In this document: piece after piece, positions 1-64,000 of the stretch | Layout of the letters: each line of letters opens with the position of its first letter | Numbering within the stretch: the first letter of the stretch is position 1 | From: an uncultured Prevotellaceae bacterium | GTDB lineage: Bacteria > Bacteroidota > Bacteroidia > Bacteroidales > Bacteroidaceae | Length of the DNA stretch: 64,000 nucleotides | Direction of reading: 5' to 3' | Assembly (NCBI GenBank): GCA_900316645.1 | Contig: ONDP01000009.1 | Coordinates: 33,578-97,577, forward strand | The notes under the pieces: generated by a model | Seen by the model: the letters and a program-made list of their open reading frames with translations, nothing else | Told to the model about the DNA's origin: nothing | Database searches by the model: none | Program-made: the position numbers and the translations under genes

Positions 1-1833
1 GAAGAGCGCTATGTGCGTCTCGATAAGTTTACAGTCCGTTCGCTAGAACTGGTGAGCACGATGCAGGAGGGTGGTAAGTCGTTGCTGGATGTCATTGACC
101 GTACAGTATCACCTATGGGTGGTCGCTTGTTGCGCCGTTGGCTGGTGTTCCCTCTGAAGGACGTGAAACCCATCAATGCCCGATTGGATATTGTTGATTA
201 TTTTTTCCGTGAGCCAGAGTTCCGACAGTGTATTGACGACCATTTGCATCGGATAGGTGATTTGGAGCGTATCATCTCGAAAGTGGCAGTAGGCAGGGTG
301 ACACCTCGTGAGGTGGTGCAGTTGAAGATAGCTCTGCAGGCTATCGAACCCATCAAGACAGCCTGTCAACATGCCAAGAACGACGCCATCCGTCAGGTAG
401 GTGAGCGACTGTCGCTTTGTGAGAGCATTCGCGACCGCATAGCTGCTGAGATTACCAACGACCCTCCACAGTTGGTGCAGAAGGGTGGGGTAATCCGTGA
501 TGGGGTAAACCCAGAACTCGACGAGTTGCGCCATATAGCCTATTCGGGTAAAGACTATCTGATGCAGATTCAGGAGCGCGAGACACAGGCTACAGGTATC
601 GCCTCGCTGAAGATAGGTTATAATAATGTGTTCGGCTATTATCTGGAGGTTCGCAACACCTATAAGGATAAAGTGCCAGCCGACTGGGTGCGCAAGCAGA
701 CACTGGCCCAGGCAGAGCGTTATATCACACAGGAGTTGAAGGAGTATGAAGAGAAGATTCTGGGTGCCGAGGATAAGATACTCTCCCTTGAGCAGCAACT
801 CTTCAACCAGTTGGTGGTAGCTTTGCAGGAATTTATTCCTCAGGTACAGCAGAATGCCAATATCATAGCCCATCTCGACTGTCTGCTCAGTGCTGCCAAG
901 ACAGCAGAGGAGAACCATTATATCCGTCCGCAGATAGACGAGAGCAATGTGATAGACATTCACCAAGGTCGCCATCCTGTGATAGAGACCCAGTTGCCGA
1001 TGGGTGAGCATTATGTGCCTAATGACGTGCTGCTCGACAATGAACGTCAGCAGATTATCATTATTACAGGTCCGAATATGGCTGGTAAATCGGCACTGTT
1101 GCGTCAGACAGCCCTTATCGTGCTGTTGGCCCAGATAGGTTCGTTTGTGCCAGCAGAGAGTGCGAGAATCGGTCTGGTGGATAAGATTTTCACGAGGGTA
1201 GGGGCGTCAGATAACATTTCGTTGGGTGAATCGACCTTTATGGTAGAAATGACAGAGGCAGCAAACATATTGAATAATGTCACACCTCGTTCGCTGGTGC
1301 TATTCGATGAGTTAGGCCGAGGCACTTCCACCTATGACGGTATCTCGATAGCCTGGGCTATTGTGGAATATCTGCACGAACACCCCAAGGCACAGGCGCG
1401 TACACTCTTTGCCACCCACTATCATGAGTTGAATGAGATGGAGAAGCACTTCAATCGTATTCGCAACTACAATGTGAGTGTGAAGGAGGTGGATGGCAAA
1501 GTCATTTTCCTGCGAAAGCTCGAAAAAGGCGGGTCGGAACACTCTTTCGGTATCCATGTGGCTGAGATAGCCGGAATGCCCAAGAGTATTGTGAAGCGCG
1601 CCAATGTCATTCTTCAGCAGTTGGAGGCCGACAATGCCCAGGTGGGCAAGGCCGGCAAGCCTACAGCAGAGATAGCCCAGAGTCGTGAGGGTATGCAACT
1701 TTCGTTCTTCCAATTGGACGACCCTGTGCTCTGTCAGGTACGTGACGAAATACTTGGTCTTGACGTCAATAACCTGACGCCTCTTGAAGCCCTGAACAAG
1801 CTTAGCGAAATCAAGAAGATTGTCGCGCCCTGA
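1..1833 (+). CDS. mutS: DNA mismatch repair protein MutS, 3' part (5' end outside window)
   Basis: This is the mismatch-recognition ATPase of methyl-independent mismatch repair; it binds mispaired bases as a dimer and recruits MutL. The reading frame is open from base 1, so the N-terminal mismatch-binding domain lies upstream of the window. About 610 residues are visible: the core/lever and clamp domains, then the ATPase with Walker A GPNMAGKS near visible residue 357, Walker [13 protein letters not shown] near 436 and the ATHYHEL switch. The C-terminus ends in the helix-turn-helix dimerisation segment ([17 protein letters not shown]). The GTG at base 13 is only an internal codon. The 3' end overlaps the convergent lgt gene by 23 bp. 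Confidence 0.97.
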
Positions 1834-2683
1834 CCATACACCATACACCGAGTATGACAAAGGGAATCGAAAGAATCTGTCCCATATCGATTGGGAGAGA
1901 GGCTTCGAAGGCTTCCTGCACTTCCTTCGTGTATTCTATGAAGAAGCGGAAGGTGAAGATATATGCCAAGCAGAAACCAAAATACCAGCCAGTGCCAATC
2001 TTCTCGGGCATTCGTTTGTGGAGATACCACAGGATACCGAACAGGATGGCATAGGCAATAGCCTCGTAGAGCTGGCCTGGGTGGCGAGGCATTTGGTCAA
2101 CACGCTCGAAGATAAAAGCCCAGGGCACATCCGTCACCTTACCTATAATCTCAGAATTCATCAGGTTGCCCAGTCGGATGAAGCAGGCCATCGAGCCAGT
2201 GGCAATAGCGATATTGTCGAGTACGGTCCAGATATTTAATTTAGTCTTCTTGACATAGAGCCAGAGGGCTATCATCAGACCTAAGGTACCACCATGTGAG
2301 GCCAATCCTTCATAGCCAACGAATGCTGCAGCACCGCCAGTCAACTGAAATAACCAGTTTCCTGCATAGTTTATGTTACCATCCACAAATCTAATGGGCA
2401 GAAACATCTCGATGATGCCTCTGACAGAGGTCAGGAAATAATCGGGTTCGTAGAAAATGCAATGTCCCAATCGGGCACCTAACAGGATGCCCATGAAGCA
2501 ATAGATGAAGAGGGGGTCGAATAGTTCGTCCTTGATTTTCTGTTCACGATAGAGCCTGCGCACCAGCAGATAAGCCACAGCAAAACCTACCAGCCAGCAG
2601 AGTCCATACCACCTCACTGCCAGCGGACCTAAATGGAAGAAAACCAAATCTGGATTCCAATGGATAAACAGTTCACAGTTCAT
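1811..2683 (-). CDS. lgt: Prolipoprotein diacylglyceryl transferase
   Basis: Inner-membrane enzyme that transfers diacylglycerol from phosphatidylglycerol to the lipobox cysteine of prolipoproteins, the first step of lipoprotein maturation. The 290-residue protein has the multi-pass layout of Lgt and its marker motifs: [20 protein letters not shown] with the catalytic-region histidine, RLGNLMNSE with the conserved arginine and asparagine, and RHPGQLYEA near the C-terminus. Length is normal. Only 2 bp separate it from ychF upstream on the same strand, so the two are probably co-transcribed. The window encodes several lipoproteins that would be its substrates. Confidence 0.97.
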
Positions 2684-2685
2684 AA

Positions 2686-3786
2686 TTAAACATTGAATCG
2701 GAAATGCATGATGTCGCCATCCTGCACCACATAGTCCTTGCCCTCGATACCCATCTTGCCTGCCTCGCGGACAGCAGCCTCAGAACCATACTGGATATAG
2801 TCGTCATATTTGATAACCTCAGCGCGGATAAAGCCCTTTTCGAAGTCGGTGTGGATGACACCAGCACACTGAGGAGCCTTCCAGCCTTTCTTATACGTCC
2901 AGGCCTTCACCTCCATCTCACCGGCAGTGATGAAAGTCTCGAGGTTCAGCAGGGCATAAGCCTTCTTGATGAGGCGGTTCACACCACTCTCCTCCAGTCC
3001 CAGTTCCTCGAGGAACATCAACTTGTCCTCGTAGCTGTCGAGTTCAGCAATATCCTCTTCCGTCTTAGCAGCTATGATCATAGCCTCAGCCCCTTCTTCC
3101 TTAGCCAAAGCCTCAACGCGCTTGGTGAAGTCGTTACCCGACTTGGCATCAGCCTCGCCTACGTTGCAGACGTAGAGCACGGGTTTGGCAGTGAGCAGGA
3201 ACAGATTACGAGCACAGTCCTGTTCCTCCTTCGATTCGAATTCCACGATACGGGCATTCTTACCTTGATCCAGCACCTCTTTATAGGCTTTCAGCACAGT
3301 CACCTCCACCTTAGCCTCCTTATTGCCGGCAGCAGCAGCCTTCTCCGTCTTAGCCAGACGCGACTCGATGGTCTCCAAGTCTTTCAGTTGCAGTTCCGTG
3401 TCAATAATCTCCTTGTCGCGAATAGGGTCGATAGTACCATCCACATGGGTGATATTATCGTCTTCGAAACAACGCAACACATGGATAATAGCATCCGTTT
3501 CGCGAATGTTACCAAGGAACTTATTGCCCAGACCCTCACCCTTTGAGGCACCTTTTACGAGTCCGGCAATATCAACTATTTCACATGTTGCAGGAACAAT
3601 ACGTCCTGGGTGTACTATCTCAGCCAATTTCGTGAGTCGTTCGTCAGGAACAGTAATCACACCCACGTTAGGTTCAATCGTACAGAAAGGAAAATTAGCT
3701 GCCTGAGCCTTAGCGCTCGACAGGCAGTTGAACAATGTAGACTTGCCCACATTAGGCAGTCCCACAATACCACATTTTAATGACAT
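2686..3786 (-). CDS. ychF: Redox-regulated ATPase YchF/OLA1
   Basis: A universally conserved OBG-family P-loop NTPase that hydrolyses ATP and associates with ribosomes; its homologues are linked to stress responses. Of 366 residues, the N-terminus carries the P-loop [12 protein letters not shown] and the switch segment [20 protein letters not shown]. The base-specificity loop reads NVGE in place of the GTPase NKxD, as expected for YchF. The last roughly 85 residues are the TGS domain. A perfect 16-bp palindrome lies 5 bases upstream of the start codon. Lgt follows immediately. Confidence 0.97.
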
Positions 3787-3791
3787 CTTTT

Positions 3792-3807
3792 AAATAAACG
3801 TTTATTT
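3792..3807. promoter_or_regulatory. 16-bp perfect palindrome in the ychF leader
   Basis: AAATAAACGTTTATTT is fully self-complementary and ends 5 bases before the ychF start codon. In mRNA it could form a hairpin over the ribosome-binding region; in DNA it could be an operator. No function is known to me. Confidence 0.4.
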
Positions 3808-3860
3808 CTGGCTGCAAAATTATGAAAAAAAGTCCAAAGGCAATGCAAATGATAGATAAT

Positions 3861-3890
3861 TTTCACTTTTCACTTTTCACTTTTCACTTC
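3861..3890. repeat. 7-bp tandem repeat, unit TTTCACT, four copies
   Basis: Four consecutive TTTCACT units lie in the ychF/transporter divergent region, directly upstream of the transporter -7 box. This is one of many 7-bp tandem tracts in the window. Confidence 0.85.
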
Positions 3891-3896
3891 TTTTTG

Positions 3897-3904
3897 TACC
3901 TTTG
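3897..3904 (+). promoter_or_regulatory. Bacteroidetes -7 box TACCTTTG for the EamA transporter
   Basis: TACCTTTG matches the TAnnTTTG consensus. Transcription should start about 5 bases downstream, which leaves a leader of only a few bases before the ATG at 3916, so the mRNA is close to leaderless. Confidence 0.6.
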
Positions 3905-3915
3905 CACGCACAAAA

Positions 3916-4821
3916 ATGCAAAACAGTAAAGTATTCTATCACTTTGTCGCCTTTATCGTGGTGGCTATATGGGGGTCCACATTCGTGTTCACCAAACTAT
4001 TGCTATTGGGTGGACTGACAGCAGCCCAGATATTCACCCTGCGCTTCATCATAGCCTACATTCTGATGCTGGGTTTCTGCCTGTACAAGGGCATCCGCTG
4101 GGTGGCTAAGTGTTGGCAGGACGAGGTGTTGCTGGCCATATTGGGCATTGCGGGTGGTTCGCTCTATTTTCTGGCAGAAAACAATGCTATGAACTATACC
4201 ACCACAACTAATACCTCGCTCATAGTCAGTCTCAGCCCACTCTTCGCCTCAGCCCTTATCAGCCTGTTCTACAAGTCGCAGCGCCTCAACAGGATACAGG
4301 TCATTGGTTCGCTGATGGCTGCTGTTGGTGTGGTGATGGTGGTGATGAACGGCCATTTCGTGCTCCATCTTTCTCCCAAAGGCGATGTGCTGGCTTTTTC
4401 GGCTGCTCTCTGCTGGGCAGTTTACAGTCTGCTGATGATTTATGCCAATGCCAAGTACGACACCCTCTTTATTACCCGTAAAGTGTTTTTCTATGGACTA
4501 TTGGCCATGATTCCCTATTTCATCCTTTATCCAGGGTTAGGCATCCAGCAACTCATAGGCCACAGAGACCTTATTTGGAATCTGCTTTTCCTGGGTTGTG
4601 TAGCCTCCATGCTCTGTTTCCTGGCTTGGAATTGGGTATTAAAAAAGTTGGGGGCAGTAGTAGCCACTAACTATGTCTATTTCAATCCCGTCACCACCAT
4701 CATCTTTGCCTGGCTCATCCTCTCCGAGCAAATCACCATCTATTTCCTCATCGGCACCCTCCTCATCCTCGTAGGTATGGTGATGGTGGATAAGTTCAAT
4801 AGGGTTGAGCAATCCCGTTAA
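3916..4821 (+). CDS. EamA/DMT-family transporter
   Basis: A 301-residue, roughly ten-helix inner-membrane protein of the drug/metabolite transporter superfamily, built as two EamA repeats. The N-terminal segment AIWGSTFVFTKLLL and the second-half signature ALCWAVYSLLMIYANAKY fit the family. These proteins usually export small metabolites or amino acids; nothing in the sequence or neighbours shows the substrate. Its stop codon lies inside a small CCCG-ttaat-CGGG hairpin that leads into the dispersed repeat at 4832. A second, divergent EamA protein is encoded at 51366. Confidence 0.9.
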   Translation: MQNSKVFYHFVAFIVVAIWGSTFVFTKLLLLGGLTAAQIFTLRFIIAYILMLGFCLYKGIRWVAKCWQDEVLLAILGIAGGSLYFLAENNAMNYTTTTNTSLIVSLSPLFASALISLFYKSQRLNRIQVIGSLMAAVGVVMVVMNGHFVLHLSPKGDVLAFSAALCWAVYSLLMIYANAKYDTLFITRKVFFYGLLAMIPYFILYPGLGIQQLIGHRDLIWNLLFLGCVASMLCFLAWNWVLKKLGAVVATNYVYFNPVTTIIFAWLILSEQITIYFLIGTLLILVGMVMVDKFNRVEQSR

Positions 4822-4831
4822 TCGGGAAACG

Positions 4832-4972
4832 AAAAAATTTCTTTACATTTCCAAAAACCTATTAATCCTAACAATTGTTCCCATTAAGGGGAAAAATTGT
4901 GAGCATTAAGGGTAAAAAATATTCTGGCAGGCGAGGAAAATATTTTTTGTAGGCCTGCGCGCAAAAATGCCC
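4832..4972 (+). repeat. Dispersed ~140-bp intergenic repeat with two hairpins, copy A
   Basis: This stretch matches the reverse complement of 32503..32645. Shared landmarks in order are: CTTTACAT, the hairpin ACAATTGTTCCCATTAAGGGG..AATTGT, a second TTAAGGG, then GGCAGGCGAGGAAAA-TATTTT with a downstream CCTGC arm and CAAAAATGCCCT. Copy A has a 6-bp GCAGGC/GCCTGC stem, shorter than in copy B. Together with the inverted repeat further on, it fills the 353-bp gap 4822..5174, in which I see no gene. Confidence 0.8.
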
Positions 4973-5084
4973 TGATTATCGGCAATCTGCCACTTTTAGA
5001 CGGCAGCAGTCTTCCCATTTCGAAATATCTTTACATACCCTTCTTGCAAGAGAGGTGTGAGGGATGTGTTGTTATTTATTGTAA

Positions 5085-5159
5085 AATGACTGCTTATTCT
5101 CCTATAAGGTACGCTTATTTTCCAATACTCGTTCCTTATTAAATGAATAAGCAGTCATT
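5085..5159. repeat. 15-bp perfect inverted repeat with a 45-nt loop
   Basis: AATGACTGCTTATTC (5085..5099) and its exact complement GAATAAGCAGTCATT (5145..5159) enclose 45 AT-rich bases. It sits just beyond the 3' end of the secreted protein gene at 5175. It could serve as that gene's terminator (no long T run is visible), be the ends of a very small inserted element, or be a protein-binding site. Confidence 0.6.
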
Positions 5160-5174
5160 CTAATTTATGATAGC

Positions 5175-6398
5175 TTACATTTTTACAATCTTACCAACGA
5201 CATTGGTATAGCCAACTACCCCATTAGGATTGTAAATATAGATATTTGATCCTTTGTGTGAGATAAAATTGCCATCAGCGTCCATAAAATTATTATTAAG
5301 ATTTTCCCAAATCTTAGTATATCCCCAATCGGTAAAGCCTGTTTCTATGTCTTTGCCAATGGGTTGTGGCGAATCAAATGATCCTACTTTCCAGTATAGT
5401 GTATTGTTGTTATCGTTTGAATTTCCTCGAGTCAAAAGATTGCCATTTGCATCGGCACAGAACCAATCAAAGGTATTATTTATGGTAGGTGGCATTTTTG
5501 CATATTCTTCCCATTTTCCAGGAGTCAATAAATTCATTCTGTAAATACGTCGTTTACAGGATGCATATAGATAATCTCCAGCTTGCTGTATTTTTTCAAT
5601 ATGTAAATATGTACCCCCATATGTACCTCTTTGTGTTTCTTGAACAACATAAGGCTCCTTGTTAATATTATAATAGGAGACTTTTCCAGTAATAGGACAA
5701 CGTTTTGCTCCATCTGAGGATTTGCTCCAAATGGTACCATCCAATATCATGAAACCTTCATTTTGCTTGTTAGGAGTTGTGCCATCAAGGTCATATTCAT
5801 AATTATATCCTCTTACTTGTTTTACTGCTTTTAATTTTTTAACATCCCAAATTGTTACATTTTCAGTTTCACAATCATAAGTCAATAAGTAATTATCGCT
5901 ACCAACATACATAGTTCCCTGTTTAGATGCATAAAGGCTATGTGATGTTTCTACAGACTTTCCGTCATATAAATAAACACCGCCACACTCAGAACTTATC
6001 CCAGAGGCAGAAAATTGAAAGAATAGTTTATCACCACAAACTAATATACTATAAATCCTTGGACGTGCTCCTTCATAAATGCCAGCAATGCCAGGTATAA
6101 TAGTTTTCAAGTCACCTGTTTTTCGGTCAATGGCCATTACAGCATTATTATCATTGGTTTCAACATAATAGATGTAGTCCTTTGTAACTTGAACGCTTCT
6201 GATGTCTTTTCCCCAACTATAAATAGCACAATTTTTGTTGACCTTAGCAACAGGTTTTACCACAGTAGTCTTAACAGGTTTTCTAGTTACCTTCTTTTTG
6301 CGATTTTGCGCATTAACATTAAGGCAGAAGACTAATACTAGTAAAAGAATACTCCAAATTCGAAGCGAAAAATGAATAGAACAATTTATTTTCTTCAT
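5175..6398 (-). CDS. Secreted hypothetical protein, propeller-like repeats
   Basis: I do not recognise a named family. The 407-residue product starts with a signal peptide (hydrophobic SILLLVLVFCLNVNA, cleavage after NA) and then a basic stretch (RKKKVTRKPVKTTVVKP). The rest has short strand-rich repeats such as YIYYVETNDNNAVMAIDRKTG and LFFQFSASG, resembling propeller-type proteins that read out state text. It is clearly more AT-rich than its neighbours, which suggests recent acquisition. It is the first of three exported or membrane proteins on this strand. Confidence 0.75.
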   Translation of the reverse strand: MKKINCSIHFSLRIWSILLLVLVFCLNVNAQNRKKKVTRKPVKTTVVKPVAKVNKNCAIYSWGKDIRSVQVTKDYIYYVETNDNNAVMAIDRKTGDLKTIIPGIAGIYEGARPRIYSILVCGDKLFFQFSASGISSECGGVYLYDGKSVETSHSLYASKQGTMYVGSDNYLLTYDCETENVTIWDVKKLKAVKQVRGYNYEYDLDGTTPNKQNEGFMILDGTIWSKSSDGAKRCPITGKVSYYNINKEPYVVQETQRGTYGGTYLHIEKIQQAGDYLYASCKRRIYRMNLLTPGKWEEYAKMPPTINNTFDWFCADANGNLLTRGNSNDNNNTLYWKVGSFDSPQPIGKDIETGFTDWGYTKIWENLNNNFMDADGNFISHKGSNIYIYNPNGVVGYTNVVGKIVKM

Positions 6399-6454
6399 AG
6401 CTGATGAGTTTTGAATTAATTTTTATAAGAATCTCACATACTGACTCATTACAA

Positions 6455-7033
6455 TTAATAATAGGTAATTGTTCTTGTCTCAACATTGCCTTTCTGTGTC
6501 TTACGCTTTGTCCAGTTGCCTTGGCTGTCGCGCGAGAGAATTGTGAAAATGGCTACATTCTTACCAGAACCACCCATGTCGCCATAGCTGAACGACTCCT
6601 TGGTGCATTCACCTTCACTATTATAAGTATAGGTGGCAACATCGCGTCCGTCCATATACACAGTTACAAGCTTGGTTAAAAGACCATTATTGTTATAGGT
6701 AAACAGTTGACCAGTTTCTTCACCATCGCCCATCTGGATGATGCGACCTTTGTTGTCACGTTTTACAGAACCGTAGTTAAACCAAGGCTTGTTTCCGTTC
6801 TCTGAAGTCCACATTCCATTACGGTCGAAACCCAACTTGCGAGTTTGGTCTTTGGTTGTCCACACGCATTCCTTTACAGGACCCCGCAGGGCAAAAATAC
6901 CCAATTCACCTTGAGCATTGAAATTAATAACGATGTTTTTGCTGACAGTTTTTCTGACTGTTCCCTTTTTCTTTTGTGCCATTCCTGACAGGCAGAGGAT
7001 GGCCATTAGGGCAATAAGTGTTACTTTCTTCAT
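6455..7033 (-). CDS. Secreted protein with YD/RHS-like strand repeats
   Basis: A 192-residue exported protein: signal peptide MKKVTLIALMAILCLSGMAQ, then a basic linker and strands of the type GRIIQMGDGEETGQLFTYNNNG and YTYNSEGECTKESFSY, which resemble the short YD-type repeats of Bacteroidetes surface proteins. The end QGNWTKRKTQKGNVETRTITYY closely parallels the end of the 325-residue protein at 31444 (QGNWTKVTVYSKTGKHPRR), so the two are paralogues. It is much too short to be a toxin-delivering RHS protein. Function unknown. Confidence 0.8.
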   Translation of the reverse strand: MKKVTLIALMAILCLSGMAQKKKGTVRKTVSKNIVINFNAQGELGIFALRGPVKECVWTTKDQTRKLGFDRNGMWTSENGNKPWFNYGSVKRDNKGRIIQMGDGEETGQLFTYNNNGLLTKLVTVYMDGRDVATYTYNSEGECTKESFSYGDMGGSGKNVAIFTILSRDSQGNWTKRKTQKGNVETRTITYY

Positions 7034-7061
7034 AGCTGTTATAGTTTTAAAAAATTAGATA

Positions 7062-9074
7062 TTATTTTTTATATAGTACTACCTGGAGGTTCTTACCGTC
7101 GCCCTCAGCATAGCCGGAAACGAGACTTTCGTTGCCACCAAGGTGGAAGCGCCATTGATTGCCTTGGGCGTCGTTGCCCCAAAAGGTTGTGTTGCCCTCA
7201 TTGTCATCCTGAGCGTCGCTTTCAAGTTTGATGGTAGCACTATATTTGACGTTCCTATAGACGGCACTGAGACTATTGCCGGTTTTGGTAATAGAGAATT
7301 CGATAGGGAAACCAGCCATTTCCCCTTTGAATTCTGAAGTTCCTTCAGGAAGAAGTCCGACAAGACCAGATATATCAGAATTGTTGTTTACTTCTGAAGA
7401 GGATTCAGCCTCCGACTGCTCCTCTTCAGCTTCTTCATTTTTTTCCTTTTTTTCCTTTTCAGGAACAGAGAGGGCTTTTGCAGTATAGATTTCTTTACCT
7501 TCCTCTGTGAAGTAAGACTCCATCTCAGAGATTGGAATCATCACTTCTCCAAACCCATGATTGACAGACCAGGTCACCCTGCAACTGTCATTGGCTGCTG
7601 GCAGGACAGAGAAACCATCCCCTAGGAAAATGGGCAGGTTTTCCTTATAGTATTTCTGGATGATGGGCTCTAAAGTTTCAGGGGCGATGGACACCATTTC
7701 ATCCATCTGCATGATGTGACCATCAGAGAAACGGATAACGCGGAAATAGGTATCGGGTGCACCATTGAAATAGACACCGTCGTCCACTTGGAATGTCACA
7801 CTCAGTTCATTCTGATAGACACTCTCGATGTAGAGTTGGCAAACAGGAGGTTCTGGAGCCTCAGTTTCTTTCATATAGTTATTGGCAAACTTCTGATAGC
7901 GCTGGTTGCAGTCGTCGATAATCTCATGCAAGCTACCCTCCTTAGGAGTTCCAACTACATCTTCCTTACACAGTTCAGAGTTAGCAATGATCTCACGCAG
8001 TCCTTTCGTAATGTTCTGTTCTCTGTCACCATCGCCTTTTGGAATATCAATTGTAATCTGATAGTATCCCTCCATCACCTCGTAGGTTTCAAATTCAATG
8101 CCCTTACCACTGCCAATCAGCGAGATAAGCCAAAGAATCAAGGCCACCACAGCAATCGCACCTGCTCCGATGCCTAATTTCTTCTTGTTGACAATAGTCC
8201 ACTCTTTTGCTTTCCCAAATAAAGGAATCAGTGCAGCTTTGACAGAACGGGAATCCTTCTCCTCCTCAGTCTTCGTTTCTGCTACTGCCTCAGTAGGTAC
8301 TACGGCCAGACTATCATCACCAGGTCCACCATTCATAATCTGATACCATCCGATAAATGGATAAACAAGGGCAAAGAACATAAATACCAATGCACAGATG
8401 ATGACAGCTATTCCCACAAAGCCACCTACATATAATAGCCACGTTGGGTTGGAGCTTCCCTTCAATGATGCGAAAGCTATTAAGGCGAGCAATCCGAAGA
8501 TCAATGCAACAACTATCGGCATCAGCATCAGTCGGATATTGCAAACGGCAGCATAGCGCAATTTCTTGGCACCTGTTTGAGATGCAGCACTAAAGGCAGG
8601 ACTCGTCATCAAGACGCCAAAGGCATTCTTCATCTTGAAATAGGCAACCAATGTCGCTACCCATACGGCAAGACTAATCAAGGTTCCCAGGAATGGAATG
8701 CTGAACAAAATGCCAAAGACGGCTCCTGCTGCAAAGCAACAAATCAGAACAATAACAGCAGTGCGTACTTTCTGTATATTCGTGGCTGCATCAGTATTAC
8801 TCTGCATAGCTGCAAAGCGCGTCAGGCCTAACAGGTAGAGCACATAACCCACTACAACAGCAGCCTTTGCCAAGAACCCCAGCGTATGGATGCTGGTAAA
8901 GAATGTTTGCAATCCGCTATTTCCACTTGGCAGATATTTTGCCACCAATTCAAAGATGAACACCCCATACGATACATAATCATACAACACATTGATAATG
9001 CCTGCAACAGCAATTACAATCACGCCCCAGAAGATTTTCTGAGTACTTTCTTTCCATAAAATACTTTTTTCCAT
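7062..9074 (-). CDS. Multi-pass membrane protein with large exported C-terminal region
   Basis: The 670-residue protein is not assigned to a named family. Residues 1-260 contain about six hydrophobic segments. After a cytoplasmic-type charged linker there is another strong membrane segment near 300-320 (GIGAGAIAVVALILWLISLIG). A soluble region of about 350 residues follows, broken by an acidic, low-complexity stretch (KEKKEKNEEAEEEQSEAESS). The last roughly 90 residues are strand-rich. The two domain blocks look like separate modules joined together. It is probably transcribed alone from the promoter region near 9100. Confidence 0.75.
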   Translation of the reverse strand: MEKSILWKESTQKIFWGVIVIAVAGIINVLYDYVSYGVFIFELVAKYLPSGNSGLQTFFTSIHTLGFLAKAAVVVGYVLYLLGLTRFAAMQSNTDAATNIQKVRTAVIVLICCFAAGAVFGILFSIPFLGTLISLAVWVATLVAYFKMKNAFGVLMTSPAFSAASQTGAKKLRYAAVCNIRLMLMPIVVALIFGLLALIAFASLKGSSNPTWLLYVGGFVGIAVIICALVFMFFALVYPFIGWYQIMNGGPGDDSLAVVPTEAVAETKTEEEKDSRSVKAALIPLFGKAKEWTIVNKKKLGIGAGAIAVVALILWLISLIGSGKGIEFETYEVMEGYYQITIDIPKGDGDREQNITKGLREIIANSELCKEDVVGTPKEGSLHEIIDDCNQRYQKFANNYMKETEAPEPPVCQLYIESVYQNELSVTFQVDDGVYFNGAPDTYFRVIRFSDGHIMQMDEMVSIAPETLEPIIQKYYKENLPIFLGDGFSVLPAANDSCRVTWSVNHGFGEVMIPISEMESYFTEEGKEIYTAKALSVPEKEKKEKNEEAEEEQSEAESSSEVNNNSDISGLVGLLPEGTSEFKGEMAGFPIEFSITKTGNSLSAVYRNVKYSATIKLESDAQDDNEGNTTFWGNDAQGNQWRFHLGGNESLVSGYAEGDGKNLQVVLYKK

Positions 9075-9181
9075 TTTCGGTTTTAGTTACTGATAATGTT
9101 GCAAAGATATAAAAAAGTATGCAAATGTGATGAAAGATTTTGTTTTTTTCTCTATTTCGTATGAAAAGTTTGCTATTTTGG

Positions 9182-9211
9182 TTGTTTATTTGTCTTTTTT
9201 TCGTATCTTTG
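9182..9211 (+). promoter_or_regulatory. Bacteroidetes promoter for the sensory operon (TTG-N19-TATCTTTG)
   Basis: A TTG at 9182 and TATCTTTG at 9204..9211 are 19 bases apart, the standard spacing for the Bacteroidetes primary sigma factor. Transcription would start near 9217, downstream of the ATG codons at 9140 and 9161, which argues that the solute-binding protein starts later. Confidence 0.6.
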
Positions 9212-9232
9212 TGGCAAACTAATCGAAGGCAC

Positions 9233-10180
9233 TTGAAACTATGTAGCATCAGAAAGGCATTGTTGGGACTTATGCTATTCGCGTCCCTTCCGTCATGGGC
9301 TGAACAGTTCGTGTTTACTACGTCGTGGACAGCACAGGCGCAGTTTGCCGGTTATTACATTGCCAAGGAAAAGGGTTTCTATCGTGCCGAGGGGCTTGAT
9401 GTAGTCATACAGCATCCGTCGCTGACAACATCGTTGCTGCAACGTCTGCAAGATGAAAAGTCTGACGGAGTGATGCTGACGCTGATGACAGCTATCGACC
9501 TTACGTCGCAGGGTATTCCTATGGTGAATATCTTCCAGGAGTCGATGAATAACAGTAATTTGCTGATATCACGTTGGAATAACGACCCTCTGAAGTTGAG
9601 GGGCAAGAAAGTGGCGGTCTTCAATACCGACCTCAACTATATCGTCTTTATTCTGGACAGGAAGGAAAAGATGAATTACGAATGGGTGCGTTTCACCAGT
9701 CAGGTTAATCTGTTCCTCTCCGGTGCTGTTGATGCAATGATAGCTTTGAGTTATAATGAGTATTATCAGCTGTTGCAGTCTGGGTTCAAGTTGACAAGAG
9801 AAAATGTCTATCGTTTCAGTGAGCATGGGTATAACATACAGGAACATGGTGTTTACGTGACGCCAGCGTATTACCGCACCCACCAAGAGCAATGCAAGAA
9901 GTTTGCCCGCGCCAGCAGAAAGGGGTGGGAGTGGGCTGCCCGGCATCCTGATGAGGCTTTGGACATAGTGATGAAATATGTGCGCAAACACAGTGCCCCC
10001 ACCAATCGGACCATGCAACGGCTGATGTTGGAGGAAGTGTTGCGTCTGCAGATAGACCGTGATTCTAAAAAGCGCGAATTCAAGTTGCGTCGCGACATGG
10101 TGGAGAAGGCGAGTCGCCTGATGCGTGAAAGCGGTATCATTAGCCGCCAGATAACCTACGAAGAACTGATGGGCCGATGA
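9233..10180 (+). CDS. NMT1/ThiY-like periplasmic solute-binding protein (sensor subunit?)
   Basis: A type-2 periplasmic binding protein of the NMT1/THI5 family, with the typical opening FTTSWTAQAQFAGYYIAKEKGFYRAEGLDV and hinge segments LRGKKVAVF and FLSGAVDAMIAL. I place the start at TTG 9233, giving MKLCSIRKALLGLMLFASLPSWA as a normal signal peptide. The frame stays open back to ATG 9140, but those ATGs precede the predicted transcription start. No ABC permease or ATPase is adjacent; instead the stop overlaps the start of a sensor protein (ATGA). It is therefore probably a ligand-binding subunit for signalling rather than transport; the ligand is unknown. Confidence 0.8.
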   Translation: MKLCSIRKALLGLMLFASLPSWAEQFVFTTSWTAQAQFAGYYIAKEKGFYRAEGLDVVIQHPSLTTSLLQRLQDEKSDGVMLTLMTAIDLTSQGIPMVNIFQESMNNSNLLISRWNNDPLKLRGKKVAVFNTDLNYIVFILDRKEKMNYEWVRFTSQVNLFLSGAVDAMIALSYNEYYQLLQSGFKLTRENVYRFSEHGYNIQEHGVYVTPAYYRTHQEQCKKFARASRKGWEWAARHPDEALDIVMKYVRKHSAPTNRTMQRLMLEEVLRLQIDRDSKKREFKLRRDMVEKASRLMRESGIISRQITYEELMGR

Positions 10181-11661
10181 AGAGTATAATAGGAAGAATA
10201 CGCCGTTCGCTGTCTATGCGTCTCAGTATATGGGTGACGCTGATAGTTACTGCCATCTTCGTGGCAGCATTCAGTCTGATGTTCTCTGAGACGCGTGAAT
10301 TGGTGAGGGACGAGGCGTTGGGTAAGGCCGGCAAGACTTTGGAGAGTACCGTGTTGCATATCGATAATACGCTGCATAGGGTGGAGGTGGCTGCCAATAA
10401 TATGCTATTCAATATCGAACATAACTTGGACAATCCTGATATGATGTTCGACATGAGCCGGCAGGTGTTGGTGGATAATCCGGAACTGACGGGTTGTAGC
10501 ATATCCTTCGAGCCATTCTTCTTTAAGGAGAAAGGCCGTTATTTCTCCGCTTATTCCTATAATGACGGTGACAGCATACAGACCGAGAACGAAGGCAACG
10601 ACAGATACCAGTATCACTATATGGACTGGTATCTGATACCCAAGTTGCTTAACCGTCCCTATTGGATAGAACCGTTCTTCGAAGATGCCACTGACGGTAT
10701 TGTGGTCAAGGACGTCTTTTCTTCTTATAGCCAGCCTATTCACAACGAGAAGGGAGAAACGGTAGGTACTTTCTCAGTGGATATCTGTCTGGGCTGGTTC
10801 TCAGATACCGTATCGGCAGCCAAGCCCTATCCCCACTCCTATAGTATCCTGTTGGGTAAGGGTGGCACCTATCTCGTTCATCCGGACAGTACCAAGCTGT
10901 TCTATGAAACCATCTTTACCCAGACGCTGGAAGGTCCCGACTCTGCTATGACGGAACTGGGTAAGGCCATGTTGGAAGGCGAGAGCGGATATAAGGTGTT
11001 GACGATTGACGGCGAGGAATGCTTTGTGTTCTACAAGCCGTTTAAGAAGACCGACTGGAGTGTTGCCATCATCTGTCCGAGCAGTGATATCGTGTCAGAG
11101 TATGCGCGACTGAGGAATGCCGTTATGGCGATTTCTATAGTGGGTATTCTGCTCCTGCTCATCTTTACCCGAACGGTGATTCGCAAAAATCTCCTTCCAC
11201 TCAAAGATTTGGCGCATTCAGCCAAGCGTGTTGCCGATGCACACTTCACGGGCAGTGTGCAAGAGAGTCACCGAACGGACGAGATAGGGCGCTTGGAAAA
11301 CAGTTTCCGAACCATGCAGCAATCACTGGCAGGCTATGTCGGCGAGGTGCGCCAGCAAACGGAGAATCTTGAACTTCGCAACAAGGAATTGGAGGAAGCC
11401 TACGAACTGGCCAAAGAAGACGAGCACATGAAGACGGCAGTGCTCCATCACATGACAGGGCAGATGGCTGAGCCGATATCGCGGATATCCAGTATTGCAC
11501 AAACCATTCATGACGAATATCAGACAACCGGCAACGAGGCGTTGCAGGCCATGACTGCCAAGGTAACCGAGGAGACGGCAGAAGTAACCCGTCTGTTGGA
11601 TCAGTTGCTCAAGGCGGCACGCGAGGAGATTCGTCCACAGAGAAAGGAGGATGCGTCATGA
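10177..11661 (+). CDS. Cache-HAMP sensor with kinase-dead DHp domain (pseudokinase)
   Basis: A 494-residue inner-membrane sensor. Layout: TM1 (about 16-36), a periplasmic cache-type sensing region to about 310, TM2 (about 312-332), a HAMP domain (LPLKDLAHSAKRV..DEIGRLENSF), a coiled coil and a short DHp-like helix pair. Aligned to the downstream kinase, the H-box THQIRTP becomes TGQMAEP: Gly428 sits where the phospho-accepting histidine should be. The whole ATP-binding domain is missing and the frame simply ends. It overlaps both neighbours by 4 bp. I infer a partner or modulator of the next kinase, perhaps by heterodimerisation. Confidence 0.85.
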   Translation: MKSIIGRIRRSLSMRLSIWVTLIVTAIFVAAFSLMFSETRELVRDEALGKAGKTLESTVLHIDNTLHRVEVAANNMLFNIEHNLDNPDMMFDMSRQVLVDNPELTGCSISFEPFFFKEKGRYFSAYSYNDGDSIQTENEGNDRYQYHYMDWYLIPKLLNRPYWIEPFFEDATDGIVVKDVFSSYSQPIHNEKGETVGTFSVDICLGWFSDTVSAAKPYPHSYSILLGKGGTYLVHPDSTKLFYETIFTQTLEGPDSAMTELGKAMLEGESGYKVLTIDGEECFVFYKPFKKTDWSVAIICPSSDIVSEYARLRNAVMAISIVGILLLLIFTRTVIRKNLLPLKDLAHSAKRVADAHFTGSVQESHRTDEIGRLENSFRTMQQSLAGYVGEVRQQTENLELRNKELEEAYELAKEDEHMKTAVLHHMTGQMAEPISRISSIAQTIHDEYQTTGNEALQAMTAKVTEETAEVTRLLDQLLKAAREEIRPQRKEDAS

Positions 11662-13481
11662 AAGCCATTCTGAGATATATCCGAAACTCCCTCTCCCTCC
11701 GACTGAGTCTCAGCATTATGGGGTGTACTGCTGTCATCTTCTTCGTGACAATGGCATTCCTCTATTACCGTTCCAGTACTTCAGTGCATCAGGCTGCCAT
11801 TGAAGAGGCTTCAAAAGCACTCGACAACACATCGTTGCGATTGGAAGGACTCCTCGACGAGGTGGAGGTAGCAACCAACAATACCGACTGGGTGGTGGTG
11901 TGCAACCTGCAACCAGACTCCCTGTTTGCTTACTCAAGGCGTATTCTGGAACTCAATCCCAACCTCTATGGATGCAGCATTGCTATGGAGCCGGATTTTT
12001 TCCAGGGGATGGGAAAATATTTCTCTGCCTATTCATCAAATAATGATGGGCATATCGAAACGGAACAGGAGGGTAACGACAACTACCGTTATTTCGAGCA
12101 GTTATGGTATCAAGAGCCGATGAAGACGCAAAAGGCTTGTTGGATAGACCCCTTCTATGATTACGACAGTGGCGTGGGGGCTTACGAAACAGTCATGATA
12201 GCCTCATACTGCAAACCCCTTGTCACACCAGACGGACGAAGGGTGGGAGTTATCTCCGTGGATCTTTCCCAGCCCCGCATGTCGGAGATTCTCGCCCAGG
12301 AGACCCCCTATCCGCATTCCTTCTATCTGTTGATTGGTAAGGATGGACACCTCATTGCTTCGGGTAATCAAGATGCCAGTGAAAAGGATTTGGAGCGCAG
12401 TGACTGTCTGGTGCTTCGCAAATCGCTGCAGCGTGCTGGTTGGACGGTATGTATTGTTTGTCCTGAGCGTGACATCTTCAGGGGTTATCGCCACCTCATC
12501 TTAATCATCGTCTCCATTCTTCTCTTCGGACTGATTCTGATGCTCGCCTTCTGTTATGTATTGTCGCGTCAGGCCGTCAGCCCACTCCGTCTGTTGGTTC
12601 GCCAAGCCCACAACATGGCGCAGGCTGATTTCGACCATCAGTTGCCTAAGACCGACAGGGTGGACGAGATAGGACAACTGCAGAATGCCTTTGCCACCAT
12701 GCAGGAGTCTATCACGGGTTATGTGACAGACCTGAGAAAGGTGAAGGAAGAAACCGAACAGCGCAACGAAGAACTGGTTGTTGCCAAGAGTAAAGCTGAG
12801 GAGGCCGACCGCAAGAAGACGGAGTTCATACAGGATTTGACACACCAGATACGCACCCCGCTGAACATTATCGGAGGTTTTGCACAAGTATTGCAGAATG
12901 ACTGCGAGATGCTTTTGGACGAGGATATCGAGTCCATTTCAACCGGTATCCTGCAAAACAGTCAGGACATTCAGACTATTATCAGCAATCTTCTGACCAT
13001 CTCTGCCTTAGAAGAATGTACAGAGATAGAGCGTACTGACGAGGTGGCTTGTAATGCCTTTTGTCAGGAGGTGATGGATAGTGTCATACTCAGATACCCA
13101 GCCACTGTCAGCATGAGTATGGAAACCAAGGTGCCTGACACGTTCTGCATCAAGACCCATCGTAAGAGTTTGCGGATGATTCTTCGTGAATTATTGGAGA
13201 ATGCCAATAAATTTACAAAAGTGGGCAATATCACGCTGCATTGTCGTCAGCAGGATGCCCAATGGGTGGAGTTCAGCGTCAGCGACACAGGACAAGGTGT
13301 TTTGCCTGAAGACTACGAACGTATTTTCACGATGTTCACCAAGCTGAGTGCCTTTAGCGAGGGACTGGGTTTGGGTCTCTATCTCAGCAGGCGTCAGGCA
13401 CGTCTGATGGGTGGTGATATAGAGATAGACAAAAACTATACGGGAGGCTCACGTTTCACCGTAAGACTCCCGTTGTCATAG
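11658..13481 (+). CDS. Cache-HAMP sensor histidine kinase
   Basis: A complete 607-residue membrane kinase, paralogous to the preceding gene over its sensing half (shared CSI..EP.FF and KYFSAYS segments and PYPHSF). TM1 is near residues 14-36 and TM2 near 273-297, followed by HAMP, an H-box THQIRTPLN with the phosphorylated His near 396, N-box ELLENANKFTK, G1 DTGQGV and G2 GLGLGLYLSRR. There is no receiver domain, and no response regulator gene is adjacent, so its output partner must be encoded elsewhere. Translational coupling (ATGA overlap) with the pseudokinase suggests matched amounts of the two sensors. Confidence 0.93.
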   Translation: MKAILRYIRNSLSLRLSLSIMGCTAVIFFVTMAFLYYRSSTSVHQAAIEEASKALDNTSLRLEGLLDEVEVATNNTDWVVVCNLQPDSLFAYSRRILELNPNLYGCSIAMEPDFFQGMGKYFSAYSSNNDGHIETEQEGNDNYRYFEQLWYQEPMKTQKACWIDPFYDYDSGVGAYETVMIASYCKPLVTPDGRRVGVISVDLSQPRMSEILAQETPYPHSFYLLIGKDGHLIASGNQDASEKDLERSDCLVLRKSLQRAGWTVCIVCPERDIFRGYRHLILIIVSILLFGLILMLAFCYVLSRQAVSPLRLLVRQAHNMAQADFDHQLPKTDRVDEIGQLQNAFATMQESITGYVTDLRKVKEETEQRNEELVVAKSKAEEADRKKTEFIQDLTHQIRTPLNIIGGFAQVLQNDCEMLLDEDIESISTGILQNSQDIQTIISNLLTISALEECTEIERTDEVACNAFCQEVMDSVILRYPATVSMSMETKVPDTFCIKTHRKSLRMILRELLENANKFTKVGNITLHCRQQDAQWVEFSVSDTGQGVLPEDYERIFTMFTKLSAFSEGLGLGLYLSRRQARLMGGDIEIDKNYTGGSRFTVRLPLS

Positions 13482-13496
13482 TTTGTTTTCCTTCGT

Positions 13497-13658
13497 TTAT
13501 TCCTCGGCAGAGAAATCGTCTTTTCCCACTCCGCAGACGGGGCATACCCAATCATCGGGAATATCCTCGAAAGCTGTTCCTGGCTCAATGCCACTGTCAG
13601 GGTCACCTACTGCGGGGTCATACACATAACCACATACGTCACAAATGTACTTCTTCAT
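13497..13658 (-). CDS. Rubredoxin
   Basis: A 53-residue protein: the N-terminal half has [10 protein letters not shown] and the C-terminal half [11 protein letters not shown], the two CxxCG knuckles that hold the single iron of rubredoxin. The conserved [14 protein letters not shown] stretch joins them. It is a small cytoplasmic electron carrier, in anaerobes often feeding oxygen- or peroxide-reducing enzymes. Length is normal for the family. It lies convergent to the kinase operon and downstream of the glycosyltransferase gene on the same strand. Confidence 0.97.
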
Positions 13659-13677
13659 AATTAAAGGTTTTGTTTAG

Positions 13678-14739
13678 TTAGACATTTTTGTTTGATATTA
13701 TCTGAACGACGTGCTCCACGATGGTCGAGGGAGCAATACGGTTCATGCAAGCATAGTCGCCTCGGCGACAGGGTTTCTGTCCGTAGATACTGCAGGGGCG
13801 ACAAGGGAGTGGCACCTGAATGGCATTCTCAGTACCCTGGTTCCATCCCATGAATCCCGCATAGGGATGGGTGGCTCCCCAGACGCTGACCACTGGTGTG
13901 GCCACAAGTGAGGCCAGGTGCATATTGGCTGAGTCCATGGAGAGCATCACGTCGAGATGACTCATCAGGATGAGTTCCTGTTTGATGGTCTCCAAATGTT
14001 GCTTAACATAGACACATTGTTTATATAAGGAGCACCACTCAGTAAACTGCTTGTCTTCACGCTCACCCTTACCAAACAGGAAGATATTGGCCTCAGGATA
14101 TTTCTTCGTGAGTAGCTCAATCACTTGCTGCATCAGTTGGGGAGGATAAATCTTTCCCTCGTGGGCAGCAAAGGGAGCAATGCCGATGTTAAGTTGAGTG
14201 TTAAGAGTTGAGAGTTGAGCGTTCTCAGGCAATAAACTCAGGTCGCCTCCTTCATCAGGGAAGATGGAGTGGAACTCGGGTTCAATGGGGTAGCCCAGTC
14301 GGGCCAACACATCAGCATAGTTTTGGAAGGGGGTAGGCTGTTGGATGAGCTGCTTGTTGACAGATGCAGTCAGCCGTTTGCGCCCTTTGCGGTGCTTATT
14401 GATATGAGCTACCTTGTATGAGCCTAAATTGAAACGCATTCTCAAGAATTCCGAGCGGAGCACACTGTGCATATCGGCAACATGGGTGAACTGCTTGGCT
14501 GCCAATCGGCGGAAGAGTGCATTAAGCCCCTTGATGCCGTGATACTCACGCTTCAGGTCGGCCTCCATAAATCCCACATTAGGCGCCAGTTCGTCGAAGA
14601 AAGGGCGGGCATAGCTGCGACTCAGTACCGTAATGCGTACATCGGGATACTGATGGGCTAGGGAATAGACCACGGGCACCAGCATAGCTACGTCGCCAAG
14701 CGCCGAAAAGCGGATGATGAGAATGTGGTCCTTCTTCAT
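13678..14739 (-). CDS. Glycosyltransferase family 9 (LPS heptosyltransferase-like)
   Basis: A 353-residue GT-B enzyme of the ADP-heptose:LPS heptosyltransferase family, acting on lipid A-core in the cytoplasm. Visible marks are the N-terminal ILIIRFSALGDVAMLVPVV, the second-domain SMDSANMHLASLVATPVVSVWGATHP nucleotide-sugar site and a Cys-rich tail (CRPCSIYGQKPC). An in-frame repeat tract (14188..14222) adds AQLSTLNTQLN just before the IGIAPFAAHEGK strand. It is followed by rubredoxin and preceded by DUF4254 with 5 bp between, a common Bacteroidales pair. The sugar donor is not certain. Confidence 0.9.
   Translation of the reverse strand: MKKDHILIIRFSALGDVAMLVPVVYSLAHQYPDVRITVLSRSYARPFFDELAPNVGFMEADLKREYHGIKGLNALFRRLAAKQFTHVADMHSVLRSEFLRMRFNLGSYKVAHINKHRKGRKRLTASVNKQLIQQPTPFQNYADVLARLGYPIEPEFHSIFPDEGGDLSLLPENAQLSTLNTQLNIGIAPFAAHEGKIYPPQLMQQVIELLTKKYPEANIFLFGKGEREDKQFTEWCSLYKQCVYVKQHLETIKQELILMSHLDVMLSMDSANMHLASLVATPVVSVWGATHPYAGFMGWNQGTENAIQVPLPCRPCSIYGQKPCRRGDYACMNRIAPSTIVEHVVQIISNKNV
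14188..14222 (-). repeat. 7-bp tandem repeat inside the GT9 gene, about five units
   Basis: Degenerate 7-bp units (types TTGAGTG, TAAGAGT, TGAGAGT) run in frame within the coding sequence and encode AQLSTLNTQL on the minus strand. Nearly the same peptide is encoded by separate tracts in the helicase (28589) and epimerase (36895) genes. Confidence 0.85.
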
Positions 14740-14744
14740 CTCTC

Positions 14745-15347
14745 TTATTTCTTATAAAGGATAGGATTGGTGGAAGGATCGTTATACATCTTCATCTGGC
14801 GATATACCTTCATATACTTGCGTCCAGCCTCAATGTCTTCCAGCAATTGGTCGATAGATGTGCTGAGATCCACCTGCTGCTCTTTCAAAACGTCCAGTTT
14901 TGCCTGGCATTTCTGAATGTGGGCAGCATCAGCATCCTTGCGATCCACCTGTTCCTGCATGTGCCAAATCTTCAGGGCGAGAATCGAGAGACGGTCAACA
15001 GCCCAGGCAGGACTCTCCGTGTTCAGACGGGCATCAGGAAGTGGCTTCACATTCTGATAGAGCTGACGGAAATAGGAGTCAATCTGTTCTACCAAATCAG
15101 TGCGGTCCTGATTACTGCGGTCAATGCGGCGCTTCAGGTCTAATGCATCTACAGGTATGATGTGCGGATCGCGGATGATGTCCTCCAAATGCCACTGAAC
15201 GGTGTCAATCCAGCATTTTGAGTAGAGGTCATATTCGATAGTTCCATGCTCGTAAGGATTGGAGATGGGTGTATCTACATTGTCCTTGAGGTGATAGTCA
15301 CGAATCGCCTGACAGAAAATTTCATTAGCTTTTCTTGTAAATGACAT
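14745..15347 (-). CDS. DUF4254 domain protein
   Basis: A 200-residue, helix-rich cytoplasmic protein of the DUF4254 family (function unknown). Recognisable segments are the N-terminal NPYEHGTIEYDLYSKCWIDTVQWHLEDIIRDP and DRLSILALKIWHM. I start at the ATG at 15347 (MSFTRKANEIF); the longer frame runs into the promoter and repeat tract. It lies 5 bp upstream of the GT9 gene on the same strand, so a role in cell-envelope glycan assembly is possible but only by association. Confidence 0.9.
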   Translation of the reverse strand: MSFTRKANEIFCQAIRDYHLKDNVDTPISNPYEHGTIEYDLYSKCWIDTVQWHLEDIIRDPHIIPVDALDLKRRIDRSNQDRTDLVEQIDSYFRQLYQNVKPLPDARLNTESPAWAVDRLSILALKIWHMQEQVDRKDADAAHIQKCQAKLDVLKEQQVDLSTSIDQLLEDIEAGRKYMKVYRQMKMYNDPSTNPILYKK

Positions 15348-15389
15348 TTCTATATTTTGTTTTGTTTGGTTGCAAAGATACGAAAAATA

Positions 15390-15420
15390 GTTCATAGTTC
15401 ATAATTCATAGTTCATAATT
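15390..15420. repeat. 7-bp tandem repeat, unit (G/A)TTCATA, four copies
   Basis: GTTCATA GTTCATA ATTCATA GTTCATA lies between the divergent DUF4254 and pdxB genes, directly upstream of the pdxB -7 box. Confidence 0.85.
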
Positions 15421-15433
15421 TAAATATATTTTG

Positions 15434-15441
15434 TATCTTTG
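15434..15441 (+). promoter_or_regulatory. Bacteroidetes -7 box TATCTTTG for pdxB
   Basis: TATCTTTG ends 8 bases before the pdxB ATG at 15450, so the transcript should begin within a few bases of the start codon. Confidence 0.6.
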
Positions 15442-15449
15442 TGCCCAAT

Positions 15450-16454
15450 ATGAAGATAGTTGTTGACGATAAGATACCTTTTATCCAAGAGAAACTGCAT
15501 CTCTTGGCTGATGAAGTGGTGGCGCTGAGTGGTGCTTCTATCAGTGCTGCTGATGTGAGGGATGCCGATGCCCTGATAGTTCGTACCCGTACTCGTTGTG
15601 ACGAGGCTTTGCTGAAGGGCAGCAAAGTGCAGTTTGTGGCAACGGCAACGATAGGTTTCGACCATATTGATGCCCCTTATCTTGAACGGGCTGGTATTCA
15701 GTGGACGAGTTGTCCTGGGTGTAATGCCTCGTCTGTGGCTCAGTATGTGGAATCAGCCCTGCTGCTTTTAGCGCAGGAGAAGGGACTCTCGCTTCAGCAG
15801 TCAACCATCGGTATCGTAGGTTGCGGACATGTGGGTGCTAAAGTGAGGAAGGTGGCAGAGAGGTTGGGAATGTGCGTGTTGGTATGCGACCCACCATTAG
15901 GTCATTCAGATTTCGTCTCGATGGAGGAAATAGCACAGCAGGCAGACGTCATTACTTTCCATGTACCGCTGACCCGTGAAGGACAGTATGCCACCTGGCA
16001 TTTGGCTGACGAGCATTTTTTCAGACAGTTGCCTCCTATACCTTATATAATAAATACAAGCCGGGGAGGAGTTGTTGATAATATCGCCCTGTTGTCAGCG
16101 CTGCAGGAGGGAAGGGTGCGTGACGCCGTTCTCGACGTATGGGAGGGAGAACCCCTGTTGAATCTCGATTTACTCCAGCGCGTCTTCATCGGCACTCCTC
16201 ATATAGCAGGTTATTCGGCTGACGGTAAGGCCAATGCCGACAATATGGTGATAGAAGCTCTTTGTCAACATTTCCGTTTACCGGTACCAGAAAAAGTGTT
16301 GCCACCCAAGTTGCCTTCCAGTTTCCATTATACAGGCAATCCTTTGGAACTTTATAACCCCCTGACAGACAGCGCGGCACTAAAGGCTAACCCTTCAGAT
16401 TTCGAATATTTACGTAATCATTATCCACTTCGAAGGGAGCGTTTTGACGTGTAG
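15450..16454 (+). CDS. pdxB: 4-phosphoerythronate dehydrogenase
   Basis: NAD-dependent enzyme of de novo pyridoxal 5'-phosphate synthesis, oxidising 4-phosphoerythronate. The 334-residue protein has the D-2-hydroxyacid dehydrogenase fold: N-terminal VVDDKIPF, TIGFDHIDAPYLERAGI, the Rossmann loop GIVGCGHVGAKV, the substrate arginine in NTSRGGVVD and the catalytic histidine in IGTPHIAGYSADGKANA. The IAGYS.DGK segment separates PdxB from SerA-type enzymes. The start at 15450 is chosen because it lies just after the promoter. Confidence 0.93.
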   Translation: MKIVVDDKIPFIQEKLHLLADEVVALSGASISAADVRDADALIVRTRTRCDEALLKGSKVQFVATATIGFDHIDAPYLERAGIQWTSCPGCNASSVAQYVESALLLLAQEKGLSLQQSTIGIVGCGHVGAKVRKVAERLGMCVLVCDPPLGHSDFVSMEEIAQQADVITFHVPLTREGQYATWHLADEHFFRQLPPIPYIINTSRGGVVDNIALLSALQEGRVRDAVLDVWEGEPLLNLDLLQRVFIGTPHIAGYSADGKANADNMVIEALCQHFRLPVPEKVLPPKLPSSFHYTGNPLELYNPLTDSAALKANPSDFEYLRNHYPLRRERFDV

Positions 16455-16649
16455 AGGTGTCAAAATGACCCCCTTTTTGCAGCAAATGATGCACAGTTTA
16501 TAGTGGTTTGTGCAATCAAAGATGCTTTTTTATGTAAATAATTTGCGTAATTCATTAATTTTTCGTTACTTTGCACCCGCTAAGCCACGATTGTGGTCGC
16601 GCACATTTGAAAAAGAAATCATTTTATTAACATTTTAAAGAACAAAATT

Positions 16650-16886
16650 ATGTCAGAAATTGAAAGCAAAGTAAAGGCTATTATCGTAGACAAACTTGGT
16701 GTTGACGAAGCAGAAGTAAAGCCAGAGGCAAGTTTCACTAACGACCTTGGTGCTGATTCATTGGATACAGTAGAGCTCATCATGGAGTTCGAGAAGGAGT
16801 TCGGTATTTCTATTCCCGACGACAAGGCTGAGAAGATTGCTACCGTTGGTGATGCTATCGCATACATCGAGGAGAACGCAAAATAA
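16650..16886 (+). CDS. acpP: Acyl carrier protein
   Basis: A 78-residue acidic carrier protein; the serine in [15 protein letters not shown] is the 4'-phosphopantetheine attachment site. It carries growing acyl chains for fatty-acid synthesis in the cytoplasm. Length and charge are typical. It is followed 109 bp later by fabF; the gap holds a strong inverted repeat that may reduce read-through and keep acpP mRNA in excess. Its promoter is probably the TTACTTTG at about 16566, giving a leader of about 70 nt. Confidence 0.97.
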
Positions 16887-16895
16887 AAGTTAAAA

Positions 16896-16988
16896 GGAAA
16901 AGTGAATAGTGAAAAATTTGCTACCCCCATTTCATTTCACTATGGAGTGCGGTAGCAAATTTTTCACTTTTCCTTTTTCACTATTCCC
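16896..16988. repeat. TTTGCTACC-type dispersed element, copy 1, forming a large hairpin
   Basis: AGTGAAAAATTTGCTACC (16908..16925) and its exact complement (16951..16968) form an 18-bp stem with a 25-nt loop, flanked by 7-bp-like GTGAATA/TTCACTA units. It occupies the acpP-fabF gap. Related copies occur at 46053, 57676 and 61029. Confidence 0.85.
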
Positions 16989-16995
16989 TTAAATT

Positions 16996-18258
16996 ATGGA
17001 ATTAAAAAGAGTAGTAGTAACAGGACTTGGAGCCGTTACACCACTTGGAAACAATCCTAAGGAGACTTGGGAAAATATGTTAGCAGGTAAGAGTGGTGCA
17101 GCACCGATTACCCTTTTCGATGCCTCTAAGTTCAAGACGCAGTTTGCCTGCGAAGTTAAGAATCTGAATGTAACTGATTTTATCGACCGTAAGGAAGCCC
17201 GCAAGATGGACCGTTATACCCAGCTTGCCATCATCGCTGCCAAGCAGGCCGTCGAGGATAGCAAGATGGATCTGGATGCTGAAGACATGAACCGCATTGG
17301 TGTGGTTTTTGGTGTTGGTATCGGTGGTATCAAGACTTTCGAGGAAGAGGTCAGCTATTATGGTGTACATCGTGAGGATGGTCCAAAGTTCAATCCTTTC
17401 TTCATCCCTAAGATGATTGCCGACATTGCTGCAGGTCAGATTTCTATCATGTATGGTTTCCATGGTCCCAACTATATCACATCTTCAGCTTGTGCTTCTT
17501 CTTCAAATGCATTGGCTGACGCCTTCAACCTGATTCGTCTGGGCAAAGCTAACGTGATTGTGGCTGGTGGTGCCGAGGCAGCTATCTGCGAGACAGGTGT
17601 AGGCGGTTTCAACGCCATGCACGCCCTCTCCACTCGTAATGACGAGCCCGAGAAAGCCAGTCGTCCATTCAGTGCCAGCCGTGATGGTTTCATCATGGGT
17701 GAGGGTGCAGGCTGTCTGATTCTCGAGGAACTGGAGCATGCCAAGGCTCGTGGTGCACAGATCTATGGCGAGATGGTTGGTGCCGGTATGAGTGCCGATG
17801 CTCACCACATCACCGCTTCTCACCCTGAGGGACTCGGTGCCAAGCTTGTGATGCAGAACGCATTGGAAGATGCCGGTATGAAGCCCGAGGATATTGACTA
17901 TATCAATGTTCATGGCACATCAACTCACGTTGGTGATATTTCCGAGGCTAAGGCTATTAAGGAAGTATTCGGCCAGCACGCTTTTGAATTGAACATTTCG
18001 TCGACCAAGTCAATGACCGGTCACCTGCTGGGAGCTGCCGGAGCTGTTGAGGCTATGGCTACCCTGTTGGCTGTCAAGAACGACATCATTCCTCCAACAA
18101 TTAATCATGAGGAGGATGACAAGGACGAGGAAATCGACTACAACCTGAATTTCACCTTCAACAAGGCACAGAAGCGTGAGGTACGTGCAGGACTCAGCAA
18201 CACCTTCGGTTTCGGAGGCCACAACGCTTGTGTAGTATTCAAGAAGTATGCTGAATAA
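16996..18258 (+). CDS. fabF: 3-oxoacyl-ACP synthase II
   Basis: Condensing enzyme that extends acyl-ACP with malonyl-ACP in fatty-acid elongation. The 420-residue thiolase-fold protein shows the nucleophile cysteine in SSACASSSNALADA, the two catalytic histidines in INVHGTSTHVGD and SMTGHLLGAAG, and the C-terminal NTFGFGGHNA. Length is normal. It follows acpP and overlaps the start of rnc by 11 bp: the acpP-fabF-rnc order common in Bacteroidetes. Confidence 0.97.
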   Translation: MELKRVVVTGLGAVTPLGNNPKETWENMLAGKSGAAPITLFDASKFKTQFACEVKNLNVTDFIDRKEARKMDRYTQLAIIAAKQAVEDSKMDLDAEDMNRIGVVFGVGIGGIKTFEEEVSYYGVHREDGPKFNPFFIPKMIADIAAGQISIMYGFHGPNYITSSACASSSNALADAFNLIRLGKANVIVAGGAEAAICETGVGGFNAMHALSTRNDEPEKASRPFSASRDGFIMGEGAGCLILEELEHAKARGAQIYGEMVGAGMSADAHHITASHPEGLGAKLVMQNALEDAGMKPEDIDYINVHGTSTHVGDISEAKAIKEVFGQHAFELNISSTKSMTGHLLGAAGAVEAMATLLAVKNDIIPPTINHEEDDKDEEIDYNLNFTFNKAQKREVRAGLSNTFGFGGHNACVVFKKYAE

Positions 18259-19258
18259 TTCGAACTTTATCGATAGGATAAGGCTCCCTTTCCGCAAGGA
18301 GAAGGAGCTTTATTCTTCTTTATACCGTGTCTTAGGCTTCTATCCCCGAAACATCCAGCTTTATAAGCAGGCGCTGATGCATAAGAGCGTCAAAAAGCGC
18401 AACGAGAAAGGTCGTCCGCTGAACAATGAGCGACTGGAGTTTCTGGGTGACGCCATCCTCGACGCAGTGGTAGGCGATATCGTATTTCGCCATTTTGAAG
18501 GCAAACGTGAGGGTTTTCTCACCAATGCGCGTTCCAAGTTGGTACAGCGTGAAACACTGGGTAAGCTCGCCAAGGAGATGGGAATCACTGAAATGGTCAC
18601 GATGTCTGGTCAGGCTACATCGCACAATAGTTATATGGGAGGCAATGCTTTCGAGGCATTGGTGGGTGCGATCTATCTTGACAGAGGCTATAGCGCCTGC
18701 ATGAAATTCATGGAGAAGCGCATCCTGAAACAGTTGATCAATATCGACAAGGTAGCCTATAAGGAAGTTAACTTCAAGTCGAAGCTTTTGGAATGGAGTC
18801 AGAAAAACCGTGTCAAACTGGAATATCGTCAGTTGGAGCAGAAGCTTGACGAGCACAACAGTCCCGTTTTCCTCTATCAAGTACTGATAGAAGGTGTGGA
18901 GGGCTGTTCCGGAAAGGGCTATTCCAAGAAGGAGAGTCAGCAACTCGCCAGTAAGGAAACCCTGCAGCGCCTGCGTCGTGAGCCTCAGTTTATTGATGCC
19001 ATTTTTGGGGCAAAGGCCGAGCGTACCAAGATGGAGGAAGAGCCAGTCAGTGTACCTGAGGATTTCGAGGCGCTTGCTATGGTCCAAGAGGAAACTAATC
19101 AAGAAAAGCCTGTAGCAGCAAGCCCGAAACCCAGTTCTCAGCATGTAGAAGATGAGTTCTCGCTTGATGAAATCACAGCAACTCCACGCGAAAAGACCCG
19201 CGAGGAAATTATTGCTGAGGCAGAAGAAGCGGCATTTGCTGAGGCTGAGACCAAATAA
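18248..19258 (+). CDS. rnc: Ribonuclease III with long C-terminal tail
   Basis: Double-strand-specific endoribonuclease for rRNA and mRNA processing. The nuclease domain has the signature NNERLEFLGDAILDAVVGDI and the second metal-binding segment GNAFEALVGAIYLDRG; a double-stranded RNA-binding domain follows (GKGYSKKESQQLASKETLQRL). At 336 residues it is about 100 longer than E. coli RNase III: the extra tail is acidic and low in complexity (FEALAMVQEETNQEKPVAAS..). The start overlaps the fabF 3' end by 11 bp, suggesting coupled translation. Confidence 0.95.
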   Translation: MLNNSNFIDRIRLPFRKEKELYSSLYRVLGFYPRNIQLYKQALMHKSVKKRNEKGRPLNNERLEFLGDAILDAVVGDIVFRHFEGKREGFLTNARSKLVQRETLGKLAKEMGITEMVTMSGQATSHNSYMGGNAFEALVGAIYLDRGYSACMKFMEKRILKQLINIDKVAYKEVNFKSKLLEWSQKNRVKLEYRQLEQKLDEHNSPVFLYQVLIEGVEGCSGKGYSKKESQQLASKETLQRLRREPQFIDAIFGAKAERTKMEEEPVSVPEDFEALAMVQEETNQEKPVAASPKPSSQHVEDEFSLDEITATPREKTREEIIAEAEEAAFAEAETK

Positions 19259-19296
19259 AAATAATTAAATTATTTGGTAGTTCATCCGAATTACAT

Positions 19297-19304
19297 TATT
19301 TTTG
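19297..19304 (+). promoter_or_regulatory. Bacteroidetes -7 box TATTTTTG for the GH3-like gene
   Basis: TATTTTTG fits TAnnTTTG and lies 21 bases upstream of the ATG at 19326. Confidence 0.55.
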
Positions 19305-19325
19305 CACGTTGTATAGAATATAACG

Positions 19326-20831
19326 ATGAGTATTACAAGTTTAGTACGATATGTTTTTGAGCCTCGTATGCGCGACTTGGAGAAGCATCAGACACAAGGT
19401 GAACTGTTGCAGCGCCGAGTATTGAACCATCTGGTTCAGACTGCCAAGAATACGGAGTATGGCAAGAAGTATGCCTTTGCTGCCATGAAAGGCTATGATG
19501 ACTTTATCAAGCATTGTCCTGTTAACACCTACGAGGAGTTGAAGGAACAGATAGACCGCATGCGCCACGGGGAGTCGGATGTGCTGTGGAAAGGTCGTGT
19601 GAAATGGTATGCCAAGTCGAGTGGTACCACCAACGACAAGTCGAAGTTCATTCCTGTCAGTGCCGAAGGTCTTCAGAAGATTCACTATGCCGGTGGTTTC
19701 GACTCGGTGGCTCTCTATCTGAGAAATAATCCCAAGAGTCGTTTGTTCGACGGACGAGCCCTGATACTGGGAGGCAGTCATGCGCCTAACTATAATCTGC
19801 CAGGTTCCTTGGTGGGCGACCTCAGTGCTATCCTGATAGAGAACATCAATCCCCTGGCCAATCTGGTGCGTGTTCCCAAGAAGCAGACAGCCTTGCTGGA
19901 AGATTTCGAAATCAAGCGAGAGCGTATAGCCCGTGAGGCGATGAACAAGAATGTGACCAATATCTCGGGCGTTCCTTCCTGGATGTTGTCAGTCTTGAAC
20001 TGCATGATGGAAATCACGGGTAAGACGCATTTGGAGGAGGTATGGCCTAACTTAGAGGTGTTCTTCCACGGAGGTGTAGCCTTTACGCCTTATCGTAAAC
20101 AGTACGAGCAACTCATCACGTCGCCCAATATGCACTATATGGAAACCTATAATGCCAGCGAAGGCTTCTTCGGACTGCAGGACGACCCTGCAGACAAGTC
20201 GATGTTGCTGATGTTGGATTATGGGGTGTTCTATGAGTTTGAGGACCTCTCCTGCGAAACAGGAGAGCACATTGTGCCGCTTTGGGGTGTCGAGAAAGAC
20301 AAGAATTACGCTATGCTGATTTCCACTTCGTGTGGTCTTTGGCGTTATAAGATTGGCGACACCGTTCGCTTCACCTCCACCAATCCCTATAAGTTTGTCA
20401 TTACGGGTCGTACCAAGAGTTTCATCAATGCCTTTGGCGAGGAACTCATTGTGGACAATGCGGAACAGGGACTCAGCTATGCCTGCCAGCAGACGGGTGC
20501 TGAGGTGTTGGAATATACGGCAGCTCCTGTGTTTATGGATGCCAATGCGAAATGCCGCCACCAATGGCTCATCGAGTTCTCCAAGCCTCCACAGGACCTG
20601 AAGGTGTTTGCACAACTGCTCGACCAGAAGTTGCAGGAAGTGAACAGCGACTATGAGGCCAAGCGTTTTAAGAACATCACATTGCAGCCCCTCGAACTGA
20701 TAGAGGCACGTCAGGGTCTTTTCAATGACTGGCTGAAAATGCGTGGCAAGTTAGGAGGGCAGCATAAGGTGCCTCGCTTGAGCAATTCGCGTGAGCATAT
20801 CGAGCAACTTCTCGCACTTAATGAGAAATGA
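19326..20831 (+). CDS. GH3-family acyl-adenylating protein
   Basis: A 501-residue member of the GH3 family, named after plant auxin-responsive amidosynthetases, which adenylate carboxylic acids and link them to amino acids. The ATP/AMP-binding motif KSSGTTNDKSKFIPVS, MHYMETYNASEGFFGLQ and the hinge VITGRTKSFINAFGEEL are visible. Bacteroidetes usually carry one copy; its substrate is not known to me. The stop codon overlaps the first possible codons of the next frame, so the two may be co-transcribed. Confidence 0.9.
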   Translation: MSITSLVRYVFEPRMRDLEKHQTQGELLQRRVLNHLVQTAKNTEYGKKYAFAAMKGYDDFIKHCPVNTYEELKEQIDRMRHGESDVLWKGRVKWYAKSSGTTNDKSKFIPVSAEGLQKIHYAGGFDSVALYLRNNPKSRLFDGRALILGGSHAPNYNLPGSLVGDLSAILIENINPLANLVRVPKKQTALLEDFEIKRERIAREAMNKNVTNISGVPSWMLSVLNCMMEITGKTHLEEVWPNLEVFFHGGVAFTPYRKQYEQLITSPNMHYMETYNASEGFFGLQDDPADKSMLLMLDYGVFYEFEDLSCETGEHIVPLWGVEKDKNYAMLISTSCGLWRYKIGDTVRFTSTNPYKFVITGRTKSFINAFGEELIVDNAEQGLSYACQQTGAEVLEYTAAPVFMDANAKCRHQWLIEFSKPPQDLKVFAQLLDQKLQEVNSDYEAKRFKNITLQPLELIEARQGLFNDWLKMRGKLGGQHKVPRLSNSREHIEQLLALNEK

Positions 20832-20893
20832 GTAATGAGGAATTAGAAATGAAATTGAAGAATGAGAAATTGATAAACCTGGGAAAGAGGTTG

Positions 20894-22867
20894 ATGACAG
20901 TGAGAATGTTCATGAAAATGCTGTGTATTGCATTTCTCATTTCTCATTTCTCTTTTCTCATTTCGAGCTGCGCCCGTATGGGTCAGCCTGACGGAGGATG
21001 GTATGACGACGACCCTCCACGCATTATCGGTTCCACACCGGCAGACGGAGCTACTGAGGTGACAGCGAAGAAAATAACCATCCAGTTTGATGAATACATC
21101 AAGTTGGCTGATGCCTCTCAGAAGGTCATCGTGTCGCCGCCTCAGTTGGAGATGCCGGAAATCAAGGAATCAGGTAAGAAGATTGTGGTGGAGCTGAAAG
21201 ACTCGCTCAAGCCCAATATGACTTACACCATAGACTTCAGCGATGCTATCAGCGACAACAACGAGGGCAATCCCTTGGGCAACTACACCTTTACCTTCTC
21301 AACGGGTGAGCAGATTGACACTTTTGAGGTAGCGGGTAATGTGCTGGATGCCTCCAATCTTGAACCTGTCAAGGGAATCTTGGTGGGTCTTTATGACGAC
21401 CTCAGCGATTCGGCTTTTAAGACCAAGCCCCTGTTGCGCGTTTCCAGAACCGACGGACGCGGACGCTTTGTCATCAAGGGTGTAGCACCAGGTGAATATC
21501 GTGTCTATGCCCTGCAAGATGCTGACGGCGACTATGTGTTCAATCAGAAGAGTGAGATGATAGCCTTCTCGCATCAGACCTACAAGCCATCGAGTAAGCC
21601 CGACATCCGTCAGGACACGATATGGAAGGACACCCTGCATATCGACAATATCATACAGGTGCCCTATACCCATTTCTATCCTGACGACGTCACGTTGCTG
21701 GCCTTCCAGGAAGTGCAGACAAATCGCTATCTGCTCAAACAACCTGAGCGCACGGAGGCCAATCGCTTTACCCTCTATTTCAGCTACGGAAATCCCGAAC
21801 TGCCTGTTATCAAGGGCATGAACTTCAACGAGCATGATGCTTTCCTGCTGGAGGCTTCTCAGAAGAAAGATACGCTGACCTATTGGTTGAGCGACACCAC
21901 CCTTGTCAACCAGGACACGCTGCGAATGGAACTCAGTTATCTGATGACCGATTCGGCTGGTGTGCTGATAACGCAAGTGGATACTGTTGAAGTACTAGCG
22001 AAGACTAGTTACGAGAAGCGCCAGAAGGAGCGCAAGAAAGCTATTGAAGAATGGGAGAAGAAGCAGGAGAAGCTGAAGAAACGTGGCGATCCCTACGACA
22101 GCATTATGCCTCCCGAACCATTGAAGGTAAAGTACAATGTGAAACAGCAGATGGATCCCGACTATGTTTCCACCTTCGAAATGCCTGCTCCGTTGGCGCA
22201 TTGCGATACGTCAGCCATCCATCTCTATACGAAGATAGATTCGCTATGGTATAACACCCCGTTCGAGTTCCGACAACGTGATGCCTCGTTGCGCCTCTAT
22301 GAGTTTATTGCCGAATGGCGGCCCGATACGGAGTATAGTCTGGAAATTGACTCAGCTGCCTTTGTCGATATCTATGGTATAGCCTCAACACCATATAAGG
22401 TAGGCGTCAAGGTTCATTCGATGGACGATTATGCCACGCTGCTGATGCAATTGAGCGGTATCAGTGATACGACTGTTGTGGTGGAGTTGCTCGATAAGGG
22501 CGACAAGCCTATCAAGCAGGTGAGGGCAGAGGGCGGCAGTGCCGAATTCTTCTACATGGCTCCTGGCATCTATTATGTACGGGCCTTTGTCGATAAGAAT
22601 GGCAATGGTCGTTGGGATACGGGCATTTACGACGAGGACTTGCAGCCCGAGGATGTTTACTATTATCCCAAGAGCATTGAGTGCAAAGCCAAGTTCGACA
22701 TCACCTTACCTTGGAATCTGTTGGGCACGCCACGCATTCAGCAAAAGCCCGGTGCTATCACCAAGCAAAAGCCTGACAAGGAACAGAAGAAGCTTCGCAA
22801 TCGCAATGAGGAGCGAGCCAGGGAGTTAGGCATAGAGTATATCAAGAAAAGTTCAATGATCAAATAG
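20894..22867 (+). CDS. Ig-like (Big_5) outer-surface lipoprotein
   Basis: About 657 residues. The start at ATG 20894 gives a lipoprotein signal peptide ending in the lipobox LISSC; the frame is open further upstream to 20828, but that segment is itself repeat-derived. After the Cys come a Big_5 Ig-like domain (IIGSTPADGATEVTAKKITIQFDEYI..), a carboxypeptidase-regulatory-like strand domain (EVAGNVLDASNLEPVKGI) and a long strand-rich region ending in a basic tail (EERARELGIEYIKK). The hydrophobic core of the signal peptide, FLISHFSFLIS, is encoded by a 7-bp repeat tract. Function unknown; probably exported through Lgt/Lsp. Confidence 0.85.
   Translation: MTVRMFMKMLCIAFLISHFSFLISSCARMGQPDGGWYDDDPPRIIGSTPADGATEVTAKKITIQFDEYIKLADASQKVIVSPPQLEMPEIKESGKKIVVELKDSLKPNMTYTIDFSDAISDNNEGNPLGNYTFTFSTGEQIDTFEVAGNVLDASNLEPVKGILVGLYDDLSDSAFKTKPLLRVSRTDGRGRFVIKGVAPGEYRVYALQDADGDYVFNQKSEMIAFSHQTYKPSSKPDIRQDTIWKDTLHIDNIIQVPYTHFYPDDVTLLAFQEVQTNRYLLKQPERTEANRFTLYFSYGNPELPVIKGMNFNEHDAFLLEASQKKDTLTYWLSDTTLVNQDTLRMELSYLMTDSAGVLITQVDTVEVLAKTSYEKRQKERKKAIEEWEKKQEKLKKRGDPYDSIMPPEPLKVKYNVKQQMDPDYVSTFEMPAPLAHCDTSAIHLYTKIDSLWYNTPFEFRQRDASLRLYEFIAEWRPDTEYSLEIDSAAFVDIYGIASTPYKVGVKVHSMDDYATLLMQLSGISDTTVVVELLDKGDKPIKQVRAEGGSAEFFYMAPGIYYVRAFVDKNGNGRWDTGIYDEDLQPEDVYYYPKSIECKAKFDITLPWNLLGTPRIQQKPGAITKQKPDKEQKKLRNRNEERARELGIEYIKKSSMIK
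20931..20965 (+). repeat. 7-bp tandem repeat, unit CATTTCT, encoding a signal-peptide core
   Basis: CATTTCT CATTTCT CATTTCT CTTTTCT CATTTCG, five units, lie inside the lipoprotein gene and encode its hydrophobic region. Complementary GAGAAATGAG-type units occur about 80-110 bp upstream. Confidence 0.9.
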
Positions 22868-22875
22868 AAATAATC

Positions 22876-23682
22876 ATGAAACGACTGTTGTTTGTATTTT
22901 TTGCATCATTCAGTATGATGGCAGCTCATGCCCAGTGTGGTATTGAGAATACGGCGTTTAAGTCAGGGGAGTATCTCTCTTACGACCTCTATTTCAATTG
23001 GAAGTTCGTGTGGGTAAAGGTGGGTACAGCATCTATGTCAACGGTGCAGTCAACGCGCAATGGTGTTCCTGCCTATCGTACAAGTTTGATAACTCGAGGC
23101 AATAGCAGACTCGACAACTATTTCGTGATGCGCGATACCCTGTTGTGCTATACGAATTTAGACCTGTCACCTATTTATTTCCGCAAGGGTGCCCGTGAAG
23201 GTAAGCGCTACTATGTGGACGAGTTGTGGTACACCTATCCCAACAACAACTGTCATCTGCGCATGCATCGTATCGACGCGGACGGTGAGGTGCATTGGAA
23301 AGATGCAGAATACAAGGATTGCATCTACGACATGATGAGCATCTTCCTGCGAGCCCGCAATTTCGATGCTGACAAATTGAAGGTGGGCGAGAACATCCCC
23401 ATGCCTATCAGTGATGCCAGTCGCCTGTCGAACTCGTGGCTGAAATATACAGGTAAGACAACGCTGAAGATGAAGAACAACTCCACCAAATACCGTTGTT
23501 TGGTCTTCTCGTTTATCGAGCGTGAGAACGGCAAGAACAAGGAGTTGATTCGTTTCTTCGTGACAGACGACAAGAACCACTTGCCCGTGCGCCTTGACCT
23601 CTTCCTTTCCTTTGGTTCGGCCAAGTGCTATCTCACAGGCATGAAGGGACTCCGCAACGAGATGGAGTCAAGAGTGCAATGA
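22876..23682 (+). CDS. DUF3108 exported protein
   Basis: A 268-residue periplasmic protein with signal peptide MKRLLFVFFASFSMMAAHA and the DUF3108 opening CGIENTAFKSGEYLSYDLYFNWKFVWVKVG. These proteins are strand-rich and of unknown role, widely conserved in Bacteroidetes. It follows the Ig-like lipoprotein by 8 bp, so the GH3-lipoprotein-DUF3108 group is probably one transcript. It ends 3 bp from the convergent aldo/keto reductase. Confidence 0.9.
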   Translation: MKRLLFVFFASFSMMAAHAQCGIENTAFKSGEYLSYDLYFNWKFVWVKVGTASMSTVQSTRNGVPAYRTSLITRGNSRLDNYFVMRDTLLCYTNLDLSPIYFRKGAREGKRYYVDELWYTYPNNNCHLRMHRIDADGEVHWKDAEYKDCIYDMMSIFLRARNFDADKLKVGENIPMPISDASRLSNSWLKYTGKTTLKMKNNSTKYRCLVFSFIERENGKNKELIRFFVTDDKNHLPVRLDLFLSFGSAKCYLTGMKGLRNEMESRVQ

Positions 23683-23685
23683 CGA

Positions 23686-24630
23686 TTATCTGACGACTTT
23701 CAGGTTGCGGGCCAATTGCTCGGTTGAGCTGGCTCCTACGAGTACCGATGTTACTCCTTCCTGTGCCAATATCCAGGCGAGTGCTTTTTCTGCAAGGCTC
23801 TCGCCTTTCTTTTGTGCCTCGTCGTTCCATTGGCGCAACTGTGCCAACAGTTCTGGAGTGAGCATTTCCTCTCGGAGGAAAACACCCTTCGACATACGGG
23901 AATCCTTGGGAATACCATTCAGGTAACGGTCGGTCAGCAATCCCTGTGCCAATGGCGAGAAGGCGATAAAGCCCACACCGGCCTCATGACACAGTTGCAG
24001 GATGCCCTCCTCAATGGGAGCCTTGTGCAGCATGTTCAGTTTTCCTTGGTATATCAGCAGCGGTGTGTCGTGACGCTTTAAGTATTCGATACCAAAGCGC
24101 AAAGCTTCCAAAGGCCAGTTCGAGATACCCACATAGAGCGCCTTGCCAGCACGGACTACATCCACCAGCGTCTGCAGCGTCTCTTCCAATGGAGTATTGG
24201 GGTCGTAACGGTGACTATAGAACAGATCGACATAATCCAGATGCATACGCTTCAGACTCTGGTCGAGCGAAGCCATCAGATATTTGCGTGAGCCCCAATC
24301 ACCATAAGGGCCAGCCCACATACCGTAACCGGCTTTGGTAGAGATAAACAGTTCGTCGCGATAGGGACGCAGGTCATCGTCCATGATGCGTCCCAGCGTC
24401 TCTTCTGCCGACCCAGGTGCTGGCCCGTAGTTGTTAGCCAAGTCGAGATGGGTCACTCCGTGATCAAAGGCATAGCGCACTATTTCCCTGCTTCGCTCGT
24501 AGGGATCCACACTCCCGAAGTTATGCCACATACCCAGTGACACCTTAGGCAACATTACGCCTGAGCGTCCACAACGCTCATACTGCATCCCATTCTCATA
24601 ACGCTTTGCGTCAGCTAAATATCTTTCCAT
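23686..24630 (-). CDS. Aldo/keto reductase, YghZ/Kv-beta-like
   Basis: A 314-residue NADPH-dependent TIM-barrel reductase. The catalytic set is visible: Asp and Tyr in HLDLANNYGPAPGSAEE, Lys in FISTKAGYGMW, His in LFYSHRYDP. The N-terminal GRSGVMLPKVSLGMWHNFG matches the YghZ (L-glyceraldehyde-3-phosphate reductase) branch. I start at 24630 (MERYLADAKRYENG), which matches the N-terminus of that family; an alternative ATG lies at 24651. The true substrate is uncertain. Confidence 0.92.
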   Translation of the reverse strand: MERYLADAKRYENGMQYERCGRSGVMLPKVSLGMWHNFGSVDPYERSREIVRYAFDHGVTHLDLANNYGPAPGSAEETLGRIMDDDLRPYRDELFISTKAGYGMWAGPYGDWGSRKYLMASLDQSLKRMHLDYVDLFYSHRYDPNTPLEETLQTLVDVVRAGKALYVGISNWPLEALRFGIEYLKRHDTPLLIYQGKLNMLHKAPIEEGILQLCHEAGVGFIAFSPLAQGLLTDRYLNGIPKDSRMSKGVFLREEMLTPELLAQLRQWNDEAQKKGESLAEKALAWILAQEGVTSVLVGASSTEQLARNLKVVR

Positions 24631-24703
24631 CTTCTTATAGTAATATTTCATGGGCAAAGATACTAAAATTCCCGATAATCTTTGCAAGTAAAGGAGTTTT
24701 TTG

Positions 24704-24711
24704 TATCTTTG
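24704..24711 (+). promoter_or_regulatory. Bacteroidetes -7 box TATCTTTG upstream of the sigma-barrel gene
   Basis: A housekeeping-type TATCTTTG about 67 bases upstream of the chosen ATG (24778). With the two-box element at 24732 downstream of it, the gene may have two promoters. Confidence 0.5.
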
Positions 24712-24731
24712 TCAAAGAATAAAGAGAGTGC

Positions 24732-24773
24732 CGTGCAGTCTTTTCCACAAAGTCAGGACTCTATAAATAGAGA
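24732..24773 (+). promoter_or_regulatory. Two-box element CGTGCAGTC-N15-GGACTCTATAAATAGAGA, copy 1
   Basis: This element recurs at 26513 upstream of the next gene with identical 15-base spacing and a single difference in the second box. The second box contains the palindrome CTCTAT-aa-ATAGAG. It ends about 5 bases before the sigma-barrel ATG. The two-box layout fits a dedicated ECF promoter or an operator; this is inference. Confidence 0.6.
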
Positions 24774-24777
24774 TGTT

Positions 24778-26511
24778 ATGCTTACGATGGAGATAACAAG
24801 ACTGATAGAACGATGCAGAGAGGGGGATGCAGATGCCCTTGGCGAACTGTATAAGGCATACGCCCAGCAGATGAGGGGCGTATGTCGGCGTTATATCAGC
24901 GACGAGCAAATGGTGGAAGATGTGTTGCACGATGCATTTGTAATTATCTTCACTTCGTTTGACAGGTTGCGTGATGAGCAAAAGGCTGAGGCTTGGATGA
25001 TGTCCATAACAAGGAATGTGGCTTCAAAATGCAAGGATCATCTGGATGCATTACCAACGGTTCCACTTGACAAGACGAACGATGCTACGTTCGCTGCTAC
25101 CGATAACGAGCAACAGGGGGTAAGAGGGGTTCCTCTGAGCGAGGTGATGAGAATGATTGACAGACTGCCTGAGGGCTACGGACAGGTGTTTCGCCTGTCT
25201 GTATTTGAAGGTCTGTCGCACAATGAGATTGCCGACATGTTGGGCATTGAGCCGCATTCGTCATCATCACAATTGGCACGGGCGAAGAAAATGTTGCGCA
25301 AGATGATGCAGCAGTACTGGGTTGCCATGCTTTTACTGCTTCTCCTTCCCCTTACCTTCTTCTTGTTCAGGCAAGAAGAAACTGCGATCAAAGAAGAAGA
25401 GTCTATTGCGGAAAAGCAGAAGGGTGTGCAGAAAGAGTCGTCTAAGGAATCTCTGACAGAACAACCACAGGAAGCTGTCATTGTTCAACTGCCCGTGAAT
25501 CGGACAAGCATCATAGCTGCTGATACTCCTTCATCGGTAATCGCCCAAACTGTAGACTCAATCACGGTTGACTCCTTATCCAATTTAGTCGTTCAGGAGC
25601 CAGCAGCTAATGACACAATAGTAAATGATACTGCAAAGAGTATTCGTAGGATAGAGCTACCGCATTACGATATGTCCGAGTTTACCCCCGATAAGCCAAT
25701 CACTGAAGCGGATAATGAAAAGAAATGGTCATTGGAACTGGCATACGCAGGAAGGCTCAATGAACAGAACCGCTATAACCAACCGTTCATCTATAAGCCA
25801 TATAAAATAAATGGGGGTGATCTTGTTGCCGATGACCCTGGACCTGGTCCTATTTATCATACTCCAAGCAACATTGACAACTGGACGGATTACGCTGTTT
25901 ATCTGGCAAACCATCCTAATGTTGTGAGTGACAAGACCCGTAGTGTCATCATGCGCATTGCCCTGAATAATGCCAACCGTCCAGGTGAAGACAAGATTCT
26001 TCGCACGAGTCACCACCAGATGCCAGTCACATGGTCGTTGGCTTTGAAGTACCAACTGAATAATCGTTTCGGATTAGAGTCTGGTCTCAGTTATAGCCGG
26101 CTGGCCTCTGACTTTGAGATGGGAACAGACGGAAATACGATCTACGAGCATCAGACCATTCACTACCTTGGCATTCCCATAAAAGGTATATACAATATTT
26201 ATGGTAGAAAACGCTGGAGTCTTTACGGCAGTTTTGGCATGATAACCGAAATACCCATCCATTCAACCCTCCGTTCTGATTTCTATGTAAATGGACAGCA
26301 TGAAGCCAGCGACAAGAATCCACTCCATGCTCCTTGGCAACTCTCTACTACCTTCGGTCTAGGTCTGCAAATTCATCTGACACCCTATATCGGTTTCTTC
26401 TTAGAGCCAAGCCTGCAGTACTATATCCAGATGAAGAGTGACATCGAGACCTACCGCACTGAGCATCCATTTGGTTTCTCATTGCCACTTGGCATCAGAT
26501 TTACATGGTAG
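24778..26511 (+). CDS. ECF sigma factor fused via one TM segment to an outer-membrane-type beta-barrel
   Basis: About 577 residues in one uninterrupted frame. Residues ~10-75 are sigma region 2 (ALGELYKAYAQQMRGVCRRY, VLHDAFVIIFTSFDRL) and ~125-175 region 4 (LPEGYGQVFRLSVFEGLSHNEIADMLG), as in ECF sigma factors. A single membrane segment follows at ~181-198 (WVAMLLLLLLPLTFFLF), then a polar, low-complexity periplasmic-type linker (~200-310). From ~316 to the end there are alternating strands ending in FGFSLPLGIRFTW, like an OmpA/PorT-type barrel with a C-terminal aromatic. No anti-sigma gene is adjacent. One polypeptide could thus reach from RNA polymerase to the outer membrane. ATG 24787 is an alternative start. 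Confidence 0.85.
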   Translation: MLTMEITRLIERCREGDADALGELYKAYAQQMRGVCRRYISDEQMVEDVLHDAFVIIFTSFDRLRDEQKAEAWMMSITRNVASKCKDHLDALPTVPLDKTNDATFAATDNEQQGVRGVPLSEVMRMIDRLPEGYGQVFRLSVFEGLSHNEIADMLGIEPHSSSSQLARAKKMLRKMMQQYWVAMLLLLLLPLTFFLFRQEETAIKEEESIAEKQKGVQKESSKESLTEQPQEAVIVQLPVNRTSIIAADTPSSVIAQTVDSITVDSLSNLVVQEPAANDTIVNDTAKSIRRIELPHYDMSEFTPDKPITEADNEKKWSLELAYAGRLNEQNRYNQPFIYKPYKINGGDLVADDPGPGPIYHTPSNIDNWTDYAVYLANHPNVVSDKTRSVIMRIALNNANRPGEDKILRTSHHQMPVTWSLALKYQLNNRFGLESGLSYSRLASDFEMGTDGNTIYEHQTIHYLGIPIKGIYNIYGRKRWSLYGSFGMITEIPIHSTLRSDFYVNGQHEASDKNPLHAPWQLSTTFGLGLQIHLTPYIGFFLEPSLQYYIQMKSDIETYRTEHPFGFSLPLGIRFTW

Positions 26512-26512
26512 T

Positions 26513-26555
26513 CGTGCAGTCATTTCAGAGTTTAACGGACTCTATCAATAGAGAC
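26513..26555 (+). promoter_or_regulatory. Two-box element CGTGCAGTC-N15-GGACTCTATCAATAGAGA, copy 2
   Basis: It begins directly after the sigma-barrel stop codon and lies about 24 bases upstream of the lipoprotein ATG (26579). Both boxes and their spacing match copy 1. This would be expected if the lipoprotein gene is a target of the sigma factor encoded just upstream. Confidence 0.6.
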
Positions 26556-26578
26556 CAATATTTAAAATTCTGAATAAT

Positions 26579-27127
26579 ATGAAACAAGAAAAAAACTTCG
26601 CATGGATGATGGTAATAGCCATGGCCTGCATGATGATGACTGCTTGCAGTCTTGACAGTTACGAACCAGAGGAGCCCGTCTTGATTATTGAACCTGTAGA
26701 AGAAGGGATGCTCGCAGCCTGCGGTATCAGCGAGTCAGGAACACGTTCTGTCAGTGACGAGCAACTGCTCTTTACTGAGAAAGACATAGAATGGTTTAAT
26801 GCCACCACGCGCGAAATCAAATTCCGCGACATGGATAAGCCGCCATACGAGATGCTGGAGCCTTTCCACGAAATTAAGTTCTATCTGGGCGATAATGTGC
26901 TATTCACGGTCAGCAGTTTCGTTGGTGATTGGGATAGCAGGACATACACTAATCTCATCCTGCATTATGATGTGATTACTGACCCAGACCAAGGTCATTA
27001 TTATCTGCACGACTGCTACCCGCTTTATCTTATTGATACTGACGAAGTGAAGGCTAATATCAAAAAGAATGAGGGACAATGGGAGTTATTCATTTACTAT
27101 TTGGAAAGCAAAGGAAAACTGAGGTAA
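26579..27127 (+). CDS. Lipoprotein downstream of the sigma-barrel gene
   Basis: A 182-residue protein of no family I recognise. It has a lipoprotein signal peptide (WMMVIAMACMMMTAC, lipobox TAC-S), then an acidic N-terminal segment (EPEEPVLIIEPVEEG), and a strand-rich rest with many aromatic residues (HYDVITDPDQGHYYLHDCYPLY). The acidic +2 to +12 region resembles surface-export signals of Bacteroidetes lipoproteins, so it may be surface-exposed. Because of the shared two-box element it is probably co-regulated with the sigma-barrel protein. Confidence 0.8.
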   Translation: MKQEKNFAWMMVIAMACMMMTACSLDSYEPEEPVLIIEPVEEGMLAACGISESGTRSVSDEQLLFTEKDIEWFNATTREIKFRDMDKPPYEMLEPFHEIKFYLGDNVLFTVSSFVGDWDSRTYTNLILHYDVITDPDQGHYYLHDCYPLYLIDTDEVKANIKKNEGQWELFIYYLESKGKLR

Positions 27128-27179
27128 TAAGGGCAACTCTTAATTATTGCAAAATATTTGTGCATCTATAAGAAAAGCA

Positions 27180-27187
27180 GTAACTTT
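27180..27187 (+). promoter_or_regulatory. Bacteroidetes -7 box TAACTTTG
   Basis: TAACTTTG lies 25 bases before the ATG at 27213, so the second lipoprotein appears to have an ordinary promoter, unlike the preceding one. Confidence 0.5.
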
Positions 27188-27212
27188 GCGATTAATCATT
27201 ATACATAAAGCT

Positions 27213-27704
27213 ATGAAGAAATCTATTTTATTCTTTTCTTTTATCCTATTAACGCTTGCAATGACAAGTTGTAGTAACGATGACAATGCCTCCATCTCGT
27301 CTATCGATTTTGAGAAGATATTCCAGCAGGGCGGATGGCAGGAAAGCAAATGCTGCAAGATTGAAAGTTCTGGACAATGGATCGATCTTACAGGTCCTGG
27401 TATCGATGGCTGGAGACCACTGCGTTTTGCCTTCATGGATTGGAATTTGCTGAAGCTCTATCATGAATATGATTATCCTATTCACACTGAAGACGGCAAT
27501 TTCTCTTTCGAAGAATATGAATATTGCAATTATCAATTTAACGAGACAACACAGGAGTTGACACTCAATAATATTACATACCACGTAGAGTCTATTTCAC
27601 CAGAAAAACTGGTGATTAAAGGGAAAGGCTCTTATGATGATAATATGTATGTTAGGGAGTTTAAGCATGTATCACGGTTTATTCATGAGAAACAGAAACT
27701 ATAG
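27213..27704 (+). CDS. Small lipoprotein, unknown function
   Basis: About 163 residues from ATG 27213. The signal peptide MKKSILFFSFILLTLAMTSC ends in lipobox TSC-S, followed by NDDNAS. The mature part is strand-rich, with WQESKCCKIESSGQWIDLTGPG and repeated acidic/aromatic stretches (FSFEEYEYCNYQF), reminiscent of lipocalin-like Bacteroidetes lipoproteins, but I cannot assign a family. It ends 2 bp before the helicase ATG. Confidence 0.8.
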   Translation: MKKSILFFSFILLTLAMTSCSNDDNASISSIDFEKIFQQGGWQESKCCKIESSGQWIDLTGPGIDGWRPLRFAFMDWNLLKLYHEYDYPIHTEDGNFSFEEYEYCNYQFNETTQELTLNNITYHVESISPEKLVIKGKGSYDDNMYVREFKHVSRFIHEKQKL

Positions 27705-27706
27705 GC

Positions 27707-31420
<3,714 letters not shown>

Positions 31421-31443
31421 CTAATAACAAAAAAAACATCACT

Positions 31444-32421
31444 ATGAAGAAAATCAAATTGTTAGCCCTCATGGCTATGATGAGCATCGGGTGCCAGGCA
31501 CAGGTGACTTATTTCGAAACAAACAACTTCCTGCTGAACTATTTTACCAATTCAGGATTCTTGGCTTACGATTGGCGCTTCGAACCTCAGAAGACCGATG
31601 TGGAGCGTGGAAACTTAAAAGGGGCGCCCACCAAGATTGTCACCAACATCACCGACAATACCGGACGCGGATTTGGTGTTCATTTCACCGATACCACTTA
31701 CTATAATGCCCAGGGCAACATTGCCAAAGTGGTGGCGCTGAAAAAAGACGAGATTAATCCCAAGAACACCTTCCGTCCCGATGTGTATCTCTACCAGTAT
31801 AATGCCCAGGGACAACTCACTAACTGGACATGGTTTTCCGAAACCGATAATATGGATGGTCACCATTTTGTCAAACACGTACATGATATCGTGAGAAACA
31901 ATCAGGGACAAGCCACCAAGGAAGTTTACAAGGCCTATACGCAGAAAGGCAATAGTTGGGAGAAATTCGGTGACGACGAACCCTGGATTTTCACCTATGA
32001 CGCCAATGGCACACTGACAGGTGGAACATTCAACAATGCCAATATGCAACTGACCTATAAGAACGGACAGCTCACCAAGTTGCAGGAGGGCAACAACAAA
32101 CCAATTGCAATCACCTACGACGCAGCAGGACGCCTCACCTCCTTCAAGTACTTTATGATTGACGGTATGGACATTGAGGAGTACTACGAAAACGCCGTAA
32201 CGCTGACCTACGACGAGAAAGGCGGCATCAGCAAGGCAGTCAAGACCCAGTGGATCTGCAACAGCAAATGGGTAAGGCGCAAACAGACAGAGGCAGAAAC
32301 CTTTACAATGGCCTACACCTACGACCCCCAAGGCAACTGGACCAAAGTGACCGTTTACTCCAAAACGGGCAAGCATCCCCGTCGCACCGCCTTTGTCATC
32401 AATCGCGCCATCAGCTATTAA
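31444..32421 (+). CDS. Secreted protein with YD/RHS-like strand repeats
   Basis: A 325-residue exported protein (signal peptide IKLLALMAMMSIGCQA) made of strand repeats of the form YLYQYNAQGQLTNWTWF, FTYDANGTLTGGTF, ITYDAAGRLTSFKYF and YTYDPQGNWTKVTVYS: short YD-type repeats. A larger paralogue of the protein at 6455, sharing the C-terminal QGNWTKxT..G..R.T pattern. No toxin domain or cleavage site is seen, so it is not a polymorphic toxin. Function unknown. Confidence 0.82.
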   Translation: MKKIKLLALMAMMSIGCQAQVTYFETNNFLLNYFTNSGFLAYDWRFEPQKTDVERGNLKGAPTKIVTNITDNTGRGFGVHFTDTTYYNAQGNIAKVVALKKDEINPKNTFRPDVYLYQYNAQGQLTNWTWFSETDNMDGHHFVKHVHDIVRNNQGQATKEVYKAYTQKGNSWEKFGDDEPWIFTYDANGTLTGGTFNNANMQLTYKNGQLTKLQEGNNKPIAITYDAAGRLTSFKYFMIDGMDIEEYYENAVTLTYDEKGGISKAVKTQWICNSKWVRRKQTEAETFTMAYTYDPQGNWTKVTVYSKTGKHPRRTAFVINRAISY

Positions 32422-32502
32422 CCTCCCTTACGGATGGCGGCTGTAAATATATTTCGTGAGAGTGCTATAGCTGTTCTTATAAAGCCCAAAACCATTCCAT
32501 TG

Positions 32503-32645
32503 GAGGGCATTTTTGCTGGCAGGCGTACAAAATATTTTTCCTCGCCTGCCAGCTAAATTTCTTCCCTTAAAGCTAACAATTTTCCCCCTTAATGGGAACA
32601 ATTGCCAAAATTAATATTTCTTGGCAATGTAAAGAATTTTTTACC
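32503..32645 (-). repeat. Dispersed ~140-bp intergenic repeat with two hairpins, copy B
   Basis: The reverse complement aligns with 4832..4972 over about 140 bp with small indels. In this copy the second hairpin is a perfect 10-bp stem CTGGCAGGCG/CGCCTGCCAG around an AT-rich loop. It lies in the 467-bp gap between the YD-repeat gene and the tRNA, which otherwise holds a palindrome (32770) and the tRNA terminator; I see no protein gene there. Confidence 0.8.
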
Positions 32646-32769
32646 TAATAGGGAGGTATCGCATCGTTTTGTCAATCCGTTAGCTTGCAGTCCTCGAGAT
32701 GACGGCTCGTATTTCTACCTGCTGTGGTTTTTAAATAACCAAAACGGGGGTCTCGAGTCAACTCGTGAT

Positions 32770-32783
32770 TTGACTCGAGTCAA
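32770..32783. promoter_or_regulatory. 14-bp perfect palindrome TTGACTCGAGTCAA
   Basis: The palindrome is accompanied by a direct partial repeat CTCGAGTCAA at 32752..32761, exactly 22 bases (about two helical turns) upstream. This layout resembles a paired regulator site, but no adjacent gene clearly reads from it. Confidence 0.35.
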
Positions 32784-32835
32784 ATTGGATAGGAGCTTTT
32801 AAGTGGTACGCATCACGAACTATTCGGTAAATAAA

Positions 32836-32869
32836 ACAAAAAAGTGCTGCAGAAGATTCCTGCAGCACT
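32836..32869 (-). terminator. Rho-independent terminator of tRNA-Leu
   Basis: A 10-bp perfect stem AGTGCTGCAG/CTGCAGCACT with a 7-nt loop, followed on the minus strand by a T6 run, about 20 bases beyond the tRNA 3' end. Confidence 0.85.
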
Positions 32870-32888
32870 CATTCATTTTTGAACCTAG

Positions 32889-32970
32889 TACCCAGACCCG
32901 GGCTCGAACCGGGATGGGTTGCCCCACTGGTGTTTGAGACCAGCGCGTCTACCGATTCCGCCATCTGGGC
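32889..32970 (-). tRNA. tRNA-Leu (anticodon CAA)
   Basis: Reading the minus strand: acceptor GCCCAGA pairs with TCTGGGT, the D-arm has GGTAGAC, the anticodon loop CTCAAAC gives anticodon CAA (reads UUG), a long class-II variable arm (TGGGGCAACCCA) follows, then the T-arm GGTTCGAGCCC. Discriminator base A; CCA is not encoded. 82 nt. Confidence 0.96.
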
Positions 32971-33095
32971 TCAAAAATTTTGAATTGCGGGTGCAAAGAT
33001 ACGAATAATAATTGAGAAACAATACTTGTAACGTGAAAATTTTCATTTTTTCCTTAATTTTCTATCATTTACTTGGTAGATATATGTTTTTTTTG

Positions 33096-33103
33096 TATCT
33101 TCG
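33096..33103 (+). promoter_or_regulatory. -7-like box TATCTTCG for manC
   Basis: One mismatch from TAnnTTTG, 30 bases before the manC ATG at 33134. Confidence 0.4.
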
Positions 33104-33133
33104 TAGCATCATTAAGAACATTATCTAATCCTT

Positions 33134-34225
33134 ATGAAAATTAACGAAAACTACTATTGCGTCATTCTGGCTGGCGGACGAGGAAGACGCCTTTGGCCAT
33201 GTAGCCGGGATGAGTATCCTAAACAGTTTATTGATTTCTTTGGAGTGGGGCGAACTCAACTCCAGCAGACTTACGATCGTGCAACTCACTTTCTGCCTCC
33301 GAAGAATGTGTTTGTATGTACGAATAAGGAATATGCACCTATTGTCAGGAAGCAGTTGCCTGAGGTGGCAGAGGAGAACTTGATGATTGAACCCGTGAAT
33401 CGTGGTACGGCGCCAAGTGTGGCCTGGGCTAACATGCGTATTTGCAGGCGCAGTCCTAATGCGAATGTGGTGATTATGCCAAGCGACCAGTTTGTGCTCA
33501 ACGAGGAGGCTTTCTATCGCAATATTGAAGAGGGACTTGAGTTTGTGGAGCACAACAATTTCCTGTTGACAATGGGCGTCACACCAACGCGTCCCGAGCC
33601 TGGCTATGGTTACATTCAGATGGGCGACGCCACCGATTTGCCCGACGTGTTTACGGTGCAGTCGTTTACAGAGAAACCTGAGCGCGATTTTGCCACAATG
33701 TTTATGGACAGTGGCGAGTTCCTCTGGAACACCGGTCTTATTCTTGCCAATTCACATCATCTGAACGAGTGTTTCCATCATTTGTTCCCTGAGGTGATAC
33801 GTCGTTTCGACAGTATGCCTGCCGACTATAATATAGAACAGGAGATGGCCTTCGTCAACGAGACTTATCCGTCATATCCCAATGTGTCAATTGACCAAGG
33901 TGTGCTGGAGCACTATGAGAACGTGTGCGTGTTGCGTTGTGACTTCGGCTGGGCCGACTTGGGCACGTGGCATGCTATATACGAGTGTATGAGTCGTGGT
34001 GAGGGCGATAATGTGATTATCGACTCTGAGGTGATGATTGAGGATTCGCACAACAATGTCATTAAACTGCCGAAGGGCAGGTTGGGTGTGATTAACGGGC
34101 TCGATGGTTATATTGTGGCAGAAAACGGCAATGTGCTGCTGATTTGTAAGAAGGGCGACTCGTCGGCGCTTGTTCGTAAATATGTGAACGAGGTGCAGAT
34201 TAAGTATGGGGACGAGTTTATTTAA
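33134..34225 (+). CDS. manC: Mannose-1-phosphate guanylyltransferase
   Basis: Makes GDP-mannose from GTP and mannose-1-phosphate for envelope glycans and capsule. The 363-residue nucleotidyltransferase has the signature ILAGGRGRRLWPCSRDEYPKQF, the SFTEKPE segment and LWNTGLILA. It is the short, single-domain form without the cupin phosphomannose-isomerase half. It is transcribed alone; its terminator hairpin runs into the 3' end of the convergent HIT gene. Confidence 0.94.
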   Translation: MKINENYYCVILAGGRGRRLWPCSRDEYPKQFIDFFGVGRTQLQQTYDRATHFLPPKNVFVCTNKEYAPIVRKQLPEVAEENLMIEPVNRGTAPSVAWANMRICRRSPNANVVIMPSDQFVLNEEAFYRNIEEGLEFVEHNNFLLTMGVTPTRPEPGYGYIQMGDATDLPDVFTVQSFTEKPERDFATMFMDSGEFLWNTGLILANSHHLNECFHHLFPEVIRRFDSMPADYNIEQEMAFVNETYPSYPNVSIDQGVLEHYENVCVLRCDFGWADLGTWHAIYECMSRGEGDNVIIDSEVMIEDSHNNVIKLPKGRLGVINGLDGYIVAENGNVLLICKKGDSSALVRKYVNEVQIKYGDEFI

Positions 34226-34242
34226 TTGAGAATTGAGAATTA

Positions 34243-34274
34243 AAAAAGCGTTTGAGATTATTCAAACGCTTTTT
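34243..34274. terminator. Bidirectional terminator shared by manC and the HIT gene
   Basis: AAAAGCGTTTGA pairs with TTCAAACGCTTTT around a GATTA-type loop, with A and T runs on both sides. The right arm is also the last codons of the HIT gene (K-A-F-E-stop), so one stem serves as terminator and coding sequence. Confidence 0.8.
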
Positions 34275-34650
34275 GTATTTTATCGGCAATTTCCTTGAAT
34301 TCCTCTTCGGAGAGTTTCAGCTTCTCACGACGGAAATCAGCATCTGCCTCGCTCTGCATGGGGATGAGGTGGATGTGCGCATGAGCAACCTCCAGTCCTA
34401 ACACCACCTGAGCTACCTTGCGACATGGGAAGGCCTTCTTGATGGCAATGGCTACGCGTTTGGCAAACTGCTGGTAGCGTGCCAGTTCGGCATCGTCCAT
34501 ATCAAAGAAATAATCTACTTCACGACGGGGAATCACCAGTGTGTGTCCCTTCACCAATGGGTTGATATCCAAGAAAGCATAGAACTCTTCGTTCTCTGCA
34601 CATTTGTAACTGGGAATCTCGCCTGCTGCTATTTTTGAGAAAATATCCAT
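34258..34650 (-). CDS. HIT-family nucleotide-binding protein
   Basis: A 130-residue histidine-triad protein with the catalytic motif HAHIHLIPM (HxHxHxx) and the N-terminal DIFSKIAAGEIPSYKCAE typical of Hint-like nucleoside phosphoramidases. It hydrolyses adenosine-linked phosphoramidates or related nucleotides in the cytoplasm. It lies 12 bp downstream of greA on the same strand, a frequent Bacteroidales pair, probably one transcript. Confidence 0.94.
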   Translation of the reverse strand: MDIFSKIAAGEIPSYKCAENEEFYAFLDINPLVKGHTLVIPRREVDYFFDMDDAELARYQQFAKRVAIAIKKAFPCRKVAQVVLGLEVAHAHIHLIPMQSEADADFRREKLKLSEEEFKEIADKIQKAFE

Positions 34651-34662
34651 AGTGTTTGAAGT

Positions 34663-35130
34663 TTAAGCAATGGAAATATTGTCGATACGGAGTTTGATGG
34701 TGCCGCGTGGAATGGTGATCTCCACCTCGTCGCCCACCTTCTTGCCCAACAGCCCCTGAGCGATTGGCGTCTTGATGGATATCTTGCCAGCACGCAGGTC
34801 GGCTTCGTTTTCGCTGACGATGGTGTATGACATCTTGCTTTTCGTGGTGAGGTTGGTCATCTCCACCTTGGTCAGAATCTGCACAGATTCGGTGCTCAGT
34901 CGAGAGGTGTCAACCACCTTAGCCTCGGTGATGGTCACCTTCAGACGGTTAATTTTGTCTTCCAAGTGAGCCTGTGCCTCTTTGGCTGCATCATACTCAC
35001 TGTTCTCACTCAGGTCGCCTTTTTCGCGAGCCTCTGCAATGGCAGCTGAGGCCTTAGGGCGCTCTACACTTTCCAATCGCTGTAATTCGGCTACCAACTT
35101 ATCGTAGCCCTCTTGTGACATGTAAGCCAT
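34663..35130 (-). CDS. greA: Transcription elongation factor GreA
   Basis: Stimulates the cleavage activity of stalled RNA polymerase. At 155 residues it has the N-terminal coiled coil with the acidic tip (EAREKGDLSENSEYDAAKEA) and the C-terminal FKBP-like fold with TPIAQGLLGKKVGDEVEI. Length is normal. The predicted promoter (35248) lies about 118 bp upstream, so the mRNA has a long leader containing 7-8-bp repeat tracts. Confidence 0.96.
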   Translation of the reverse strand: MAYMSQEGYDKLVAELQRLESVERPKASAAIAEAREKGDLSENSEYDAAKEAQAHLEDKINRLKVTITEAKVVDTSRLSTESVQILTKVEMTNLTTKSKMSYTIVSENEADLRAGKISIKTPIAQGLLGKKVGDEVEITIPRGTIKLRIDNISIA

Positions 35131-35134
35131 ATTA

Positions 35135-35169
35135 TTTACAATTTTACAATTTTCAATTCTTAATTCTCT
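35135..35169. repeat. 7-8-bp repeat tract in the greA leader
   Basis: Degenerate units (TTTACAA, TTTTACAA, TTTTCAA, TTCTTAA) directly upstream of the greA start codon, within its predicted leader. Confidence 0.55.
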
Positions 35170-35247
35170 GTCACGTGCAAAAAATAAAGAATTCCGACGC
35201 TATGATGTCGAAATCCCCATAATGCTATCGTGTACCGTTATCGCATG

Positions 35248-35255
35248 CAAAGGTA
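35248..35255 (-). promoter_or_regulatory. Bacteroidetes -7 box TACCTTTG for greA
   Basis: On the minus strand TACCTTTG matches the consensus; transcription toward greA would begin near 35242, giving an untranslated leader of about 110 nt. Confidence 0.55.
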
Positions 35256-35382
35256 TGAATTTATTCTCAAACGACCAAATATTTTAGATGAAATTAATCA
35301 TTCTTGCTTGATTTATGTCAAGAAAGTGTGTGGGCACACAAAAAATTTTAGCGTTGGAACTATCAGATTATCAAAAAGTTTG

Positions 35383-35461
35383 TATCTTTGCAATGTGTTT
35401 TTCATAGTATTAGATTTAAGGTTAACAAAGATTAGGAACTCAGCGGAGTTCCATTTTTTTT
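35383..35461 (+). ncRNA. Candidate small RNA between greA and PAP2 (promoter to terminator)
   Basis: TATCTTTG at 35383..35390 on the plus strand is followed about 45 bases later by a hairpin GGAACT-cagcgg-AGTTCC and a T8 run (35435..35461). That would make a transcript of about 65 nt with no reading frame, antisense at its end to the last PAP2 codons. No good -33 box is visible, and the hairpin could simply terminate PAP2. Treat as a candidate only. The rest of the 309-bp gap 35131..35439 holds the greA promoter and leader. Confidence 0.3.
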
Positions 35462-36387
35462 GTCCTGTGGCGAAGTACCTTGTAGATGATGAAGCCAGTG
35501 ATGAAGCCGGCAATAACATCAATAGTATAATGGGCAAAGATGTAAACCGTTGCAAAACACATAAGTATATAGAATGGCAACATGGCGAAAATGAGTTTCT
35601 TGCAACGTGTGTGGCAGGCAAGAAGTATCATGACGGTGGTGACGCCTACGTGACTGCTGGGGAAAGCTGCTGTGGGGCGCTCGCCTGCATTGTGTGTGAT
35701 TTCCAGCAGATGATAGAAGAAGCCGTCGCTCCATCCCGGGGCTGCCATACGGTCGCTATGTGTCAGAAAATAGTCGGTTAAATTGGGGAATATGCCTGCA
35801 GCAATCTTGTCGGTGCCTGCTGCCAGATAGTAGAACTGTGGTCCTGTAACTGGCAGAATGACGAAGATGGAATAGTAGATAAAGAAAGAACTGATAAGCA
35901 CATAGGAGGCCATGTGGAACTCCTGGTAGCGTCGGAAGAAATAATAGAGCAATATGACAGCCATCAGAGGGAAATAACTGACATAGCCCAGACACATCAG
36001 CTCGGACAACCATCCCCAGGGGCAATACTGTGAAAAGAGTAGGGAGGGCTGACAGTTGAAGAGCAGCTGTTCTATTCCGGCAAAGATGTGGTCGAGATTA
36101 GGCAGCATGCGGTTTATCTCGTAGGTATCGGGATAAAACAACGAAAGCGTCAACATTAGTCCAGAAACGCGTAGCAGATGGGTGAGTCGACAAGGGTGCC
36201 AACGATAGACGGCCCACATGACAGCCATCAGCAGAAGTGCCTTGCCGCGAGTCAGAAATAACAGGAGAGGATCAACCAGACTGTTCCACCAACAGAACAT
36301 CAGCAGGAAGGTGAAGGCAATGTATGCAAGAATAACCCGCTCAACAGGCCAGATGCCTTTCGATAGTACGGAATGTGTCATAGCCAT
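35440..36387 (-). CDS. PAP2-superfamily membrane phosphatase/phosphotransferase
   Basis: A 315-residue multi-pass membrane protein whose C-terminal half has the PAP2 catalytic pieces: GERPTAAFPSSHVG (conserved Ser-His) and FAHYTIDVIAG (His..Asp). The long N-terminal membrane part resembles inositolphosphorylceramide-synthase-type (Aur1/Ipt1-like) enzymes, so a role in lipid or sphingolipid headgroup chemistry is plausible; the substrate is not shown by the sequence. It overlaps the upstream epimerase gene by 10 bp (one operon). Its stop codon lies within a terminator-like hairpin. Confidence 0.85.
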   Translation of the reverse strand: MAMTHSVLSKGIWPVERVILAYIAFTFLLMFCWWNSLVDPLLLFLTRGKALLLMAVMWAVYRWHPCRLTHLLRVSGLMLTLSLFYPDTYEINRMLPNLDHIFAGIEQLLFNCQPSLLFSQYCPWGWLSELMCLGYVSYFPLMAVILLYYFFRRYQEFHMASYVLISSFFIYYSIFVILPVTGPQFYYLAAGTDKIAAGIFPNLTDYFLTHSDRMAAPGWSDGFFYHLLEITHNAGERPTAAFPSSHVGVTTVMILLACHTRCKKLIFAMLPFYILMCFATVYIFAHYTIDVIAGFITGFIIYKVLRHRTKKMELR

Positions 36388-37382
36388 TTGTTCTTTTTAT
36401 ACCATGCAATGCTTCTGCGAACACCTTCCTCCAGTTTTACCTGTGGTTCAAATCCTAATTCCTGTTGTGCAGGTCGGATGTCGCAACGCCAGTTACGCTG
36501 TTTCATGATGTGATATTTGTCGTTGTTCAGGGCTGTCACTTTGCCAGTCATATGGCCGATGCACTCGCCGCAGAACGTGATGATGCGCAACAGCCACAGG
36601 GGGGCAGTGATGCGTATCCACCATGGGTTGTCCAATTCTTTACGTATCAGATCGCTGAACGTAGATGATTGATAAACCTCTCCGTCCGAGAGAAAATACT
36701 TACGTCCCGTCTCGCCTTTCTCCAAAGCCAGAAAGATGGCCTGTACCACATCAGTGACATAGACAAAAGTAATGTCTTGCTGTTGAAAACCTACAGCAAA
36801 ATCGGTGTGTGCCTGAATACTCTTTGCCATCATAAAGTAGTCGCGCTCCCGGGGACCATAGACTCCTGTAGGGCGAAGGATGATGTAGGGAAAGGCTGAG
36901 TGTTGAGTGTTGAGCGTCGAGAGATACTCTTCTGCAGCCAGTTTGCTTTTACCGTAGGCTGTATTCGGTTGAGGCTTGTCGTCTTCACGAATCTCGCGAT
37001 AGGGCTGTTCTTCACGGATAGCACCCATGATGCTGAGCGAACTGATATAGACAAACCGCTTCAAAGGCATTTTTAGGTCAATCAGGGCACGCACCAGATT
37101 TTTCGTCCCTTCTGTGTTGATGCGGAAGAAATCCTCCTTATGAAGGCATTTAGTCACACCTGCAGCGTGCACCACGTAGTCGAACTGCAAATCCTTCAAC
37201 TGCTCCTTCAACTGCTTTTCCGACGAGAGGTTTAACTCGATGAAACGGATATGTTCATCCTGCAGAAAATCCCTTGAACTCGACTTGCGTACTGCAGCCC
37301 ATGTCTCAAAGCCCCGTTTGAGTGCTTCTTCCACAATGAAAGAACCAATAAAACCGCTGGCTCCTGTAATTAGTATCTTCAT
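36378..37382 (-). CDS. NAD-dependent epimerase/dehydratase (extended SDR)
   Basis: A 334-residue extended short-chain dehydrogenase: nucleotide motif TGASGFIGS, HAAGVTKCL and the catalytic YGKSK. It modifies a nucleotide sugar or lipid-linked substrate. A 7-bp repeat tract (36895..36922) is read in frame as LSTLNTQHSA between the catalytic YGKSK..EEY helix and the next strand. Coupled to the PAP2 gene by overlap, suggesting a shared lipid or envelope pathway. Confidence 0.9.
   Translation of the reverse strand: MKILITGASGFIGSFIVEEALKRGFETWAAVRKSSSRDFLQDEHIRFIELNLSSEKQLKEQLKDLQFDYVVHAAGVTKCLHKEDFFRINTEGTKNLVRALIDLKMPLKRFVYISSLSIMGAIREEQPYREIREDDKPQPNTAYGKSKLAAEEYLSTLNTQHSAFPYIILRPTGVYGPRERDYFMMAKSIQAHTDFAVGFQQQDITFVYVTDVVQAIFLALEKGETGRKYFLSDGEVYQSSTFSDLIRKELDNPWWIRITAPLWLLRIITFCGECIGHMTGKVTALNNDKYHIMKQRNWRCDIRPAQQELGFEPQVKLEEGVRRSIAWYKKNKWL
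36895..36922 (-). repeat. 7-bp tandem repeat inside the epimerase gene, four units
   Basis: Units of the GTTGAGT type (GCTGAGT, GTTGAGT, GTTGAGC, GTCGAGA) encode LSTLNTQ on the minus strand, almost the same peptide as in the GT9 and helicase genes. Confidence 0.85.
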
Positions 37383-37383
37383 A

Positions 37384-37869
37384 TTATAATTTCTTGATGG
37401 CTATAGATTGGGTAGAGCACTTGTGGAACAAATCGAAAATGCCTCGTAGCTTATCATAGTTTTCCACCTGGTGCAAAACCTTATTTATCTTAAATTGGAA
37501 GTCTATCTGAACCTTGTTGTCTGTCTGGGAGACGAAATATATACCGCTAATGCTCTTGTCGGGTGTTGATGCAGCAACTTGCTGAGGTATCTCTGCAAGA
37601 GTATAGCCTTCGGGCAGCGTAATGTTAACCACTACTTGTTGCGACATCTCCGATGGGAATTCCACAGGCATCAGTCGCTTGTCGCTTGTGAAACAGTTCT
37701 TGGCCAGAGGTGGCATATAGAAAGGAAAGATATGGATTGTGTCGTGGTTGACGTCACCCTTTATAGTGAACTTCTCCTTGCCGAATATCATGTTCACCGG
37801 GTTCTGGGCAGCAGAGCTGTGCCACAGACATCCAATCATTGCAAGAATTACTATTGATTTTAAAGACAT
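37384..37869 (-). CDS. Standalone DUF3858-like domain with signal peptide (likely truncated relative)
   Basis: About 161 residues from ATG 37869: signal peptide SLKSIVILAMIGCLWHSSAA, then FTIKGDVNHDTIHIFPF, LPEGYTLAEIPQQV and a final YDKLRGIFDLFHKCSTQSIAIKKL. This matches, from memory, only the C-terminal part of DUF3857/transglutaminase-family proteins; the transglutaminase core is absent. Either a shortened paralogue that kept an export signal or the remains of a deletion. It ends 2 bp before the epimerase start and may be in the same transcript. The long upstream frame is not coding. Confidence 0.7.
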   Translation of the reverse strand: MSLKSIVILAMIGCLWHSSAAQNPVNMIFGKEKFTIKGDVNHDTIHIFPFYMPPLAKNCFTSDKRLMPVEFPSEMSQQVVVNITLPEGYTLAEIPQQVAASTPDKSISGIYFVSQTDNKVQIDFQFKINKVLHQVENYDKLRGIFDLFHKCSTQSIAIKKL

Positions 37870-37895
37870 GGCTGTATTTTTGTTAGGAAGCGATG

Positions 37896-37903
37896 CAAAG
37901 GTA
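37896..37903 (-). promoter_or_regulatory. Bacteroidetes -7 box TACCTTTG
   Basis: TACCTTTG on the minus strand lies 27 bases before the ATG at 37869 and could drive the DUF3858-like gene, the epimerase and PAP2. Confidence 0.5.
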
Positions 37904-37945
37904 TAAAAAAAAAGGAAAATAGGAGTCATAATTGAATATATTTTG

Positions 37946-37953
37946 TATCTTTG
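37946..37953 (+). promoter_or_regulatory. Bacteroidetes -7 box TATCTTTG for rnr
   Basis: TATCTTTG lies 28 bases before the rnr ATG at 37982. It supports that start over the longer open frame from 37943. Confidence 0.6.
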
Positions 37954-37981
37954 CAGAAAAATAACTAAGAATATTACTACT

Positions 37982-40177
37982 ATGAGTAAAAAGAAAGGTG
38001 GAAAAAGAGTGAACAAGAAGCAGCTGATAGAAATGTTGCAGACTTTCTTCCAAGAACATCCTAATGAGGTATTTTCGTTTAAACAGATATTCCGTGCGCT
38101 GAAACTTGATACGCATCCTGCCAAGATGCTCGCCATCGAAACGATGGATGAAATGGCATGGGACGACTATCTCACCAAGGCCAGTGACAACTCGTATCGC
38201 CTCAATCTGAAGACACAGGTACAGGAGGGAACGTTCATCCGTAAGGCTAATGGTAAAAATTCGTTCCAGCCCGACGATGGTGGTAAACCCATCTTTGTCT
38301 CCGAGCGCAACTCTATGTTTGCCCTGAATGGCGATCGTGTCCGTGTGGCGATGATGGCCCGCCGTCAGAATCATATCAAGGAGGCTATGGTGGTCGAAGT
38401 GTTGTCGCATAAGATGGATCAAGCAGTGGGTAAGCTGAAAGTGGAGCGCGATTTTGCCTTCCTCATTACCGAGGGTGCTATCTTTGCCCAGGACATCTTG
38501 ATTCCTAAAAAGAAACTGAAGGGTGGTAAAACAGGCGACAAGGCTGTTGTGAAAATCACCCAGTGGCCTTCGAAGGAATCGAAGAATATTGTGGGTGAGG
38601 TGATTGACGTATTGGGTAAGGAAGGTGATAATAACGTGGAGATGCACGCTATCTTGGCACAATACGGACTGCCTTATAAATATCCGAAGGCTGTAGAGGA
38701 TGCTGCCGAGAAAATAGAACCGGGTATCACTCCCGATGAAATTGCCCGTCGTGAAGACTTCCGTGACGTGTTCACCTGCACCATCGACCCCAAGGATGCC
38801 AAAGACTTCGACGATGCCCTGTCGCTGCGTGCAGCAGGTAAGGGCCTGTGGGAAGTAGGCATCCATATTGCCGATGTCAGTCACTACGTCAAGGAGGGCT
38901 CTGTTATAGATAAGGAGGCCGTAAAACGAGCCACGAGTGTCTATCTTGTTGACCGCACTATTCCGATGTTGCCAGAACGCCTTTGTAATTTCATCTGCTC
39001 CCTGCGTCCTGACGAGGAAAAACTGACCTACTCCGTCATTGTAACACTTGACGAGGAGGCCAACATCAAGAACGGTCACATTGCACATACTGTCATTAAG
39101 AGCAATCGGCGCTATGCCTATGAGGAAGTGCAGGAAGTGCTGAAGCCCACCCCCTCCAAAAAGGATGGGAATAAGAAAGAGACAGTGGAAGACCCGTATG
39201 CAGAGCAACTGCGAACCTTAGACCAATTGGCTAAGAAGTTGCGTGAGAAACGCTTCAAGGGTGGTGCTGTAAAGTTTGATCGTGAGGAATTGCATTTCGA
39301 TATCGACGAAGATGGAAAGCCCATTCGCGCCTATTTCAAGAAATCGACTGATGCCACCCAGCTCATCGAGGAATTCATGTTGCTGGCTAATAGGTTTGTG
39401 GCAGAAAGCATTGGCAAAAAGAAAAAGGCAGGCCCCAATGGGCAACAGCCGAAAGCCAAAACCTTCGTCTATCGTATCCACGACCAGCCCGACCCCACAA
39501 AGTTGGAGACCCTGCGCGAATTTGTGGTTAAGTTTGGCTACAAGCTTAAGACAGGCGGTACCAAGGGAGCAATATCCAAGAGTCTGAACGCACTGATGGA
39601 TGGCGTGCAGGGTAAGAAGGAACAGAAACTCATAGAGACCGTAGCCCTGCGAGCTATGATGAAAGCAAAGTATTCTACTCATAATATCGGGCACTATGGA
39701 CTGGCTTTCGACTATTATACCCATTTCACATCGCCTATCCGTCGCTATCCCGACACGATGGTGCACCGTCTGTTGACGAAATACCAGGACAAGGGTCGCA
39801 GTGCCAATGAGGAGAAATACGAAGAGTTGTGTGAGCATTGCTCCGATATGGAGGTAGTGGCCCAGCAGGCAGAGCGTGACTCTATCAAATATAAGATGGT
39901 AGAGTTTATGGTCGATAAGGTTGGTGAAACCTACGATGCCCATATCAGTGGCATCCAGTCTTACGGCATTTATTGTGAGATAGACGAAAACCACTGCGAA
40001 GGTATGGTACCGATGCGTGATTTGGATGATGACTACTATGACTTCGACGAGAAAAATTATTGTCTTGTAGGACGTCGCCATCATCATAAATATCAGTTGG
40101 GCGATCCCATTCGCATCAAGGTGGCTCGTGCAAATTTGGAGAAGCGTCAGTTAGACTTCTCCATCGCAGAAGATTAA
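37982..40177 (+). CDS. rnr: Ribonuclease R
   Basis: A 3'-5' hydrolytic exoribonuclease that degrades structured RNA. The 731-residue protein has N-terminal helix-turn-helix and cold-shock domains, the RNB catalytic core with DPKDAKDFDDALSL (metal-binding aspartates), YTHFTSPIRRYPD and a C-terminal S1 domain (YDAHISGIQSYGIYCEI). A lysine-rich N-terminus (SKKKGGKRVNKKQ) may help RNA binding. Transcribed alone, with a clear terminator at 40179. Confidence 0.96.
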   Translation: MSKKKGGKRVNKKQLIEMLQTFFQEHPNEVFSFKQIFRALKLDTHPAKMLAIETMDEMAWDDYLTKASDNSYRLNLKTQVQEGTFIRKANGKNSFQPDDGGKPIFVSERNSMFALNGDRVRVAMMARRQNHIKEAMVVEVLSHKMDQAVGKLKVERDFAFLITEGAIFAQDILIPKKKLKGGKTGDKAVVKITQWPSKESKNIVGEVIDVLGKEGDNNVEMHAILAQYGLPYKYPKAVEDAAEKIEPGITPDEIARREDFRDVFTCTIDPKDAKDFDDALSLRAAGKGLWEVGIHIADVSHYVKEGSVIDKEAVKRATSVYLVDRTIPMLPERLCNFICSLRPDEEKLTYSVIVTLDEEANIKNGHIAHTVIKSNRRYAYEEVQEVLKPTPSKKDGNKKETVEDPYAEQLRTLDQLAKKLREKRFKGGAVKFDREELHFDIDEDGKPIRAYFKKSTDATQLIEEFMLLANRFVAESIGKKKKAGPNGQQPKAKTFVYRIHDQPDPTKLETLREFVVKFGYKLKTGGTKGAISKSLNALMDGVQGKKEQKLIETVALRAMMKAKYSTHNIGHYGLAFDYYTHFTSPIRRYPDTMVHRLLTKYQDKGRSANEEKYEELCEHCSDMEVVAQQAERDSIKYKMVEFMVDKVGETYDAHISGIQSYGIYCEIDENHCEGMVPMRDLDDDYYDFDEKNYCLVGRRHHHKYQLGDPIRIKVARANLEKRQLDFSIAED

Positions 40178-40178
40178 T

Positions 40179-40224
40179 AAAAACTCCTTTCTTCCCCATT
40201 GTGGAGGATGAAAGGAGTTTTTTT
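40179..40224 (+). terminator. Rho-independent terminator of rnr
   Basis: AAAACTCCTTTC pairs with GAAAGGAGTTTT around an 18-nt loop, followed by a T-rich run, starting 2 bases after the rnr stop codon. Confidence 0.85.
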
Positions 40225-40277
40225 ATATTATCTTTTTAAGTAGGTTGAGCCTGAAAATACGGATTTTTACATAAGTG

Positions 40278-41501
<1,224 letters not shown>

Positions 41502-41625
41502 TTATAAGATAATGCAAAGATACACATTTTTTTTCAGTGTGCAAGTTTTCCGAATAAAAAATCGCTCAGTAAAAATAAGAAAAGAAAAATGAGAGGGAAA
41601 TTGATGGATTTTGAAATAAATACAT

Positions 41626-41633
41626 TATTTTTG
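41626..41633 (+). promoter_or_regulatory. Bacteroidetes -7 box TATTTTTG for the AsmA-like gene
   Basis: TATTTTTG lies 30 bases before ATG 41664 and downstream of the earlier in-frame ATGs, which supports the later start. Confidence 0.5.
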
Positions 41634-41663
41634 CAAACGGAAAATCTACTATACATAAATTAT

Positions 41664-43838
41664 ATGGCATCAATATTGAAAATCATCTTCCGACTTGTCA
41701 AGATAGTGGCAATAGTTGTAGTTGTGTTTTTACTCCTGATATTTGGAGGAGTGTGGTTACTGAATTCTTCATCGTTTCAGGATAAGTTTCTGAGTTATGC
41801 CACCGAGACGTTGCAGGAAAAGTTGAAGACGAAGGTTGAAATAGACAGCATTCGCATTGGTTTCTTCAGTGACGACGTACGTCTCTATAAATTGAGAGTT
41901 GAAGATTTGCAGCATCGTCCCATGCTGAACCTTGACTTCCTGGGTGCAGAGATAGATATGTGGGCACTGCTCAAAAGTGAAATTCAGTTGGAGGAGGTTA
42001 CTGTCAAGGGTCTGCATGCCCAGATCTTCAAGGAACGTCCTGATACGGCAGCCAATTACCAGTTTGTGATTGATGCGTTCAAGAGCGACAAGAAAGCCCC
42101 CAAACCAAAGAAGAAAAAGAGCGGCAAGCAGTTGACGTTCGATTTGGATGAAGTGAATATCGAGGATGTGGATGTCATCTATAACCAGTCGCACTTTTCC
42201 CTTGGCCACATAAACCTGCACAAGGGATGGGGCGACAAGATTACCGGTGAGGTGCGGAAGGCTCAAGGTTCATGGATACACATGAAGAAACGTAAGCCGG
42301 TGAAAGTGGACAACCGCATGATGATTGACGTCATCAAACTGAGTTTGAAAGGTGACGGAAAGGAGGGTGAGGTAGCGATTGACAGTGTGCACTGGACTAC
42401 TGATAATCACTTGCCCCATAAGCGTGTGGGGAAACCCAAGCGTGGATGGTTTGACGATGGCCACTTAAACGTGGTGGCTCATGCGAAACTGCACTTTAGC
42501 CATATCAGTAAGGATAGTGTTTGTGGCCGTCTGACAGAGTGTGACGTTAATGACAAAGCCTCGGGATTGCACATCACTGACTTGCATCTGGCTTTCAAAC
42601 ATATTGCAGGGAAGATTCACATCAACGACGCAACCATCTGCATGGCCAATACCACCCTGAAATTTGCCAAGGGTGAGGTGCAGTTGGGCAGCAAGAAGAA
42701 GGGCATCCCCTTCCTATTCTCAACGAGCGATATCACAGGAACGACGTTGCTGAAAGACATAGCGCACCCCTTTGCCCCAGCACTCAAGAACTTCTCACTG
42801 CCACTCTGGCTCACCACTAAGTTCTATGGCAACGACAGCACCTTGTTCTTTAAGGATGTAGCTGTTAAGACCACCGACAACAAATTCCGTGCTAAGGCAG
42901 TTGGCTCCGTGGCGGGATTAAAAGACAAATACAAGCTTCACGTTCATTTTGACATCTTGAGTTGCGAGGTGCAGGGCAATAGCAAGGCGCGTATCATCAA
43001 CCAGTTTGCTGTCAGAAAGTTCATGATGAAACAGTTGCATGCTTTGGGAACGATACGTTATAAAGGTTCGTTCGACGTGAAGTATAAGCGTCTGGAGTTC
43101 CGTGGTAACATTCTTTCTGCCTGTGGTGATATCGGTTTCTCGTTCCTTATCAATAATCTCAATAAATATCTTACAGGTAATGTGAAGTCGGACGTCTTCC
43201 ATCTTGGCAAGGCCATGGATTATCCTGATATAGGCAGAATCAGTTGCAGGGCTGGTTTTAAGATTGACATCTCGAAGGAACGTACTGCAGTGATGCGTCG
43301 ACAGAGAGGAGGAAAACTGCCTATCGGACAGGTTGACGCTCTCGTTTACGAAGCCCAATACAAGAAAGTATCAGTGACCGATATCTATGCTAATATTGTG
43401 AGTGATGGTGCTGTGGCTGAGGGTAAGTTGAAGATGAAGGGTAAGTTGGCTGATATTCTTTGCGCATTCTCGTTCACGGACACTGACCAGATGCAGAAGA
43501 CGAAGATTAAACCGGGCATTCGCTTCCACCTCTTCAATAACGACAACGACAATGATCCTGACAAGGCAGACCGTGAACGGCATAAGGCCATGCGTAAAGC
43601 CGCTAAGGAGAAAGAGCGTGAGGCTAAGAAAAAGCAGAAGGAGCTAGAGAAGCAGAAGGAGAATGCCGAGAAGGAGAAGAAAGCTGCAGCGAAGGCAGCC
43701 GAGAAGGAAAGGAAGGCTGCTGAGAAGGCTGCTGAAAAAGAAAGGAAGGCTGCTGAGAAAGCTGCCAGGAAACAGCAAAAGGCAGCCGAAAAGGCTGCCC
43801 GTAAAGCTGCAAAAGAAGCTGCAAAGAATCAAGATTAG
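41664..43838 (+). CDS. AsmA/TamB-like membrane protein with lysine-alanine tail
   Basis: About 724 residues from ATG 41664. An N-terminal membrane anchor (IVAIVVVVFLLLIFGGVWLL) precedes repetitive strand segments typical of AsmA/TamB-like lipid-transfer proteins (LRVEDLQHRPMLNLDFLGAEIDM). It is about half the length of a full TamB. The last ~95 residues are an almost pure K/A/E coiled-coil-prone tract (KAAEKERKAAEKAAEKER..), unlike the rest. The last 4 bp overlap the convergent SGNH esterase gene. Envelope lipid transport or assembly is the likely role. Confidence 0.8.
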   Translation: MASILKIIFRLVKIVAIVVVVFLLLIFGGVWLLNSSSFQDKFLSYATETLQEKLKTKVEIDSIRIGFFSDDVRLYKLRVEDLQHRPMLNLDFLGAEIDMWALLKSEIQLEEVTVKGLHAQIFKERPDTAANYQFVIDAFKSDKKAPKPKKKKSGKQLTFDLDEVNIEDVDVIYNQSHFSLGHINLHKGWGDKITGEVRKAQGSWIHMKKRKPVKVDNRMMIDVIKLSLKGDGKEGEVAIDSVHWTTDNHLPHKRVGKPKRGWFDDGHLNVVAHAKLHFSHISKDSVCGRLTECDVNDKASGLHITDLHLAFKHIAGKIHINDATICMANTTLKFAKGEVQLGSKKKGIPFLFSTSDITGTTLLKDIAHPFAPALKNFSLPLWLTTKFYGNDSTLFFKDVAVKTTDNKFRAKAVGSVAGLKDKYKLHVHFDILSCEVQGNSKARIINQFAVRKFMMKQLHALGTIRYKGSFDVKYKRLEFRGNILSACGDIGFSFLINNLNKYLTGNVKSDVFHLGKAMDYPDIGRISCRAGFKIDISKERTAVMRRQRGGKLPIGQVDALVYEAQYKKVSVTDIYANIVSDGAVAEGKLKMKGKLADILCAFSFTDTDQMQKTKIKPGIRFHLFNNDNDNDPDKADRERHKAMRKAAKEKEREAKKKQKELEKQKENAEKEKKAAAKAAEKERKAAEKAAEKERKAAEKAARKQQKAAEKAARKAAKEAAKNQD

Positions 43839-44935
43839 AACCAGTGCATCAGTGCGCGCAGGTATGCTGTCAGCTCACCTGCCATCTTTTGATGCTGCCA
43901 GACAGAAGGGTGCCAGTCGGCTCCATAGCCGATGTCTCCGTTCTGTGGTGTGAAATCGAACCGATATACTTCCGTGTCGCCATCTTTCTTGGCCTCCTCA
44001 ACCACTTCGTTGAGAGTCTGCTTGGCAATATCCAGTTCCTTGCCATTCAGCATTGTTCCACACAGATACACAATCTTGGCCTTAGGATTGTGTTGACGCA
44101 CCTGCTTGAGGAACTTTTTGTAGGCCTGTTTCAGCAGTTTTGCATCGTAGTTGTCGGTCGACAGGTCGTTGGTTCCCAGATTGATGCAAACTACCTGGGG
44201 CTGAAAGCGTGAGAAGTCCCAACGCTCAGATCGGTCGTAGAGATTGGTGTACTCATACTCCGTTGTCATCACGTTCTCTGGAGTACCTGTCTTTGGACCG
44301 CCATAGCTGCGATAGACACCAATACCACTGCGAGCTGTTACGTATGCCACAGCATCGAGGTTGCGACAAGTTTGCTGGGCATAACCGATATAATGGTTTT
44401 CTGTTTCGTATTCAAAGGGGTCGCCCCGATTGATACTCTCGTTACCATATCCGCAAGTGATGGAGTTGCCGATGAACTCAATCTTACGCTCTGGCAAGGC
44501 AGGGGCATCCAGCATCATGCCGTCGTTGTCGAGGATGAAACCACGGAATTCAGGTTTCAGTTCATAACCCTCGATGATATACATCAGTCGAACGGTATGC
44601 TCACCTTTGGGCAGGGCTGTTGCCAGGGTCACCACAGAGTCACGCTCTCCCATAAAACTCACCTTGAAGGGGGCAGCCTCGTCAATCTGTGCCATGAAAT
44701 AACCGCTCTTGGGTTTGGCTATCATCTTCAGGCTTGTACCTGTGAAACCGGCATTAATCTGTACACCCGGGAAGGTGAAACGGGGTCGCTGTGGATTGTC
44801 GAAACAAATACGACCTACATATTGGATATGTTTATCTGTGGGACAAACAACTTTTCCTGTCAGGGGCAGGGTAGTACTGGCCTGCATGCCTATCGACATC
44901 AGGGTCGCAAAAATCAGTAGTGAGATGCGCTTCAT
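43835..44935 (-). CDS. Secreted SGNH/GDSL esterase, CE2-like
   Basis: About 366 residues from ATG 44935, with signal peptide ISLLIFATLMSIGMQA. An N-terminal jelly-roll-like domain (~25-140) leads into an SGNH hydrolase with block I IEFIGNSITCGYG (Ser), VCINLGTNDLS (Gly/Asn) and the C-terminal DWHPSVWQHQKMA (Asp-x-x-His dyad). The two-domain layout is that of CE2 acetylxylan esterases. It may act with the CE1-like esterase at 40278 on plant glycans. Confidence 0.88.
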   Translation of the reverse strand: MKRISLLIFATLMSIGMQASTTLPLTGKVVCPTDKHIQYVGRICFDNPQRPRFTFPGVQINAGFTGTSLKMIAKPKSGYFMAQIDEAAPFKVSFMGERDSVVTLATALPKGEHTVRLMYIIEGYELKPEFRGFILDNDGMMLDAPALPERKIEFIGNSITCGYGNESINRGDPFEYETENHYIGYAQQTCRNLDAVAYVTARSGIGVYRSYGGPKTGTPENVMTTEYEYTNLYDRSERWDFSRFQPQVVCINLGTNDLSTDNYDAKLLKQAYKKFLKQVRQHNPKAKIVYLCGTMLNGKELDIAKQTLNEVVEEAKKDGDTEVYRFDFTPQNGDIGYGADWHPSVWQHQKMAGELTAYLRALMHWF

Positions 44936-44962
44936 AATTAGTAGTTTTAGAATTTCTGCCTG

Positions 44963-44970
44963 CAAAGATA
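44963..44970 (-). promoter_or_regulatory. Bacteroidetes -7 box TATCTTTG for the SGNH esterase
   Basis: On the minus strand TATCTTTG lies 27 bases upstream of ATG 44935. Confidence 0.55.
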
Positions 44971-44991
44971 ATAAAATTATGAATTATTTCG

Positions 44992-44999
44992 TATCTTTG
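44992..44999 (+). promoter_or_regulatory. Bacteroidetes -7 box TATCTTTG for ruvB
   Basis: TATCTTTG lies 14 bases before ATG 45014. It lies back to back with the esterase promoter, about 20 bp away. Confidence 0.6.
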
Positions 45000-45013
45000 C
45001 AAGCAAAAAGTAC

Positions 45014-46051
45014 ATGATGGACGAAGATTTTGACATCCGCCAGGAGCAATTCTCCTCTTCCGAAAAGGAATTCGAGAATGCCTTACGCCCCCTCTCGTTC
45101 TGTGATTTCAGTGGACAGCAGCAGGTGGTGGAGAATCTGCAAGTGTTTGTAGAGGCGGCCAAATACCGTGGTGAACCACTTGACCATACCCTGTTGCACG
45201 GACCTCCTGGTCTTGGTAAGACAACGCTGTCGAATATCATTGCCAACGAATTGGGTGTGGGGTTCAAGATTACCAGTGGTCCTGTGTTGGACAAACCAGG
45301 TGATTTGGCTGGCATCCTGACATCGTTGGAGAAAAACGACGTGCTGTTTATAGATGAGATACACCGTCTGTCGCCAGTGGTAGAGGAATATCTCTATTCC
45401 GCGATGGAGGACTACCGCATTGATATCATGATTGACAAGGGTCCTTCGGCTCGCAGCATACAGATTGACTTGAATCCTTTTACGCTTGTGGGAGCCACCA
45501 CACGTAGTGGTCTGCTCACAGCTCCCTTGCGAGCCCGTTTCGGCATCAATATGCACTTGCAGTATTACGAACCCGAGACGTTGCAGAAGATAATCTCTCG
45601 CTCTGCCTCCATACTGCGTGTGCCCATCACTGCTGATGCTGCAGCAGAAATATCGCGACGTTCTCGTGGTACTCCACGTATAGCCAATGCCCTGCTCCGC
45701 AGAGTCCGGGACTTTGCGCAGGTGAAGGGTACAGGCCGTATTGACACTGAGATTACGAAGATAGCCTTGACAGCTCTAAATATCGACCAGTATGGACTCG
45801 ACGAGATAGACAACCGCATCCTGCTGACGATTATCGATAAGTTCCGTGGAGGTCCTGTGGGCATCACCACAATAGCCACAGCCATTGGCGAGGATGCCGG
45901 TACGGTAGAGGAAGTGTATGAGCCATTCCTCATCATGGAGGGTTTCATCAAGCGCACCCCTCGAGGTCGTATGGCAACGGAACTGGCCTACCGTCATTTC
46001 GGACGCAATCCTTATACTGGTAATATTATGGAACCAAACTTATTTGACTGA
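45014..46051 (+). CDS. ruvB: Holliday junction helicase subunit RuvB
   Basis: AAA+ motor of the RuvAB branch-migration complex. The 345-residue protein has Walker [12 protein letters not shown], Walker [12 protein letters not shown], sensor/arginine-finger region [19 protein letters not shown] and the C-terminal winged helix ([17 protein letters not shown]). Length is normal. ATG 45017 is an equally possible start. The gap to coaD consists wholly of repeat sequence. Confidence 0.97.
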
Positions 46052-46052
46052 A

Positions 46053-46097
46053 AGAAGAGAAAAGTGAGAAGTGAAAAGTGAAAAGTTTGCTACCGCT
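46053..46097 (+). repeat. TTTGCTACCGC-type dispersed element, copy 2, abutting the coaD start
   Basis: GTGAAAA-type 7-bp units followed by TTTGCTACCGCT fill the ruvB-coaD gap and end at the coaD ATG (46098). The repeat is itself open in the coaD frame back to 46071. Confidence 0.8.
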
Positions 46098-46553
46098 ATG
46101 GAGATGAGAATTGGAGTATTTGTAGGAAGTTTCGACCCGTTTACTGTTGGTCACGATTCGGTGGTGAGGCGAGCCTTAGGATTGTTCGACCGCCTTGTTA
46201 TTGGGGTGGTGGGCGACCAAGTTCATAAACCGAATATGCAACCAGCCGTTGAGCGTATGCAGGCTATTCAGGAACTCTATGCCGATGAGGCTTGCATAGA
46301 GGTGGAGCCCTATTATGGTTTGGCAGTCGATTTTGCTAAAGAGCAGGGTGCCCACTATATAATAAAAGGTGTACGCAGTGTGAAGGATTTTGAGTACGAG
46401 CGCGAACAGGCCGATATCAATCGCCAAATCAGCGGTATTGAAACCATATTGCTTTTCTCCGAGCCCCAATATGCGAGTGTCAGCAGCAGTGTGGTACGTG
46501 AATTACAGCATTTCGGAAGGGATATTTCCGAATTCCTGCCTAAGAAAAAATAA
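46098..46553 (+). CDS. coaD: Pantetheine-phosphate adenylyltransferase
   Basis: Penultimate enzyme of coenzyme A synthesis, joining ATP and 4'-phosphopantetheine. The 151-residue protein has the nucleotidyltransferase motif GSFDPFTVGHDSVV, IIKGVRSVKDFEYE and ASVSSSVVREL. I start at ATG 46098 (MEMRIGVFVGSFDP), because everything upstream in frame is dispersed repeat. It follows ruvB and precedes the M28 lipoprotein gene by 7 bp. Confidence 0.95.
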   Translation: MEMRIGVFVGSFDPFTVGHDSVVRRALGLFDRLVIGVVGDQVHKPNMQPAVERMQAIQELYADEACIEVEPYYGLAVDFAKEQGAHYIIKGVRSVKDFEYEREQADINRQISGIETILLFSEPQYASVSSSVVRELQHFGRDISEFLPKKK

Positions 46554-46560
46554 TAAAGTG

Positions 46561-47562
46561 ATGATTAAGAAAACCATTTGTCTCGTTAGTTTGGTGTGTC
46601 TGCTCTGTGCGTGCGGCACCACAAAGAAACAAGTAGAACAGCAACCCGTTGTCAATATAGAATTCTCGGTTGATTCAGCCTATCTGTTCTGTGCTGCCCA
46701 ATGCAGCTATGGTCCTCGTGTCATGAACAGCGAGGCCCACGAACAGTGCGGAGAGTGGATTCGGCAGAAGTTCCAGCAATATGGTTATCAGGTGGAAATG
46801 CAGAAAGCCGACCTCAAAGGCTATGACGGCACTATCCTCAAGAGCACCAATATCATTGCCAAAGCTTCCTCTCAGGCAAAGAAGGCTGGAGGAGCGACTT
46901 CTTCCATTCTCATCTGTGCCCATTGGGACAGTCGCCCTTGGGCTGACAATGACCCCGATTCTGCCAATTGGCACAAACCTGTGATGGCAGCCAACGATGG
47001 TGCCAGCGGTGTGGCAGTGATGTTGGAATTGGCTCGTCTCATCCAGCAGCATGACTCGCTGAATGTGGCAGTCGATTTCGTTTGTTTCGATGCTGAAGAC
47101 TGGGGTATTCCCCAGTGGGACGAAAATGGTAACGGTGCCGACTCATGGGCACTCGGTGCACAGCATTGGGCTAAAATGTTCAAGGCTCAGTCCTCCGCTT
47201 CCAACTATCAGTATGCCATCCTCCTCGATATGGTTGGCGGACAGGGTGCAAAGTTTTATCAGGAGGGATATTCTCTGCAGAAGGCAAAGGGTGTAGTCGA
47301 GAAAGTGTGGCAGTCAGCTGCCAGTGCTGGCTATGGCAGTTTCTTCCCTAAGCAGGAAGGCGGTATGGTCACCGACGATCATGTACCAGTCAATGATATT
47401 GCCCAGATACCATGTATCGACATTATCAACTACTATCCCGACTGTCAGCAGAGTTCCTTCGGTCCTACATGGCATACCATACACGACAATATGCAGTATA
47501 TTGACAAGAATACGCTGCAGGCCGTCGGACAGACGTTGGTTCAATTGCTATTCAGCGAATAA
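46561..47562 (+). CDS. M28-family lipoprotein, probable glutaminyl cyclase
   Basis: About 333 residues from ATG 46561: lipoprotein signal peptide ending LLCAC, then an M28 zinc-peptidase fold with LICAHWDSRPW, AANDGASGVAVMLE, VCFDAEDWG and a late WHTIHD. This arrangement matches the M28-like glutaminyl cyclases described in Porphyromonas and Prevotella, which convert N-terminal glutamine of exported proteins to pyroglutamate. An aminopeptidase role cannot be excluded. It overlaps the convergent sirtuin gene by 15 bp. Confidence 0.85.
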   Translation: MIKKTICLVSLVCLLCACGTTKKQVEQQPVVNIEFSVDSAYLFCAAQCSYGPRVMNSEAHEQCGEWIRQKFQQYGYQVEMQKADLKGYDGTILKSTNIIAKASSQAKKAGGATSSILICAHWDSRPWADNDPDSANWHKPVMAANDGASGVAVMLELARLIQQHDSLNVAVDFVCFDAEDWGIPQWDENGNGADSWALGAQHWAKMFKAQSSASNYQYAILLDMVGGQGAKFYQEGYSLQKAKGVVEKVWQSAASAGYGSFFPKQEGGMVTDDHVPVNDIAQIPCIDIINYYPDCQQSSFGPTWHTIHDNMQYIDKNTLQAVGQTLVQLLFSE

Positions 47563-48243
47563 CTTCTCTACGAGTTCCTTCATGCCCTCCCCGGCACCCT
47601 TCTGAATCTGCATGACGTTAGGTCCTGCCGATACAGGTTTCGGGTCGATGAGATAGACGGGCACCCCTGGACGCACATACTGCACCAGTCCTGCTGCAGG
47701 ATACACATTGAGTGATGTACCGATAATGACAAAGATGTCGGCCTCGCTGGCCTCTGCAGCAGCTACACTGATCATGGGCACAGCCTCGCCGAAGAATACG
47801 ATGAAGGGACGCAGCAGTGAACCGTCGCCGGCTTTCGTTCCAGGTTCTACCTCACAATTGTCAGGTGTCAGTGTTATCTGATAGCGAGGGTCGTCAACAT
47901 CCCGGCTCGAACAAACCTTCATCAGTTCACCATGCAGATGGATGACCTTTGAGGAACCAGCCTGTTCGTGCAGGTTATCCACGTTCTGGGTAACCACTGT
48001 CACGTCATATTTCTCTTCCAGTTTCGCCACCAGTTTGTGGCCCTCGTTGGGCTTGACAGCCCAGCATTTCTTACGCAGCATGTTGTAGAAGTTATTCACA
48101 AAAGTGGGATCAGCTTCCCATCCCTCATGGGTAGCCACCTTGGCTACAGGATAGTTCTCCCACAACCCGTCTGCATCACGGAAGGTCTTCAGTCCACTCT
48201 CTACCGACATGCCGGCACCAGTCAAAACAACTATTTTTTTCAT
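47548..48243 (-). CDS. NAD-dependent deacylase (sirtuin) lacking the usual zinc cysteines
   Basis: A 231-residue SIR2-family enzyme that removes acyl groups from lysines using NAD. Visible: VVLTGAGMSVESGLKTFRD, TQNVDNLHEQAG and the catalytic His in IHLHGEL. The zinc-ribbon position has only KVCSS and DNCEV, so two of the four metal-binding cysteines appear to be missing. The class-III YxxR pair is altered (YNMLR). Start at ATG 48243. Acts in the cytoplasm. Confidence 0.9.
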   Translation of the reverse strand: MKKIVVLTGAGMSVESGLKTFRDADGLWENYPVAKVATHEGWEADPTFVNNFYNMLRKKCWAVKPNEGHKLVAKLEEKYDVTVVTQNVDNLHEQAGSSKVIHLHGELMKVCSSRDVDDPRYQITLTPDNCEVEPGTKAGDGSLLRPFIVFFGEAVPMISVAAAEASEADIFVIIGTSLNVYPAAGLVQYVRPGVPVYLIDPKPVSAGPNVMQIQKGAGEGMKELVEKLFAE

Positions 48244-48267
48244 AAGCCTATAGGTCTTTATTTTCTG

Positions 48268-48275
48268 CAAAATTA
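48268..48275 (-). promoter_or_regulatory. Bacteroidetes -7 box TAATTTTG for the sirtuin gene
   Basis: Minus-strand TAATTTTG, 24 bases before ATG 48243. Confidence 0.5.
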
Positions 48276-48319
48276 ATAAATAATCGCCAATTGAGGTGAT
48301 GGATTTGAGAAATATTTCG

Positions 48320-48327
48320 TAATTTTG
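48320..48327 (+). promoter_or_regulatory. Bacteroidetes -7 box TAATTTTG for xpt-permease
   Basis: TAATTTTG lies 24 bases before the xpt ATG; the space is too short for a purine riboswitch, which is the usual control of xpt in Firmicutes. Confidence 0.55.
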
Positions 48328-48351
48328 CAAAATTAAACAAACAAAGCACCT

Positions 48352-48921
48352 ATGAAAGTATTACGCGACAGAATTATGCAAGACGGACGCTGCCTAGAAG
48401 GTGGCATCCTAAAAGTTGACCGTTTCATCAACCACCAGATGGACCCCTACCTGATGAAACAGATAGCCATTGAGTTTATTCGCCGCTTTGCCGACGAAGA
48501 TGTCACCAAGATCATCACCGTTGAGGCTTCAGGCATTGCTCCTGCCATTATGCTGGGCTACCTGATGGAGTTGCCTGTGGTCTTTGCCAAGAAGAAAAAG
48601 CCTTCTACGATGGGTGAGTTCTACGAATCTACCGTTCGTTCGTTTACCAAGCAGAGGGAATATCCGCTGACCGTCAGTTGTGAATACCTGACCAGCGAGG
48701 ATAATGTGCTGTTCATTGACGACTTCCTGGCTTATGGTAATGCCGGATTGGGCATCATCGACCTTTGTCAGCAGGCTGGTGCCACTATTGTCGGCATGGG
48801 TTTCATCATCGAGAAAGCCTTCCAGCACGGTCGCAAGGTATTGCAGGATCATGGCATTCACCGCATCGAGTCGCTGGCCATCATCGAGTCGCTTGAAAAT
48901 AACGAAATCAAACTTAAATAA
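48352..48921 (+). CDS. xpt: Xanthine phosphoribosyltransferase
   Basis: Purine salvage enzyme making XMP from xanthine and PRPP. The 189-residue type-I phosphoribosyltransferase has the PRPP-binding stretch [15 protein letters not shown] and [16 protein letters not shown], matching the Xpt family. It lies 9 bp upstream of a purine permease gene, with which it clearly forms an operon for uptake and capture of xanthine. Confidence 0.95.
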
Positions 48922-48930
48922 TCGAAAGCT

Positions 48931-50265
48931 ATGGATAGTAGCAAGAGCAATCTTTATCAGCTTGATGGTAAGGTACCCTTACCACAGGCCATCCCCTTTG
49001 GACTGCAACATGTGTTGGCCATGTTTGTGGCAAACATTACACCTATTATTATATTAGCCAATGTGGTGGGCATCGGCTCCGACGTCAGTGCTTCGCTGAT
49101 ACAGAACTGTATGATTATCGCAGGTATCGGCACACTCATCCAGCTCTATCCTATCTGGCGCATAGGTTCTCGACTGCCCATCGTCATGGGTATAAGTTTT
49201 ACGTTCCTGTCCGTAGCCATTGCCATTGGCACGACGCAAGGCATGGGAGTGCTGATGGGTGCCGTCATCCTTGGCGGTATTATCGAAGGCTTGCTGGGAC
49301 TGTTTCCTAATTATTGGACCAAACTCATTCCTCATATCGTAGCAGCTACGGTGGTCACAGCCATCGGTTTCTCGCTGTTGCCTATTGGTGCCAATTCGTT
49401 TGCTGGTGGTCAGGGTGCTGCTGATTTCGGTTCGGTCAACAACTGGATGGTGGGTTCGTTCACCCTCTTGGTATGTTTGGTCTTTCAGATTTTTGCCAAG
49501 GGTTTCTTCCGTTCGCTGTCCGTTCTCATCGGATTGGTGGCAGGTTATATCCTTGCTGTCTGCATGGGCATGGTCGATTTCTCCAGCCTGCAGCACATCA
49601 GCATTGTCTCACTGCCTAATTTCATGCCTTTCAAACCCGATTTCGAGGTAGGTGCCTTCCTGTCTGTTCTTGCCATCTATATGGTATCGGCTACTGAGAC
49701 CATCGGTGACACCAGTGCCCTGTGTGCCAGTGCCTTGAATCGTAGTACCCATAAGCGCGAGATGGGTTCCAGTGTGGCTTGCGATGGTTTTGTGAGCAGT
49801 GTGGCAGGTCTCTTCGGCTGCACCCCCATCACCTCGTTCAGTCAGAACGTCGGTTTGGCCGCCATCTCGGGTGTTGTCAATCGTTTTGCCATCGCCACTG
49901 GTGCCTGCATCATGATTATCGGAGGAATTTTCCCTGTTGTGGGAGCTCTTCTGACCACCATTCCGCAGGCCGTCTTGGGTGGTTGCACCATTATGATGTT
50001 CGGTTCTATCATGTTTGCAGGTTTCCGCATGATATCCCGTTGTGGTTTCACTGATCGCAATATGATTATCGTGGCCCTCTCGCTGAGCATAGGACTTGGT
50101 TTCACACAGGCAACGGGTCTGTTTTCTATCTTCCCGAAGATAGTCCAGACCGTATTTGCCGAAAACTGTGTGGCTGTCGTCTTCATCTTGGCTGTTGTTC
50201 TCAATCTGATATTACCTGAAAAAGACGGTAGCGAGAATCCCAAGAAGGTAAAGGCGAATGAGTGA
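48931..50265 (+). CDS. Xanthine/uracil permease (NCS2 family)
   Basis: A 444-residue inner-membrane transporter with about 14 helices. Family marks are the N-terminal LPLPQAIPFGLQHVLAMFVANITP, the ATETIGDTSALCASA helix and FGCTPITSFSQNVGLAAISGV. It imports a purine base, most likely xanthine given its pairing with xpt. It overlaps the next gene (radical SAM) by 8 bp. Confidence 0.94.
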   Translation: MDSSKSNLYQLDGKVPLPQAIPFGLQHVLAMFVANITPIIILANVVGIGSDVSASLIQNCMIIAGIGTLIQLYPIWRIGSRLPIVMGISFTFLSVAIAIGTTQGMGVLMGAVILGGIIEGLLGLFPNYWTKLIPHIVAATVVTAIGFSLLPIGANSFAGGQGAADFGSVNNWMVGSFTLLVCLVFQIFAKGFFRSLSVLIGLVAGYILAVCMGMVDFSSLQHISIVSLPNFMPFKPDFEVGAFLSVLAIYMVSATETIGDTSALCASALNRSTHKREMGSSVACDGFVSSVAGLFGCTPITSFSQNVGLAAISGVVNRFAIATGACIMIIGGIFPVVGALLTTIPQAVLGGCTIMMFGSIMFAGFRMISRCGFTDRNMIIVALSLSIGLGFTQATGLFSIFPKIVQTVFAENCVAVVFILAVVLNLILPEKDGSENPKKVKANE

Positions 50266-51331
50266 ACTGGGTCTTCGCAAGCGCATAGCCCTGGAAGCGG
50301 CAGCACAGATTAGCCGTAACATCCGCAAGGAGCATCCCCTTCGACAATTGTTTTGGGAGTGTACCCTGCGTTGCAATGTAAGTTGTCGCCATTGTGGCAG
50401 CGACTGTCGGAAGTTGTCGGAAGTCAGGGATATGCCTCGTGAAGATTTCCTGCGAGTGCTCGACAGTATTGCGCGCAAGACAGATCCCCATCAGGTGTTC
50501 GTCACCATCACGGGTGGCGAGCCTCTGTTGCGTGAAGACTTGGAACAGTGCGGTCGTGCTATTTTCGAACGTGGATTCCCTTGGGGTCTTGTCACCAACG
50601 GCCTCGCACTCACCCCCGAACGTTTCGAGGCCCTGCATAAGGCAGGCATGCACAGCATCACCGTCAGCATGGACGGATTGGAAGACAACCATAACTGGAT
50701 GCGTCGCCATCCGCAGAGTTTTCAGAAGGTCGATCAGGTATTAGACCTCTTCGTGCAGTATCCGCAGATCAATACCGATGTCGTCACCTGTGTCAACCAA
50801 CGCAATTACCAAGAGCTGCCGCTCATGCGCGACTATCTCGTCGGCAAGGGCATCGGCTATTGGCGCATCTATTCCATCTTCCCCGTAGGCCGTGCTGCCA
50901 GCGACCCCATGATGCAAATCAGCAACGAACAATATCGGGGCATGCTCGACTTCATCCGTCAGACACGTCAGGAGGGACGTATCAATGCCTCGTATGGCTG
51001 CGAGGGTTTCCTGGGTCGTTACGAAGGTGAGGTTCGCGATATGTTTTTCGACTGTCAGGCAGGTGTGACGGTAGGCTCCGTGATGGCCGACGGCTCCATC
51101 GCCGCCTGTGCCAGCATACGTGCCGACTATCATCAAGGCAATATCTACGATGACGACTTCATGGACGTATGGGAGAACCGTTATCTGCCCTATCGCCAGC
51201 GCGATTGGATGCGCAAGGACGACTGTAAGGACTGTCGCTATTGGCGGTTCTGCAGAGGCAACGGCATGCATCTGCGCGATGGCGAGGGCCGTCTCATCCT
51301 CTGCCATCTGAAACGAATACAAGAAAAATGA
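50258..51331 (+). CDS. Radical SAM/SPASM enzyme, probable rSAM/lipoprotein system
   Basis: A 357-residue radical S-adenosylmethionine enzyme. The cluster-binding motif CNVSCRHC lies within WECTLRCNVSCRHCGSDC; FVTITGGEPLLR is the GGE SAM motif, and the C-terminal SPASM-type cysteines (CKDCRYWRFCRG) would bind extra clusters. From memory this resembles the Bacteroidetes family paired with a small lipoprotein (TIGR04133/TIGR04134). A small coiled-coil lipoprotein gene lies about 1 kb downstream on the same strand. The reaction is unknown. Confidence 0.88.
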   Translation: MSELGLRKRIALEAAAQISRNIRKEHPLRQLFWECTLRCNVSCRHCGSDCRKLSEVRDMPREDFLRVLDSIARKTDPHQVFVTITGGEPLLREDLEQCGRAIFERGFPWGLVTNGLALTPERFEALHKAGMHSITVSMDGLEDNHNWMRRHPQSFQKVDQVLDLFVQYPQINTDVVTCVNQRNYQELPLMRDYLVGKGIGYWRIYSIFPVGRAASDPMMQISNEQYRGMLDFIRQTRQEGRINASYGCEGFLGRYEGEVRDMFFDCQAGVTVGSVMADGSIAACASIRADYHQGNIYDDDFMDVWENRYLPYRQRDWMRKDDCKDCRYWRFCRGNGMHLRDGEGRLILCHLKRIQEK

Positions 51332-51365
51332 CGTATAACCGAGATTTCAAGGCTAAACAAAGACG

Positions 51366-52286
51366 ATGAATCATTTTATAGGTGAACTGATATCAATTGG
51401 GGTGGCATTCTCATGGACGGCAACAGCCTTGCTGAGTGAGTTTGGCAGCAAGCGGATGGGCAACCTGACGCTGAACGTATTGCGCATGGCATTGGCACTG
51501 TTGTTTTCGGTGATTCTGTTCTGGTATGTCATGGGGACACCTATTCCTACCCATATCCCAATGGAAGCCTATGGATGGATGCTGCTGTCGGGACTGGTGG
51601 GTTATGTCATTGGCGACTACTGCCTGTTCCAGTGTTACATCATCATCGGTTCGCGCTATGGACAACTATTTATGACCCTTGCCCCGCTGACGGCAGCCCT
51701 CATGGCTTGGGTAACCCTTGGTCAGCGGATGACGGCCATGAGCATCCTCGCTATGTTTGTGACCCTGGCAGGTATCAGTATTTCGATATTAGGACGGGGC
51801 GAGCACCATCGGGTGTCGCTGAAACTGCCTTTGAACGGAATCCTCTTTGCTGTTGGGGCAGCCATCTGCCAAGGTACGGGACTGGTGCTCAGCAAGATAG
51901 GCATGGACCATTATGACAATACACAGATGCCTGCATGGCTGATACCGTTCAGCGCCAATTTCATCCGTTGCGTGGCTGGCATTATCGGCTTCTCCATTTT
52001 GCTCTACTATCGTGAAGGTTTCAAGCCTCTTCGTGAGGCCCTGCACGACGGCAAGGGGCTCACTGCAGCAACAGCCACTACTATTTTCGGCCCCTTTGTG
52101 GGAGTCGGTTTCTCGTTGATGGCAGTGCAATACACCGATGCCGGTATTGCCTCGACACTCATGGCACTGACCCCTATTATCATCCTGCTGCCCTCGCGTT
52201 GGTTTTTCCATCAGCCCATCACTTGGCGCACTGTTATAGGAGCCGTCATTTCCGTCATTGGTGTCAGTCTGTTTTTCCTTGATTAG
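51366..52286 (+). CDS. EamA/DMT-family transporter
   Basis: A 306-residue, ten-helix membrane transporter with two EamA repeats (AFSWTATALLSEFGSKRMG; ILFAVGAAICQGTGLVLSK). It differs from the one at 3916 and belongs to another branch. It follows the radical SAM gene by 34 bp and may be in the same operon, in which case export of a modified metabolite is imaginable; the substrate is not known. Confidence 0.9.
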   Translation: MNHFIGELISIGVAFSWTATALLSEFGSKRMGNLTLNVLRMALALLFSVILFWYVMGTPIPTHIPMEAYGWMLLSGLVGYVIGDYCLFQCYIIIGSRYGQLFMTLAPLTAALMAWVTLGQRMTAMSILAMFVTLAGISISILGRGEHHRVSLKLPLNGILFAVGAAICQGTGLVLSKIGMDHYDNTQMPAWLIPFSANFIRCVAGIIGFSILLYYREGFKPLREALHDGKGLTAATATTIFGPFVGVGFSLMAVQYTDAGIASTLMALTPIIILLPSRWFFHQPITWRTVIGAVISVIGVSLFFLD

Positions 52287-52328
52287 TTAAATAATCTTTA
52301 TTTCAGAGATTATTTGCGCACTAATTAG

Positions 52329-52336
52329 TAATTTTG
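52329..52336 (+). promoter_or_regulatory. Bacteroidetes -7 box TAATTTTG for the lipoprotein-FKBP cluster
   Basis: TAATTTTG lies 30 bases before ATG 52367. A 12-bp palindrome TCAAACGTTTGA (52352..52363) sits in the leader, sharing the AAACGTTT core with the ychF leader palindrome. Confidence 0.5.
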
Positions 52337-52366
52337 CACCCGAATTTAGCATCAAACGTTTGAAAT

Positions 52367-52654
52367 ATGAAGAAATTGCGTCAATTATTCAACCTTGCCC
52401 TATCCGCTGTAGTGGTGGCTTTGGGCTTTGGCTCCTGTGTTTCCATGCAGAAATACAAGGCTATTCAACAGGAGAATGAGGCTGCCAAGGAAGAAATCAA
52501 CCGACTGAATGCTGAGAATGCACAGATTCGGTCTGAGATGGACAATCTCTTCAAGCGGGTGAAAGCCTCCGAAGAGTATCGCAAGCGCATGGAAGAACGT
52601 AAGGTGGTGTATGGTCCTCGTCCTTCAGGGTTCAAGGAGAATATCGACAAGTAA
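52367..52654 (+). CDS. Small coiled-coil lipoprotein with C-terminal VYGPRPSGF
   Basis: A 95-residue lipoprotein: signal peptide RQLFNLALSAVVVALGFGSC, then one long coiled-coil helix (YKAIQQENEAAKEEINRLNAENAQIRSEMDNL) and a short tail VVYGPRPSGFKENIDK. The coiled coil resembles Lpp/ZapB-type spacers. The YGPxPxxF tail is similar to sequences I recall in lipoproteins of rSAM/lipoprotein systems, so it may be the partner or substrate of the radical SAM enzyme at 50258. It leads into the three FKBP genes. Confidence 0.82.
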   Translation: MKKLRQLFNLALSAVVVALGFGSCVSMQKYKAIQQENEAAKEEINRLNAENAQIRSEMDNLFKRVKASEEYRKRMEERKVVYGPRPSGFKENIDK

Positions 52655-52687
52655 CGCGTACATTATTATAATTAATATAGGGAAAGA

Positions 52688-53293
52688 ATGGATAAAGTAA
52701 GTTATGCTCTGGGCTTGGGCATTGGTCGCCAGTTGGCGCAGATGGGAGCCACAGGGTTGAACATCGATGATTTTGCTGCAGCCATCAAGGATGTGCTGGC
52801 AGGCAACGACTTGAAAGTGTCTAATCGTGAAGCCCAGCAGATTGTGCAGGACTACTTCGCAGCGCAGGAAGAGAAAATCAACAAGCAGCGTTCGGAGCAG
52901 GGTAAGGTTCACAAGGAGGCTGGTGAGAAATATCTTGCAGAGAATGCCAAGAAGGACGGTGTCATCACACTGCCCAGCGGTCTGCAGTATCAGGTGCTCA
53001 AGGAAGGCAATGGTAAGAAGCCAACAGCCAAGGACAGTGTGAAGTGCCACTACGAGGGTTTCCTCATCGACGGTACCGTCTTCGACAGCAGCGTTGAGCG
53101 TGGCGAGCCTGCCGTATTCGGGCTCCAGCAGGTGATTGCCGGATGGACCGAAGGTCTGCAGCTGATGCAGGAGGGTGCCAAGTATCGTTTCTTCATCCCC
53201 TATCGTCTCGCTTATGGCGAGGGTGGTGCAGGCGCCTCTATTCCTCCTTTTGCAGCACTCATCTTCGATGTAGAGTTGATTCAGGTTATGTAA
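52688..53293 (+). CDS. FKBP-type peptidyl-prolyl isomerase, cytoplasmic (FklB-like)
   Basis: A 201-residue two-part isomerase: an N-terminal dimerising helical domain (~1-85, DKVSYALGLGIGRQL) and a C-terminal FKBP domain (GLQYQVLKEGNG, FDSSVERGEPAVF, GWTEGLQLMQEGAKYRFFIP, LAYGEGGAG). There is no signal peptide, so it should be cytoplasmic. First of three tandem FKBPs, the other two being exported. Confidence 0.92.
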   Translation: MDKVSYALGLGIGRQLAQMGATGLNIDDFAAAIKDVLAGNDLKVSNREAQQIVQDYFAAQEEKINKQRSEQGKVHKEAGEKYLAENAKKDGVITLPSGLQYQVLKEGNGKKPTAKDSVKCHYEGFLIDGTVFDSSVERGEPAVFGLQQVIAGWTEGLQLMQEGAKYRFFIPYRLAYGEGGAGASIPPFAALIFDVELIQVM

Positions 53294-53317
53294 CGACAAT
53301 AAACATTTTATAAAACA

Positions 53318-54202
53318 ATGAGAAAGTTTACTTTTGCTGCTATTGCAGCTATTGCCGCAGTTACATTGTATTCTTGCGGCTATTCAGCTCCTAAGGCTAA
53401 TTTGAAGACTGACGTTGATACCGTTAGCTATGCTATCGGTATGGCTCAGACCAACGGTTTGAAGGATTATCTGGTTAATCGTCTGGACATCGATACAGCC
53501 TATATGGACGAGTTCATCAAGGGACTCAACGAGGGTGCCAATGCTGGTGACGACAAGAAGAAGGCCGCTTACTATGCAGGTATTCAGATTGGTCAGCAGA
53601 TCAGCAACCAGATGGTGAAGGGTATCAATCGCGAGCTCTTCGGCGACGATTCTACCAAGACTATCTCTCTGAAGAACTTCATGGCTGGTTTCATCAGCGG
53701 TACTACCGGCAAGGGTGGTCTGATGACTGTTGACTCAGCTCAGGTAGTGGCTCAGACGCTGATGCAGTCTATCAAGGCCAAGACCATGGAGCAGGAGTTC
53801 GGCCCCAACAAGGTGGCTGGCGAGAAGTTCCTGGCTGAGAACGCCAAAAAAGAGGGCGTGAAAGTCCTCGGAGGCGGTGTTCAGTACAAGGTCATCAAGG
53901 AGGGCAACGGTGCCATTCCTGCCGACACTTCTCGTGTAAAGGTCAACTACGAGGGTCGCACCCTGGATGGTAAGGTATTTGACAGCACCTACAAGCGTGG
54001 CGAGCCAGCCGAGTTCCGTTGCAACCAGGTTATCAAGGGTTGGACCGAGGCACTCGTTCACATGCCTGCCGGTTCTGTTTGGGAGGTTTATGTTCCTCAG
54101 GAGTTGGCTTATGGTGCCCGTCAGCAGGGTGCCGACATCAAGCCTTTCTCTATGCTCATCTTCAAGATCGAGCTCCTCGAGGTTAATCCTAAGAGAAAGT
54201 AA
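53318..54202 (+). CDS. FKBP-type peptidyl-prolyl isomerase, lipoprotein
   Basis: A 294-residue FKBP with a lipoprotein signal peptide (FAAIAAIAAVTLYSC, lipobox YSC-G). An N-terminal domain with VDTVSYAIGMAQT is followed by a longer helical linker and the FKBP domain (VQYKVIKEGNG, FDSTYKRGEPAEF, GWTEALVHMPAGSVWEVYVP, ELAYGARQQG). It would be anchored in the periplasm or outer membrane. It is 25 bp after the first FKBP and 3 bp before the third. Confidence 0.92.
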   Translation: MRKFTFAAIAAIAAVTLYSCGYSAPKANLKTDVDTVSYAIGMAQTNGLKDYLVNRLDIDTAYMDEFIKGLNEGANAGDDKKKAAYYAGIQIGQQISNQMVKGINRELFGDDSTKTISLKNFMAGFISGTTGKGGLMTVDSAQVVAQTLMQSIKAKTMEQEFGPNKVAGEKFLAENAKKEGVKVLGGGVQYKVIKEGNGAIPADTSRVKVNYEGRTLDGKVFDSTYKRGEPAEFRCNQVIKGWTEALVHMPAGSVWEVYVPQELAYGARQQGADIKPFSMLIFKIELLEVNPKRK

Positions 54203-54205
54203 TCA

Positions 54206-54937
54206 ATGAAGCAACGTATCATTATAGTAGCACTCGCTCTCTTCGCGGGTGCTACTTTCCATTCAGTCAAGGCTCAGCAGTTGCAGAACCGCATCGATAC
54301 GTTGAGCTACAGTTTCGGACTGGTTCAGTCGCAGGGTCTCTCGCGATTCCTCCAGCAGTTTAATAAGGAAGTCTTCGGCTCCGATTCCACGCAGCATCTG
54401 AATATGGACCTTTTCCTCGATGGTTTTGTGCGGGGTGTGAAGGGCGAGCAGGGGGCTGTTTCGGTCGAGAAAGCCAACGAACTGGTACCCGTTATCGTCA
54501 AGGCTATTCAGGAAGAAACTGCCTTGCGCCTCTATGGAGCCAACAAGGAGGCTGGCGAGAAATTCCTTGCTGCTAATGCCAAGAAGAAGGGTGTCAAGAC
54601 CTTGGAAAGCGGAGTGCAATATAAGGTACTCACTGCTGGCAAGGGATCCATCCCTACGGCTTCTCAGAAAGTGAAGGTCAACTACGAAGGTCGCACTGTC
54701 GATGGCACCGTCTTCGACAGCTCGTATAAGCGTGGCAAACCCACCGATTTCCGTTGCGACCAGGTCATCAAGGGTTGGACCGATGCCCTCACCCACATGC
54801 CTGTCGGTTCTACGTGGGAAGTATATATCCCCCAGCAGTTGGCTTATGGCGAACGAGGGGCGGGCAACGACATCAAACCTTTCTCGATGTTGATATTCAA
54901 AATCGAACTTTTGGAGATTGTCGATGACAAAAAATAA
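54206..54937 (+). CDS. FKBP-type peptidyl-prolyl isomerase, soluble periplasmic
   Basis: A 243-residue FKBP with an ordinary signal peptide (IIIVALALFAGATFHSVKA, cleaved before QQ) and no lipobox. FKBP domain: VQYKVLTAGKGS, FDSSYKRGKPTDF, GWTDALTHMPVGSTWEVYIP, QLAYGERGAG. Closest to the preceding lipoprotein FKBP, from which it probably arose by duplication. A strong terminator follows. Confidence 0.92.
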   Translation: MKQRIIIVALALFAGATFHSVKAQQLQNRIDTLSYSFGLVQSQGLSRFLQQFNKEVFGSDSTQHLNMDLFLDGFVRGVKGEQGAVSVEKANELVPVIVKAIQEETALRLYGANKEAGEKFLAANAKKKGVKTLESGVQYKVLTAGKGSIPTASQKVKVNYEGRTVDGTVFDSSYKRGKPTDFRCDQVIKGWTDALTHMPVGSTWEVYIPQQLAYGERGAGNDIKPFSMLIFKIELLEIVDDKK

Positions 54938-54940
54938 GGA

Positions 54941-54966
54941 GAGCAGACCAAAAATCTGCTCTTTTT
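54941..54966 (+). terminator. Rho-independent terminator of the FKBP cluster
   Basis: GAGCAGA-ccaaaaa-TCTGCTC followed by T5, 4 bases after the third FKBP stop codon. Confidence 0.85.
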
Positions 54967-55021
54967 GTATAAAATACTGCAATTTTATGAGCAAAATGTT
55001 GCATATATCGATTAAATTACG

Positions 55022-55029
55022 TACTTTTG
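55022..55029 (+). promoter_or_regulatory. -7-like box TACTTTTG for the Lrp/AsnC operon
   Basis: TACTTTTG lies 34 bases upstream of the regulator ATG at 55064. Confidence 0.45.
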
Positions 55030-55063
55030 CTTACAAAATGTAAACAAAGCAATCTGTTTTGAT

Positions 55064-55537
55064 ATGGCAACAATAGACAAAATTGACAATCTCGACAAGA
55101 AAATCCTGAAAATCCTGTCGCAAAACGCACGCATCCCGTTCAAGGATGTAGCCACCGAGTGTAACGTCTCACGTGCAGCTATCCACCAGCGTGTGCAGCA
55201 TCTCATCGAGGCCAATGTCATCATGGGCAGTGGTTTCGACGTCAACCCCAAGAGCCTGGGCTACAGCACCTGCACCTATGTGGGCATCACCCTCGAGCGT
55301 GGTTCCATGTACAAGGATGTGGTGGAGTGTTTGCAGCATATTCCCGAGATTGTGGAGTGCCACTTCACGACGGGTCCCTATACTATGATGGTCAAGCTCT
55401 ATGCGCGCGACAACGAACAGCTTATGCATCTGCTCAACGGACGTTTGCAGGACATTCCTGGAGTGGTTGCCACCGAAACGCTTATCTCGCTCGAACAGAG
55501 CATCAAGCGTGAAATCCCTGTTAGTATTGAAGATTAA
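55064..55537 (+). CDS. Lrp/AsnC-family transcriptional regulator
   Basis: A 157-residue feast/famine regulator: N-terminal helix-turn-helix (LDKKILKILSQNARIPFKDVATECNVSRAAIHQRVQHL) and a C-terminal RAM ligand-binding domain (ECHFTTGPYTMMVKLYARD). It binds an amino acid and controls metabolism genes. It lies 3 bp before the peptidase fusion gene and is probably co-transcribed with it, suggesting control of peptide or amino-acid use. Confidence 0.93.
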   Translation: MATIDKIDNLDKKILKILSQNARIPFKDVATECNVSRAAIHQRVQHLIEANVIMGSGFDVNPKSLGYSTCTYVGITLERGSMYKDVVECLQHIPEIVECHFTTGPYTMMVKLYARDNEQLMHLLNGRLQDIPGVVATETLISLEQSIKREIPVSIED

Positions 55538-55540
55538 TTT

Positions 55541-57262
55541 ATGAATCGTTACGATTGGCAGTCACTGTTGGCTGCAAGCGCTTATTCGAAATATCCTGAG
55601 GCCTCCCAACGTCCTGTTATCGGTATTACAGGGAATTATGGCGACCTCACTTGTAAACTGGCTGAGACTTATTATAAATCCGTATTGCGGGCTGGCGGTG
55701 TACCCGTTATCATTCCTCCCTTGGCTGATACCGACGTCATCATCAACACTTTGGAACATGTCGATGCTCTCGTGCTCAGTGGTGGTGGCGACTACGACCC
55801 CCACTATGCAGGCGAGGAACCCCATCCCCTCTTGGGCGATATCAATGAGGAGCGCGACCTGCCCGAACTCTTTATCACACGACTGGCATACAATCGTCAG
55901 CTGCCTGTCTTGGGCATCTGCCGGGGCATTCAGACGCTCGCTATGGCGCTCGGTGGACGGGTTCGTCAGGACATCACCGACATCGCTGCCTTCAACCATT
56001 CGCAGAGCGAGGAGCGCTCCGTGGCAACCCATCAGGTCAGTGTCGTGGGCGATTCGCTTTTGTCTCAGCTCTACAAGGGGGCTGACACCCTCTCAGTCAA
56101 TTCATTCCATCATCAGGCAGTATGTGAGACGGGCGACCGCTTCCGCGTCACAGCCACCTCTACCGATGGAATCATCGAGGCGATGGAGAGCACCGAGTTC
56201 AAACCCATCATCGGTGTGCAGTGGCATCCTGAGTGCCTGGCTGAGGGGCTTCCCCTCTTCCAATGGCTCGTCGGCGAGGCGGTGCGCTATCGCGAGACGT
56301 GTCTCATGCACCAGCAGGTGCTCACCCTCGATTCCCATTGCGACACCCCCATGTTCTTCCCACAGGGTGTCGATTTCGGTATGCGCGACGAACGTCTACT
56401 TGTCGATTTGCATAAGATGACCGAGGGCCATCAGGACGCTACCATCATGGTGGCTTACATCCCACAGCCCACCGAGTCGGGCATGAAGGCGATGGCAGAC
56501 GGCATCTTCGATAAGATTGAGTCTATCGTGGCAGCCCACCAGCAGTATATCCGCATCGCTCGCACCCCCGACGAACTCTTCGCCAACAAACAGGCTGGTC
56601 GTAAGAGCATCATGCTGGGCATCGAGAACGGGGCAGCCATCGAGGGCAGCATCGTCAATCTGCGTCACTTCGCACAGCGTGGCATCGTCTATATGACGCT
56701 TTGCCATAATGGCGACAACGATATCTGTGATTCTGCCAAGGGCACCCAGACGCATAACGGCATCAGTCTCTTCGGGCGTCAGGTGGTCAACGAAATGAAT
56801 CGCCTGGGCATCATGGTCGATCTCAGCCATGCTGCCGAGAAAAGTTTCTACGATGCCCTCGAAATCAGTCAGCAGCCCATCGTCTGCAGTCATAGCAGTT
56901 GTCGTGCCCTCTGCGACCATCCCCGCAACCTCACCGACCAGCAAATGCGCGACCTCGCGGCTAAGGGCGGTGTCATGCAGGTCACCCTCTATCACGGCTT
57001 CTTGCGCCTCGACGGCGAGGCTACCATCAACGACGTCATGGCGCATCTCGACCATGCCATCGAGGTGATGGGTATCGACCACGTCGGATTGGGCACCGAT
57101 TTCGACGGCGATGGTGGTGTGCGTGGCCTGGCTAATGCTGCCGAACTGCTCCATTTCACGCGTCGGCTCATGGACAAGGGCTATTCCGTCAATGACATTC
57201 AGAAGATATGGGGTGGCAATTTCCTGCGCGTTATGTCGCAAGTTCAATCCGTTAGAAACTAA
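55541..57262 (+). CDS. Peptidase C26 (class-I glutamine amidotransferase) fused to peptidase M19 (membrane dipeptidase)
   Basis: A 573-residue cytoplasmic fusion (no signal peptide). Residues ~25-245 form a gamma-glutamyl hydrolase/PuuD-like class-I amidotransferase with nucleophile Cys ~126 in LGICRGIQTL and the His-Glu pair in GVQWHPE. Residues ~260-570 form a dipeptidase with metal ligands in LDSHCDTP, IENG, VDLSHAA and VCSHSSCRAL, and GTDFDG near the end. The two activities could act in sequence: release of gamma-glutamyl groups, then cleavage of the dipeptide left. No frameshift or linker scar is visible. Coupled to an Lrp-type regulator. Confidence 0.9.
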   Translation: MNRYDWQSLLAASAYSKYPEASQRPVIGITGNYGDLTCKLAETYYKSVLRAGGVPVIIPPLADTDVIINTLEHVDALVLSGGGDYDPHYAGEEPHPLLGDINEERDLPELFITRLAYNRQLPVLGICRGIQTLAMALGGRVRQDITDIAAFNHSQSEERSVATHQVSVVGDSLLSQLYKGADTLSVNSFHHQAVCETGDRFRVTATSTDGIIEAMESTEFKPIIGVQWHPECLAEGLPLFQWLVGEAVRYRETCLMHQQVLTLDSHCDTPMFFPQGVDFGMRDERLLVDLHKMTEGHQDATIMVAYIPQPTESGMKAMADGIFDKIESIVAAHQQYIRIARTPDELFANKQAGRKSIMLGIENGAAIEGSIVNLRHFAQRGIVYMTLCHNGDNDICDSAKGTQTHNGISLFGRQVVNEMNRLGIMVDLSHAAEKSFYDALEISQQPIVCSHSSCRALCDHPRNLTDQQMRDLAAKGGVMQVTLYHGFLRLDGEATINDVMAHLDHAIEVMGIDHVGLGTDFDGDGGVRGLANAAELLHFTRRLMDKGYSVNDIQKIWGGNFLRVMSQVQSVRN

Positions 57263-57267
57263 GGCTT

Positions 57268-57678
57268 ATGATTACCTATCAAACCGAAAATGTGCGCTTC
57301 CCGAATATCAAGCGTCGCGAAACCACCGCATGGATTCGTCGTGTAGCTGCCACCTATGGCAAGAAAGTGGGCGAAGTGGGTTATCTCTTCTGTGACGATG
57401 AGCATATCCTCGACGTCAATCGCCAGTATTTAGGTCACGACTACTACACCGATATCATCACCTTCGACTACGACGAGGGCGACACCATCAATGGCGACCT
57501 TGTCATCTCGCTCGACACCGTCCGTTCCAATGCCGAGCTTTTCCATAAGGACTATGACGAGGAGCTCCACCGTGTTATCATCCACGGCATCCTCCACCTT
57601 TGTGGCATCAACGACAAAGGTCCCGGTGAGCGCGAAATCATGGAGAAAGCAGAAAACGCAGCGCTAACGCTACGTTAA
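57268..57678 (+). CDS. ybeY: Endoribonuclease YbeY
   Basis: Zinc-dependent single-strand endoribonuclease of rRNA maturation and ribosome quality control. At 136 residues it has the conserved ITFDYDEGDTINGDLVIS and the metal motif HGILHLCGINDKGPGERE. The third histidine of the usual HGxLHLxGxDH is not present; the ND pair stands there, as in relatives I recall from this phylum. It follows the peptidase fusion by 5 bp. Confidence 0.94.
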   Translation: MITYQTENVRFPNIKRRETTAWIRRVAATYGKKVGEVGYLFCDDEHILDVNRQYLGHDYYTDIITFDYDEGDTINGDLVISLDTVRSNAELFHKDYDEELHRVIIHGILHLCGINDKGPGEREIMEKAENAALTLR

Positions 57679-57790
57679 GAGAAGTGAAAAGAGAGAAGTG
57701 AAGAGTGAAAAGTGGAGTGGCGGTAGCAAATTATTAACTATTCACTATTCACTCTTACCTTAAATCATTTCTCATTTCTCACTTTTCTAT
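57676..57790. repeat. TTTGCTACCGC-type dispersed element, copy 3
   Basis: Between the convergent ybeY and acid phosphatase genes: GAGTGAAAAGTGGAGTGGCGGTAGCAAATTATTAACTATTCACT, with related AGAGTGA and TCACTCT arms (57701.., 57749..) that can pair. The 3' end continues into TTTCTCA 7-bp units and the phosphatase stop codon. It is nearly identical, inverted, to copy 4 at 61029. Confidence 0.85.
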
Positions 57791-58499
57791 ACTCTTCCTT
57801 CGCCTTCCTCATTTGTTTTTGGAAAGCTTCGTTGTTCTGGAGCGCTATGTAACCCACACAGGCGTAGTTGCGACCTGCATCCACGTCACTCTGCCAGTGA
57901 GCACCCACAATCACACGACTGTCACAATATTCACGACCTCTGCGATATATCGCGGCGGCACGCTCTGGAGCTATCTGAGCCAATAGCATCGTGAGGGTCC
58001 ATCCACGCAAACTGTGCCCCGACGGAAAACTGCCCTCACCACGCAGGAAAGGTTCCTCGTGCGATGGCATCGTTTCATCATAATACTCAAAGGGGCGCAG
58101 ACGTTGGTGGGCAGCCTTTGGCTCCTTGCGCATGGGGTCGGTAGTGGCAAGACTTGTCTCCACCAGTTTCCATATCTCGGGTGTCTCACGCTCGTTGATA
58201 GCCATTCCGAAAGCCTCTGCCCATCTGCCATACACCTTCTCGTGGCTTTCCCATTCCGCGTCGGCAATAGCCATAGCCACGCGTGCCGAGTCCCGTCGCT
58301 GCTGCTTGCCCCAGCAGTATCGCACCACGTCGCTGGCAAACTCCGGACTGTCGAAGGCAGGTGGTGCCGGCATGATTTCCACCAGTCGTGGCAGGTGCTC
58401 TATTGGAATATACACTTGCACAGTATCCTTGTTGTTCTGTGCAGTAACATTTATGGTAGCCATCATGGTGGCTACAACCATTATAATTATCTGTTTCAT
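57765..58499 (-). CDS. Class A nonspecific acid phosphatase (PAP2 superfamily)
   Basis: About 244 residues with signal peptide IIIMVVATMMATINVTA. The class-A signature is present: GSFPSGHSLRGW and SRVIVGAHWQSDVDAG, with the catalytic histidines and arginine. It is a periplasmic phosphomonoesterase of broad substrate range, like PhoC/PhoN. I use the ATG at 58499 (MKQIIIM); an upstream ATG at 58508 adds three residues. Confidence 0.92.
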   Translation of the reverse strand: MKQIIIMVVATMMATINVTAQNNKDTVQVYIPIEHLPRLVEIMPAPPAFDSPEFASDVVRYCWGKQQRRDSARVAMAIADAEWESHEKVYGRWAEAFGMAINERETPEIWKLVETSLATTDPMRKEPKAAHQRLRPFEYYDETMPSHEEPFLRGEGSFPSGHSLRGWTLTMLLAQIAPERAAAIYRRGREYCDSRVIVGAHWQSDVDAGRNYACVGYIALQNNEAFQKQMRKAKEEYRKVRNEK

Positions 58500-58595
58500 C
58501 GGCTGCAAAGGTATGAATTAATCTTGAAATCCCCAAGTTTTTCATAAAAAAACGAAATTAATACGCTTTTATTCGTTTATCTATTTAATAATGTG

Positions 58596-58603
58596 TAACT
58601 TTG
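58596..58603 (+). promoter_or_regulatory. Bacteroidetes -7 box TAACTTTG for pnp
   Basis: TAACTTTG lies 56 bases before ATG 58660, giving a leader of about 50 nt. Confidence 0.55.
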
Positions 58604-58659
58604 TCGCCAATTTAGCGCAAAGTCGCAAGATGTATTATATTTTTTAGATGTTTTTTAAG

Positions 58660-61029
58660 ATGAACGTAATTACAAAAAGTATTCAGTTGCCTGATGGAAG
58701 AACCATCACAATTGAAACCGGGAAGGTGGCAAAGCAAGCCGATGGCAGTGTGATGCTCCGCATGAACAACACTGTGTTGCTGGCTACTGTTTGTGCCGCA
58801 AAAGATGCAGTTCCCGGAACCGATTTCATGCCTCTGCAGGTTGACTACAGAGAGCAGTATGCCGCTGCAGGACGTTTTCCTGGCGGTTTCACCAAGCGCG
58901 AGGGTAAAGCTTCCGACAACGAGATTCTGACCAGCCGTCTGGTCGACCGTGTGCTCCGTCCCCTGTTCCCCTCTAACTATCACGCAGAAGTTTATGTCAA
59001 CGTAATGCTGTTATCGGCAGATGGTGTCGATCAGCCTGATGCATTGGCAGGTTTTGCAGCATCAGCAGCGCTGGCATGTTCAGATATCCCCTTCGAGTGT
59101 CCTATCTCCGAGGTTCGCGTGGCTCGTGTCAATGGCGAGTATGTCATCGACCCCACCTTCGAACAGATGAAGGAGGCTGATATGGACATCATGGTGGGTG
59201 CTTCAGCCGAGAACATCATGATGGTTGAAGGCGAAATGAAGGAAGTCAGCGAACAGGATTTGCTGGGTGCCCTCAAGGCCGCCATGGATGCCATCAAGCC
59301 CATGTGCGAACTCCAGACTGCCCTCTCTAAGGAACTGGGTAAGGACGTGAAGCGTGAGTACGATCACGAAGTCAACGACGAGGCACTGCGCGAGCGCATG
59401 AACAAGGAGCTCTACCAGCCCGCCTACGACATCACCAAGCAGGCCCTCGAGAAGCACGCCCGTGCTGAGGCCTTCGAGAAGATTCTGGCTGATTTCAAGG
59501 AGCGCTTCTTTGCTGAACGCAAGGCTGCCGCCGAAGCGCTCGACGGTTCACCCGTCGAGATCAGCGACGAAGAGTACGAAGCCATGATGGATCGCTACTA
59601 CCACGATGTAGAGCGCGACGCCATGCGCCGTTGCATCCTCGACGAGGGCATCCGTCTCGATGGTCGTAAGACCACCGATATCCGCCCCATCTGGTGTGAG
59701 GTATCTCCGCTGCCCATGCCTCATGGCAGCAGCATCTTCACCCGTGGCGAGACGCAGTCACTGACCACCGTCACCCTCGGTACCAAACTCGACGAGAAGC
59801 TGGTTGACGATGTGCTCGACAAGAGCTATCAGCGCTTCCTGCTCCACTATAACTTCCCACCGTTCTGCACGGGTGAGGCTAAGGCCCAGCGTGGCGTAGG
59901 CCGTCGTGAGATTGGTCACGGCCACCTTGCATGGCGCGGCCTGAAGGAGATGATTCCAGCCGACTTCCCCTACACCGTTCGTGTAGTCAGTCAGATTATG
60001 GAGTCTAACGGTTCTTCGTCAATGGCTACTGTCTGTGCCGGTACGCTGGCACTCATGGATGCCGGTGTTCCCATGAAGAAGCCCGTCAGCGGTATTGCTA
60101 TGGGTCTTATCAAGAACCCTGGCGAGGACAAGTATGCTGTTCTCTCCGATATCCTCGGCGACGAGGACCACTTGGGCGATATGGACTTCAAGACCACCGG
60201 TACCAAGGACGGTCTGACAGCCACCCAGATGGATATCAAGTGCGATGGTCTGTCGTTCGACATCCTCGAGAAAGCCCTCATGCAGGCAAAGGCTGGTCGT
60301 GAGCACATCCTGAAGTGCATCACCGACACCATCGCAGAGCCACGTCCCGAGCTCAAGCCACAGGTACCACGCATCGAGGCCTTCGAAATTCCCAAGGAGT
60401 TCATCGGTGCTGTCATCGGTCCTGGTGGAAAGATTATCCAGCAGATGCAGGAAGACACCGGTGCCACCATCACTATCGACGAAGAGGACGGTGTTGGCAA
60501 GATTCAGGTCAGCGGCCCCAACAAGGAGTCTATCGACGCTGCTATTGCCAAGATCAAGGCTATCGTTGCCGTTCCCGAGATTGGCGAGGTTTATGAGGGC
60601 ACCGTTCGCAGCATCATGCCTTATGGCTGCTTCGTTGAGTTCATGCCTGGTAAGGATGGACTGCTCCATATCTCAGAAATCGACTGGAAGCGTCTCGAGA
60701 CTGTCGAGGAGGCTGGCATCAAGGAGGGTGACAAGATCACCGTCAAGTTGCTCGAAATCGACCCCAAGACTGGTAAGTTCAAACTCTCTCACCGTGTCCT
60801 CGTCGAGAAGCCTGCCGACTATGTAGAGCCCCAGCAGCGTCGTCGTGAGCGTCCTGAGCGTCCACAGCGTGGCGACCGTCCACAGCGCGACCGCAACGAC
60901 CGTGGTCCCCGTCCACAGCGCGATCGCAACGAGCGTCGTGAGCGTCCTCAGCGCACCGATGATTTCCACGAGCCCGAAACTCACGAGCCCAAGGACTTCA
61001 CCGACGAATTAGATAAGATGGACTTTTAA
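58660..61029 (+). CDS. pnp: Polyribonucleotide nucleotidyltransferase with Arg-rich tail
   Basis: Phosphorolytic 3'-5' exoribonuclease. About 789 residues: two RNase PH domains (first [19 protein letters not shown]; second [27 protein letters not shown]), a KH domain ([18 protein letters not shown]) and an S1 domain ([28 protein letters not shown]). The last ~75 residues are a repetitive arginine-proline tail ([16 protein letters not shown], then an acidic end), longer than in enterobacteria and likely RNA-binding. The start at 58660 matches the usual N-terminus; ATG 58648 is possible. Confidence 0.96.
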
Positions 61030-61088
61030 AAGGAAGAGTGAAGAGTGAATAGTTAATAATTTGCTACCGCCACTCCCACTCACTCCAT
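61029..61088. repeat. TTTGCTACCGC-type dispersed element, copy 4
   Basis: AGAGTGAAGAGTGAATAGTTAATAATTTGCTACCGCCACTCC directly after pnp is the inverse of copy 3 (57676). It is followed at once by the pnp terminator. Confidence 0.85.
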
Positions 61089-61094
61089 AAAAAG

Positions 61095-61128
61095 AATCCG
61101 ATAAGCGCGAACTTATCGGATTTTTTTT
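61095..61128 (+). terminator. Rho-independent terminator of pnp
   Basis: AATCCGATAAG-cgcgaa-CTTATCGGATT stem followed by a run of T residues. Confidence 0.85.
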
Positions 61129-61140
61129 ATTCACTTTTCA

Positions 61141-61220
61141 TTTTTTTGCAAGGACTACAAGGACTTAAGGACTTTTAATTGACAATTGATAATTTGGCTT
61201 TCATTTCTCATTTCTCATTT
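61141..61220. repeat. Composite repeat: AAGGACT unit block plus 7-bp tracts
   Basis: TTTTTGCAAGGACTACAAGGACTTAAGGACTTTT (61143..61176) recurs at 63130..63161 with one base deleted. It is followed by TTGACAA- and CATTTCT-type 7-bp units that run up to and over the 3' end of the CobD-like gene. Confidence 0.8.
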
Positions 61221-62231
61221 TTGTAATTGCGAAATCGCAATTACAAGCCTATCGTTTTCTTCAGGCGATTGCGCAGCCACGCGGAAGAAGTGATCGGAGA
61301 GTCCTGTGAAGTTCGAGCAGTCACGAATCAAGATACCATGCTCGTGTACCAACTCATACTTCAACTTCGTACTCGTTATGTCCTCCACCTCACACAACAT
61401 AAAGTTCGTCTTTGTCTCAAACACACGGATACCCTCTATCGCACGCAACGCATCATGCAACCGCTGTGCCTCCTGCAGATAACCCTGCAAGTCGGGAATC
61501 ACGGGATCGTTGCGACCTATCAGGAACTTACCAGCCTCTATCGCCAGCGCACTCACCGACCACGGATGACGCAAAGCCTTCAGCAGACTTAACATACTCG
61601 GATGGCCCGTCACGTAGCCCAGTCGCAACCCGGGCACTGCAAAGCGCTTGCTCAGCGAGTGCAACACCAGCAGGTTTTGACAGTCTGTCACCTCGTGCGG
61701 CCTTATCAGTGGCTTCAGTGTGTAGTCCTCATACGACTGATCCACCACAAACGTATATCGTGGTGAGCGTCGCACCATATATTCTATGATGCCCTTCGTC
61801 ATCACGTTGCCTGTCGGGTTGTTCGGGTTACATATCCAGTACACCCTGTCGTTCGGCAACACCTTCATGTCGTCCGTGTTCTCATACGTCACGATATGGT
61901 TGTTGATTCTGCACGCGTCGGCATACTCGCTGAACGTAGGCTGTGGGATAATCGACACACTCCTGTGCAATTTCTGCGCAATCAAGTATATTGCCTCCGT
62001 CGCCCCGTTAGTCACCATCACACAGTCTGCACTGATGCCCAGTCGCTCTGCTATCATCCGCTCCAGCGACAGCGGTTCTGGTTCCGGATAGTTGTTAATT
62101 ACATCCATCCGTTCAGTCAGATGCGCCTTCAGTGCCGAGTGGTCGGCTTGCTGGTAGATATTGGTGCTGAAATTCATGCGCACCATTCCTGCCTCGTAGC
62201 GGTGTATGTCGTCTCCGTGTCCCTCTATCAT
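61215..62231 (-). CDS. Histidinol-phosphate-aminotransferase-like enzyme (CobD-type)
   Basis: A 338-residue PLP enzyme of fold type I. Visible: MVTNGATEAIYL, CNPNNPTGNV, FVVDQSYEDY and the PLP-lysine motif LHSLSKRFAVPGLRLGY. It resembles L-threonine-O-3-phosphate decarboxylase (CobD) of the cobalamin side chain more than HisC, and its 4-bp overlap with a BtuD-like ATPase gene supports a corrinoid role. The last codons form a 26-bp perfect palindrome. HisC activity cannot be ruled out. Confidence 0.82.
   Translation of the reverse strand: MIEGHGDDIHRYEAGMVRMNFSTNIYQQADHSALKAHLTERMDVINNYPEPEPLSLERMIAERLGISADCVMVTNGATEAIYLIAQKLHRSVSIIPQPTFSEYADACRINNHIVTYENTDDMKVLPNDRVYWICNPNNPTGNVMTKGIIEYMVRRSPRYTFVVDQSYEDYTLKPLIRPHEVTDCQNLLVLHSLSKRFAVPGLRLGYVTGHPSMLSLLKALRHPWSVSALAIEAGKFLIGRNDPVIPDLQGYLQEAQRLHDALRAIEGIRVFETKTNFMLCEVEDITSTKLKYELVHEHGILIRDCSNFTGLSDHFFRVAAQSPEENDRLVIAISQLQK
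61221..61246. repeat. 26-bp palindrome at the end of the CobD-like gene
   Basis: TTGTAATTGCGA-aa-TCGCAATTACAA: twelve-base perfect arms with a two-base centre. It encodes the C-terminal AISQLQK; no long T run follows, so it is not a classical terminator. Confidence 0.6.
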
Positions 62232-63070
62232 GTCGTCACTCTTATTGTTAGTGTCTGGGCATCAAAGGCGATACCCCTGTGTTCTATAAATCGGCTCAGC
62301 GCCCCCATGTCTGCCAGTTCGCGTGGTGTCCCCACCGTCAGTCCCTCGCTTTCCATCAGCCATATACAGTCGGCCATCTGAAGCGACAGCTCCACGTCGT
62401 GTGTCGAAAGGAATATCGTCTTCCCCTCCTCGTGCGCCAGTTGGTGCAACAGTTGCATCACCTCCACCTTGCTGGGGAAGTCCAGGAAGGCCGTCGGTTC
62501 GTCCAGATATATAATAGGTGTCTGCTGAGCCAGTGCCTTGGCTATCATCACCTTCTGCCGTTCACCGTCGCTCAGTGTGTGGATAAATCGCTCGCGCAGC
62601 GCCTCGATGCCCACCAGTTGTATAGCCTCGTCCACAATCCTTTTATCCTCCTTTCCCAGTGTCCCCCAGAAACCCGTGTAGGGCGATCGTCCCATCCCCA
62701 CCAGTTCCTCGGAAGTCATATTCCTCACGTCCGGCTTTTCCGTCAGCACCACACCGATCAACTTCGCCAGCGCCTTATCGCTCAGCGTGTCTAATTGACA
62801 ATTGACAATTGACAATTGACAATTATCTTCAACTTCCCCTTTCCTTCGCCCTCCTCGGGGGGCTGGGGGGGGCTCTTCAATTCTAACGCTTCCTTCTATG
62901 GAGGGCTGAAAGGCTGCAAGAGTGCGTAGCAGTGTCGATTTCCCGACACCGTTGCGTCCCAGCAGACAAGTCAGTTCGCCAGCCTTGATGGCTCCATTCA
63001 AGTGTTCTGCCACCACTTTCCCTGGGTATCCAATTGCCAGGTCGTGCAGAATGACGGAAGATGTGCCCAT
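62228..63070 (-). CDS. ABC transporter ATPase, BtuD/FecE-like, with repeat-derived insertion
   Basis: About 280 residues from ATG 63070, an iron-chelate/cobalamin-type ATPase: Walker A CLLGRNGVGKSTLL, ABC signature LSDGERQKVMIAKAL and Walker B IIYLDEPTAFLDF. About 26 extra residues (EEPPPAPRGGRRKGEVEDN, then CQLSIVNCQLDTLSD) are inserted before the Q-loop; they come from two dispersed repeats. Motifs around them are intact, so the protein may still work. Permease and binding-protein genes are not adjacent. It overlaps the CobD-like gene by 4 bp. Confidence 0.85.
   Translation of the reverse strand: MGTSSVILHDLAIGYPGKVVAEHLNGAIKAGELTCLLGRNGVGKSTLLRTLAAFQPSIEGSVRIEEPPPAPRGGRRKGEVEDNCQLSIVNCQLDTLSDKALAKLIGVVLTEKPDVRNMTSEELVGMGRSPYTGFWGTLGKEDKRIVDEAIQLVGIEALRERFIHTLSDGERQKVMIAKALAQQTPIIYLDEPTAFLDFPSKVEVMQLLHQLAHEEGKTIFLSTHDVELSLQMADCIWLMESEGLTVGTPRELADMGALSRFIEHRGIAFDAQTLTIRVTT
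62794..62880 (-). repeat. 7-bp repeat plus GC-rich repeat inside the ABC ATPase gene
   Basis: ATTGACA x4 (62794..62821) is followed by a GC-rich element with G6-ct-G8 on the plus strand (62857..62872). Both are read in frame as part of the ATPase. Confidence 0.8.
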
Positions 63071-63089
63071 TTTATTTTTCCTTTTTTTA

Positions 63090-63221
63090 GTCGTTTGGTA
63101 AATTAGTCGTTTGGTCGTTTGGGAGTTCTTTTTGCAAGGACTACAGGACTTAAGGACTTTTTTCATTCCTCATTCCTCATTTCTCATTCCTCATTCCTCA
63201 CTCCCCCCCCCTTCCGTCCCT
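63090..63221. repeat. Composite intergenic repeat cluster
   Basis: Successive blocks: AGTCGTTTGG-type units (63090..63120), the GCAAGGACTACAGGACTTAAGGACT block (63133..63157) shared with 61143, and CATTCCT/CATTTCT 7-bp units (63163..63201), then a C-rich stretch. No gene is seen between the ABC ATPase start and the DUF4294 stop. Confidence 0.8.
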
Positions 63222-63256
63222 CCCCTCTCTGAAGGAGAGGGGTCGGGGGTGAGGCT
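63222..63256 (-). repeat. Solo copy of the DUF559-module terminal repeat
   Basis: CCCCTCTCTGAAGGAGAGGGG followed by TCGGGGGTGAGGCT matches the ends of the DUF559 module in the helicase (29846 and 30247). It contains a perfect 8-bp stem CCCCTCTC/GAGAGGGG with a 5-nt loop. Confidence 0.85.
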
Positions 63257-63259
63257 TCT

Positions 63260-63883
63260 TTATATCTGTCCCGCCTCCACCATCAGCACGACGCGTTCCG
63301 TCAGACGGTCCACCCCTTCCGGGTCGTATCGTTTCTTCAGGCTTGCGCCGAAGGCCCATGCGAACGCCTGGTAGAAGCCAGCCCTCACAGGACCGAGGAA
63401 GGCCTGTATCAGTTCATATCCCGACGAGTTACTCTCGCGGTATATCAGTTTTATCAACAGTTTCCCTTGCGAGAACGTCAGTTTCTTCATTCTCGGCTTA
63501 TACTCCTTCATGATGCTGCGTTCCACCAGCTTCATATGCGCCTCTTTCGCATTCTTGTCGGGCAGTGTCTCCAGGTATTCAGCAGTTTCCATCATTATTT
63601 TCCGAGCCTCTTTGGCGATGGGCAGCACAATCTTCACGTTTTTCACCAGTCGGTTATAAGCCATTTGTTGTTTCTTGCTCGAAAAGGCAATGGGCGGATA
63701 TACATACACGTTATTCATTTCCATGTATTGAATGCTGTCGCCATTCTCCAGCACCTTGCCCACCTTCACCATTGGCACGAAGGTAGGGCTGTCGTAGTCC
63801 ACCTCCTGTCGTTTCTTGTTACCCTCCTGTGCCATCAAGCCCAGCGAGGTCATCAGCATAAGAAAAATCACCAATTTCCGCAT
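63260..63883 (-). CDS. DUF4294 exported protein
   Basis: A 207-residue protein with signal peptide MRKLVIFLMLMTSLGLMAQ. The rest matches DUF4294, a Bacteroidetes family of unknown role: YMEMNNVYVYPPIAFSSKKQ, RLVKNVKIVLPIAKEA, FSQGKLLIKLIYRESNSSGYELI and a conserved amphipathic C-terminus (AFWAFGASLKKRYDP-like). The solo DUF559 terminal repeat lies just beyond its stop codon. Confidence 0.88.
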   Translation of the reverse strand: MRKLVIFLMLMTSLGLMAQEGNKKRQEVDYDSPTFVPMVKVGKVLENGDSIQYMEMNNVYVYPPIAFSSKKQQMAYNRLVKNVKIVLPIAKEARKIMMETAEYLETLPDKNAKEAHMKLVERSIMKEYKPRMKKLTFSQGKLLIKLIYRESNSSGYELIQAFLGPVRAGFYQAFAWAFGASLKKRYDPEGVDRLTERVVLMVEAGQI

Positions 63884-64000
63884 ATTGGTTGCGAAGGTAC
63901 GAATAACTGACTAAATATCAAAACGATTTTAGTTTTTTTATTTAAAATCGGGGGGGAGAGGAGATAATTGCATGCATTTTTAAAATTTACGTGTGTAATT

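Follow-up and report, generated by a model that had tools for sequence, protein, structure and literature searches.

A Dma3-type single-chain fusion of an ECF sigma factor and an outer-membrane-type barrel in a Prevotellaceae bacterium, with a candidate promoter of its own

In FecIRA-like TonB-type signalling, an outer-membrane barrel signals to an ECF sigma factor by way of three proteins that include a TonB-dependent receptor; neither such a three-protein set nor such a receptor was seen in the chain described here. Split, envelope-spanning pairs of sigma and anti-sigma proteins are in print as Das1/Dma1 and Das2/Dma2 of B. thetaiotaomicron (PMC13088901) and as M0N98_03760-61 of P. vulgatus (PMC9308784). 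As set out in the relevant sections of those reports, they share with the present protein an ECF sigma factor, a membrane helix, a long tether and a C-terminal barrel, and differ from it in being separate genes and in the anti-sigma domain that Dma carries before the helix, whereas the fusion has none. The C-terminal extensions of IutY (ECF243) and of ECF48/52/53 likewise anchor a sigma factor in the membrane, but the sections consulted describe an anti-sigma part and name no outer-membrane barrel (PMC8999054).

The closest described protein is Dma3 of B. thetaiotaomicron (locus bt_2778-2779), a Dma-family protein in which, according to the passages devoted to it, the sigma factor is the N-terminal domain, no separate cognate sigma gene exists and very little is known of function (PMC13088901). 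BT2778, given as a sigma-70 family sigma factor, appears in the relevant part of another study as 2.3-fold up in iron limitation and 1.4-fold up in colitis (PMC10434189). The likeness to the protein studied here, drawn by description, lies in the N-terminal sigma domain, the Dma-type barrel chain and the lack of a separate sigma gene. A literature search for sigma-barrel fusions returned no report besides the Dma papers. The fusion architecture is already published as Dma3, and the statement of the sequence-only reading that no characterised example was known has to be amended: Dma3, functionally uncharacterised, is in print with its N-terminal sigma domain, as are the split pairs named above.

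Architecture and distribution of the fused gene

The window (the whole stretch of 64,000 nucleotides that was analysed) carries the fused gene and its parts as follows.

24778..26511, + strand: fused gene, 577 aa, ECF sigma factor, membrane helix, linker and barrel; stop codon included
24847..25023, + strand: sigma-70 region 2, aa 24-82; PF04542 (Sigma70_r2) above cut-off
25141..25296, + strand: sigma-70 region 4, aa 122-173; PF08281 (Sigma70_r4_2) above cut-off
25315..25368, + strand: predicted membrane helix, aa 180-197, containing a proline; from hydropathy and charge
25369..26004, + strand: variable polar linker and conserved pre-barrel segment; from the alignment of 22 fusions
26005..26508, + strand: predicted outer-membrane-type barrel, about aa 410-577, with a C-terminal Trp; from Pfam and homology

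The 577 open codons and the Pfam matches bear out the earlier reading of sigma regions 2 and 4, one hydrophobic helix, a polar linker and a barrel in a single frame, and the sequence ends in ...GIRFTW, with the terminal aromatic residue that had been claimed. The probable recognition helix of sigma region 4 is PHSSSSQL, the residues of which are kept across the 22 aligned fusions. The polar linker spans aa 200-315 (116 residues), and the pre-barrel segment contains a W-x-D-Y motif at aa 369-372 in the same alignment. The barrel is predicted from a match to OMP_b-brl_2 (PF13568) at aa 420-540 (34.5 bits; cut-off, 27), from homology to the barrels of split Dma-like proteins, which match over aa ~408-577, and from the C-terminal aromatic residue. 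Against NCBIfam, the sigma70-ECF superfamily alone was above cut-off among the best 25 of 98 matches, and the matches listed from NCBIfam and the PDB sequences were general ECF matches with no barrel match among them. No separate sigma gene was present in the neighbouring frames between window positions 22000 and 30000. The net charge of the 15 residues on either side of the helix is +5 before and -4 after, which by the positive-inside rule predicts a cytoplasmic N-terminus with the rest of the chain outside; each of the 32 diverse fusions and all 78 close relatives have a higher charge before the helix than after it.

Among the matches listed for 149 related genomes were more than 20 full-length homologues with the same part order, no internal stop and 30-75% identity, together with two further full-length homologues with one stop each; the tally of 149 out of 149 genomes includes ECF matches of every kind and is not one of fusions. 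In named genomes, 451 stretches were confirmed by a scan and the best 80 loci were kept, from Prevotella, Alloprevotella, Prevotellaceae, Bacteroidaceae and Bacteroidales, many of them rumen or gut MAGs. The frame is open over the match in 78 of these 80 loci, and L110 and L111, which carry one stop each, were excluded from alignment A2, consisting of the window protein (P0001) and 73 of the 78 open loci (without L035, L037, L060, L063 and L067; L063 and L067 are truncated by a contig edge). A profile of the 22 fusions matched at E<=1e-60 in at least 75 of 301 sampled same-family genomes and at least 16 of 30 genera, the matches listed covering mostly the whole profile and in some cases partial or short frames. 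In the order-level sample, at least 9 of 295 genomes matched at E<=1e-48, and besides the window's genome only G779, from another family, held fusion-length frames, of 532 and 525 aa, one of which also had a match listed for the barrel half; the remaining matches were single halves or short frames. At most four candidates were scored per genome in the profile searches, and the counts are lower bounds; related sequences are not independent observations, and counts of the form k of n are descriptive throughout.

Relation of fused and split forms

In many relatives the two halves are neighbouring genes. Ten such split pairs were fetched, with sigma factors of 163-206 residues and partners of 383-455 residues, the two genes in most cases sharing a few bases, and in 10/10 the partner consists of a cytosolic segment of ~40-60 residues, a membrane helix and a C-terminal barrel, in that order; many of the cytosolic segments show a pattern like W..I...MADY..P.P..LW..IE. 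In the window protein the membrane helix adjoins sigma region 4 with no anti-sigma segment in between, and in all 32 diverse fusions only 1-11 residues separate the conserved AK of sigma region 4 from the hydrophobic window, indicating that the cytosolic anti-sigma segment is missing from the fusions. An anti-sigma domain of the IutY type behind the sigma was also looked for in the fusions and was not encountered. Simple loss of the stop codon between Das and Dma genes was rejected as the whole origin of the fusion, because the anti-sigma segment is absent too.

Trees were calculated from 20 P0001-like rows, nine 'fusB' rows, three 'fusBact' rows and ten split pairs, taken from more available, the split pairs by eye, with two outgroup sigmas added to the sigma tree; the L164 sigma, for which the frame offers no ATG start, was begun at an internal position, and the L158 frame, called from a late ATG, lacks some N-terminal sequence (462 aa). 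One branch of the barrel tree, with support of 100/98, divides the 32 fused rows from the 10 split rows. In the sigma tree, which is disturbed by two very long outgroup rows, the 10 split rows form one side of a branch (83/100) and grouping of the 32 fused rows was not rejected (p-AU 0.41). The two trees together fit a single origin of the fusion, in a lineage apart from the split pairs.

An assembly error or frameshift uniting two genes, as the neighbouring split halves in related genomes might suggest, was ruled out by the homologues: the search across Bacteroidales that the earlier reading had proposed as a check found the same fusion in many independent assemblies, open in 78 of 80 loci. 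With fused and split proteins also on opposite sides of a strongly supported branch of the barrel tree, we give such an artefact a negligible probability.

A proline lies within the membrane helix in 27/32 diverse fusions and 75/78 close relatives, as against 1/10 split partners, although the count varies with how the helix is cut (25/32 fusions and 0/10 split by another rule). It is absent from three close Bacteroides-like rows, and the Bacteroides-like fusions lacking it include L152-L154 and L157. The recognition helix is PHSSSSQL or close to it in 28/32 fusions, varying in L156, L159, L160 and L020; split sigmas have SASQ at the probable recognition helix in the 8/10 found by pattern. A second Prevotella fusion group (L155, L156, L159 and L160; 507-549 aa) adjoins a C13-peptidase-like gene, and several of its members also lie beside a serpin gene (L160 by Pfam, the others by eye).

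A promoter-like element that follows the sigma

Two copies of a promoter-like element flank the fused gene, the second of them followed by a partner gene.

24734..24764, + strand: promoter-like element, copy 1, before the fused gene; TGCAGTC at 24734-24740, a 15-base spacer, GGAC at 24756-24759, then CTATAAATAGAGA
26515..26545, + strand: promoter-like element, copy 2, 3 bases past the stop codon of the fused gene and before the lipoprotein gene
26579..27127, + strand: partner gene, 182-aa lipoprotein-like protein

Over the loci compared, the non-coding element before fused genes has the consensus TGCAGTCTTTT-...-GGACT.tAtA.ATAGAGA; the halves of a promoter of this kind are named -35 and -10, and the spacing of the element is like that of other ECF promoters. 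Of 79 loci (the window and 78 others), 62 have the exact short form, TGCAGTC-N13..16-GGAC, <=70 bases ahead of the fused gene, with a spacer of 14-15 bases at the sites in this position; a contig edge truncates two of the 17 loci without it. The first 300 bases past the fused gene hold 68 exact sites in 66/79 loci, and of 19 sites further downstream 15 precede a radical-SAM frame and one a lipoprotein frame, while at three no frame was found. A shuffled window is expected to contain 0.14 short-form sites, as against the two observed, and one of 100 shuffles reached two. When the whole genome of the window was searched with the 31-base pattern at <=2 mismatches, exactly the sites at 24734 and 26515 were returned, both with 0 mismatches, and the reversed-pattern control gave none; a wider regulon was looked for by the same search and none was found (genome 86.55% complete). 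A stricter promoter pattern, with TTTT after TGCAGTC, matches only one of the two sites.

Twenty other genomes were scanned, ten with a P0001-like fusion and ten without (some of which hold other fusions). In the former, a single 1-mismatch site in G080 lay away from the fused locus, and every other site with 0 or 1 mismatch lay at it, the sole such site of G058 being 1.5 kb past the fused gene; in the latter, 0-mismatch sites were absent and a 1-mismatch site occurred once (G003). Little can be drawn from two-mismatch sites, since they are scattered in both sets, with 64 matches in all as compared with 17 for the reversed pattern (43 against 10 and 21 against 7).

The partner lipoprotein family matched no Pfam or NCBIfam name. 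A member lies near the fused gene in 57/79 loci, as the first gene downstream in 54, and a radical-SAM/SPASM protein and a Gfo/Idh/MocA-type oxidoreductase lie near it in 39/79 and 36/79 loci, respectively, at least 1 kb of downstream sequence being available in 72 of the 79. The window locus has the lipoprotein partner only, with no radical-SAM or oxidoreductase partner beside the fused gene; elsewhere in its genome, the search for a radical-SAM partner gave just a remote match of 25% identity. A second small lipoprotein-like gene follows the partner at 27207-27704, present in L035 and absent from L034, and no element was found before it. The next frame (27707-31420) is helicase-like and has 1237 aa, as against 1094 and 1096 aa in L034 and L035; by eye, its extra part looks like a DUF559-type endonuclease segment inserted between repeat-like TPDPSPSER / SPSLKERAGGE words.

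Other fusion clades share the TGCAGTC first half of the element but have a different second half, reading CTCC in L022, L023, L024, L028 and L030 and GTATC, TATCAT or similar in others. The form TGCAGTC[AT]TT was found <=150 bases upstream of 10/13 diverse P0001-like fusions (12/13 in a looser form) and of 5/8 fusions from genome groups g62, g67 and g72 (6/8), as against 1.4-2.4% of background windows of the same loci, a background that overstates chance because its windows contain the element itself. Over the same distance it was found before 0/4 Prevotella 'fusB' genes and 0/10 split sigma genes. The fusB genes closely follow other genes, and by eye similar elements stand before the upstream C13-peptidase-like gene in L155, L156 and L160. 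At five split-type loci (L165-L168 and L170), inspection by eye showed TGCAAG (four) or TGCAGTATT (one) at the gene before the sigma; the TGCAGTATT element precedes a serpin-like gene in L165. This TGCAAG / TGCAGTATT element is likely the promoter of the split-type sigmas. The split loci fetched lie beside NigD-type or serpin genes, the gene adjoining the L166 pair having been tested as a NigD1/NigD2-family lipoprotein and other loci looking alike by eye.

The g62 fusions have 503-554 aa, a second half of the TATCAT or CGTACC type and, in most of those looked at, a methyltransferase gene next (four of six fetched, L152-L154 and L162, with a Pfam test on that of L152), whereas the window fusion has 577 aa, GGAC and a lipoprotein partner. 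A g62 fusion with its methyltransferase-like gene would fit the two-gene dma3 locus. A scan of 15 genomes with the g62 form of the element, TGCAGTCTTT-N13-ATCAT, gave 9 matches without mismatch, each of them at a fused locus, and none in G490, G156 and G288, which hold a related fusion, or in six control genomes.

Two natural exchanges, affecting 4/105 rows compared, part the sigma from the barrel. In L113 and L015 a P0001-like sigma (83 and 78% identity) is joined to a distant barrel (44 and 47%) and the GGAC elements are kept; in L016 and L017 a distant sigma (45%) is joined to a P0001-like barrel (67 and 60%) and the loci carry GTATC, with a methyltransferase-like frame downstream of the fusion in L017. 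Read from the sequences, it is the sigma and not the barrel that the element and the partner genes accompany through these swaps. We infer that the element is the promoter of the sigma, the swaps being the best evidence for this; since the second half follows the sigma, the latter probably drives a small local regulon that includes its own gene.

Proposed mechanism and rival readings

We consider it moderately probable that the protein is a Dma3-type one-chain trans-envelope regulator with a sigma factor that drives its own gene, is held by the tether and is released by proteolysis, the inferred steps ranking, in order of support, as own promoter, tether hold and release. The sigma would recognise TGCAGTC-N15-GGAC and switch on both the gene that encodes it and the lipoprotein gene next to it; its targets would also include the radical-SAM/oxidoreductase pair in relatives and the methyltransferase in other clades. 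In the resting state its link to the barrel would keep it at the inner membrane, in place of an anti-sigma factor; as there is no anti-sigma domain, the tether itself would have to hold the sigma back, unless another partner does so. Release would follow an alteration at the outer membrane, be it a ligand, damage or faulty assembly of the barrel. Its route would most likely be proteolysis that ends in the membrane helix with its proline, and the sigma, once free, would increase the synthesis of itself and of its partners. For a split relative, the portion of the report used here describes induction by an envelope-damaging toxin, with the sigma gene up 33-fold (PMC9308784). The proline in the helix fits release by intramembrane proteolysis, for which the cleavage of IutY by Prc and RseP, as related in the pertinent section of that study, is a precedent (PMC8999054). 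The window's genome has one site-2-protease-type gene (PF02163), which lends weak support because such genes are present in 14/14 control genomes.

According to the earlier reading, a covalent fusion requires that the sigma domain be released or else that it work in transcription while tethered, and this choice stands with the single chain confirmed. Membrane-bound regulators such as ToxR and CadC provide the model for the second course, in which RNA polymerase would be recruited to the inner membrane and access to an uncut sigma would depend on the state of the barrel or linker. The lack of an anti-sigma segment to restrain a soluble sigma speaks for this, as does the apparent limitation of targets to the sigma's own locus, where sites with 0-1 mismatch almost exclusively lie, which might suit action near the site of synthesis; the Bacteroides-like fusions without a helix proline (L152-L154, L157) also count in its favour. 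Yet region 4 ends a few residues from the helix, so that the -35-binding part would be held at the membrane, the helix proline is frequent, and IutY, in the section of the report that concerns it, needs proteolysis (PMC8999054). We regard tethered action as rather unlikely, and release is favoured over it.

Two further readings concern the element and the chain. The element, conserved also in the bases past GGAC (TATAAnTAGAGA), could be the site of another regulator or a post-transcriptional element common to the genes of the locus, which we hold to be distinctly improbable given its two-part form with a 14-15-base spacer before the fused gene, the constancy of TGCAGTC where the probable sigma-4 recognition helix is constant, the different helix and TGCAAG at four of five places in split-type loci (by eye), and above all a second half that tracks the sigma in the natural swaps. 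Little credence is given to the existence of two proteins in the cell, arising by a cut after export or from a barrel with an inner start, with sigma and barrel acting apart: no conserved second start or signal-peptide cleavage motif was read by eye in the alignment, and the part order is kept in one frame in 78/80 loci. Release of the sigma from the intact chain is retained as the preferred reading.

To the description of Dma3, the present comparison would add the missing anti-sigma segment, the two-part element, a code that follows the sigma and the helix proline. A bolder proposal, which we advance tentatively and think somewhat doubtful, is that a sigma without an anti-sigma makes the chain anchored in both membranes the switch, with an exchangeable barrel as sensor and a self-amplifying regulon of a single locus. 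If true, each copy of the fusion, one protein with promoters of its own, would form an insulated circuit, and in the boldest form transcription would start from a membrane-tethered sigma without release. Several proteins are normally needed to relay a signal through two membranes to a sigma factor, and here one chain would suffice; its form without an anti-sigma domain, together with the predicted promoters, makes it testable whether the sigma must leave the membrane. The promoter code, with a constant first half and a second half dependent on the sigma clade, may offer a way to read the regulons of this class from sequence, that of Dma3 included.
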